Part shown: in pieces, positions 1 through 39,809 of the stretch
Layout: the number at the start of each line of letters is the position of its first letter
How positions within the stretch are numbered: position 1 is the stretch's first letter
Assembly: GCA_028288985.1 (NCBI GenBank)
Contig: JAQGHE010000045.1
Coordinates: forward strand, 1-39,809
Length of the DNA stretch: 39,809 bases
Reading direction: 5' to 3'
DNA from: Candidatus Saccharimonadota bacterium
GTDB taxonomy: Bacteria > Patescibacteriota > Saccharimonadia > Saccharimonadales > UBA10212
The notes under the pieces: generated by a model
The model's database searches: none
What the model was told of the DNA's origin: nothing
Seen by the model: the letters and a program-made list of their open reading frames with translations, nothing else
Program-made: the position numbers and the translations under genes

Positions 1-132
1 GTCGTTGAATGGATTGATGAAATCCATCATGCTGACTCCGTATTGACCCAAGGTAGAACCGACAGGCGGGGCTGCACTGGCCTGTCCACCTTTAATTTTC
101 ATTTTTAAACTTGCTTTTACTTGTTTAGCCAT
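1..132 (-). CDS. rplK: 50S ribosomal protein L11, N-terminal part (truncated by window edge)
   Basis: Reverse-strand translation MAKQVKASLKMKIKGGQASAAPPVGSTLGQYGVSMMDFINPFND matches the L11 N-terminal pattern (AxPAPPVGxxLGQxGVxxMxF); adjacent to nusG/secE. Confidence 0.93.
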   Translation of the reverse strand, partial: MAKQVKASLKMKIKGGQASAAPPVGSTLGQYGVSMMDFINPFND

Positions 133-141
133 AAATTTCTC

Positions 142-378
142 CTACGCTTCTTTCATATATGCCGCTTCGCGAGCATTAATTCCATTTACAAATTCCCTAC
201 AAAGTACGCTGAGGTTCATATAGGACTCGTGCTCCGGGCTTCCTGGATCCAGTGTCTCCATATGGCGTTCAGCTTCGTCTCTAATTACCTCTAAGCCTGG
301 AGCGTCAAAAGCATGTCGTGCAGCCACGGCCTGTTCCTCTAATAATGTTAGAAGACTTTTCTTGGGTGCTGTTTCCAT
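142..378 (-). CDS. hypothetical small protein inserted between nusG and rplK
   Basis: 78-aa ORF that starts 3 nt after the nusG stop and ends 9 nt before rplK, same strand. Confidence 0.7.
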   Translation of the reverse strand: METAPKKSLLTLLEEQAVAARHAFDAPGLEVIRDEAERHMETLDPGSPEHESYMNLSVLCREFVNGINAREAAYMKEA

Positions 379-380
379 AA

Positions 381-923
381 CTAAACTCTCTTCACCTGCA
401 GGCCATCTAGTTCCACAGGAGTTTCGCGGCCGAACATATTAACCAATACTTTAAGTTTACCCTTCTGGGCGTCGATCTCGTTAATAGCACCATCAAAGCC
501 CTTAAATGGCCCGTCGACGATGCTGACAACTTCACCTACTCGGTAGTCAAACTTGTGCTTGGGCTCTTCGCGGCCCATGCGCTTCATAATTTTGGCGATC
601 TCGTCAGTCTCCACCATGGTCGGCTCTGTGCCGGTGCCTACGAATCCGGTGACGTTAGGTGTATTGCGCACAATGTACCAGGCGTCTTCAGATAACTTCA
701 TCTCTACCAATACATACCCCTGGAAAATACGCTTCTCTACGACTTTTCGCTTGCCGTTTTTGATCTCGATCATCTTTTCCTTAGGAACTAGGACCTGGAA
801 GATCTTATCGCCCATATCCAGACTTTCCGCACGCTGGCGGATGCTTTCGGCTACCTTCTCTTCGTAACCGCTGTAGGTATGGATGGCGTACCACTGTTTA
901 CTCTCGTCGTAACGTTTATTCAC
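381..923 (-). CDS. nusG: transcription termination/antitermination protein NusG
   Basis: WYAIHTYSGYEEKV, PGYVLVEM-like (FQGYVLVEM), GEVVSIVDGPFKGFDG KOW motif. Confidence 0.97.
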   Translation of the reverse strand: MNKRYDESKQWYAIHTYSGYEEKVAESIRQRAESLDMGDKIFQVLVPKEKMIEIKNGKRKVVEKRIFQGYVLVEMKLSEDAWYIVRNTPNVTGFVGTGTEPTMVETDEIAKIMKRMGREEPKHKFDYRVGEVVSIVDGPFKGFDGAINEIDAQKGKLKVLVNMFGRETPVELDGLQVKRV

Positions 924-933
924 TGTTGACCTC

Positions 934-1359
934 TTACTTTAAAACTAAGTTCTTAAACACAATATCAAGTAGCTTGTCTACTACGGCGACCATGGCCCCG
1001 AATACGGTGGCGAAGATAAACACGGCGCCAGTTAGCCGCCAGGTTTCTCTGCGGCTGGGCCAAGTAACTTGCCGCACTTCGCGCCAGGCATTTACGAAGT
1101 AGCTTGGCGCTAGCCAGCCTAGCCATTTCGCCAGGAATCTCCCGGCTGCCCTTACGGGTTTAGGGATCCTGCTGGCCGGAATTCGCAAACGTTTAACAGG
1201 CCTAGCAGCTTTTGACAGGGCTTTTCTTACTCTACGGGGTTTTTCGCGCTCAGCCTTGGCCTGTGCTGCCTCAGCACGCTGCCGGAGCGTGGGTGCTGAT
1301 TTTCTAATCCTAGGATTTTTGCGCGGACTGGCGCTTGGCACGTGGCTTCCCCTTTGCAT
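934..1359 (-). CDS. secE: preprotein translocase subunit SecE with long basic N-terminal extension
   Basis: C-terminal NAWREVRQVTWPSRRETWRLTGAVFIFATVFGAMVAVVDKLLDIVF is typical SecE; upstream of nusG. Confidence 0.92.
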   Translation of the reverse strand: MQRGSHVPSASPRKNPRIRKSAPTLRQRAEAAQAKAEREKPRRVRKALSKAARPVKRLRIPASRIPKPVRAAGRFLAKWLGWLAPSYFVNAWREVRQVTWPSRRETWRLTGAVFIFATVFGAMVAVVDKLLDIVFKNLVLK

Positions 1360-1383
1360 AAAAAAACCTACAGTTAAGTAGGT
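1360..1383 (-). terminator. Rho-independent terminator-like hairpin abutting secE start
   Basis: Minus strand ACCTAC-TTAACT-GTAGGT followed by T7, then directly ATG of secE. Confidence 0.65.
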
Positions 1384-1428
1384 GCTATCAAGTCAATACT
1401 AACCTATTACTTATTCTTTTGCAACACC

Positions 1429-2127
1429 TTAGCTTGGCATAATTACAGGATGATAACTTTTAACAAGTTTTTGCCGTGCCCTGGCGTCGGGGATAGCTGT
1501 TTTTAGATCGTCCCAGAAAGCCTTTCCGTGATTGAGATGTTTGGTGTGCACTAGCTCATGCAGAATCACGTAATCTATCAATTCCCAGGGAAGCTGCATC
1601 AGAAAGAAGTTCAGGGTTATTATTTTATCGCTGCTACAGCTGCCCCATCTGGAAGTCAATTTCTTGATGACGACTTGCCTGAAATCGTATCCATATTTTT
1701 CCGCAAGCTGAGCGGTGCGGCCCGGTAGCAGTTTTGAAGCCTCACTCCTAAGGGCTCGCTCCGCGGCTTTGGTGATTGCGGACTGTAGCCGGGCGGTATC
1801 AACCGGCTGGGGAGATTTTATTATGATTTCATTGGTACTTAATCTGGTAGAAATACGTTCCGAAGGTGATACTACTACGTTTAATCTATAGCTTTTGCCA
1901 ATACGGTCGCCGCTTTTTAAGCCCGGTCGGGCGGCGACTCTATGTTTAGTTATCCATTCCTGACGGCTCTTGGCAAAAGTTAAGCCGGCTGAATATGGAA
2001 CCCAGGCCGGTATGCCTACCCGCACGCTGCCGTCTGCTGTGATGCTGAGTCGGATATTCTTGGTGCCTCGTCGCTTGGCAACCAAAACCTCGCCCAGGTC
2101 CTCTACTATAAAAATTTTCTGCGGCAT
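1429..2127 (-). CDS. YgjP/DUF45-type metallopeptidase
   Basis: HELVHTKHLNHGKAFW zinc motif, TSRWGSCSS motif typical of the YgjP-like family; TAATG overlap with upstream gene. Confidence 0.88.
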   Translation of the reverse strand: MPQKIFIVEDLGEVLVAKRRGTKNIRLSITADGSVRVGIPAWVPYSAGLTFAKSRQEWITKHRVAARPGLKSGDRIGKSYRLNVVVSPSERISTRLSTNEIIIKSPQPVDTARLQSAITKAAERALRSEASKLLPGRTAQLAEKYGYDFRQVVIKKLTSRWGSCSSDKIITLNFFLMQLPWELIDYVILHELVHTKHLNHGKAFWDDLKTAIPDARARQKLVKSYHPVIMPS

Positions 2128-2786
2128 TAACGTATGGAGATATTGCGGCGGCTAAGATCAACCCGTCCGGCCAGGGGGTTGGGGACCAGGTTTATGAGTT
2201 CGGGCTTAGCGACATTGCTTTGCACCTGCTGGCTGGAGGCCAAGCCCATCTGATAAAGTTTGTTGATAATGGCGCCCTTTTGAGTGGTGAAGGTATGTTT
2301 ACCGCTGATAACCAGGTAATCCTCTCCCTGGGGGTTCTGCATACCTCCGATGTGGCTATTGAATGAAGCTTGAGTATGGGGCTGGGAGAATTTATCATCA
2401 CTGGTGCGTCGGTCGCGGTTCTCGAGGCGGTTAAAAGCGCTATCAGGATCGATCTGTATCCAGACAAGCATGAACTCCGCTTTATGTTTTTTTGCGGTTT
2501 CGCGCAGTTTGCGGCGCTGGGCCAGTCGAAGGGCATTTGCGTCGTATATCACGCTCACCCCGGCACTTAGGAATTCCTCAGTCATATAGTTCATCAGGTG
2601 CGAGACTACAGAATTTTCCTGAGCATCGTATCTTGGGGTTTGGAATAGTTCGCTGCGGATTCTATCGGCGTTTACATGAGCGATTTCAAGTACATCGTTT
2701 AAGTGGCGGGCTACATAGGACTTGCCGGAGCCAGGAAAGCCGTAGACGCAGATCAAAACCGGTTTTGACAGTGCGACTTTATTCAT
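2127..2786 (-). CDS. P-loop kinase (AAA_33/zeta-toxin-like ATPase)
   Basis: Walker A GFPGSGKSYVARHL, DANALRLAQRRKLRE, NRDRRTSDD. Confidence 0.75.
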   Translation of the reverse strand: MNKVALSKPVLICVYGFPGSGKSYVARHLNDVLEIAHVNADRIRSELFQTPRYDAQENSVVSHLMNYMTEEFLSAGVSVIYDANALRLAQRRKLRETAKKHKAEFMLVWIQIDPDSAFNRLENRDRRTSDDKFSQPHTQASFNSHIGGMQNPQGEDYLVISGKHTFTTQKGAIINKLYQMGLASSQQVQSNVAKPELINLVPNPLAGRVDLSRRNISIR

Positions 2787-2920
2787 CTTTCAAATAATAT
2801 CACCGAAGGCTCGTATAGATAAAGTGTTAGAGCTTTAACAATAAAACAAAGATCGGGACAATCGCTCGCAGAACTTATATCAAATTTAAAATAACCTACC
2901 GTTGGCAGGCTATTTTACTT

Positions 2921-2996
2921 TGGCAGGGGAGACAGGACTTGAACCTGCGACCCTCGGTTTTGGAGACCGATGCTCTACCAGCTGAGCTACTCCCCT
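2921..2996 (-). tRNA. tRNA-Trp(CCA)
   Basis: AGGGGAG...CTCCCCT acceptor, anticodon loop CTCCAAA, T-arm GGTTCAAGTCC, encoded 3' CCA. Confidence 0.95.
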
Positions 2997-3151
2997 TTAG
3001 GCCAATCTATATTTTAAGGTAATGGCTCCAAAACTGCGATACTTCTGTAAAGATTCTTACAATATGGTTGTGCTTAAGGTGATGACCATCTATAATAAAA
3101 AACAACAAAAAAGGGTAAGCGGAAAGAAATAAAAAGGATTTACTACACGCA

Positions 3152-4354
3152 ATGAGGGTTTTGATGCTTGGCTGGGAGCTGCCACCCAATAACAGTGGTG
3201 GTCTGGGGGTAGCTTGCCTTCAGCTGTCACGCGCCATGGCTGCTGCCGGCGCCGACATAGATTTCATACTTCCCTATCCGCACGAACCTAAATATGACTT
3301 TATGCGGGTGACTTCCGCGCACCGGGCCGGCTCCTCAATAGTTAACCGGGTGAACGCCTACGACAGCTTCCGCTACATCTTAGAGGATGGCAGCTATATT
3401 GATCTTGGCATTCACGATCAGCAGACGGCCTATGCCTTAATGGTAGGCAAATTGGTAGAGCAGATGGAGTTTGACGTTATACACGCCCACGACTGGTTAA
3501 CTTTCCGGGCGGCCCTGCTGGCTCGCGAGAAGTCCGGCGTACCACTGATCCTGCATGTTCATTCCATAGAGCGCGATCGGGCGGGCGGTAACCCCGGCAA
3601 CCCGCTAGTCCGGGAAATCGAGGCTACTTCCATGCTTCTGGCGGATCATGTCATTGCTGTTAGCCAGCGCACCAAGGATTTGATAATAGAGGATTACGCT
3701 ATTCCGGCTGATAGGATCGAGGTTATCCATAACAGCACGGATGTGTGGGATGTCGAGGCCTTGGATACCGATAATGCCTACGGTTACCTGGCTGATATGA
3801 AGGCCTGCGGCTGGAAAGTAATTGTTAATGTGGGCCGACTGACCGTTCAAAAAGGACTGCCGCACTTGGTGCGTGCCGCGGCGGAAGTCGTTAAGCGTGA
3901 GCCAAAAACCATATTCCTGCTGGTTGGCGATGGAGAACAGCGCGATGAACTGATTGAGCTGGCCGCAGAGCTGGGGATATCAAAAAACGTAGTCTTTACC
4001 GGTTTCCAAAGGGGTAAGCGCTGGCGTGATGCCTATAGCGTGGCTGACCTTTTTGTCATGCCTTCCGTCTCGGAACCTTTTGGTCTGACCCCCTTTGAGG
4101 CTACGGCTTACGGGACGCCCAGCCTGATAAGCAAACAATCCGGGGTTTCCGAAGTTTTTCGCAGCTGCCTTAAAGTTGATTTCTGGGACGAACATGAAAT
4201 GGCCAACCAGATTGTCGGCGTAATCCGTAATCAATCCTTAGCAGCCGAATTGCACGCCAACGCCTGGCAGGAATACCAGAAGCTCAGCTGGAGTAAGGCC
4301 GCCGATAAAATAATGGACCGCTACCGGCACTTTACGCAGAGAGTAGCGGCATGA
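3152..4354 (+). CDS. glycosyltransferase (glycogen/starch synthase-like, GT4/GT5 fold)
   Basis: MRVLMLGWELPPNNSGGLGVA N-terminus, VGRLTVQKGLPHLVRA, PSVSEPFGLTPFEATAYGTPSL motif; ATGA overlap with GH57. Confidence 0.88.
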   Translation: MRVLMLGWELPPNNSGGLGVACLQLSRAMAAAGADIDFILPYPHEPKYDFMRVTSAHRAGSSIVNRVNAYDSFRYILEDGSYIDLGIHDQQTAYALMVGKLVEQMEFDVIHAHDWLTFRAALLAREKSGVPLILHVHSIERDRAGGNPGNPLVREIEATSMLLADHVIAVSQRTKDLIIEDYAIPADRIEVIHNSTDVWDVEALDTDNAYGYLADMKACGWKVIVNVGRLTVQKGLPHLVRAAAEVVKREPKTIFLLVGDGEQRDELIELAAELGISKNVVFTGFQRGKRWRDAYSVADLFVMPSVSEPFGLTPFEATAYGTPSLISKQSGVSEVFRSCLKVDFWDEHEMANQIVGVIRNQSLAAELHANAWQEYQKLSWSKAADKIMDRYRHFTQRVAA

Positions 4355-5550
4355 GTAAATCCATAGTCCTCTATATGCACGCCCACCAGCCCTGGCGGCT
4401 GCGCCATTACACTATTTTTGACGCCGCCTCTGACCATAATTACTTCGATACTGACGATCAGCCGGAATACGCCAATCAGAAGATTCTGCAAAAAGTCGCC
4501 CATAAATCATACATTCCAACAAACAACTTGCTGAAGGATCTGCTTGCGCGGCACCCCGAGTTCAAGCTGAACCTTTCGATTACCGGCCTGCTAATCGAAC
4601 AGCTGGAGCGCTGGGCTCCGGAGGTACTACGCAGCTTTCAGGATCTGACGGCCACCGGCCGGGTAGAAATTGCCGCCGAGACTTACTACCACAGCTTGGC
4701 TTTCTTTTATGATCGGGATGAGTTTGAGCGCCAGGTGCAGATGCACAAGGAGAAAATAGAGCAGCTATTCGGCCAGACACCAAAGGTAATTAGAAATACG
4801 GAGCTGGCCTACAACAACGATCTGGCGCGCTGGGCGGAAGACGCCGGTTATAAGGGGATTCTAGCCGAGGGCTGGGACCCGGTACTGGGCTGGCGCAGCC
4901 CCAATTTTATGTACCGGCCGGCCGGAACTCAAAACATCAAGCTGATGCTAAAGAACTACCGGGTCAGCGATGACATCGCCTTTCGTTTCGGTGACAGCAA
5001 CTGGGAGCAGTGGCCGCTAACCAGCGATAAGTTCGCCCACTGGCTCAACGAAACCCACGACGCCGATATGTTCAACCTATTTATGGACTACGAAACCTTC
5101 GGAGAGCATCAATGGGAAGACAAAGGTATCTTTGAGTTTCTGGAGCACCTGCCGGATAAATGGCTGTCAAAAGAAGGTAACGGTTTTTTGACCTTTTCTG
5201 ACGCTATCGAGCGCTTTGAACCAAAGGACGAGATAGATATGCCCGATACCGTAACCTGGGCCGACACGGAGCGCGATTTAACCGCCTGGACGGGTAACAA
5301 TATGCAGCGCCAGGCCATCGCCAATTTATACGAATTGAAAGACAAAATAATGTCCACGGGAGATCTGAAGCTGATAGACGACTGGCGGCGCCTGCAAACC
5401 AGCGATCACTTTTACTATATGTGCACCAAATGGTTCAACGACGGCGATGTGCATGCTTATTTTAGCCCCTACAACTCGCCGTACGACGCCTTCATCAACT
5501 TTATGAACGTTTACCATGATATGACTTGGCGTCTTAAGGAAGCGGGGTAA
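4351..5550 (+). CDS. glycoside hydrolase family 57 (alpha-amylase/glucan-active)
   Basis: HAHQPWRLRHYTIFD, ELAYNNDLARWAEDAGYKGILAEG, FMDYETFGEHQW motifs. Confidence 0.92.
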   Translation: MSKSIVLYMHAHQPWRLRHYTIFDAASDHNYFDTDDQPEYANQKILQKVAHKSYIPTNNLLKDLLARHPEFKLNLSITGLLIEQLERWAPEVLRSFQDLTATGRVEIAAETYYHSLAFFYDRDEFERQVQMHKEKIEQLFGQTPKVIRNTELAYNNDLARWAEDAGYKGILAEGWDPVLGWRSPNFMYRPAGTQNIKLMLKNYRVSDDIAFRFGDSNWEQWPLTSDKFAHWLNETHDADMFNLFMDYETFGEHQWEDKGIFEFLEHLPDKWLSKEGNGFLTFSDAIERFEPKDEIDMPDTVTWADTERDLTAWTGNNMQRQAIANLYELKDKIMSTGDLKLIDDWRRLQTSDHFYYMCTKWFNDGDVHAYFSPYNSPYDAFINFMNVYHDMTWRLKEAG

Positions 5551-5552
5551 CT

Positions 5553-7484
5553 ATGGGCAGGCCGGTGGTGTTAAGCAACGGGCATATCCTTGTCGGGCTC
5601 AATGACTACGGCACGGTGCACGATTTTTATTATCCATATGTGGGCCTAGAGAATTTGACTACTTCCCGAAACCTCAACCACAAGATAGGCGTATGGGCTA
5701 ACGATAAGTTCTCTTGGTTGGACGATGGCAGTTGGAAAATAAACATGGACTTTGAAGAGGATGCCTTAGTTAGCGACATAACCGCCGAAAGCGACAACTT
5801 GAAAGTTAAACTGCACTTCAGCGACTTCGTGGACAACCACTACCCTGCCTTTTGCCGGATCATTAATATCGAAAATACCAGCGATCAAAAGGCGGACATA
5901 AGAGTCTTTACTCACCAGGCATTTCAAATTTCCAGGGCCGGACGCAGCGATACGGCTCTTTACGTCCCGGAGGGCAAATATTTGCTTGATTACAAGGGTT
6001 GGTCGACGCTGCTGATCTATTCAGAGACTGAAGACGGCGAAGCTTTTGATCAGTTTGCCGTCGGAAATTATGGGATAGAGGGTAAAGAGGGCACCTTCCG
6101 CGACGCCGAGGACGGCGAGTTGTCCGGCAGCTTAGTAGAACATGGCGGCGTAGATTCCGTGATGCGCCTGCGTTTTGAGCTGGAGCACGGACAATCAGCC
6201 AAAGGACACTATTGGGTAATTGCTTCCGGCTCGCAAATTGACGCTGAGGCTATTCATCAGGCACTCCTCAATAAAGGCATCGAGAGTCGTCTGGAGGCCA
6301 CCAGACAATCCTGGAATGATTGGCTGGCCACTGCCAAGCCGAAGCTGGACGGCGTTGACGAAAAGTATCGGCGGCTTGCCAAAAAATCACTGCTGATAGT
6401 TAAAGCGCACTTTGATAAGCACGGTGGGGTTATCGCCAGCAGTGATAGCAGCATCTATAACTATGGCCGGGACTACTACTGTTACGTTTGGCCACGGGAC
6501 GGCGCTTATGCCCTCCTGCCCCTCATCGAGCTTGGCTACAAAGAAGAGGCCAAGAAATTCTTTGAGTTCTGTGCAGACACTATGCACCCGGATGGGTACA
6601 TGATGCACAAGTACCAGCCAGACCGGGCTATCGGCAGCACCTGGCACCCCCAGCTTCACCAAAACCATCCGGAATTACCGATTCAAGAGGATGAGACGGC
6701 CGGAGTTATATATGCCTTAAGCCGCTATCTGGAAGTTTCGGGGGATAAGGACTTCGTACGGGATCATTACCGGAATTTCATAAAGCCGGCCGGTGATTTT
6801 ATGGCTAAGTTCATAGACGAGTCCACCAGCTTGCCCCATGCCAGCTACGATTTATGGGAAGAGCGTTTCGCAACCCATAGCTACACCGTGTTTATAACCA
6901 TCTGCGCGCTGCGCAAAGCCGCAGCTATCGCCAGGCTATTTAATTTTGATGAAGATGGGCAGAAATGGGAGGAGGCGGCTGATAAAATCCACGGCGGGCT
7001 TCAGCTGCTATTTAACCCTGAGGGTGAATACATAAGAAAAAGCGTGCTTTTAAAGCCCGGCGGTGATTTAGAGTTTGATAATACTTTGGATGCTTCCAGC
7101 GCCTATGGAGCGCTTCTTTACATGGATAATGCGCTTCAGAGCGAAGAGCTAAGCTCTACCATACAGGCCATAGAAAAGACTCTGCTCAATTCCTCCCCTT
7201 CCGGCGGCATTCCCAGATATGAAAACGATAATTACTTTCTGACGAAGAAATACCTCGGCAATCCCTGGATTATAACCACCCTATGGCTAGCCCAGTACTA
7301 TATAAGGAAAAATCAGCCGGATAAGGCCCGAGAGCTTCTGGACTGGGTCTCAGACCGGGCCGGAACAAGCGGTATGCTGGCAGAACAGGTAGATCCTGAA
7401 ACCGGTTTCGCACTTGGGGTTAACCCGTTGGTATGGAGCCACTCCACCTTTGTAGAAACGGCGATATTGCTGGCAGACTCTTAA
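5553..7484 (+). CDS. glycoside hydrolase family 15 (glucoamylase-like)
   Basis: YCYVWPRDGAYALLPLIELG, LWEERFATHSYT, NPLVWSHSTFVETAILL. Confidence 0.92.
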   Translation: MGRPVVLSNGHILVGLNDYGTVHDFYYPYVGLENLTTSRNLNHKIGVWANDKFSWLDDGSWKINMDFEEDALVSDITAESDNLKVKLHFSDFVDNHYPAFCRIINIENTSDQKADIRVFTHQAFQISRAGRSDTALYVPEGKYLLDYKGWSTLLIYSETEDGEAFDQFAVGNYGIEGKEGTFRDAEDGELSGSLVEHGGVDSVMRLRFELEHGQSAKGHYWVIASGSQIDAEAIHQALLNKGIESRLEATRQSWNDWLATAKPKLDGVDEKYRRLAKKSLLIVKAHFDKHGGVIASSDSSIYNYGRDYYCYVWPRDGAYALLPLIELGYKEEAKKFFEFCADTMHPDGYMMHKYQPDRAIGSTWHPQLHQNHPELPIQEDETAGVIYALSRYLEVSGDKDFVRDHYRNFIKPAGDFMAKFIDESTSLPHASYDLWEERFATHSYTVFITICALRKAAAIARLFNFDEDGQKWEEAADKIHGGLQLLFNPEGEYIRKSVLLKPGGDLEFDNTLDASSAYGALLYMDNALQSEELSSTIQAIEKTLLNSSPSGGIPRYENDNYFLTKKYLGNPWIITTLWLAQYYIRKNQPDKARELLDWVSDRAGTSGMLAEQVDPETGFALGVNPLVWSHSTFVETAILLADS

Positions 7485-7489
7485 GAGGT

Positions 7490-7693
7490 TTATCTGCGCT
7501 TAGGTACTACGTTGCGGCCAAGATTCTTCTTGGTTTCAACTTGTTTGGCGATGACCCGTTTTACGGGGCAATACTTATTAAGCTCCACTTTATCCGGTGT
7601 GTTCATCGTATTCTTGGTGGAATAGTAGTGACGCTGCGAGCATGCTTCGCAGGTTAGTCCTATGATTTTTCGTTTGTCGCCTTTTTTAGCCAT
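7490..7693 (-). CDS. rpmG: 50S ribosomal protein L33 with C-terminal extension
   Basis: IGLTCEACSQRHYYSTKNTMNTPDKVELNKYCP. Confidence 0.9.
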   Translation of the reverse strand: MAKKGDKRKIIGLTCEACSQRHYYSTKNTMNTPDKVELNKYCPVKRVIAKQVETKKNLGRNVVPKRR

Positions 7694-7764
7694 AAAAAAA
7701 TACCTTTTCGGTTAATGCAATTATAACAGATGTGACTGGGTTTGGGCAAGATGAATTAGAGCAG

Positions 7765-9444
7765 TTAATTTGCGTCGGCTATAACTTGGCTTGGGGCGAT
7801 TTTAATTTCGGCACCGGCCAGCTTGCTCACAAAGTAACTATCGTGAGAAATATAGATTATGGCTCCGGTATAGTTTTGCAGGGCCAGCTCTAATTCTTCG
7901 ATGGATGGCAGATCCAGGTGGTTTGTGGGCTCATCCAGGATTAAGAGATTGGGTTCGCTAGCCAGCATACTTATTATCTGGAAACGGGCCTTTTGGCCGC
8001 CGCTTAAACTGCCAACCAGCTGGCGATAGTCTATAGAAGCATCAAATAAGTAGCTTGATAGCAGCTGCCTGATCTTTTGATCGGCTATCTTCTGGCCCTT
8101 TTCGTTATATACCTGCTCGATAGCTTCCGCTAGCGTAACCTTAAAGTATTTCTGGTCAATTTCCTGCTCGTACACACCAAAGCGCGTCTTAGTGTTGATC
8201 TCTATTTCTCCGTCGAAGCAATTCGACCCGGCGGAGGCTTCTTGGGACTTCGCAAGTATGTACTTTAAAAGAGTAGTTTTACCAGCCCCGTTTCGACCGT
8301 GCAGCCGAACTCTGTCGCCTGCTGAAACAGAGAACGACACGTCGCTAAATAACGGCTGCCCGTAACCCAGGGAAAGGCCGGTAACCTTTAACAGTTCCTG
8401 CCTGCGGTGTTGGGCATCCATGCCAACCAGCTTGATGTTGGTGTCCTTATATTTAGAGTAGCGCTCCGTCATCTTGTGGTTTAGTTCTGTCGCGGAGTTC
8501 TGATCGATCCAAAACGAAGGTTTAGCAATCTTCTCTAACTCGCGAAGCTGCTTTTTGGCTCTTTCTTCCATGACCACAAAGGGATTTTTCTTATCGGCCG
8601 TGCCTCCCCACGAGGCTTTTTTACTGCGGGCGTAGGCAATCTGCTTCTTTAAATTGGTAATCGTTTGCTGGGCAACCTCATACTGACTCATCCCGGCAAC
8701 CGTGTTGGCACTGTTCATCTTCAAGTAAGCTTTGTAGTTACCGCGGTAAGAAAAGGCCTTCTTGTCTTTGATCTCGATGATTCTATCTGCCTCATTCAGC
8801 ACGTCCCGGTCGTGGGTAACGATAACCAGTGTAGATTTAGCTGCTTTCATCCAGTCGATAAAAGCGTCTTTGGCTATGTAGTCCATGTGGTTGGTGGGTT
8901 CATCTATAAGGGCTAGGCTGGCATTGGATTCCTGTACTTTGACCAGCTCCACAAAGCGCTTTTGGCCGCCGGAGAGGGCAGATAGAGGGCCGCGGGCACT
9001 GGCTTCGGGTATCTGATAGTGCTGCAGAGCGTTTATAACTTTTTGCTCGATCGTGTAGTAGCCCAGATGATCAAACTGCTCGATGGCCTCGGAGTATTTA
9101 TTGATCTTGCTTATATCACTGCCCATGTGGCCGGGGTAAGTTTCGATTATGGTGTGAAGCTTTGTGTAGCTGGGAAGAGCTGAGAGGATATAGCTAAGAC
9201 AATCCTGGCTGTGGGCATCAGCATGCTCCTGGGCTGTCATCACTACTGTGGTACCCCTGGAAGTTGATACGGAACCGTCAAAATCATCATCCTCTTGGGC
9301 CAGCATTCGAAGCAGCGTAGTTTTGCCCACTCCGTTTCTGCCGATTATGGCAATCTGCTCGCCCTGCTCAATAGAAATATCCAGCTGTTCAAACAGCTTC
9401 TTGGATCCCAGAGTTTTACTATCTATCTCAGCTTTTAATAACAT
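7765..9444 (-). CDS. ABC-F family ATPase (ribosome-associated, duplicated ABC domains)
   Basis: GRNGVGKTTLLRML, LSGGQKRFVELVKV, GRNGAGKTTLLKYI, LSGGQKARFQII, LILDEPTNHLD. Confidence 0.93.
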   Translation of the reverse strand: MLLKAEIDSKTLGSKKLFEQLDISIEQGEQIAIIGRNGVGKTTLLRMLAQEDDDFDGSVSTSRGTTVVMTAQEHADAHSQDCLSYILSALPSYTKLHTIIETYPGHMGSDISKINKYSEAIEQFDHLGYYTIEQKVINALQHYQIPEASARGPLSALSGGQKRFVELVKVQESNASLALIDEPTNHMDYIAKDAFIDWMKAAKSTLVIVTHDRDVLNEADRIIEIKDKKAFSYRGNYKAYLKMNSANTVAGMSQYEVAQQTITNLKKQIAYARSKKASWGGTADKKNPFVVMEERAKKQLRELEKIAKPSFWIDQNSATELNHKMTERYSKYKDTNIKLVGMDAQHRRQELLKVTGLSLGYGQPLFSDVSFSVSAGDRVRLHGRNGAGKTTLLKYILAKSQEASAGSNCFDGEIEINTKTRFGVYEQEIDQKYFKVTLAEAIEQVYNEKGQKIADQKIRQLLSSYLFDASIDYRQLVGSLSGGQKARFQIISMLASEPNLLILDEPTNHLDLPSIEELELALQNYTGAIIYISHDSYFVSKLAGAEIKIAPSQVIADAN

Positions 9445-9489
9445 CGCTCAACAATGATAACAGAGGAGGCAATACAGGTACGATCAAAA

Positions 9490-9564
9490 TGGAGCCGTGA
9501 TCGGGACTTGAACCCGAGACCCCCTCCTTACCATGGAGGTGCTCTACCGCTGAGCTATCACGGC
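9490..9564 (-). tRNA. tRNA-Thr(GGT)
   Basis: GCCGTGA...TCACGGC acceptor, loop ATGGTAA, T-arm GGTTCAAGTCC, encoded CCA. Confidence 0.95.
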
Positions 9565-9695
9565 CCGTTCCAAACTTGCACTATCGGTCTTGTTTCGCAT
9601 GACTCTGCAAAAGTTTCGACTTATAGCCGGGCTTTCTCCTCTAAATTTTGTAAGCTACATTGCCTGCAAAATTTGTAACCACAGAGGCTATTCTA

Positions 9696-10718
9696 TCAAG
9701 AATCAGGTGTGTTCTCTATAGCTTTAAGGACCTTATTGATGGCCTCCTGCATATTGGCGGCTTGGAATTTCGCTCCTGCGGCCGGTACATGACCGCCTCC
9801 GCCTAGCAGTTTGGCGATATTTTGAACATTTCTGACGCCCGAGGCTGACCTGAATGAAACGGAATAGCTACCCTCTCCGGCAGCTAAGTCCGGATAGACA
9901 ATGAAGCCCCACAGGTTATTATTCAGATTGCGTACAAACTGGTTTACGAATATTTCGCACCCATTCTTTAGATCCATGACGGAGTTCCCCTTGCCCAGCC
10001 AATCTTTAACGTACTCGTCGTAAAGCCAGCTGTATGAGAACCCCTGATCAGTTACGACGGCATTTGCAGCCAGATGCCCAAGAATCTCCAGCTGGGGCTT
10101 GGTGTAGCGGTTCAGCTTGCTTTCCAGTACTTCGATGCTGGCGCCGGCATCCAACAGATCGCTGACAATCCGAAATGTCTCCCGGTGGAGCGGGTTGCGG
10201 TAACGAAAGCGGAAAGTGTCGGCTAGAATGCCAAGTAAAGCAATATCCTGATATCCCTCCGGCTTAGTCCAGCCAAGTTTTTCAAATAGCAGATTATATA
10301 CTTCCTGAGTCGCAGCGGGCGTGCCATTGTTTACGTAAACATCAGCGTCATCCTTATCATCCGGTTCATGGTGGTCGATAATAACCAGTTTGGCTTCGTG
10401 CAGTTCAGCCGGATTTCGGCTGCATCGGTTCAATTTGCCGGCATCTGCAACAATCACTAAATCTGGGTTGTCTTGGCGCAGCGTCTCGGCGACATCAACA
10501 AACTCAATCTGTTCGTAGCCCTGCAGAAAGCTTAGATCGTTGCTGGGTTTTTCTTCTAGGACCAGCTTTATTTTTTTGTCAGGGTAGTTAGTTTTTATAG
10601 CTAAATATATTAGTAAAGAAGAACAAACCGCATCCGGATCGGGCGAAATATGAGAAGTTACCAATATATTTTCGGCATCTTCTAATAACTTTTTAAGTTG
10701 AAAAATTTGGTCTTCCAT
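9696..10718 (-). CDS. DHH/DHHA1 family phosphoesterase (NrnA-like)
   Basis: SHISPDPDAVCSSLLIY, IDHHEPDDKDDADVYVN, LLGGGGHVPAAGAKF. Confidence 0.92.
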   Translation of the reverse strand: MEDQIFQLKKLLEDAENILVTSHISPDPDAVCSSLLIYLAIKTNYPDKKIKLVLEEKPSNDLSFLQGYEQIEFVDVAETLRQDNPDLVIVADAGKLNRCSRNPAELHEAKLVIIDHHEPDDKDDADVYVNNGTPAATQEVYNLLFEKLGWTKPEGYQDIALLGILADTFRFRYRNPLHRETFRIVSDLLDAGASIEVLESKLNRYTKPQLEILGHLAANAVVTDQGFSYSWLYDEYVKDWLGKGNSVMDLKNGCEIFVNQFVRNLNNNLWGFIVYPDLAAGEGSYSVSFRSASGVRNVQNIAKLLGGGGHVPAAGAKFQAANMQEAINKVLKAIENTPDS

Positions 10719-10799
10719 TTGTTTGAGTTTATTTTCTCATCAAACAAGGCTTACGTCCACCTTGATGCTTACGCTCTTATCTGTTAGACTGGCCCAGAT

Positions 10800-10875
10800 G
10801 CCGACATAGCTCAGTGGCTAGAGCGGCTGTTTTGTAAACAGCGGGTCGTGGGTTCGAATCCCTCTGTCGGCTCCA
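10800..10875 (+). tRNA. tRNA-Thr(TGT)
   Basis: GCCGACA...TGTCGGC acceptor, loop TTTGTAA, T-arm GGTTCGAATCC, encoded CCA. Confidence 0.95.
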
Positions 10876-10931
10876 ATTTTGTCGACTTGCGAGATCGCCA
10901 AAATAGGTGGAGTTGGATCGGTGTTACAATT

Positions 10932-10963
10932 GTTGAGAGAAGGCCGTATGGCTGTCTCTCAAC
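10932..10963 (+). other. strong 32-nt hairpin 5' of tRNA-Tyr
   Basis: GTTGAGAGA / TCTCTCAAC perfect 9-bp stem continuing GGCC-GTAT-GGCT after one mismatch; no T-run. Confidence 0.6.
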
Positions 10964-10968
10964 TCCAG

Positions 10969-11054
10969 GCAGGGTTAGTGAAGCGGTCAAACACGGCAGA
11001 CTGTAAATCTGTTGGCATTCGCCTTCGTAGGTTCGAATCCTACACCCTGCACCA
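10969..11054 (+). tRNA. tRNA-Tyr(GTA), class II with long variable arm
   Basis: GCAGGGT...ACCCTGC acceptor, ACTGTAAAT anticodon loop, encoded CCA. Confidence 0.95.
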
Positions 11055-11123
11055 CAAACCGCATGTGCTTTAAGCCAGATGACTTTATCTATATACTGTA
11101 GGCATTAGTAAAGCGGAGAGAAC

Positions 11124-11477
11124 ATGCCCCTTATTAGAGTTGACCACAACCCCGCTGACATCAATGATTCACTTGTCGAGCAATTAGTTAATAAGCTACT
11201 TAACTTTGCGATGAAATTACACAACATGAATGAGGATCAGATATCAATTTTCACGCAATCTTACTCTTCATCATCCCACTCAACCGCTGCCGCAGAAGTC
11301 GAGGTCAGGGCTAAAAAAACTGAGTATGGCGATAATCCTGAAGAGCGAAGGCAGAATCACATGGGAGAGTATGAAAAGTTCTTTAATGATTTCCTAAAAA
11401 CTAACAATATAGATAAAGGGATTGTCTTTACTCTTACACTGGAAGACTGGTCGGTCAAGTTCATAGCGAAAGTATAA
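11124..11477 (+). CDS. hypothetical protein, possibly tautomerase/MIF-superfamily-like (Pro2)
   Basis: 117-aa ORF with RBS GGAGAGA before ATG; MPLIRVD start (candidate catalytic Pro2) and overall length resemble CHMI/MIF-type proteins; family assignment tentative. Confidence 0.6.
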   Translation: MPLIRVDHNPADINDSLVEQLVNKLLNFAMKLHNMNEDQISIFTQSYSSSSHSTAAAEVEVRAKKTEYGDNPEERRQNHMGEYEKFFNDFLKTNNIDKGIVFTLTLEDWSVKFIAKV

Positions 11478-11486
11478 AGTTGATTC

Positions 11487-11555
11487 TGGCCTCAGCAATA
11501 ATGCATACGGTAAGGGGCTACTGTGATGCACTTAGCGAGCCAACTAGAGGCCAGT
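11487..11555. other. nested inverted repeats downstream of the tautomerase-like ORF (candidate structured RNA/3' UTR)
   Basis: Outer CTGGCCTC/GAGGCCAG 8 bp; inner TGCATACGGTA/TACTGT(G)ATGCA 11 bp with one bulge, loop AGGGGC. Confidence 0.5.
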
Positions 11556-11633
11556 TAACGGTAGAGCATGGCTATCGTACTCCTCAAAGACGTCGGATAT
11601 TCCCTGACTCCACTGGGTAATTTTAGTAGTTTT

Positions 11634-12287
11634 TTAGATAACAACGCGTTTGGGGCGCAGAATGCGGCGCGGCTTTCCGGCGGGTAAGATCAGCTTATCC
11701 AACTTCTTACGTACGTCGACGGCCTCTTCTTCCATGCCTCGTGATTCGTAAGCGTTAGCCAGCAATTTATAAGTTTCCGGGTTAGGCTCTAATTCCGCTG
11801 CTTTATCCAACTCCTGGATCATCAGCTTGTCGTTGCCCATTTTCTCCTGAACTTTGGCATAAGCTATATGACGGGCTGCTAAGTTTCCTTCCAGTTTAAG
11901 GGCCTGCTCGAAGGCTGTAGCTGCCTTTTGGTAGTTCTCGGTCTCGTAATAAATAAGCCCTAAGTTGTGCAGACTGGATGCGCTGGGCTCGATGCTGCTG
12001 GCAATCTCAAAGCAGTCTATGGCGTCCTTATACTCCCGCTGTTTGGCATATAAGATTCCCAGGCGGTTATAAGCCGCCGCGTTTTTCTCATCAACCTTAA
12101 GGATGGTCAGTAGTGCCTTTTCGGCGCGAAGCAGTCTATTTTCTCTCATACTATGATGGGCAATTTCCCATAGCTTTGTCAGGCGATCACCAATTCTCCT
12201 TGGGATAACCACCATTTCGTGCTCGGAAATCTTTCCGTGTCTGTAGACAAGATAACCAAAAAATAAGAGTATCGCTAAAGCGTACAT
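11634..12287 (-). CDS. TPR-repeat protein, N-terminally membrane-anchored
   Basis: N-terminal hydrophobic segment YALAILLFFGYLVY then TPR repeats (AAAYNRLGILYAKQREYKDAIDCFEIA; LHNLGLIYYETENYQKAATAFEQAL). Confidence 0.88.
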   Translation of the reverse strand: MYALAILLFFGYLVYRHGKISEHEMVVIPRRIGDRLTKLWEIAHHSMRENRLLRAEKALLTILKVDEKNAAAYNRLGILYAKQREYKDAIDCFEIASSIEPSASSLHNLGLIYYETENYQKAATAFEQALKLEGNLAARHIAYAKVQEKMGNDKLMIQELDKAAELEPNPETYKLLANAYESRGMEEEAVDVRKKLDKLILPAGKPRRILRPKRVVI

Positions 12288-12306
12288 GCCCTTTAATTAT
12301 ACCAAA

Positions 12307-13185
12307 CTATATCTTTAGACTCACCACTAGGTTAAGCAGCGTAAGTTTAACCGAAGCGTTGGCGGCCACGGCCTTTTGGGCGGCCATGACCTGCTTTCTT
12401 GCGATCAGCAGTCTACTTGCTGCCGTGGCATCGTTTCTCTTTACCTGGGAGTGGTGAGCCGCCCGGATAACCTTTGCCAGAGACTCCAGGAAATCGACGG
12501 CTTCTTCGCGGCTTTTGCTTAAGGAATCAACACCAAGCAACCGATTATATTTGTCTTGCCCGGCGAACTCTTTAGCTCTGTTTATAGAGTCTTTTATGGT
12601 CGATCCCTCAGAGTCAAAGAGAAGTTTGTCTAAAAGTCCGGCAGCCCCTTCACTGATACTCCAGGCGCTTTTTATAGCAGCTTCCGGATGACTGCTACCG
12701 TAATGCTTTAGGGCTTCCTCCAGAGTGACAGGATGAACAATCAGTTTGTTTGCCCGGGACATGACGGTTGGCAAAACACTACCGGCAGATTTCAGGGTTA
12801 GGATGAATACTGTATCCGGATTAGGCTGCTCCAGTATTTTCAACAGGGCGTTTTGGGCCTCCCGGCTCAAAAGATGAGCATCCTCAATTAGAGCTATCCT
12901 TTTTATGACTTTATCACCCAGTGCCTTCATGCGCAGGCTGCTAATGAGTTTGCGTACACCGTCGATAGATATTTCCTGGCGGGAATCTTCCTTTGTCACC
13001 CGCAGCAAATTGGAGCTTTCCAGTATCCTAGCCTCATCTTCCTCCAGCAGCGCAGCTGCTATGTGATAGGCCAGCCCTAACTTCCCGCTTTCCGGCTGGC
13101 CGACTATCGCCAAAACCTGGCCGGGGGCAGCCAGATACTTCTGCACGGCGTTTATCGTTTGAGGGTGATGGGCTAGTTCTCTCAT
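12307..13185 (-). CDS. holB: DNA polymerase III delta' subunit-like clamp-loader ATPase
   Basis: AIVGQPESGKLGLAYHIA, IEDAHLLSREAQNALLKILEQPNPDTVFIL, SRANKL. Confidence 0.85.
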   Translation of the reverse strand: MRELAHHPQTINAVQKYLAAPGQVLAIVGQPESGKLGLAYHIAAALLEEDEARILESSNLLRVTKEDSRQEISIDGVRKLISSLRMKALGDKVIKRIALIEDAHLLSREAQNALLKILEQPNPDTVFILTLKSAGSVLPTVMSRANKLIVHPVTLEEALKHYGSSHPEAAIKSAWSISEGAAGLLDKLLFDSEGSTIKDSINRAKEFAGQDKYNRLLGVDSLSKSREEAVDFLESLAKVIRAAHHSQVKRNDATAASRLLIARKQVMAAQKAVAANASVKLTLLNLVVSLKI

Positions 13186-14056
13186 TTGGGTAAAAAATTA
13201 TTAAAGTATCCAGGCAGTGGAGCGCTAAAAACTCTGCGTTCGCTCGTCGGCAGGGTGATTTCCAGAGACGCGGCGTGCAGCAGCAGGTGTTCTCCGTCGT
13301 GCCCGTACACATGATCGCCGACTACCGGGTGCCCGATGTAGGCCATATGTACCCGTATCTGATGGGTGCGGCCAGTGGCCGGTCTTAATTCCACCAGCGA
13401 ATATGTTTTGCCATCTATGGCGACGCTGTTTAACACCTTGTACTGAGTGGTGGCTGCCTTGCCGCTAGCATCAACCCTGAAAGATTGGGGGCGCTTGGGG
13501 TTTCTGCCAATAGGCGCATCTATTAGTGCTTCTGCCGGCTCCGGAACTCCTTCTACCACAGCCGTGTATATCTTCTTGGTTTTGCGCTGGGAGAACTGCT
13601 TTTGCAACCTAGACAGTGTCTCAGAATTCTTGGCGCCGATGAGGACACCGCTGGTGCCACGGTCAAGTCTGTGGACGATGCCGGCTCTATTTCCAGTTAG
13701 TGCATTATCGTTAATTTTCGGTTTTAAAAAACTAGCCACCGTGGATTCTTCGTTTAATGCTCCCTTAGAGTGAGTCAGGAAGCCTTCGGGCTTATTGATA
13801 ACAACCACGTTATCATCTTCATACAAAACAGGTAGGTCGACGACTGCCGGCTCCGCTCGCAGCTTAGACTCGTCTACTGAGATTATTTCCTTGCCCTTAA
13901 GCTTATACCCGGCTTTGATCGGTTCGCCCTCGAGAGTAACCATTCCGTTATCAAACAGCCTCTCCAGAGAAGAACGAGTATAATCGGGGTAATTTTTGGC
14001 AATGTAGACGTCTGCCCGCGTGCCTGAATCTTCTGGGCCTACTATGAACTCCTGCA
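13182..14056 (-). CDS. RluA/RluD-family 23S rRNA pseudouridine synthase
   Basis: VINKPEGFLTHSK, GIVHRLDRGTSGVLIGAKN, RPATGRTHQIRVHM; S4-like N-terminus. Start placed at MQEFIVGPEDSG (ORF is open to 14159). ATGA overlap with holB. Confidence 0.92.
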
Positions 14057-14204
14057 TACTCAATAGTCTACCCAATCTGACTGGCCAGCACCAAGTTCGC
14101 AAAGCGACTGTTAGACTGCGTTCCGCCGTCGATACAGCGGACCGCGGCGCTATCGCCAAACCTTACGTACTCCTGGGGGTTTACGCATTCCTCCGGGTTA
14201 GTGC

Positions 14205-15239
14205 TCATGAGGGTCTTAAGCCTACGGCTTTTTGAACCTTTCGTAAGGTGTCTTCGGCTACTTTACGCATTGCGTCCTCGTCTGCTTCCAGCTTTCTCAT
14301 TAGTGCCTCTTTGTCGACTTGAGTGAGTTTTTCCTGGAAATCAGACAGCAGACTTTTCACTTCAGCGGCCACAGCGGCTTTAAGCTCTCCATAGCTGGAT
14401 TTACCCGACCATTCGCTGTTTACCTTGTCTTGGGGCTGGCGGGTGGTCAGGGCTAAAATTTGCAGCAGATTAGTTACGCCGGGCTGCTTCTCCCAGTCAA
14501 AATTTATAACTCCGACAGAATCGGTCGTGGCGGCCATAACTTTGGCAGCTGCTTCCTCGGGCTTGTCCTTAAGCAATATTGTCCCGGCAGGGTCTTCAAC
14601 CGATTTGCTCATTTTCTTTTCCGGCGTCCGCAGCGAGCGGATACGGACCTGGTTATCCCGTTCGGAGAAGGACAGCTGCTTATCGGCGGGTTCCGGCACC
14701 ACGAAAAGGTCACCGAATCTATTATTCAACCTGATTGCTAGATCCCGTGTTAGCTCCAGGTGCTGCCGCTGATCGTCGCCCACAGGTACCCATTTTGCAC
14801 CGTATAACAAAATGTCCGCAGCCATCAGTATGGGGTAGTTAAACAAACCTACCGTTACCCGGTCGTCGCCCACTTGCTTGCTTTTGTCCTTGAATTCCAC
14901 CATTCGGGCAGCTTCGCCGAAGCCGGTGAAACAATCCAGTATCCAGGTTAACTCTGCATGCGCCGGTATATAGCTTTGGCGGTATATGAAGGTGTTGGGT
15001 TCATTGATATCAAGCCCAGCGGCTACAAAGTACTTCAAATTACGGATTGTATTTTGATAAAGCGTCCCGTGATCTATCGGCGTAGTAAAGCTATGCAGAT
15101 CGGGAACGAACATGTTTACCTGATACTCGCCGGCGCGTTCCTTCTGCATGTTAATCAACGGCGTCATAGCTCCCAGTAAATTACCAAGAGTGGGTTCGTC
15201 GTTAGAACGAATCCCCGTTAAAATAACTTCTTTACTCAT
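14205..15239 (-). CDS. trpS: tryptophanyl-tRNA synthetase
   Basis: TGIRSNDEPTLGNLLGAM (HIGH-region equivalent), GDDQRQHLELTRDLA, KKMSKS. Confidence 0.95.
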   Translation of the reverse strand: MSKEVILTGIRSNDEPTLGNLLGAMTPLINMQKERAGEYQVNMFVPDLHSFTTPIDHGTLYQNTIRNLKYFVAAGLDINEPNTFIYRQSYIPAHAELTWILDCFTGFGEAARMVEFKDKSKQVGDDRVTVGLFNYPILMAADILLYGAKWVPVGDDQRQHLELTRDLAIRLNNRFGDLFVVPEPADKQLSFSERDNQVRIRSLRTPEKKMSKSVEDPAGTILLKDKPEEAAAKVMAATTDSVGVINFDWEKQPGVTNLLQILALTTRQPQDKVNSEWSGKSSYGELKAAVAAEVKSLLSDFQEKLTQVDKEALMRKLEADEDAMRKVAEDTLRKVQKAVGLRPS

Positions 15240-15255
15240 TGTTTCTTATTATAAC

Positions 15256-15903
15256 TTAAATGCCATCCGGATGAGGGAGCTCAAGTTCCAGCTGACCGAT
15301 ATTTATCCCCTCTGTTTCCTTAGCCCAGTTATTTGGAGACCTTAAGGTGCTCGTTCTGATGGGTGAAATAGCGAAGAACTGCTCAATCGTACGACCACCG
15401 GCGGGATTTGTGTGCCTAAACTTCCTAGTACCGCTTACTTCCACTACGTGGCTCACGACGTATGGGCCTATGGGGTCCTGCTCTCTCATTATCCGTTCTG
15501 AAATTTGTCGCTCATCACCCTCAAAGTCTTTCAAGACTTCGGCACCGAAGCAATCTACCCTCTCGATAACAAAACCGAAGGCTATGCCAGCGATAACATC
15601 TTCTCTCAGACGATACTTGGAGGTCTCTTCATCGTCTGGATCCGTTTCGAGTATTCTGTGGAGTCCGTTGATGATTACTGGCCTGCCTGCGTACACCTTG
15701 CCCACCTTCTCATTCAGGCTATCTATCAGTTGAGTTATTTCCTCATCGAGTAGATCGAAAGCCTTCTCATTCACATAGTTTTCTAGGTTGTGGGCAGCAG
15801 AAAAAAGTTGGTTTACCGCTTTTTCTCCGGCGGGAATTTCGGGCACATCTATATATCTCTCACCCATAGGAGCTATTATCATATTAATTTGATAGATAAA
15901 CAA
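15256..15903 (-). CDS. hypothetical protein (start uncertain; may begin at MGERYIDV)
   Basis: Long ORF with coding-like composition; no recognised family. Confidence 0.65.
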   Translation of the reverse strand: MFIYQINMIIAPMGERYIDVPEIPAGEKAVNQLFSAAHNLENYVNEKAFDLLDEEITQLIDSLNEKVGKVYAGRPVIINGLHRILETDPDDEETSKYRLREDVIAGIAFGFVIERVDCFGAEVLKDFEGDERQISERIMREQDPIGPYVVSHVVEVSGTRKFRHTNPAGGRTIEQFFAISPIRTSTLRSPNNWAKETEGINIGQLELELPHPDGI

Positions 15904-15905
15904 TA

Positions 15906-16307
15906 CTAGCGCTTGGTGAACTGGCGCTTTTTGCGGGCGCCGCGGAGGCCGAACTTCTTGCGTTCTTTTTCGCGAGGATCGCGGCCAAGCAAGTCGGCGC
16001 GCTTTAGAGTGCCACGGTAGTCCTCATTCAGTTCAATAAGAGCTTTGGATACGGCTAGGCGTATAGCGTCTACTTGACTGGCACTGCCACCACCGGCTAC
16101 TTTGGCGCTAATTGAGTAGTTGGTCGGGTCAAGCTCCAGCACGTTGAAGGGCTGCATCAGTTCGTGCAGTAGGTTCTTGCTTTCATCAAAGTAGGCGGGA
16201 GCCTTCTTTTCATTAATTACGAACTCGCCCTTCTTGTTGTATAGGCGGACTCGGGCGGTGGCGCTTTTACGGCGCCCCAGAGCATAAAAGTAAGTATCAG
16301 CGGCCAT
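15906..16307 (-). CDS. rpsI: 30S ribosomal protein S9
   Basis: YFYALGRRKSATARVRLY...DPREKERKKFGLRGARKKRQFTKR. Confidence 0.98.
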   Translation of the reverse strand: MAADTYFYALGRRKSATARVRLYNKKGEFVINEKKAPAYFDESKNLLHELMQPFNVLELDPTNYSISAKVAGGGSASQVDAIRLAVSKALIELNEDYRGTLKRADLLGRDPREKERKKFGLRGARKKRQFTKR

Positions 16308-16756
16308 TATTTAGCACCTTTCTTCAGTGATAGAATTTCTGGTTGTTGAGCATTGTGGTTGTGATCGGCACCGCCGTATATCTTGAGGCGTTCCAGTCGG
16401 CCGTCGCGGAGCTTGTTGACTGGCAGCATGCCGCGGATGGCGTGACGCAGTGCTAGAGTGGAGTCTTTCTCCATAGTTTCACGCAGGGTGCGCTGATAAA
16501 TGCCGCCCGGGAAACCACTGTGGCGATAATAGATCTTTTTATCCATTTTGCCGCCGGTTACTACTGTGTCATCGGCATTGATGATGATAACGTAGTCGCC
16601 GCCGTCCATATGGCTAGTCAGGGTTGGTTTTCCCTTGCCAATCAGTAAACTGGCAGCTACAGTCGAAACGCGCCCCAAAGGAGCCTCTGTGGCGTCCAGA
16701 ATGTACCACTTGCGGGTGATATCGGCTTTTTTAATGCTGAATGTCTTCATTTTCAT
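16307..16756 (-). CDS. rplM: 50S ribosomal protein L13
   Basis: KWYILDATEAPLGRVSTVAA...LRHAIRGMLPVNKLRD; TAATG overlaps at both ends. Confidence 0.98.
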   Translation of the reverse strand: MKMKTFSIKKADITRKWYILDATEAPLGRVSTVAASLLIGKGKPTLTSHMDGGDYVIIINADDTVVTGGKMDKKIYYRHSGFPGGIYQRTLRETMEKDSTLALRHAIRGMLPVNKLRDGRLERLKIYGGADHNHNAQQPEILSLKKGAK

Positions 16757-17241
16757 TACTTTGTTACTCCTGCTGGTTTGCGTGCTCTTGGCTTGGCAGC
16801 CGGTTTAGCAGCTTTTGGCGCTTGCTTAGCAGGCACCTTCTTCTCAGTTTTAACTGTCTTAACTTCTTTAGCCTCGACTTTGAGGTCGTCAACGAAAGAT
16901 ATGGTTGCCAGCTGGGCTCCGTCTCCCCGGCGCAGAGTTCCGCGCTTTACGCTGAGGTGGCCGCTAGTTCGTCCGGCCAGTTTAGGGGCAATGTCGTCAA
17001 CCAGCTTGTGGGCGGCATCGAGGGTTTGCAGGCCGCTTATCACCTGGCGGCGATTGTGTAGACCGCCTTTTTTGGCTTTAGTTATCAGTTTCTCCAGATA
17101 GTTGCGGAGTTCTTTGGCTTTAGGCAAGGTGGTTTCTATGGATTCGCGCAGCACCAATGCTTCCGCCAGGCTCTTCATCAGAGCTTCTCGCTGGTCGGCT
17201 TCTCTGCCGAATTTTCTACCTTGATATCCGTGGCGGTGCAT
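16756..17241 (-). CDS. rplQ: 50S ribosomal protein L17 with K/A/P-rich C-terminal tail
   Basis: MHRHGYQGRKFGREADQREALMKSLAEALVL. Confidence 0.97.
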   Translation of the reverse strand: MHRHGYQGRKFGREADQREALMKSLAEALVLRESIETTLPKAKELRNYLEKLITKAKKGGLHNRRQVISGLQTLDAAHKLVDDIAPKLAGRTSGHLSVKRGTLRRGDGAQLATISFVDDLKVEAKEVKTVKTEKKVPAKQAPKAAKPAAKPRARKPAGVTK

Positions 17242-17261
17242 TGTTTACTCCGATAGTTCCT

Positions 17262-18203
17262 TTATAGTTCCAGTTCAGCCATTTTTTCTTTAACTTCATC
17301 GAGTGCTTTGTTGCCAAAGCCCTTCAGATCGCGCAGCTCTGCCTCTGATAGCGATAGCAGGTCGCGGATAGTGTGGATGTCGTTGTTCACCAGAGCGTTT
17401 GTAGTCCGGGCGCTTAGATTCAGATCTTCGATGGAAGTCATCAGCTCTGCCGGTTCTTCGCCGTCCTCGCCTAATCCGGCATCTGAACTTCCCAGCGGAG
17501 AGGATACCTCAACACGGGTTTGGCCGGCCAATGCAGTGTACTGATTTACCAGTATGGCTGCAGCTTCTTCAAAAGCGTCCCTAGGAGTTATGGAGCCGTC
17601 TGTGTCGACAGTAAGCAGTAAGCGGTCCAGATCAGTCATTTGGCCGACACGGGTGTTCTCTACGCGGTAGCGTACCCGTACGACAGGTGTGAACAAAGTG
17701 TCCAGCATGATCATGTCGCTGATTTTGCGTCCGCCGCCCTGTTCGTCCAGCGCACGGTAACCGCGGCCGGTTTCAATTACTAATTCCAGAGTGATGTTGG
17801 CTTTATCGTCATCAACATGGGCGATAACGTGGTCAGGATTGACTATTTCTACGTCGGCGTTGGTCTGGATATCCTTAGCTTTGATGGGTCCTTTGCCTTT
17901 TTTAGTCAGTGTCAAAGTTTGTGGCTCGTCGCTATACACCTTAAAGCGGATGCCTTTGATGTTTAGCATTATGGCAACCACGTCCTCTTTGACGCCTTTT
18001 ACGGTAGTGAACTCGTGGCTGACACCGTTAATTCTAAACGCTGATACGGCGGCTCCGCCAATGCTTGATAAAAGAACTCTACGCAAGCTGTTGCCTAGCG
18101 TCATTCCGTAGCCTGGGTGCAAGGGCTCGATCACAAATGTAGCACTGGTCGGATTATGATCCGTTACAGTAGCTAGCCTGGGGGTGTGTATTAATTTACT
18201 CAT
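17262..18203 (-). CDS. rpoA: DNA-directed RNA polymerase subunit alpha
   Basis: FVIEPLHPGYGMTLGNSLRRVLLSSIGGAAV; C-terminal domain LNLSARTTNALVNNDIHTIRDLLSLSEAELRDLKGFGNKALDEV. Confidence 0.99.
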   Translation of the reverse strand: MSKLIHTPRLATVTDHNPTSATFVIEPLHPGYGMTLGNSLRRVLLSSIGGAAVSAFRINGVSHEFTTVKGVKEDVVAIMLNIKGIRFKVYSDEPQTLTLTKKGKGPIKAKDIQTNADVEIVNPDHVIAHVDDDKANITLELVIETGRGYRALDEQGGGRKISDMIMLDTLFTPVVRVRYRVENTRVGQMTDLDRLLLTVDTDGSITPRDAFEEAAAILVNQYTALAGQTRVEVSSPLGSSDAGLGEDGEEPAELMTSIEDLNLSARTTNALVNNDIHTIRDLLSLSEAELRDLKGFGNKALDEVKEKMAELEL

Positions 18204-18221
18204 AATTATCCTCTCGTCTCC

Positions 18222-18839
18222 TTATCGCGAGTAGTATTCAACTATTAATTGCTCTTTGATATCAGGTTCAGCATCATCACGGGTGGGAACGCCAGTCACC
18301 TTAATGGAGACTTGCTTGCGACTGACTTTCAGCCAGGTTGGTGTAGCGGATGGCGCCGGACTGGTGTCGTCCAGGCGCTTGATGTAATCGGTACCTTTGG
18401 ACTTCTCGCGGATGACGATCTCATCACCTTCGTTGACTCTGATGGATGGGATGTCGACGCGCCGGCCGTTCAACATAAAGTGGCCGTGGCTTACCAATTG
18501 GCGGGCAGCCCGGCGGCTTGGGGCGAATCCGGCTCGGTAAACAGTGTTATCCATTCTTAGTTCCAGAAATTGGAGAAGAGTGGCACCGGACTGGCCGCGA
18601 GTGCGGGAAGCTTCCTTCATAAGGTTAGAGAACTGCTTCTCCAGCAAGCCATAAAGGCGCTTAACCTTCTGCTTCTCGCGCAGTTGGATCGAGTACTGAC
18701 TCGGCTTGTTGCGGTTAAAGGAAGAGGCGGACTGACCAGGCATGCTGGTGCGCTTCATAAGAGCCTTGTGGGCCTTGGGATGAAGAGCATAGCCTTCGCG
18801 GCGGCTCATCTTTACGATAGATTGGGTGTCTCTTGCCAT
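18222..18839 (-). CDS. rpsD: 30S ribosomal protein S4
   Basis: [56 protein letters not shown]-type motif. Confidence 0.98.
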   Translation of the reverse strand: [205 protein letters not shown]

Positions 18840-18841
18840 GA

Positions 18842-19285
18842 CTAGTTCCTCTTAGCCTTTCTGGGTCTTACGCCGCCGTGCGGTACCCCGGTTATGTCGC
18901 GTATGGACTCAATAGCTATTTTTTGATTGATAAGCGTTCTAACAGCGGCGTCGCGGCCCAGGCCTACGCCCTTAACGAATACGTCGGCTTTGGAAAGCCC
19001 ATAATTCTGCTTAGCGAGCGTAATGGCTTTTTCGGCGGCTACTTGAGCGGCATAGGCCGTGCCTTTTTTGGATCCTCTAAATCCGGAGCTGCCGGAGCTG
19101 GCGGCGGCCAGGGAGTTGCCCTTTTCGTCGGTAATAGTAACGATAGTGTTATTAAAGGTGGTCAGCACGTGAATGTGGCCGTAGCTGACGTTACGCTTAG
19201 CCTTGCGGCGCTTAGCGGGCGCAGGAGCTGCTGTTTCAGCGGCTTCTACTATTACATCTTCAGTTTTTACTTCTTCATCTGCCAT
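18842..19285 (-). CDS. rpsK: 30S ribosomal protein S11
   Basis: GHIHVLTTFNNTIVTITDEKGN...GVPHGGVRPRKAKRN. Confidence 0.98.
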   Translation of the reverse strand: MADEEVKTEDVIVEAAETAAPAPAKRRKAKRNVSYGHIHVLTTFNNTIVTITDEKGNSLAAASSGSSGFRGSKKGTAYAAQVAAEKAITLAKQNYGLSKADVFVKGVGLGRDAAVRTLINQKIAIESIRDITGVPHGGVRPRKAKRN

Positions 19286-19297
19286 AATTCAACCTTA

Positions 19298-19684
19298 TTA
19301 AGTCTTACTTGGTGCTTTCTTGGCGGTACCACCGACAGTTACTTTCTTGCCGCGACGTGTCCGGGCGTTAGTGCGGGTGCGCTGGCCGCGTACTGGCAGC
19401 TGAGCCTGGTGGCGCAAGCCTCGGTACGACTTGATATCGCGCAGGCGCTTGATGTTACCGGTTACAACTCGCTGCAGTTCGCCTTCGATGGTGTAATCAG
19501 CCGTAATGATGTCTTGGATGCGGGAGATTTCTGAATCGGTCAGATCTTTAACACGGACTGTGGGGTCAATCTTGGCTTGTTCAAGAATGTCGGCGCTGCT
19601 TTTGGGACCGATGCCATAAACATAGACAAGCGAATAGAGAACCTGCTTGTTATCCGGAATTGTTATACCTGAAATTCTGGCCAT
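19298..19684 (-). CDS. rpsM: 30S ribosomal protein S13
   Basis: MARISGITIPDNKQVLYSLVYVYGIG...RGLRHQAQLPVRGQRTRTNARTRRG. Confidence 0.98.
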   Translation of the reverse strand: MARISGITIPDNKQVLYSLVYVYGIGPKSSADILEQAKIDPTVRVKDLTDSEISRIQDIITADYTIEGELQRVVTGNIKRLRDIKSYRGLRHQAQLPVRGQRTRTNARTRRGKKVTVGGTAKKAPSKT

Positions 19685-19690
19685 TAAACT

Positions 19691-19807
19691 CTAACCCTGC
19701 CTTTGCTTGTGCTTAGGCTTTAACTTATTAATAACGTAGACCCGGCCTTTACGGCGGACAATCTTATCATCAGGACTGATTTTCTTTACGCTGGCACGCA
19801 CTTTCAT
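19691..19807 (-). CDS. rpmJ: 50S ribosomal protein L36, cysteine-free variant
   Basis: Read by eye: [38 protein letters not shown] (38 aa), between rpsM and infA; below the ORF-track length cut-off. Confidence 0.95.
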
Positions 19808-19866
19808 GCGGATCATCCTCTCTTTAATGGTTGATGACACACTGCTCTCTTAGCGGATTTTATTCA

Positions 19867-20088
19867 CTAATTTTCGCGGTAAGTTATCCGACCCTTCGTC
19901 AGATCGTAAGGTGTCAATTCTACCTTAACGCGGTCTCCGGGCACGAGGCGTATGTAATGTTTACGCATCCTGCCGGCGACATGAGCTATGATTCGATGGC
20001 CGTTTTCCAATTCTACCCTGAACTGCGTACCTGGTAAGGCCTCTACGACCGTTCCGGTCAGTTCAATGACTTCCTTTTCTACTGCCAT
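19867..20088 (-). CDS. infA: translation initiation factor IF-1
   Basis: [61 protein letters not shown]. Confidence 0.98.
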
Positions 20089-20103
20089 AAATACAACCTG
20101 ATT

Positions 20104-20132
20104 AGTTTAACAAAATCTACAGGGGTTGTAAA
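20104..20132 (-). promoter_or_regulatory. sigma70-like promoter for infA-rpmJ-rpsM segment
   Basis: Minus strand TTTACA-N17-TAAACT in the secY-infA gap. Confidence 0.6.
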
Positions 20133-20137
20133 GGGTT

Positions 20138-21673
20138 TCAAGCCGATTTATCTTTTCGCCGTGGCAAGCGAGGTCTAAAGCGTAGTAATTTTGCCCCGGT
20201 GCCAGGCACTGCACCCTCGTCATAAAAATAATCCGGCTGCTCATATTGGTCATAGGTGATCATCATGGCCCGCGATTCTATCTGTCGCAGTGTCTCAAGC
20301 GATACCGACACCAGGATAAGGATGCTGGTGCCGCCGATAGCCAGGTTTTGATTAAGCTTTACCTGGGCGATAATCGGTAAAATAGCCAGAAAGCCAAGAG
20401 CGATCGCCCCGAATAGCGTCAGCCGGTTTACGATTTTGCCCAGATACTTCTCTGTTTGCTTCCCGGACCGCACGTCGGCTATAAAGCCGCCCTGTTTCTG
20501 CAGATTTTCGGCTATCTCTTTAGAGTTGAAAGTCACGCTGGTGTAGAAGTATGTGAACACGAAAACCAGCAAGAAGTAAGTTAAGGGGTAAACCCAAGGC
20601 TTCCAGCCGCCCGCGGCGAAGGTAGCTGCCGAGGGGTTCGCGAACAACTGTGAAAGCTGCACGCCAAGGTGTTCCCAGTGGGTGTGGGTCGCCGTCAAGG
20701 CCGCACCCTTACCGTGAGTCAGCAATTGCCCCGCGAAGCTGGGCACGCTTAAGAAGGCGACCGCGAAGATGATGGGTATGACTCCGGCGGTAATAAGTTT
20801 GACGGGTAAAGTGGTTGTGACACCCCCGTAAGTACGGTTACCCTGGACGCGTTTGGCATAATTGACGGTCAGGCGCCTGGAAGCTTCATTGAGTTTTACC
20901 ACCGCCCAGGTTACAAAAACCGTAGCTAAAGCTATGATGCTAAACAGAATCAGCCCGTGACGACTGTAGCTTTTGTGTAGAAATACCAGTTTATCGGAGG
21001 CGGTGTTAACGGTGGCGCTCCAATGCGTGGAAGCCCACAACTCCGCGATCAGGGACGGCAACCGGCCGACGATGCCTACGGTAATAAGCAGTGAAATACC
21101 GTTTCCAACGCCCCTTTCGGTAACCAGTTCTCCCAGCCACATCAATATCATCGAGCCGCCGGTCAGGGTGGCGATCATCAGCGCCCACTGCCAGATAGAG
21201 GTGTGGGCGGTAATATCGCCGATTCCGCCGATACTCTGGGCTGTCTGACGAATCAAATAGATGGTGCCTACGGACTGAACGATAGCCAAAGGGAAGGTCA
21301 GCATGCGGGTGTATTGGTTGATCTTTTTGCGTCCGTATTCGCCTTCGTCTTTATGCATCTTCTCAAGGCGCGGAACGGCCTTGGTAAGCAGCTGCATGAT
21401 GATGGAGGCGTTGATGTACGGCCCCAGGCCAACCAGCATTATCGAGAAATTGGCCAGTGCCCCGCCCGAGAGAACGTTAAGAAAGCCCAGCAGGTTGCTG
21501 CTTTGGGTTTGAGTGAATAAGTTTTGCAGGACTTGCTTTAGGGTGTGGGGATCTGCCAGCGGCACGGGAACGTGCGCCAGGATGCGAAATACCAGCAGCA
21601 TACCAAGAACGGCCAGGATACGGTTGCGCATCTCTTTGTGGCCCAGTGATTTAAGAATTATCCCCCAGTTCAC
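20138..21673 (-). CDS. secY: preprotein translocase subunit SecY
   Basis: Multi-TM; FRILAHVPVP, LGPYINASIIMQLL, ERGVGNGISLLI, LPVKLITAGVIPIIFA; GTG start with GAGGGG SD. Confidence 0.97.
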   Translation of the reverse strand: MNWGIILKSLGHKEMRNRILAVLGMLLVFRILAHVPVPLADPHTLKQVLQNLFTQTQSSNLLGFLNVLSGGALANFSIMLVGLGPYINASIIMQLLTKAVPRLEKMHKDEGEYGRKKINQYTRMLTFPLAIVQSVGTIYLIRQTAQSIGGIGDITAHTSIWQWALMIATLTGGSMILMWLGELVTERGVGNGISLLITVGIVGRLPSLIAELWASTHWSATVNTASDKLVFLHKSYSRHGLILFSIIALATVFVTWAVVKLNEASRRLTVNYAKRVQGNRTYGGVTTTLPVKLITAGVIPIIFAVAFLSVPSFAGQLLTHGKGAALTATHTHWEHLGVQLSQLFANPSAATFAAGGWKPWVYPLTYFLLVFVFTYFYTSVTFNSKEIAENLQKQGGFIADVRSGKQTEKYLGKIVNRLTLFGAIALGFLAILPIIAQVKLNQNLAIGGTSILILVSVSLETLRQIESRAMMITYDQYEQPDYFYDEGAVPGTGAKLLRFRPRLPRRKDKSA

Positions 21674-21742
21674 TCTAGACTCTCTTCCCCTCTATATTTA
21701 TAACAAGTATACCCCAGCCATTTTGGCCGGGGAGTATTTTAA

Positions 21743-22210
21743 TTATTTCTTGTCGATCTTTTGGGCCGGGCGGGCTACTTGCTCGACCAGCTCAACTGCT
21801 CCGCCTAACTTTTCAACTAGCTCTATGGCTCCGGCGCTGGCAGCCTGGATCTTAACGGTCTTCTTACCTTTGAGTTCGCCCTTGCTTATCAGCTTCGCCT
21901 TAACGTACGGGCTGCTGATAAGACCGGCGTCCGCCAGGGCAAAGTTATCTATAACAGCCTTCTTAACAGCGTCTAGCTGGCCGGTATAAACTGCTTCAAT
22001 AACGGCCTTCTTGCTTTTAAAGCCTCGCAATTTAGGCAGCTGCATATACAGAGGTGTTTGGCCGCCGGCGAAACCTTGCTTCAGTGAGCTTTTGCGAGAG
22101 CCCTGGCCCTTGGTGCCGCGTCCGGCGGTTTTACCACGCCCGGCGCTAATGCCGCGGCCCACCCGCTTGTTATCCTTAGCCCGTCTGGTTTTAAGTTCGT
22201 TATATTTCAT
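21743..22210 (-). CDS. rplO: 50S ribosomal protein L15
   Basis: [25 protein letters not shown]...[16 protein letters not shown]. Confidence 0.98.
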
Positions 22211-22749
22211 TATTTAGCCTCAACGGTATCTTTAACTTCTTTAGCGGTAGGCTTCCTGGCCGTTATCCATTTATTAGCCGGTATCATTTTGCCGAGCGCA
22301 GAAACAGAAGCATATGCCGTGTTGATTCGGTTGGTGGAACCCAGAGATTTGCTTAGGGCATTTTCGATCCCGGCAACTTCCAGGACGGTGCGTACAACGC
22401 CGCCGGCTATCAAACCGGTGCCTGGTGCGGCCGGCATAATCAATATTCTGGAACCGCCTACTTTTGCTTCTACTTCGTGCGTTAGCGTGGCGTGATACAT
22501 CGGTATTTTGATGAGGTTCTTCTTGGCTACATCCGTCGCTTTCATAACAGCCGCCTGAACATCGGCACCCTTACTGACGCCAACTCCTACACGGCCTTTG
22601 TGATCGCCCAGGACTATCAACGCCTGAAAACGGAATCTGCGGCCGCCTTTAACTACCCGGGCTACGCGGTTGACGTAGACTACCCGTTCGTCAAACTGCT
22701 TTTCTTCTTGGGGCGCTCCGCCCTGTCTTGGTCTACGTTGTTCAGCCAT
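22210..22749 (-). CDS. rpsE: 30S ribosomal protein S5
   Basis: [31 protein letters not shown]...[19 protein letters not shown]. Confidence 0.98.
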
Positions 22750-23102
22750 TAGAATTCCAGTCCTCCTTCGCGGGCAGAGTCTGCCAACGCTTTAATGCGG
22801 CCATGATATTTGCGGCTGGAGCGATCCAGCACAACTTTAGCAACTTTGGCTTTCTTTGCTTTCTTGGCAATATCAGAGCCGACCCAGACTGCTTTTTCCG
22901 TCATTGTACCGGTTAGCTTTTGGCCGACAGTGGTGGCATAAGCCAGCGTCTTGCCGGTTTCGTCGTCGATAATCTGAGCAGTCACGTGCAGATTACTGAC
23001 GTGTACGGCTAGCCGTGGTCGCTCGCTGCTGCCGGTTACGGTGGCCCGTACCCGGTTAGCGCGACGCAGCTCGTTTGCCTTCTTTTTTACTAATCTACTC
23101 AT
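22749..23102 (-). CDS. rplR: 50S ribosomal protein L18
   Basis: RVRATVTGSSERPRLAVHVSNLHVTAQIIDDETGKTLAYA. Confidence 0.97.
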   Translation of the reverse strand: MSRLVKKKANELRRANRVRATVTGSSERPRLAVHVSNLHVTAQIIDDETGKTLAYATTVGQKLTGTMTEKAVWVGSDIAKKAKKAKVAKVVLDRSSRKYHGRIKALADSAREGGLEF

Positions 23103-23104
23103 TA

Positions 23105-23641
23105 TTATTCCTTACCACTCTTACCGCTCTTACGGAGAATGCGCTCATCAGCGTATTTAATACCTTTGCCCTTGTAAGGTTCCGGCTTCTTCAGGGCCCG
23201 GATTTCAGCGGCCACCTGGCCAACCTGCTGCTTATCTATGCCTGAAACGGTCAGGTTATTCTGTTCCGTAGCTACCTGTACGCCTTGGGGTACTTTATAT
23301 ATTACGTCGTGTGAAAATCCAAGGTTAAACTTCAAATCCGTACCTTGAGGGGCTACACGGTAACCGACGCCGTTGATCTCGAGCTTTTTCTCAAAACCCT
23401 TGCTGACGCCTATAACCATGTTATCGATAAGCGTTCTCATCAAGCCGTGACGGGCCCGGTTAGTGGCTTCGTCATTAATGCGGGTTACGATTACCTGGTT
23501 ATCCTGCAGGCTAACGTTAATCCCGGGCATGGTGAATTGCTTGAGGCTGCCCTTGCTGCCGTTAACGGTAATAAAATCATCATCGACAGCGACTGTCACG
23601 CCGCCTGGGATTTCAATTGGTAATTTTCCTATACGACTCAT
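23105..23641 (-). CDS. rplF: 50S ribosomal protein L6
   Basis: MSRIGKLPIEIPGGVTV...KKPEPYKGKGIKYADERILRKSGKSGK. Confidence 0.98.
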   Translation of the reverse strand: MSRIGKLPIEIPGGVTVAVDDDFITVNGSKGSLKQFTMPGINVSLQDNQVIVTRINDEATNRARHGLMRTLIDNMVIGVSKGFEKKLEINGVGYRVAPQGTDLKFNLGFSHDVIYKVPQGVQVATEQNNLTVSGIDKQQVGQVAAEIRALKKPEPYKGKGIKYADERILRKSGKSGKE

Positions 23642-23642
23642 C

Positions 23643-24056
23643 TTAATAAACCTTACAGATTAATTCGCCGCCCAAGCGCTTAACTTTGGCTTCTTCGCCG
23701 GTCATCATACCTTTGCTGGTTGATACTACTACAATGCCGCGTCCGCGCTTAACCATCGGGATCTCTGCGGTTTTAACGTAGTGCCGACGCCCGGGCTTAC
23801 TGATGCGTGATATCTCGGTTATGGTGGCGCTGGTGCCTTCCAGATTGATAACAATCTGAAGCTGCTTGCGGCCGTCGGCGTCTTTACCGCTCTTGGCTTC
23901 GTTTAGAAAGCCGTTCTTGACTAAAATCTTAGCCAGAGTTTCCTTGACGCGCGAATGCGGCAGGCTTATCTCGGCCTTATTTACAGCGATAGCGTTGCGG
24001 ATACGGGTCAGCATGTCCGCTATCGGGTCAGTTGAAATTACGGTTACTCTTTTCAT
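23643..24056 (-). CDS. rpsH: 30S ribosomal protein S8
   Basis: DPIADMLTRIRNAI...GIVVVSTSKGMMTGEEAKVKRLGGELICKVY; start placed at MKRVTV. Confidence 0.97.
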   Translation of the reverse strand: MKRVTVISTDPIADMLTRIRNAIAVNKAEISLPHSRVKETLAKILVKNGFLNEAKSGKDADGRKQLQIVINLEGTSATITEISRISKPGRRHYVKTAEIPMVKRGRGIVVVSTSKGMMTGEEAKVKRLGGELICKVY

Positions 24057-24058
24057 AT

Positions 24059-24328
24059 CTACCAACTACTCTTAGTTACACCCGGCACTTCGCCGCGGCT
24101 GGCGTGCTCTCTAAACGAGAGGCGCGACAAGCCGAACTGACGCATATAGCCGCGTGCGCGGCCGGTTTCTACGCAGCGATTCTGATGACGGCTGGGGCTG
24201 GAATTGCGGGGCAGTAGAGCCAGGCCTTCCAGATCTCCGGCGGCCTTCATTTCAGCACGGCGGACGGCATATTTGGCTATCATGCGGTCTCGTTTAGCTG
24301 CTCGGGCTAGGACTGATTTTTTTGCCAT
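24059..24328 (-). CDS. rpsN: 30S ribosomal protein S14 (zinc-independent form)
   Basis: [20 protein letters not shown]...[40 protein letters not shown]; lacks the paired CxxC zinc ligands. Confidence 0.97.
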
Positions 24329-24927
24329 TATCTGTCTCCTTTCTCAAAGGGCATCCCGAATTTCTCAAGCAAGCTGCGAGAGTGCTCGGGCTTAATAGCG
24401 TTAATTACGAATACGACTTGCAACCCGTGGGCTGTTGCGGTGTCCTCATAGGATAGTTCCGGGAACGAAGACTGATCGGTCAAACCGATACTATAATTAC
24501 CTTGGCGATCAAAGGCTTTGGCGCTGACGCCGTGGAAGTCACGAAGCCGGGGTAGGACGATATTTATCAGACGGTCGGCAAATTCGTACATGCGGGCATC
24601 ACGCAGAGTGGCCTTCATACCGATACGATTTCCTTCGCGCAGCTTGAAGCTGGCGATAGATTGCTTGGCGACGGTGCTTATGGGCTGCTGGCCGGTAATC
24701 TTACGCAGGGTGTTAGCGGCTACTTCCAGCAATTTCTTGTCATCTTTGGCGCTCCCCAAACCGACGTTGATGACTATTTTTTCCAGCCGCGGCACGTCAT
24801 TAACATTGCCGAGCTTCAACTCTTTCATCAGAGCGCTTTGTATCTCGTCATTGTATTGCTGCTTCAGGCGAGGCGTGTAGCTAGCGGCTGGTGCAGACTT
24901 TGGCTGAGTTTTAGTAGAATTTGCCAT
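24328..24927 (-). CDS. rplE: 50S ribosomal protein L5
   Basis: [16 protein letters not shown]...[23 protein letters not shown]. Confidence 0.98.
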
Positions 24928-25259
24928 TATTTAACCTCTTTCCCGCTAGTCTTAAGAATACGGGTTTTATTGCCTTTATCATCCAGCTTGTAGCCGATCC
25001 GGGAAGGCTTCTTGGCGACGGAGTCCAGTATGCCTACTTTGCCGACATGTATCGGCTTAGTAAGTTCCACGATGCCGCCCTGTGGACGTGTCTGAGTCGG
25101 CTTCATGTGTTTCTTGACGATGTTAATACCTTCAACCGTCACTTTGTTGAGTGTCGGGTGGGTGGCGATCACTTTACCAGTCTTACCCTTGTATTTGCCG
25201 GCGCGCACCATTACGGTGTCGCCTTTTTTCAGTCGGATCTTGTATACTTTGTCGCTCAT
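24927..25259 (-). CDS. rplX: 50S ribosomal protein L24
   Basis: IRLKKGDTVMVRAGKYKGKTGKVIATHPTLNKVTVEGINIVKKHMKP. Confidence 0.98.
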   Translation of the reverse strand: MSDKVYKIRLKKGDTVMVRAGKYKGKTGKVIATHPTLNKVTVEGINIVKKHMKPTQTRPQGGIVELTKPIHVGKVGILDSVAKKPSRIGYKLDDKGNKTRILKTSGKEVK

Positions 25260-25630
25260 TATAGGACCTCCGGTGCCAGTGAAATAATGCGGGAATAGCC
25301 CTTTTCGCGCAGTTCGCGTGGAACCGGGCCGAAAATACGGGTGCCGCGGGGGCTTTTTAGATCATCAGCCAGGATTACGGCGGCGTTGTCGTCAAAGCGG
25401 ATGGAGGAGCCGTCTTTGCGGCGGATTGGACTTTTGGTACGGACGATAACAGCTTTGACCACGCTTTTACGCTTAACTCCACCGGCCGGATTGGCCGTCT
25501 TAACAGTAGCGACAATAATATCGCCAACTCGTGCATAGCGGCGGCGGGAGCCTCCGAGGACACGGATGCAGAGCAGCTGGCGGGCGCCGCTGTTATCTGT
25601 AGCCATTAGTCTGGATTCTTGCTGAATCAT
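25259..25630 (-). CDS. rplN: 50S ribosomal protein L14
   Basis: [27 protein letters not shown]...[24 protein letters not shown]. Confidence 0.98.
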
Positions 25631-25936
25631 TTAAGCCTTCTCCTCCTGGGGTTCTGCCGGTATATCGGCAGTGGCGTCTGTTTCTTCAAATCTTATGCCG
25701 CCGCGCTCGTGGATCTTGTTTAGGATAAAGCGCTTGCGGGCACTTAAGGGGCGGGTCTCGATGATAGAGACTACGTCGCCCGTTTTGGCTTCATTCTTCT
25801 CATCATGAGCCATAAACTTGGTGTTAACGCTGTACTGTTTCTTATACAACGGATGAGTCTTTCTTTCAGTAATCGTAATTACTATGGTCTTGTCCGCCTT
25901 ATCGCTGGTCACTTTGCCGGTTAGTATACGGGCCAT
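25631..25936 (-). CDS. rpsQ: 30S ribosomal protein S17 with acidic C-tail
   Basis: LTGKVTSDKADKTIVITITERKTHPLYKKQYSVNTKFMAHDE. Confidence 0.97.
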   Translation of the reverse strand: MARILTGKVTSDKADKTIVITITERKTHPLYKKQYSVNTKFMAHDEKNEAKTGDVVSIIETRPLSARKRFILNKIHERGGIRFEETDATADIPAEPQEEKA

Positions 25937-26136
25937 TACATTGTCTCCTTAGCTAGCTGTTCGCTCATCACTGTCAGCATGCGCGCCAGATCCTTACGCT
26001 TGCTTCTTAAAATTCTGACATTCTGCATCTCGCCGCTGTATAATCTGCGGCGCATTTCGGTAATCTCATCCCGAAGCTTAGAGCACTCGGTAGCCAGTTC
26101 GGCGGTGGATAATTTACGGATGTCGGCAACTTTCAT
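25936..26136 (-). CDS. rpmC: 50S ribosomal protein L29
   Basis: [40 protein letters not shown]. Confidence 0.95.
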   Translation of the reverse strand: MKVADIRKLSTAELATECSKLRDEITEMRRRLYSGEMQNVRILRSKRKDLARMLTVMSEQLAKETM

Positions 26137-26552
26137 TACTGATCCTCCTTGATTTTGAAGGTGGTCTTAACCGGCAGTTTGTGGCTGGCCAGGCGCATAG
26201 CCTCGCGGGCTACATCCTCGGCTACACCGTCCATCTCGAACAGGATTGTGCCGGGCTTGACCTTGGCTACGAAGAATTCGGGGTTGCCTTTGCCGCTGCC
26301 CATCTTAACGTCCTGGGGCTTTCGGCTAACGGGAGTGTGCGGGAATATTCTAATCCAAATCTGACCGCCGCGCTTGATGTGGCGGGTCATTGCCTGACGG
26401 GCGGCTTCTATCTGGCGACTGGTAATCCGCTCACTCGCAAGGCTCGCCAGGGCATAACGGCCGTAGGCGATAGTATTCAGCGAAGTAGCCGTGCCGCCGT
26501 GTATGCGGCCTTTGCGTACTTTGCGGTACTTAGTCCGCGAGGGAATCAACAT
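26136..26552 (-). CDS. rplP: 50S ribosomal protein L16
   Basis: [20 protein letters not shown]...[23 protein letters not shown]; start at TAATG overlap with rpsC. Confidence 0.97.
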
Positions 26553-27184
26553 TAGCTGCTCTCCCCCCGGTAGATCCAAACTTTAACACCGATAATACCG
26601 GAGCCGGGATACTTGGCCCGGGCGGCTGCATAATCTACATCGGCGCGAATTGTGTGCAGAGGCACACTGCCTTCGGTAACTTTCTCGCGGCGGCTCATTT
26701 CATTACCGCCCAGGCGGCCAGCAACTTCTATACGGATGCCCTTAGCACCGGCGCGCATGGAAGCGGCGGCGGCCATCTTGACTGCCCGGCGGAAGGCGAT
26801 GCGGCGCTCCAGCTGGTGGGCGATGTTCTCGGCTACCAGTTTGGCCTGAAGCTCGGGTCGCTTAATTTCCTCTATGTTAACCCGTACGGGTACGCCGTAT
26901 AACTTCTCGATTTGCGCCTTAAGTTCAGCGGCGCCTGTGCCGCCACGACCGATTACTACGCCGGCTTTAGCCGTCTGAATAGTTACGGTAACCAGGTTTG
27001 GCGAACGCTCGATATCAACCTTGCTGATAGCCGCGCGCGATCCAAGTTTATCGATAATCAAACGGCGAGCAGATAGATCCTGCTTCAGATATGCTGCGTA
27101 TTCCTTCTTATTGGCAAACCACTTAGATCGCCAGTCTTTATTGACTTGCAATCGCATGGAAATAGGATTAACTTTTTGGCCCAT
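26552..27184 (-). CDS. rpsC: 30S ribosomal protein S3
   Basis: [12 protein letters not shown]...[21 protein letters not shown]...[10 protein letters not shown]. Confidence 0.98.
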
Positions 27185-27576
27185 TATGCATTCTCCTCTT
27201 GGGGTTGTTCGGTAGTTTTTGCCGGTACTTTCTTGGCTACCCGCTTCTCGCCGTCTACTACGACGCGGATGTGGCTGCTCTTACGCTCAAATTTCAGGGC
27301 TCGGCCGCGGGCGGCTGCACGGAAGCGCTTAAGACGGGGGCCGGGGGTAACGGATATTTCAATAATCGTCAGGCTATCGGGTTTGTAACTGTGATTATGC
27401 TCGGCGTTAGCGCGGGCACTTTTAACGGTGTCTGCAACAACCAGAGCCGAGTTGCGGGGAGTGTGAGATAGGATTACCAGTGCGTCGGCAACGGTGCGTC
27501 CGCGCACTAGATCAGCTACCGCCGCGACTTTGCGGGGGCTGATGCGTACTCCTTTGTTTGTGGCTATTGCTGACAT
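27184..27576 (-). CDS. rplV: 50S ribosomal protein L22
   Basis: VRISPRKVAAVADLVRGRTVADALVILSHTPR...KRFRAAARGRA. Confidence 0.97.
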   Translation of the reverse strand: MSAIATNKGVRISPRKVAAVADLVRGRTVADALVILSHTPRNSALVVADTVKSARANAEHNHSYKPDSLTIIEISVTPGPRLKRFRAAARGRALKFERKSSHIRVVVDGEKRVAKKVPAKTTEQPQEENA

Positions 27577-27584
27577 ATTATTCC

Positions 27585-27860
27585 TTATCCTTGGCTCTTA
27601 GCGAGTTTTCCGCCGTGGCTTCTAAATTTACGGGTTGGAGAGAATTCGCCTAGTTTGTGGCCTACCATATTCTCGGTGACGAATACCGGCACGTGCACTT
27701 TTCCGTTATGGACGGCGAAAGTCTTGCCTACAAAATCAGGAGAAATAGTGGAAGCACGCGCCCAGGTCTTGATGACGCTGCGGTCGTCGTTACCTAGAGC
27801 TGCTACTTTCCTAGCCAGCTTGGGGTCGATGTATGGTCCTTTTTTAAGTGAACGGCTCAT
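27585..27860 (-). CDS. rpsS: 30S ribosomal protein S19
   Basis: [15 protein letters not shown]...[24 protein letters not shown]. Confidence 0.98.
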
Positions 27861-27863
27861 AGT

Positions 27864-28700
27864 TTATCTCCTCTTTCCTTGGTGACGGGTTCTGATTATA
27901 TGTTTTGACGGCTTTCTTCGGCTGCGGGTTTTGTAGCCGAGCGTGGGTTGCCCCCATGGGGATTTAGGATTACGCCCAAGACCATGTGCGCCGCCGTCGC
28001 CGCCGCCCATAGGGTGATCTGCGGCGTTCATAGCGATACCGCGTACAGTAGGACGAAAGCCCATGTGACGCTTGCGGCCGGCTTTGCCGATTTTGACATT
28101 CTGGTGCTGCTCGTTGCCGATAACTCCGATAGTAGCCATGCAGTTTATGTGGACCATGCGAACTTCGCCGCTAGGAAGACGTACTTGGGCTGAATTTTCA
28201 TCCTTGGCTATAAGTTGGGCGCTGCCCCCGGCTGATCTGACCATTTGGGCGCCACGGCCTGGTTGAAGTTCTATAGCGTGGATCTGCGTGCCGGTTGGGA
28301 TACTCTTTAGGGGTAGGCGGTTGCCGACTTCAATAGCCACTTCCTCGCCAACACTGAATTTATTGCCGGGCTTCATGCCTTTAGCCGCCAGGATGTAATG
28401 GTAATTATCTTGGGTATCTTTGACGCGGGCAATACGGGCGCTGCGGTTAGGGTCGTATTCAATCTGTTCGATAACGCCGCTTAGTTCGCCGGCCATCTTA
28501 AAGTTAAGCAAGCGGTAATAGCGCTTAGCGCCGCCGCCGCGGTGACGGGTGGTAATACGGCCTTGGTTGTTGCGTCCAACAGGACCTTTTTTGATTAGCG
28601 TAAGGCTCTTTAAAGGTTTTTTGGAAGTAATACCATCAAAATCCTGGGTGGTCATGCCGCGCAGAGATGGGGTAACCGGATTGTACTGTTTGATAGCCAT
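27864..28700 (-). CDS. rplB: 50S ribosomal protein L2
   Basis: GRITTRHRGGGAKRYYR...VRGIAMNAADHPMGGGDGGAHGLGRNPKSPWG. Confidence 0.99.
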   Translation of the reverse strand: MAIKQYNPVTPSLRGMTTQDFDGITSKKPLKSLTLIKKGPVGRNNQGRITTRHRGGGAKRYYRLLNFKMAGELSGVIEQIEYDPNRSARIARVKDTQDNYHYILAAKGMKPGNKFSVGEEVAIEVGNRLPLKSIPTGTQIHAIELQPGRGAQMVRSAGGSAQLIAKDENSAQVRLPSGEVRMVHINCMATIGVIGNEQHQNVKIGKAGRKRHMGFRPTVRGIAMNAADHPMGGGDGGAHGLGRNPKSPWGQPTLGYKTRSRRKPSKHIIRTRHQGKRR

Positions 28701-29036
28701 CTACTTACTCTCCTTAACCGGTGCACCGGCTTCTTCTACAGCTTGGAAGACAGGTAGTTTGTCGCCTTCTGCCAGAGTCACATAGGCTTTTCGGATGCCG
28801 GCGCGACTGCCTTTGAAGATGTTTCGTCCGCCGCGGCGGAAGCTACGCTTGGTCTTACCGGGCAATCCGGCAATCCGTACGGCCTTAACCGTAACGCTGT
28901 ACTGCGAGACGACAGAGCTGGCGATATCGTGCTTATTAACGTCCGCCGGCACTTCAAATACATAGGTGTTGAGCTGTTCGGCCAGCGCATAACTCTTCTC
29001 GCTGATTCTGGGCTTCAAGGCTACGATCTTGCTCAT
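28701..29036 (-). CDS. rplW: 50S ribosomal protein L23
   Basis: LKPRISEKSYALAEQLNTYVFEVPADVNKHDI; start at MSKIVAL, ATGA overlap with rplD. Confidence 0.96.
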   Translation of the reverse strand: MSKIVALKPRISEKSYALAEQLNTYVFEVPADVNKHDIASSVVSQYSVTVKAVRIAGLPGKTKRSFRRGGRNIFKGSRAGIRKAYVTLAEGDKLPVFQAVEEAGAPVKESK

Positions 29037-29671
29037 TTTGCGGCTCCCAGCCATTCTGAAATCGTTTCTAAGGCTTTCTTGGTGATAACTATGTTGTCGG
29101 CATTCATAAGGTCGAAGACATTGGCGTAGTTGGCCTGGACGGTCTTGACGTTAGATAGGTTTCTTGTTGCCCGGTCTACCAGGTCGTTCTTTTCGGCTAC
29201 TAATATAAGGACTGTGCCAGTGGCGCCAATTTTAGTAAGCAGGTTCAGCGTCGGCTTAATCTTTCCATCAGGGCTGGTAAAATCTTCGATTACTTTTACT
29301 TTATCTTCTTTAGCGGCCACTGTTAGAGCTTGGCGGATAGCCAATCTTTTAGCGCCTATGTTGATCTTCTTGGTGTAATTCTCATTGCCGGTCGGACCAA
29401 AAGCTATACCACCGCCTGTCCAAATCGGGTTGCGGGATGAGCCGAAGCGGGCTCGGCCGGTGCCTTTTTGGCGCCAAGGCTTCGCACCACCACCGCTTAC
29501 TTGGCCGCGCTTTTTAGTTACCGCTGAGTTAACGCGGCCGTTGGCTAGGTAAGCCAGGTAGGCCTGCTTCAAAAGTTCGTGTCCTTTAACCTCTACGCCA
29601 AACACGCTTTTATCAAGAGTGACTGCGGTAGCGGCTTTGGTGCCGGATTTAGTAAACGTAGCGACAGCCAT
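29033..29671 (-). CDS. rplD: 50S ribosomal protein L4
   Basis: KKRGQVSGGGAKPWRQKGTGRARFGSSRNPIWTGGGIAFGP. Confidence 0.98.
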   Translation of the reverse strand: MAVATFTKSGTKAATAVTLDKSVFGVEVKGHELLKQAYLAYLANGRVNSAVTKKRGQVSGGGAKPWRQKGTGRARFGSSRNPIWTGGGIAFGPTGNENYTKKINIGAKRLAIRQALTVAAKEDKVKVIEDFTSPDGKIKPTLNLLTKIGATGTVLILVAEKNDLVDRATRNLSNVKTVQANYANVFDLMNADNIVITKKALETISEWLGAAK

Positions 29672-30282
29672 TATTTGGCCTCCTTCACTACGATTACACC
29701 TTTTCTTGGCCCAGGAACGGCGCCGCGGACGCCGATAACGTTCAAGTCTGTATCCACCAAGGCAACCCTAAGGCGCTTGGTTGTTACTTGATCGTGCCCC
29801 ATGTGTCCGGCCATTTTCTTACCTTTGAAAATGCGCTGCGGGTACATAGAGCCGATCGAACCGGGGCGGCGGTAACTGCGGCCGCCGTGAGTCTTGCGGC
29901 CCCGCTTAAAGTTGTGCCGTTTAATAGTGCCAGCAAAACCTTTGCCTTTAGTAATGCCCGTGACATCTACGCTGTCACCTACACTAAAAACGTCGGCGTT
30001 TACTTTGTCGCCGACGCTCAAGTCATTATCAGATTCATTAATACGAATTTCGCGGACAATCTTGGGTGCCATACCGGATGCCTTAAAATGTCCATTCTTG
30101 GATTTTCCGTGGTTCTTGCCGTCCTCAAATCCGAGTTGTACGGCATTGTAGCCGTCTTTGTCGGTGCCCTTAAGCTGGGTAACCGTGTTTGGAGTGGCTG
30201 AAAGCAAAGTAACAGGAATAGACTCTCCCAGGTCTGAGAGTACCGTAGTCATGCCTAATTTTCGGGTAATTAACGCTTTCAT
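29671..30282 (-). CDS. rplC: 50S ribosomal protein L3
   Basis: ITRKLGMTTVL...TGITKGKGFAGTIKRHNFKRG...GSIGSMYPQRIFKGKKMAGHMG. Confidence 0.98.
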   Translation of the reverse strand: MKALITRKLGMTTVLSDLGESIPVTLLSATPNTVTQLKGTDKDGYNAVQLGFEDGKNHGKSKNGHFKASGMAPKIVREIRINESDNDLSVGDKVNADVFSVGDSVDVTGITKGKGFAGTIKRHNFKRGRKTHGGRSYRRPGSIGSMYPQRIFKGKKMAGHMGHDQVTTKRLRVALVDTDLNVIGVRGAVPGPRKGVIVVKEAK

Positions 30283-30429
30283 GGCTCCTAAAATTAGTTA
30301 CTTTCCTGTACATAAACCTTTGCTTATTTTTAGACACTCAATCTAATTAGTCCTGGTCTTAGCAGTTTCTACCTCTGTTCGGAGCAGACTTGCTTGAAGT
30401 TTCCAAGATCCATAAGTTATAAGTACCAT

Positions 30430-30468
30430 AACAGATTAGCATGCAGGAGGAACTCCTGTCAATCTGTT
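30430..30468. other. nested hairpin upstream of rplC / small membrane ORF
   Basis: Outer AACAGATT/AATCTGTT, inner GCAGGAG-GAA-CTCCTGT. Confidence 0.55.
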
Positions 30469-30594
30469 GACGATATTACATGCCCTTTTAAGCAATCTGG
30501 ACCAATAAGCATAAAAGTGTTAAAATATATTACAGTAGTTTTTGGTGTAAAACCGTTGCTGCTAGTAATTCGACAAGCAGATAGGAGAGATAAC

Positions 30595-31011
30595 TTGAAA
30601 AGCCGGCGCAAGCAAGCGATGGCCTTCGTGGTCATCATCGTCTTCCTGGCAATCGTTCCCGGTTACCTCGAAATTCGGAGCGCGACGGCATTTGGCGCTT
30701 ACTGCGTCTGGCTGATCGCCGGGATGTTCTTCGTGTCGCTTCATCTGAACAGACACGCACCGCCCGAAGGCGCAGAATCAGGTGCCGAGTTCATCACCAA
30801 GGCACTGCTCTTGGGCCTGGCCTGGCCTGCCTACTTCGCCGCGAAGGATGAACGGGTGAGGTATTGGCTCCACTACATACTCCCGCCAAAGAATCACGCG
30901 AACGCTCTGAACAACCTCGAACGAGGCTTCAAACGAGCGGGACTGGGCGTTGCGTTGGCGATAGTCGCGATTGCATTCCTCGTCGGACTGTTGCTCGGCA
31001 CGAACGCCTAA
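30595..31011 (+). CDS. small multi-pass membrane protein, TTG start
   Basis: RBS-like ATAGGAGAGATAAC before TTG at 30595; hydrophobic segments MAFVVIIVFLAIVPGYL, AYCVWLIAGMFFVSLHL, LALAIVAIAFLVGLLLG. The ORF-track extension to 30394 looks non-coding. Confidence 0.7.
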   Translation: MKSRRKQAMAFVVIIVFLAIVPGYLEIRSATAFGAYCVWLIAGMFFVSLHLNRHAPPEGAESGAEFITKALLLGLAWPAYFAAKDERVRYWLHYILPPKNHANALNNLERGFKRAGLGVALAIVAIAFLVGLLLGTNA

Positions 31012-31047
31012 CTCAGACCCTGCGGGAAGAAGAACGAGGAGGCTTCA

Positions 31048-31242
31048 TTGAGCAAGAGACTCATCAAGAAAATCCCCGCGGTCGATCCTCTGTGGAGGCT
31101 CATCGCCTACGCGCTGATCGTCATCATCGTCAGTCTGGTCATCGCCATCACGATGGTTCTGTACTGCGTAGCAGCTGCAGGGCTGATTGCGGCCAAGAGG
31201 GCAAAACGTCTTGGCTACAAGCTGAGGGCAAAGTTCGCTTAA
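31048..31242 (+). CDS. small single-pass membrane protein, TTG start
   Basis: SD GAGGAGG before TTG; LIAYALIVIIVSLVIAITMVLYCVAAAG. Confidence 0.65.
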   Translation: MSKRLIKKIPAVDPLWRLIAYALIVIIVSLVIAITMVLYCVAAAGLIAAKRAKRLGYKLRAKFA

Positions 31243-31319
31243 GCGCGGGAACTTACAGGGTGGCGGCGAAATTAAGCCGTCACCCTAGCGTAAAAAACTC
31301 CATATCTGCTTGTCGAAAA

Positions 31320-32531
31320 TTAAATCGTAAACTGACCGTCTTTATAAATAACTTTTTGGTTACCATCTTTTAGAGTGGCCGTGACGGTACGGTCTTCCGT
31401 AGAGATCATATCGGTATGGATTGCCGATTCGTTATAACCTAATTTAGTAAAAAATGTCCTCGGCTTGCCGACCGTAGAACCATCATAAGTATCGTGATAG
31501 CTGCGGCCTACCGCTATATGAGTATTGCCGAATTTTCCGCCCATATTTTCATCGAACAGCGTCTCAGCCATAAATTTAGTGATCCGCGACAGTCGCTTAT
31601 CAGTTAGAGAGAATTCTCCAACCTGGGATGCCCCTTTGTCAGTAGCCAGCATTTCAAGCAGCAAGTTCTCGTTCTGCTTGGCGGTGGCCCGAACAACTCG
31701 ACCCGACTCGAATTGTAGTTCAATGCCTTTAACTACGCTGCCATACCTATATAAAGGCTGGTTAAATCTGATCCAACCCTCCGTGCCTCGCCAATCCGGG
31801 GACGTAAAGACCTCAAAACTAGGTATGTTTCGCCCGCTGCCGCCCAGCCACTTGCGGTTCTTACCCATAGTTACGCGCAGGTCTACGTCTTTGCCGGTCA
31901 TATGCAGCTTTTCAATCTGCATTTTAGTCAATTTATCAGACACCCTTTGCACTTCCCGGCTGATCTTCTTCCATTCGGCTATTGGGTCGTCCCGGTCCAG
32001 GTAACAGGCATCTATGATCTGCTCCCAATACTCGGGTAGGCTTAAGCCGGCTTCTTTAGCCATACTAGGGGTGCCGTAAAGAGCCAATGTCCAGGTGTAC
32101 TTACCGTCATTTTCTTTCTTATCCAGCCACTCGCCTAGCGGCTTGCTGCTTTTAGAACTAAGCATTATTTTCTTAGGATCGACACCGTCCAATTCGTGTA
32201 CGTCGTAATCAGATATTACCGCTATGCGGTGATCAATTTGATCCACCAGCCCCCTGTAGTATTTACTGAGAAATGCGGTCAGCTGCTTGTTAGTGGCGTT
32301 TTCGTAAAAGTAGCGGCCCATGCCCGACATATCGTCGCCAAGGCTGCCGATTGTTATTCCTCCACTATCAAAAATGACCTTCCTGAGAGCTCTGTAAAAC
32401 GGCAGAGCTGATAGCGGACTGCTAAGCAGTACAACCTGGCCCTTTTTAATTCCGGTGCCGCCTCCCAGGGCGAAATTGACTAAAACTTTGGCGTACTTCT
32501 CAAGTATTTCTTTTGAGGGCTCATATTCCAT
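31320..32531 (-). CDS. M29-type aminopeptidase (AmpS/AmpII-like)
   Basis: HIAVGRSYHDTYDG and NESAIHTDMIS-type C-terminal motifs and overall length fit M29 aminopeptidases. Confidence 0.85.
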   Translation of the reverse strand: MEYEPSKEILEKYAKVLVNFALGGGTGIKKGQVVLLSSPLSALPFYRALRKVIFDSGGITIGSLGDDMSGMGRYFYENATNKQLTAFLSKYYRGLVDQIDHRIAVISDYDVHELDGVDPKKIMLSSKSSKPLGEWLDKKENDGKYTWTLALYGTPSMAKEAGLSLPEYWEQIIDACYLDRDDPIAEWKKISREVQRVSDKLTKMQIEKLHMTGKDVDLRVTMGKNRKWLGGSGRNIPSFEVFTSPDWRGTEGWIRFNQPLYRYGSVVKGIELQFESGRVVRATAKQNENLLLEMLATDKGASQVGEFSLTDKRLSRITKFMAETLFDENMGGKFGNTHIAVGRSYHDTYDGSTVGKPRTFFTKLGYNESAIHTDMISTEDRTVTATLKDGNQKVIYKDGQFTI

Positions 32532-32566
32532 TCTTTTCTATTATACAGAGCTCTGAACGCGAGTCA

Positions 32567-34015
32567 TTACTGCAGCGAAAAATAACTCCGAAAATTTGGC
32601 TCCCATCCCATAGCATAGTAATCACCGCTTAACTTCTCTTGTTTATATGCGCCTTGGTAATTGCCCTTCGCAATTGCGGCACAAGCCTCAGCTAAAACAT
32701 CAACCTCTGCCTTCGTGTTGTACATGCCAAAGCTGACCCTTACCACCCCCGGCATATGAGTTCTGTCGCCGGCAATAACTTCGGTTCTGAAGCGCTCAAT
32801 TTCCCTCTTGGACACATTAAGCAAGTGAGTTACGTAGGGATGGGCACAAAAACAGCCGCTGCGGATGCCTATGCCCCATTCCGTGCTTAAAATAGCGGCT
32901 ACTAGGCCATTCGGTAAACCGTTTAACTTGAATGGGATCACTCCAAGCCTGCCGGCTGAGTTCCTTGGGTCGGCGTCGCCTAATATACTCAGCCCATCAA
33001 TTTTACTTAGCTTTTCCAGAGCGTACTGGGTTAATTCCGCCTCGTGGGCAGCAATTTCATCCATGCCTATTCGGGTCAAAGCCTTGAGCGCTTTGGCGAG
33101 AGCGACGGCGCCCACAACATTAGGGCTACCTGCCTCGTCACGGTCCGGCGGAGCCGCCCACTCTACTTTACTTGTCGTTACCACATCAATAGTGCCGCCG
33201 CCGCATTGCTCCGGAATGCCGGATTCAAAGGTGTCCCTCCGGCCGATAAGAGCGCCGGTGCCAAACGGCGCATACATCTTATGGCCCGAGATAGTAATGT
33301 AATCCAGATGTTCCGGATCGCTTAGACTCTTCATCTCAACTTGGCGATGCGGTGCCAATTGCGCGCAGTCTACAAGGATTTGAGCGCCGGCGGCATGCGC
33401 CTTGCGGGCAATTTTGTGAATATCGGGCATGTGGCCTGTGACATTAGATCCACCGCTAATGGCTACCAGCTTAACTCTTCCCTTGTATTTATTAAGTAAC
33501 TCGTCCAGATCTTCTTCTAAAAGTCGTCCCTGGTTGTCAACTTTTACCCGCTTAACCTGAGCCGTCTGCCTCCAGGGAAGATCATTGCTGTGGTGCTCCA
33601 TCATGCTGATGATCACAATGTCGCTCTTGGATAAATTAAGACGATAGGAGAGTTTATTGATAGCTTCGGTAGTATTCTTACCAAAAATAACTACATGCTC
33701 TGATCCGTTGGCCTCAAAAAATTCGCCTACGATCTGGCGCGCATCATCATAGGCCTGAGTTGCTACCCGGCTTTTTAAACCGCTGCCGCGGTGCACAGAT
33801 GAATACCAGGGCATAAAATCATTCACACAGTCTAAAACTTCACGTAAAACGGGGGTACTGGCTGAGTTGTCAAAATAAATGTAGGAGCTTCGTTGGCCGT
33901 TCAGAAGCGGTACTTCTAAATCTATGCCGACAATTTGATCCCTCAGCTGCGCGAATGACTCATGGCTTGTACTGCGCGAGTGAAAGCCTGCTGTTTTAAC
34001 TACCATGTCCGACAC
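32567..34015 (-). CDS. class V aminotransferase / cysteine desulfurase-like
   Basis: YFDNSASTPVLREV, MMEHHSNDLPWR, ISGHKMYAPFGTGALIGR (PLP Lys), GIRSGCFCAHPY. Confidence 0.9.
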   Translation of the reverse strand: MSDMVVKTAGFHSRSTSHESFAQLRDQIVGIDLEVPLLNGQRSSYIYFDNSASTPVLREVLDCVNDFMPWYSSVHRGSGLKSRVATQAYDDARQIVGEFFEANGSEHVVIFGKNTTEAINKLSYRLNLSKSDIVIISMMEHHSNDLPWRQTAQVKRVKVDNQGRLLEEDLDELLNKYKGRVKLVAISGGSNVTGHMPDIHKIARKAHAAGAQILVDCAQLAPHRQVEMKSLSDPEHLDYITISGHKMYAPFGTGALIGRRDTFESGIPEQCGGGTIDVVTTSKVEWAAPPDRDEAGSPNVVGAVALAKALKALTRIGMDEIAAHEAELTQYALEKLSKIDGLSILGDADPRNSAGRLGVIPFKLNGLPNGLVAAILSTEWGIGIRSGCFCAHPYVTHLLNVSKREIERFRTEVIAGDRTHMPGVVRVSFGMYNTKAEVDVLAEACAAIAKGNYQGAYKQEKLSGDYYAMGWEPNFRSYFSLQ

Positions 34016-34055
34016 TTTTTATTTCTCCTATCCATAGTTACTATACATCACACTC

Positions 34056-34084
34056 TTGACGAAAACTAAGCATGAGCGTATTTT
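34056..34084 (+). promoter_or_regulatory. sigma70-like promoter for candidate ncRNA
   Basis: TTGACG-N17-TATTTT. Confidence 0.6.
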
Positions 34085-34089
34085 CCTAA

Positions 34090-34350
34090 TAGGAGCTCGC
34101 GAAAACGGGCCCTGCACAGAACGGGTGGGCAAAAACCCAGCCGAACTAAAACAGCGTTAAGCGCGGGCGAAGCTGAAAGGCTTCCGGAAGCTAAAAAGGC
34201 CAAGGCCGCGTTGACGTTCCTAAAATTCGCGTCTACAGCTCGTTAGCACAAAAAGCTACACTCAACCTCAAGAAAACAAAAACTTGAAGTCCGAGCGAGT
34301 AGGCAAGAAGCAAAGACAGGCTCGGGGTAAAAACTCGGGTCTGTTTTTTT
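34090..34350 (+). ncRNA. candidate structured ncRNA of unknown class
   Basis: No ORF >=60 aa on either strand; own promoter; helices GTTAA(G)CGCGG/CCGCGTTGAC enclosing GAAGCU-GAAA-GGCUUC; CGGgTGGG-CAAAAA-CCCAgCCG; TCAAG/CTTGA; intrinsic terminator at 3' end. Confidence 0.6.
34316..34350 (+). terminator. Rho-independent terminator
   Basis: ACAGGCTCGGG-GTAAAAA-CTCGGGTCTGT (11 bp with G-T wobbles) running into T7. Confidence 0.85.
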
Positions 34351-34390
34351 GATCCAGCTTTTCTACCCTTTTCCGATGTTACTTTGAGTG

Positions 34391-34405
34391 TATAATTTGC
34401 ATATG
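34391..34405 (+). promoter_or_regulatory. -10 element/leaderless start cassette
   Basis: TGAGTGTATAATTTGCATATG: TATAAT 6 nt before ATG. Confidence 0.6.
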
Positions 34406-34672
34406 TCCTTCGAACTTAGAGGTAGAAAAATTCTTGTTGAAAATGCTGAGGTTTATCCGAACAGCCGCACATCCAGCATTCCAGAAATGACAGTTAACGA
34501 TTCCGTACTGACCTTACACGCGATAGTCTTAGCCACAAGAGACCCTGCATCGCGACGCCAAGTTCCTTATGCATATACAGAGCCAGATCCTGATTCACCT
34601 AGAGGGATTTGGCTCAATGAAACAGATTACACAGTTATTGGGCCGGGGTCCGAGACGAAGCTTGCAAATTAG
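34403..34672 (+). CDS. hypothetical orphan protein (89 aa)
   Basis: ORF beginning MSFELRGRKILVENAEVYPN immediately after a -10 box. Confidence 0.6.
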   Translation: MSFELRGRKILVENAEVYPNSRTSSIPEMTVNDSVLTLHAIVLATRDPASRRQVPYAYTEPDPDSPRGIWLNETDYTVIGPGSETKLAN

Positions 34673-34844
34673 AACTATGCCTACGGTAAATGTTTGGTCT
34701 GAACGATGCCAATGTTTGGCTAGCCCTCCGAACTTGGCCACAGCCAGGAATAAAGATGGTGATCTATCCAAAATTCGGATCTTGAACAATTTCTAACTGA
34801 AGAGTCCTGACCAGCAGCCTAGAATTATTGGAGTAGGAGGCTAT

Positions 34845-35273
34845 ATGGCTAGTGCCGGTTATGGGGTATTTGACACAACCCTCTCGAAAACCAACCGAGT
34901 TCTAAAAGAGATCGAGGATACTTACGGCTGGCCTCGGGAGCGCAGGCAGCAATCTTACGATGCGCTGCGGGCAGTCCTACACGCCATGCGCGACCGTTTA
35001 ACGGTATTTGAAGCCAGCGATCTGGCTGCCCAATTGCCGATGCTGATTCGCGGCATTTACTATGAAGGCTGGAACCCAGCCAAAGTGCCCGTGAGAATGC
35101 ACTTGGAGGATTTCTTAAACCGTGTGCGCCAGGAGTTTCCATACCGGGTTGAAGGCGATACTGAAGAGCTGGTCAGGGTAGTCCTGGACTCCTTGAGTGA
35201 TTACATTACTGAGGGCGAACTGGAAGATATAAAATCTAACATGCCTAAAGATTTAGCTGCCATCCTCCCCTAG
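34845..35273 (+). CDS. DUF2267-family protein
   Basis: ALRAVLHAMRDRLTVFEASDLAAQLPMLIRGIYYEGW...LSDYITEGELEDIKSNMP; SD TAGGAGG. Confidence 0.85.
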   Translation: MASAGYGVFDTTLSKTNRVLKEIEDTYGWPRERRQQSYDALRAVLHAMRDRLTVFEASDLAAQLPMLIRGIYYEGWNPAKVPVRMHLEDFLNRVRQEFPYRVEGDTEELVRVVLDSLSDYITEGELEDIKSNMPKDLAAILP

Positions 35274-35295
35274 CGCCAGTTCCACCCTCCCTGTC

Positions 35296-36603
35296 CTAGA
35301 AAGCGAATGGAAAGGTATCTGGCAATTCGCCTGCTGGCGGATGCTCCGGATGTATTGGATGTAAGGCGCTGCTTCGTTCAATATGCATGAATGAGTCATA
35401 ACGGTCAGGAAGCACAGAAGGCACGTAATTGCCCCTCTCTTGCTCTGGGCTATAAACCACGCCTACTGCCCGGTGACCACGAGGCCTGTGGCTGCCTTCT
35501 ACATCTTTAAGTTCATGACTTAAAAGCAGTGCATCTTCACCGATATAATGGTGGAGATCTGCCTCCCAGCTCGACGGGATAGCCCGCGGAACCGGCATAA
35601 TTTCTTGCGGTGCATCCCAATATTTACCGGCTATCACTGTCCCTTCATATGTGCCGAAGCCGACAATGAAGACGTTTTCCCTGCTGCTTTGCTCCCGGAC
35701 AAGCTGGCCAACATTAACCATGCCGGCACTCCCCATATCCGTGTAGCGCGCATCTCCGACGTGAGTGTTGTGCGCCCAAACAATACCCTTCGCCTTCTCG
35801 CCGTAGCGACTGGCTATCTCGTAAAGCGTTTTAACCATGTGGCTGTCCCTGACGTTCCACGATTCATCGCTGCCAAGCATAGTCGCTCTGTAATACCGTT
35901 CGGCATTAACAGCTACCCTGGCGTTTTGTTCAGCATTAAATTTTTCTTCAGCATCGGCCACGTGCGGAGCTTCCCTGTGCCTTTTCTGCAGTTTAACAAG
36001 CAGGCCAATAACCTCATCCTCGCAGCTTTTTGGCATTATGGCGCTTGCGCGCGCGTAACCATATTCGTTACCCACATATGGCTCAAAGCAGCGAAAGATC
36101 TTGCTGACTTCAGGTAAGAGTTCCGGGTATTTGATTGTCAGATAATCCAAAACATTTTCTAATGATTCCCAGAGGCTGTATACATCCAAGCCGTAAAAGC
36201 CGGCTCGTTTATCTTTTGGTAAATTTAGATTGTGATCCTTCAACCATGTTATAAAGCGCGCTACTTCTTTATTGGCCCACATCCAGCTAGGCCAGCGCTC
36301 AAATACATTCAGAACCTCCTCTGCTGGAGTCTCCGTATAGAAATAGTTTTTAACGTATCTATTTACTTCATAGCAAGGAGGCCAATCGCCTTCCACGGCT
36401 ACGAAGTTGAAGTTTTTCTCCCTAATCAAACGCCGGCTCAAAGCAGCCCTCCACGCATAAAAATCACTCGTACCGTGCGATGCTTCACCGATCAGAACAT
36501 ACTTGGCCTCACCAATTTCGGCCAGCAGTCTATTTAAATCGTTACTTCGCTCCAGGCGATGGGCTATCCGTGCCAAACCTATTTGAGTAGCTGTTAATGC
36601 CAT
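35296..36603 (-). CDS. erythromycin esterase family protein
   Basis: IGEASHGTSDFYAWRAALSRRLI, VAVEGDWPPCYEVNRYV, VWAHNTHVGDARYTDMG. Confidence 0.9.
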   Translation of the reverse strand: MALTATQIGLARIAHRLERSNDLNRLLAEIGEAKYVLIGEASHGTSDFYAWRAALSRRLIREKNFNFVAVEGDWPPCYEVNRYVKNYFYTETPAEEVLNVFERWPSWMWANKEVARFITWLKDHNLNLPKDKRAGFYGLDVYSLWESLENVLDYLTIKYPELLPEVSKIFRCFEPYVGNEYGYARASAIMPKSCEDEVIGLLVKLQKRHREAPHVADAEEKFNAEQNARVAVNAERYYRATMLGSDESWNVRDSHMVKTLYEIASRYGEKAKGIVWAHNTHVGDARYTDMGSAGMVNVGQLVREQSSRENVFIVGFGTYEGTVIAGKYWDAPQEIMPVPRAIPSSWEADLHHYIGEDALLLSHELKDVEGSHRPRGHRAVGVVYSPEQERGNYVPSVLPDRYDSFMHIERSSALHPIHPEHPPAGELPDTFPFAF

Positions 36604-36693
36604 AGTACCTCTACACCATTTTTGCCTTTATCGAGGTCAAGTTCAGTGATTAATCTGACTTTGGGAAACTTTGTCTTTTGGCCATCAAGTACA

Positions 36694-36939
36694 TCAAGGC
36701 TGCTGCATAACCATGGCGGCTAACTTAGATATCACACGGGCTCGCATACTGGGCTGTGGTTTAGCTTCTCCTGCAGTCCAACTATTTACCGCGGGTATTG
36801 TTGCAGCAAAGAGATCACAAATGTCGTCGGAACTAAGTTGAAGTTCCTGCATTACTTTTAAAACAAATGGACCAAAATTCTGCTGTTGCATTAGCCCGTC
36901 TTTAAACTTATCTCCACTGTTTCGAATTTCTTCAATCAT
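36694..36939 (-). CDS. small HTH (XRE-like) protein
   Basis: LQLSSDDICDLFAATIPAVNSWTAGEAKPQPSMRARVISKLAAM resembles a XRE helix-turn-helix; SD CGGAGAATAAA-ATG. Confidence 0.55.
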   Translation of the reverse strand: MIEEIRNSGDKFKDGLMQQQNFGPFVLKVMQELQLSSDDICDLFAATIPAVNSWTAGEAKPQPSMRARVISKLAAMVMQQP

Positions 36940-36956
36940 TTTATTCTCCGTTAAAT

Positions 36957-36980
36957 TAAAAAACCGCCCTGGTGGCGGTC
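36957..36980 (-). terminator. Rho-independent terminator or attenuator in the HTH gene leader
   Basis: Minus strand ACCGCC-ACCAG-GGCGGT followed by a T-run, about 20-25 nt before the HTH ATG. Confidence 0.7.
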
Positions 36981-37111
36981 TCTTCAATGTCTTTGATTTA
37001 ATATCTTAGAAAGGCACAGAACAAACCGCCAACTTACTGCCGGTCTGCCACGTCAAGAAGGGGTTGAATGATCTCATGGCTATAGAATACCACAAGCTTC
37101 TTTTCCGATCT

Positions 37112-37618
37112 TTAAAGAAGATTCAAGGCTTTGCGGGCCTCTTCCCGGACTCCCCGGATGCAATCATAGCTATCAAGTTGTTGCTCTGTAGACCAAGCCG
37201 AATCGATAAAGCCTTTTTCAAGAATAACTTCCCCGCCCTGGTATTCGGCCATCAGGCTGACCATAAAAACCGGTACTTTATCCGGCCTAATAAACACCTT
37301 ATTTTTCAGAATCACATCGTCTCGGCTAATAACTGTGAGTCCGCTTTCTTCTAATGTTTCCCTCATCGCAAGCTTGCCAAGCACGTCCTCGACACCCTCA
37401 AGCGGATCCACTTCCTCTTCCTCGATCATTTTGGCTATGTTGTCATGCTCTAATTTACCGCCAGGAAAGGCCCATTTGCCGGGATGCACTTTCTCCTCAT
37501 TGCTTCGCTGCAGTAGCAAAACTGTTCTTTCGGCTGGGTTAACCACAACAAAGTTGGCGACAACGTACTGTAGTTTATCCTGTTTAGCCTCCGCAATCGA
37601 GATCTCCTGTTTGCTCAT
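37112..37618 (-). CDS. NUDIX hydrolase
   Basis: PGKWAFPGGKLEHDN...LGKLAMRETLEESGLTV (Nudix box with an insertion). Confidence 0.88.
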   Translation of the reverse strand: MSKQEISIAEAKQDKLQYVVANFVVVNPAERTVLLLQRSNEEKVHPGKWAFPGGKLEHDNIAKMIEEEEVDPLEGVEDVLGKLAMRETLEESGLTVISRDDVILKNKVFIRPDKVPVFMVSLMAEYQGGEVILEKGFIDSAWSTEQQLDSYDCIRGVREEARKALNLL

Positions 37619-37668
37619 CACTAAATAATAACATTAGCCGGCTCTATCGGCTTTGTTATCTCAGGATA

Positions 37669-37696
37669 GGAAAAGAGCCCTTTCGGGCTCTTTTCC
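37669..37696. terminator. bidirectional Rho-independent terminator
   Basis: Perfect 12-bp GGAAAAGAGCCC-TTTC-GGGCTCTTTTCC. Confidence 0.85.
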
Positions 37697-37834
37697 AATT
37701 TTGACTGGATTACTTGTTCATCGGAACAATCCTCCAACTACAGATTATGAGACTATGGCGCCTGAATCTCTGTGAAGTATTTAATTCAAAGACTCCTTCG
37801 CCCCGGCCGTCCTAGAAACTTTATTGTTATTTGC

Positions 37835-38215
37835 CTATTTTTCTATAAGAGCCAGGACGTTACCTGCTGGATCCTTAAACCAAGCAATCGGAGGTCCATA
37901 GTTAGAGCCTTCCGGCGGTCTAGCAATTCCTTTTTCGTTTTGGTGCATTCCTTCATACTGCTCAAACTTTACTCCCCTGCTGATTAGCTCATCGACTGAG
38001 GCGTCTAAGTCATCGACTACAAGATTCAAAACTGTGTAGGTTGCCGGCTGGTGATTTTCCTTAGGGTAGATAAACACCTTCTGCCCACCGGGCAAGTTTA
38101 AGTTCAGACCCATATCTTCCTTTACTTCTAAGCCTAAAGTCTCGCCGTAGAATTTCTTAGCCTCAACTAGATCATCAACCGAAAACCCGCTAAATGCATC
38201 CACTAGTTTAAACAT
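37835..38215 (-). CDS. VOC/glyoxalase-superfamily protein
   Basis: MFKLVDAFSGFSVDDLVEAKKFYGETLGLEV...PIAWFKDPAGNVLALIEK; SD AAGGAGAAGCTT. Confidence 0.9.
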   Translation of the reverse strand: MFKLVDAFSGFSVDDLVEAKKFYGETLGLEVKEDMGLNLNLPGGQKVFIYPKENHQPATYTVLNLVVDDLDASVDELISRGVKFEQYEGMHQNEKGIARPPEGSNYGPPIAWFKDPAGNVLALIEK

Positions 38216-38285
38216 AAGCTTCTCCTTCACTGTCTATTATATAGCCCCGCTCGGCTACCAGTGATTTATATTGTTATTCTGAGTG

Positions 38286-38300
38286 TATAATTTAGATATG
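38286..38300 (+). promoter_or_regulatory. -10 element/leaderless start cassette
   Basis: TGAGTGTATAATTTAGATATG: TATAAT 6 nt before ATG; near-copy of 34386-34405. Confidence 0.6.
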
Positions 38301-38783
38301 AGCGAAGATGAGCCACTTAGTCGGGAGCAGCAGCTTTTTAAGGCAAAGGACCAGTTCCGAGAAACAATGCTGGCAAACGACACATTTTTTAGAATAGTTC
38401 AGTCTAGGCTTAAAAGCGACAGCGAACTACCTGACTTCGGCTGCGAGCCAACTTATAAGGCTATTTCTGAAGATGCTGCTGAAATTGGGGTTGAACTAAG
38501 TTTTGGCACTTCTGGTGAATCCCAGGAACTGAGCTTTCGTTTCGCCCAATTGAATCACATAACACTCGGGACTGTTGAATTAGGAAGTGGCCGGCAAGAG
38601 CTTACGCCATCAGATGAAATAATTATGCCCGATGAAGAACTAGCCACTGTAGTCGAATCTTGGCAATCAGGCTGGAGCGAAATAATCAATTCCGTAGGTA
38701 AAGAAAATCTAGGCATCGACCCTCTTAAATACACTGTCGAACTTAAAGAAAAACTAGATGCCACTGTTATTTTGAGCGAATAA
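38298..38783 (+). CDS. hypothetical orphan protein (161 aa)
   Basis: Long ORF MSEDEPLSREQQLFKAKDQFRE..., followed by a terminator; no recognised family. Confidence 0.7.
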   Translation: MSEDEPLSREQQLFKAKDQFRETMLANDTFFRIVQSRLKSDSELPDFGCEPTYKAISEDAAEIGVELSFGTSGESQELSFRFAQLNHITLGTVELGSGRQELTPSDEIIMPDEELATVVESWQSGWSEIINSVGKENLGIDPLKYTVELKEKLDATVILSE

Positions 38784-38854
38784 ATATGAACACAGATAGA
38801 TTGAGCAGCGGACCACTGCTGAGCTCCACGCACTTCGCACTTTGGCGTGGAACT

Positions 38855-38882
38855 AAAAAGAGCCCTCTTCTGGACTCTTTTT
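38855..38882 (+). terminator. Rho-independent terminator
   Basis: AAAAAGAG-C-CC-TCTTCT-GG-A-CTCTTTTT. Confidence 0.7.
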
Positions 38883-38985
38883 CGGTGAAACCTTAGCCTA
38901 GATCGACTTATCCGTTTCACCACCGTTTAATTATCCGCTACTTTTGAAGCTTAGCTGTGAATTTCCTTACAAAGCAGCCCCACAA

Positions 38986-39201
38986 TCAGGAGGTTGCAGG
39001 ACGAAGCGCAATCCGGCCAATACCTTTTTTGCCCCGTGGGTGAGATCGGTCAGCTACGGATTCTAATTGTTCAGGCTGCTCAGGAATGTGCTCTAGCATT
39101 CGAGCTGCTTCAGCCTCGCGAGCCTCTCTAGCCGCAGCATAGGCTCTACCTGCTTGAACTCTTTGGCTCCATTCCGGATCGCGAGGTGACTTGTATGACA
39201 T
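38986..39201 (-). CDS. hypothetical small protein
   Basis: 71-aa ORF MSYKSPRDPEWSQRVQAGRAYAAAREAREAEAARMLEHIPEQ; downstream of 39208 ORF on same strand. Confidence 0.5.
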   Translation of the reverse strand: MSYKSPRDPEWSQRVQAGRAYAAAREAREAEAARMLEHIPEQPEQLESVADRSHPRGKKGIGRIALRPATS

Positions 39202-39207
39202 AAGGTA

Positions 39208-39468
39208 TTAATTTAGTTGAGGCATTGACGGAGCTTGCCTGCTCAGAGCCTCTGTAGCCTCTTTATGTACATCCTGAAACACTTCATTAGAATCCCTTTC
39301 AATTGTTACATGCCGCTCAAGAAGTTTGGCGCTGGCAAAGTAAACATGGTCCATTTTACTTGGCGGATAACCGTACTCTTCCGAACTGGCGTTACGAATC
39401 ACAACCATGGCGCCTCTCCTGGAAAGTGATCTGTGCAGCCGATTGGCACCGGATTCAATAAGTTTCAT
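39208..39468 (-). CDS. hypothetical small protein adjacent to rpsJ
   Basis: 86-aa ORF starting 2 nt after the rpsJ stop (TAA-CT-ATG). Confidence 0.6.
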
Positions 39469-39470
39469 AG

Positions 39471-39809
39471 TTACATTTTAATTTCGGCGTCACAGCCGGC
39501 TGGCAAAGATAGATTCATCAGTGAATCAATAGTCTTGGGTGTAGGTTCTGTGATATCGATAAGGCGTTTGTGGACGCGCATTTCAAACTGTTCGCGGCCC
39601 TTCTTATAAACGTGGGGGCTCTTTACTACCGTAAAGGTGCTTTTTCGGGTAGGCAGAGGTATGGGGCCGGCAATGTTAGCGCCCGTTCTAAGAGCAGTCT
39701 CTACGATCTGCTTTGCGGATTGATCAATAACTTTGTGATCATATGCCTTTAAGCGGATACGAATCCGCTGCTTCATTTCGGGTGCTGCTGCTGGTTTTTT
39801 AGTCTCTGC
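39471..39809 (-). CDS. rpsJ: 30S ribosomal protein S10 (frame open to window edge; annotated ATG at 39776)
   Basis: [39 protein letters not shown]...[23 protein letters not shown]; 11 in-frame codons [11 protein letters not shown] precede the ATG. Confidence 0.93.

Follow-up and report, generated by a model that had tools for sequence, protein, structure and literature searches.

A candidate orphan small RNA with an intrinsic terminator in the rpsJ–rplC gap of a Saccharibacteria genome

Gene content around the candidate

The stretch of DNA analysed here (the window, 39,809 nt) is one contig, C3, of a Saccharibacteria assembly of 0.77 Mb in 51 contigs, with a completeness of 88%. The − strand of this contig carries the ribosomal operon, and the S10 operon is interrupted at rpsJ/rplC by approximately 9 kb of accessory genes (Table 1). 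Comparison with relatives revealed that this gap differs among them, too, in size and content, which marks it as a hotspot of gene turnover with the candidate RNA inside it. As an earlier note on this DNA had described, no ORF of at least 60 aa was found between the aminotransferase gene and the ORF that starts at 34388 or 34403 on the + strand. A search of open stretches on both strands against Pfam gave nothing above the cut-off; one open stretch of 56 codons, lacking a usual start codon, crosses part of the region on the + strand. PADLOC returned nothing for the seven small ORFs given to it. A retron RNA, an omega-RNA and a CRISPR-associated RNA were considered and rejected, since the neighbouring genes examined included no reverse transcriptase, TnpB/IscB or Cas gene.

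The aminotransferase scored under the curated SufS cut-off, and its closest match was in a Candidatus Saccharibacteria MAG. SufS-like aminotransferases were present in just 5 of the 149 order genomes, the window's own counted, and many of the best matches elsewhere were from Chloroflexi; the rarity in the order and the Chloroflexi-rich matches suggest that the gene was acquired by horizontal transfer. Arrival of the RNA together with this gene was rejected, the RNA being absent from all Chloroflexi aminotransferase neighbourhoods checked.

Analysis of start regions in the window revealed TATAAT 6–8 nt before the ATG in five genes (34403 and 38298 on the + strand; 32531, 15239 and 12287 on the − strand), a layout suggestive of leaderless transcripts. 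The start regions at 34403 and 38298 share 24 of 28 bases. Because the ORF at 34403 carries its own TATAAT and has no Shine-Dalgarno sequence, it is unlikely to depend on the RNA, which thus does not resemble a leader of this ORF. Elsewhere in the gap, between the glyoxalase-like and NUDIX genes, a perfect 12-bp inverted repeat (GGAAAAGAGCCC-GAAA-GGGCTCTTTTCC, 37669–37696) is probably a terminator; the 120-nt window at 37611 that covers it gave a z of about −7 on both strands.

Table 1 Genes, predicted RNA elements and signals at the locus, with pair probabilities (P) from ensemble folding.
Feature	Position	Strand	Details
rplC	29671–30282	−	ribosomal operon
Accessory genes of the rpsJ/rplC gap	30283–39470		M29 peptidase, SufS-like aminotransferase, DUF2267, erythromycin-esterase-like, NUDIX, glyoxalase-like, small unknown ORFs
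SufS-like class V aminotransferase	32567–34015	−	divergent neighbour outside the RNA gene; Pfam PF00266, E 1.5e-86
Promoter-like site	34056–34084	+	TTGACG-N17-TATTTT; 9/12 consensus; 0.7 such sites expected in shuffles
5' hairpin	34090–34114	+	TAGG/CCTG and GCTCG/CGGGC, loop CGAAAA; P 0.75 and 0.99
Hairpin	34122–34143	+	CGG-TGGG/CCCA-CCG, loop CAAAAA; P 0.99–1.00
Long bulged helix	34153–34218	+	AGCGTTAA-CGCGG/CCGCG-TTGACGTT; P 0.80–0.99
Hairpin, exclusive with the next	34169–34184	+	GAAGCU-GAAA-GGCUUC; P ~0.21
Hairpin, exclusive with the preceding	34179–34192	+	GGCTT/AAGCT; P 0.73
Three-way junction	34231–34304	+	four helices; P 0.96–1.00
Junction closing helix	34231–34236/34299–34304	+	GTCTAC/GTAGGC; P 1.00
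Junction closing helix	34238–34242/34292–34296	+	GCTCG/CGAGC; P 0.97
Junction arm	34244–34258	+	TAGC/GCTA; P 0.96
Junction arm	34268–34287	+	TCAAG/CTTGA; P 0.98
Intrinsic terminator	34312–34350	+	stem of 15 pairs that extends into the U tract; T7, 34344–34350
Orphan ORF, 89 aa	34403–34672	+	TATAAT 6 bases before ATG; no Shine-Dalgarno
rpsJ	39471–39776	−	ribosomal operon

Predicted fold, terminator and promoter-like site

Ensemble folding recovered every helix that the earlier note had named, each at its given place, and corrected the picture in three respects. The bulged helix is present, but extends beyond the 10 bp originally assigned to it. The hairpin with the GNRA tetraloop can form, but is a minority conformer (P ~0.2) that lies 0.8 kcal/mol above the GGCTT/AAGCT alternative. 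The last two hairpins are real, but the three-way junction that they belong to and the 5' hairpin at 34090–34114 had been overlooked. The loops are A-rich as described, A making up 59% of the unpaired positions in 34090–34305, a value as high in only 1 of 990 background windows, although many coding windows of the contig come close, so that this feature is not specific to the candidate.

Folding energies compared with dinucleotide shuffles revealed a clear strand difference: the region 34090–34350 gave z −4.66 and −4.29 in two runs on the + strand, and −0.66 on the − strand, which folded no better than its shuffles. With the terminator left out, the values were −3.5 on the + strand and −1.0 on the − strand; only 8 of the 496 windows of equal length taken from the contig scored below the candidate in this form, which places it in the best 2%, and two of these eight overlap tRNA genes. 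The junction region (34215–34305) gave z −3.1 on the + strand and −1.1 on the − strand.

The intrinsic terminator with its T7 tract was borne out, with a stem of 15 pairs when those entering the U tract are counted. The region around it (34300–34352) gave z −5.65 on the + strand and +0.06 on the − strand; the terminator is predicted to act in one direction only, as it depends on G-U pairs that are unavailable to the − strand. The terminator scanner gave no entry for it, probably on account of the G-U pairs and the entry of the stem into the U tract. The match of the proposed promoter to the consensus was no better than expected by chance in this stretch, so that it is weak evidence for a transcription unit.

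Search for known classes and relatives

A search of the region with the covariance models of Rfam 15 (4227 families) found nothing at the gathering threshold, in agreement with the earlier view that the candidate belongs to no described class; under permissive settings (E up to 10), the best match was SorY at E 0.96, on the − strand and with 15.6 bits against the 111 needed. Neither ARAGORN nor cmscan found a tmRNA in the region, as had been judged by eye, and the genome's own tmRNA lies on another contig (G000:C42:21316–21722). The candidate is similar to tmRNA (RF00023) in having A-rich loops among short helices, but lacks its tRNA-like domain. The exclusion of RNase P RNA was likewise upheld, with no RF00010 match in the region at E up to 10; the region shares at most 17 nt with six family rnpB genes, which match one another at E ≤1e-28.

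RNase P RNA was detected above the cut-off in 9 of the 16 family genomes. The other seven, one of them 95% complete, were the window's genome (G000), G001, G002, G006, G007, G011 and G012, and either incomplete assembly or divergence of their RNase P RNAs would account for this. A weak RF00010 match on contig C44 of the window's genome was discarded, lying by eye in a protein-coding frame that resembles a C-terminal processing peptidase.

BLASTN with the whole element returned only the element itself in samples of the family (16 genomes: the window's own and 15 others, with no second genome of its genus), of the order (393 genomes) and of the class (393 genomes); the last two samples overlap and are drawn from larger groups, and some collections may omit near relatives. 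Family matches at E 0.03–0.9 were stretches of 15–27 nt only. No match to the element was found in phages and plasmids by BLASTN, or in viral contigs by exact-pattern scans. The single-sequence covariance model R1 likewise recovered only the window itself, both in the 16 family genomes and in a more strictly filtered run on 295 order genomes, and gave nothing credible in the rpsJ and aminotransferase neighbourhoods of relatives or in 80 aminotransferase neighbourhoods. As sensitivity controls, BLASTN scaled to one genome recovered tmRNA in 6/6 relatives (E 1e-45 to 1e-6), and in every pairing tried it matched one RNase P RNA with the other.

Since these controls were recovered but the element was not matched, it is not a housekeeping RNA that is shared across the family and evolves at a normal pace; by sequence comparison, the candidate is an orphan limited to a species or genus and seen in one genome. 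The proposal of a lineage-specific RNA holds only in its narrowest sense, for one genome. Lack of conservation, which the earlier note had counted against its own proposal, was thus encountered in part, as absence from every relative searched. With one sequence and no alignment, folding and function are not confirmable from sequence alone.

The region 34090–34350 has the combination by which small RNAs are recognised, a structured segment without ORFs that is followed by an intrinsic terminator. The candidate is similar to bacterial intergenic small RNAs in its length, divergent-gene setting, terminator and absence of ORFs, but differs from them in lacking relatives by sequence or structure as well as a known partner, and in being predicted from sequence. 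It would work like the ordinary intergenic small RNAs and be grouped with them, and belongs to none of the described families tested.

Interpretation of the candidate

Our preferred reading, to which we assign a probability of roughly 0.6, is that a free-standing gene at this locus encodes a structured small RNA of ~260 nt that ends at an intrinsic terminator, belongs to no described class and is restricted to a species or genus. The strand-specific folding, the terminator and the silence of Rfam agree with the stand-alone + strand RNA of the earlier note; the chance-level promoter and the lack of conservation count against it. The gene would be transcribed on the + strand, pointing away from the SufS-like gene, with its promoter near 34056, and the 5' hairpins, the bulged helix and the three-way junction would fold as predicted. 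The RNA would act in trans; most likely it would adopt a compact fold and use its A-rich loops and linkers to touch a protein or a second RNA, the contact step being our guess.

An unlikely alternative is a cis-acting 5' leader, in which the structured domain would govern the terminator and hence read-through into the ORF at 34403, perhaps also into the DUF2267 gene. The terminator ends 52 bases upstream of this ORF on the same strand, and the candidate shares with attenuating leaders and riboswitches a structured domain followed by a terminator and a possible antiterminator pairing: UCCGAGC (34290–34296) has two possible partners, one within the three-way junction and the other in the 5' arm of the terminator, and at transcript ends 34326–34335 the predicted proportions were ~0.33–0.37 for the junction and 0.64–0.67 for the antiterminator. 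The near-isoenergetic hairpin switch at 34169–34192 is also consistent with such a leader. However, 22% of shuffled upstream sequences could pair just as strongly with this arm, the antiterminator duplex not being above chance, and the full-length transcript strongly prefers the terminator (−93.3 versus −81.2 kcal/mol). Unlike the genes behind attenuating leaders, moreover, the downstream ORF seems to own a leaderless promoter, as judged from its TATAAT, its start region like that at 38298 and its lack of a Shine-Dalgarno sequence, and the DUF2267 gene has a Shine-Dalgarno sequence of its own. We favour a stand-alone, trans-acting RNA over a leader because the ORF looks leaderless and because shuffled sequences match the antiterminator duplex so often.

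It is also conceivable, if doubtful, that the terminator alone is functional and that the hairpins upstream of it are chance pairings in an accessory island, for example in a decayed gene. The absence of conservation in the family, order and class samples, the chance-level promoter, the 56-codon open stretch on the + strand and the position in a hotspot of gene turnover are all in line with chance pairing, but the strand difference in folding persists when the terminator is excluded, and the open stretches scanned had no protein-family match. That the candidate is a housekeeping RNA changed beyond easy recognition, for instance the RNase P RNA otherwise missing from this incomplete genome, is highly improbable. 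The genome has no RF00010 match over the cut-off, an absence explainable by an assembly just 88% complete, and short words resembling RNase P motifs are visible by eye; against this stand the silence of the Rfam RNase P models on the region and the family rnpB genes, so readily matched to one another and so little to the candidate.

We consider it quite improbable that the candidate is the first known member of a new class of Patescibacteria structured RNAs, combining a three-way-junction domain with a bulged helix that switches between two hairpins, and that it would act as a protein-bound RNA or a new kind of ligand-sensing leader. A literature search of open-licence papers found none that dealt specifically with structured or regulatory RNAs in Saccharibacteria. 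The candidate is at present a single orphan whose folding statistics are good and which lacks comparative support; a free-standing RNA encoded by so reduced a genome (~0.8 Mb) would offer a concrete test case.
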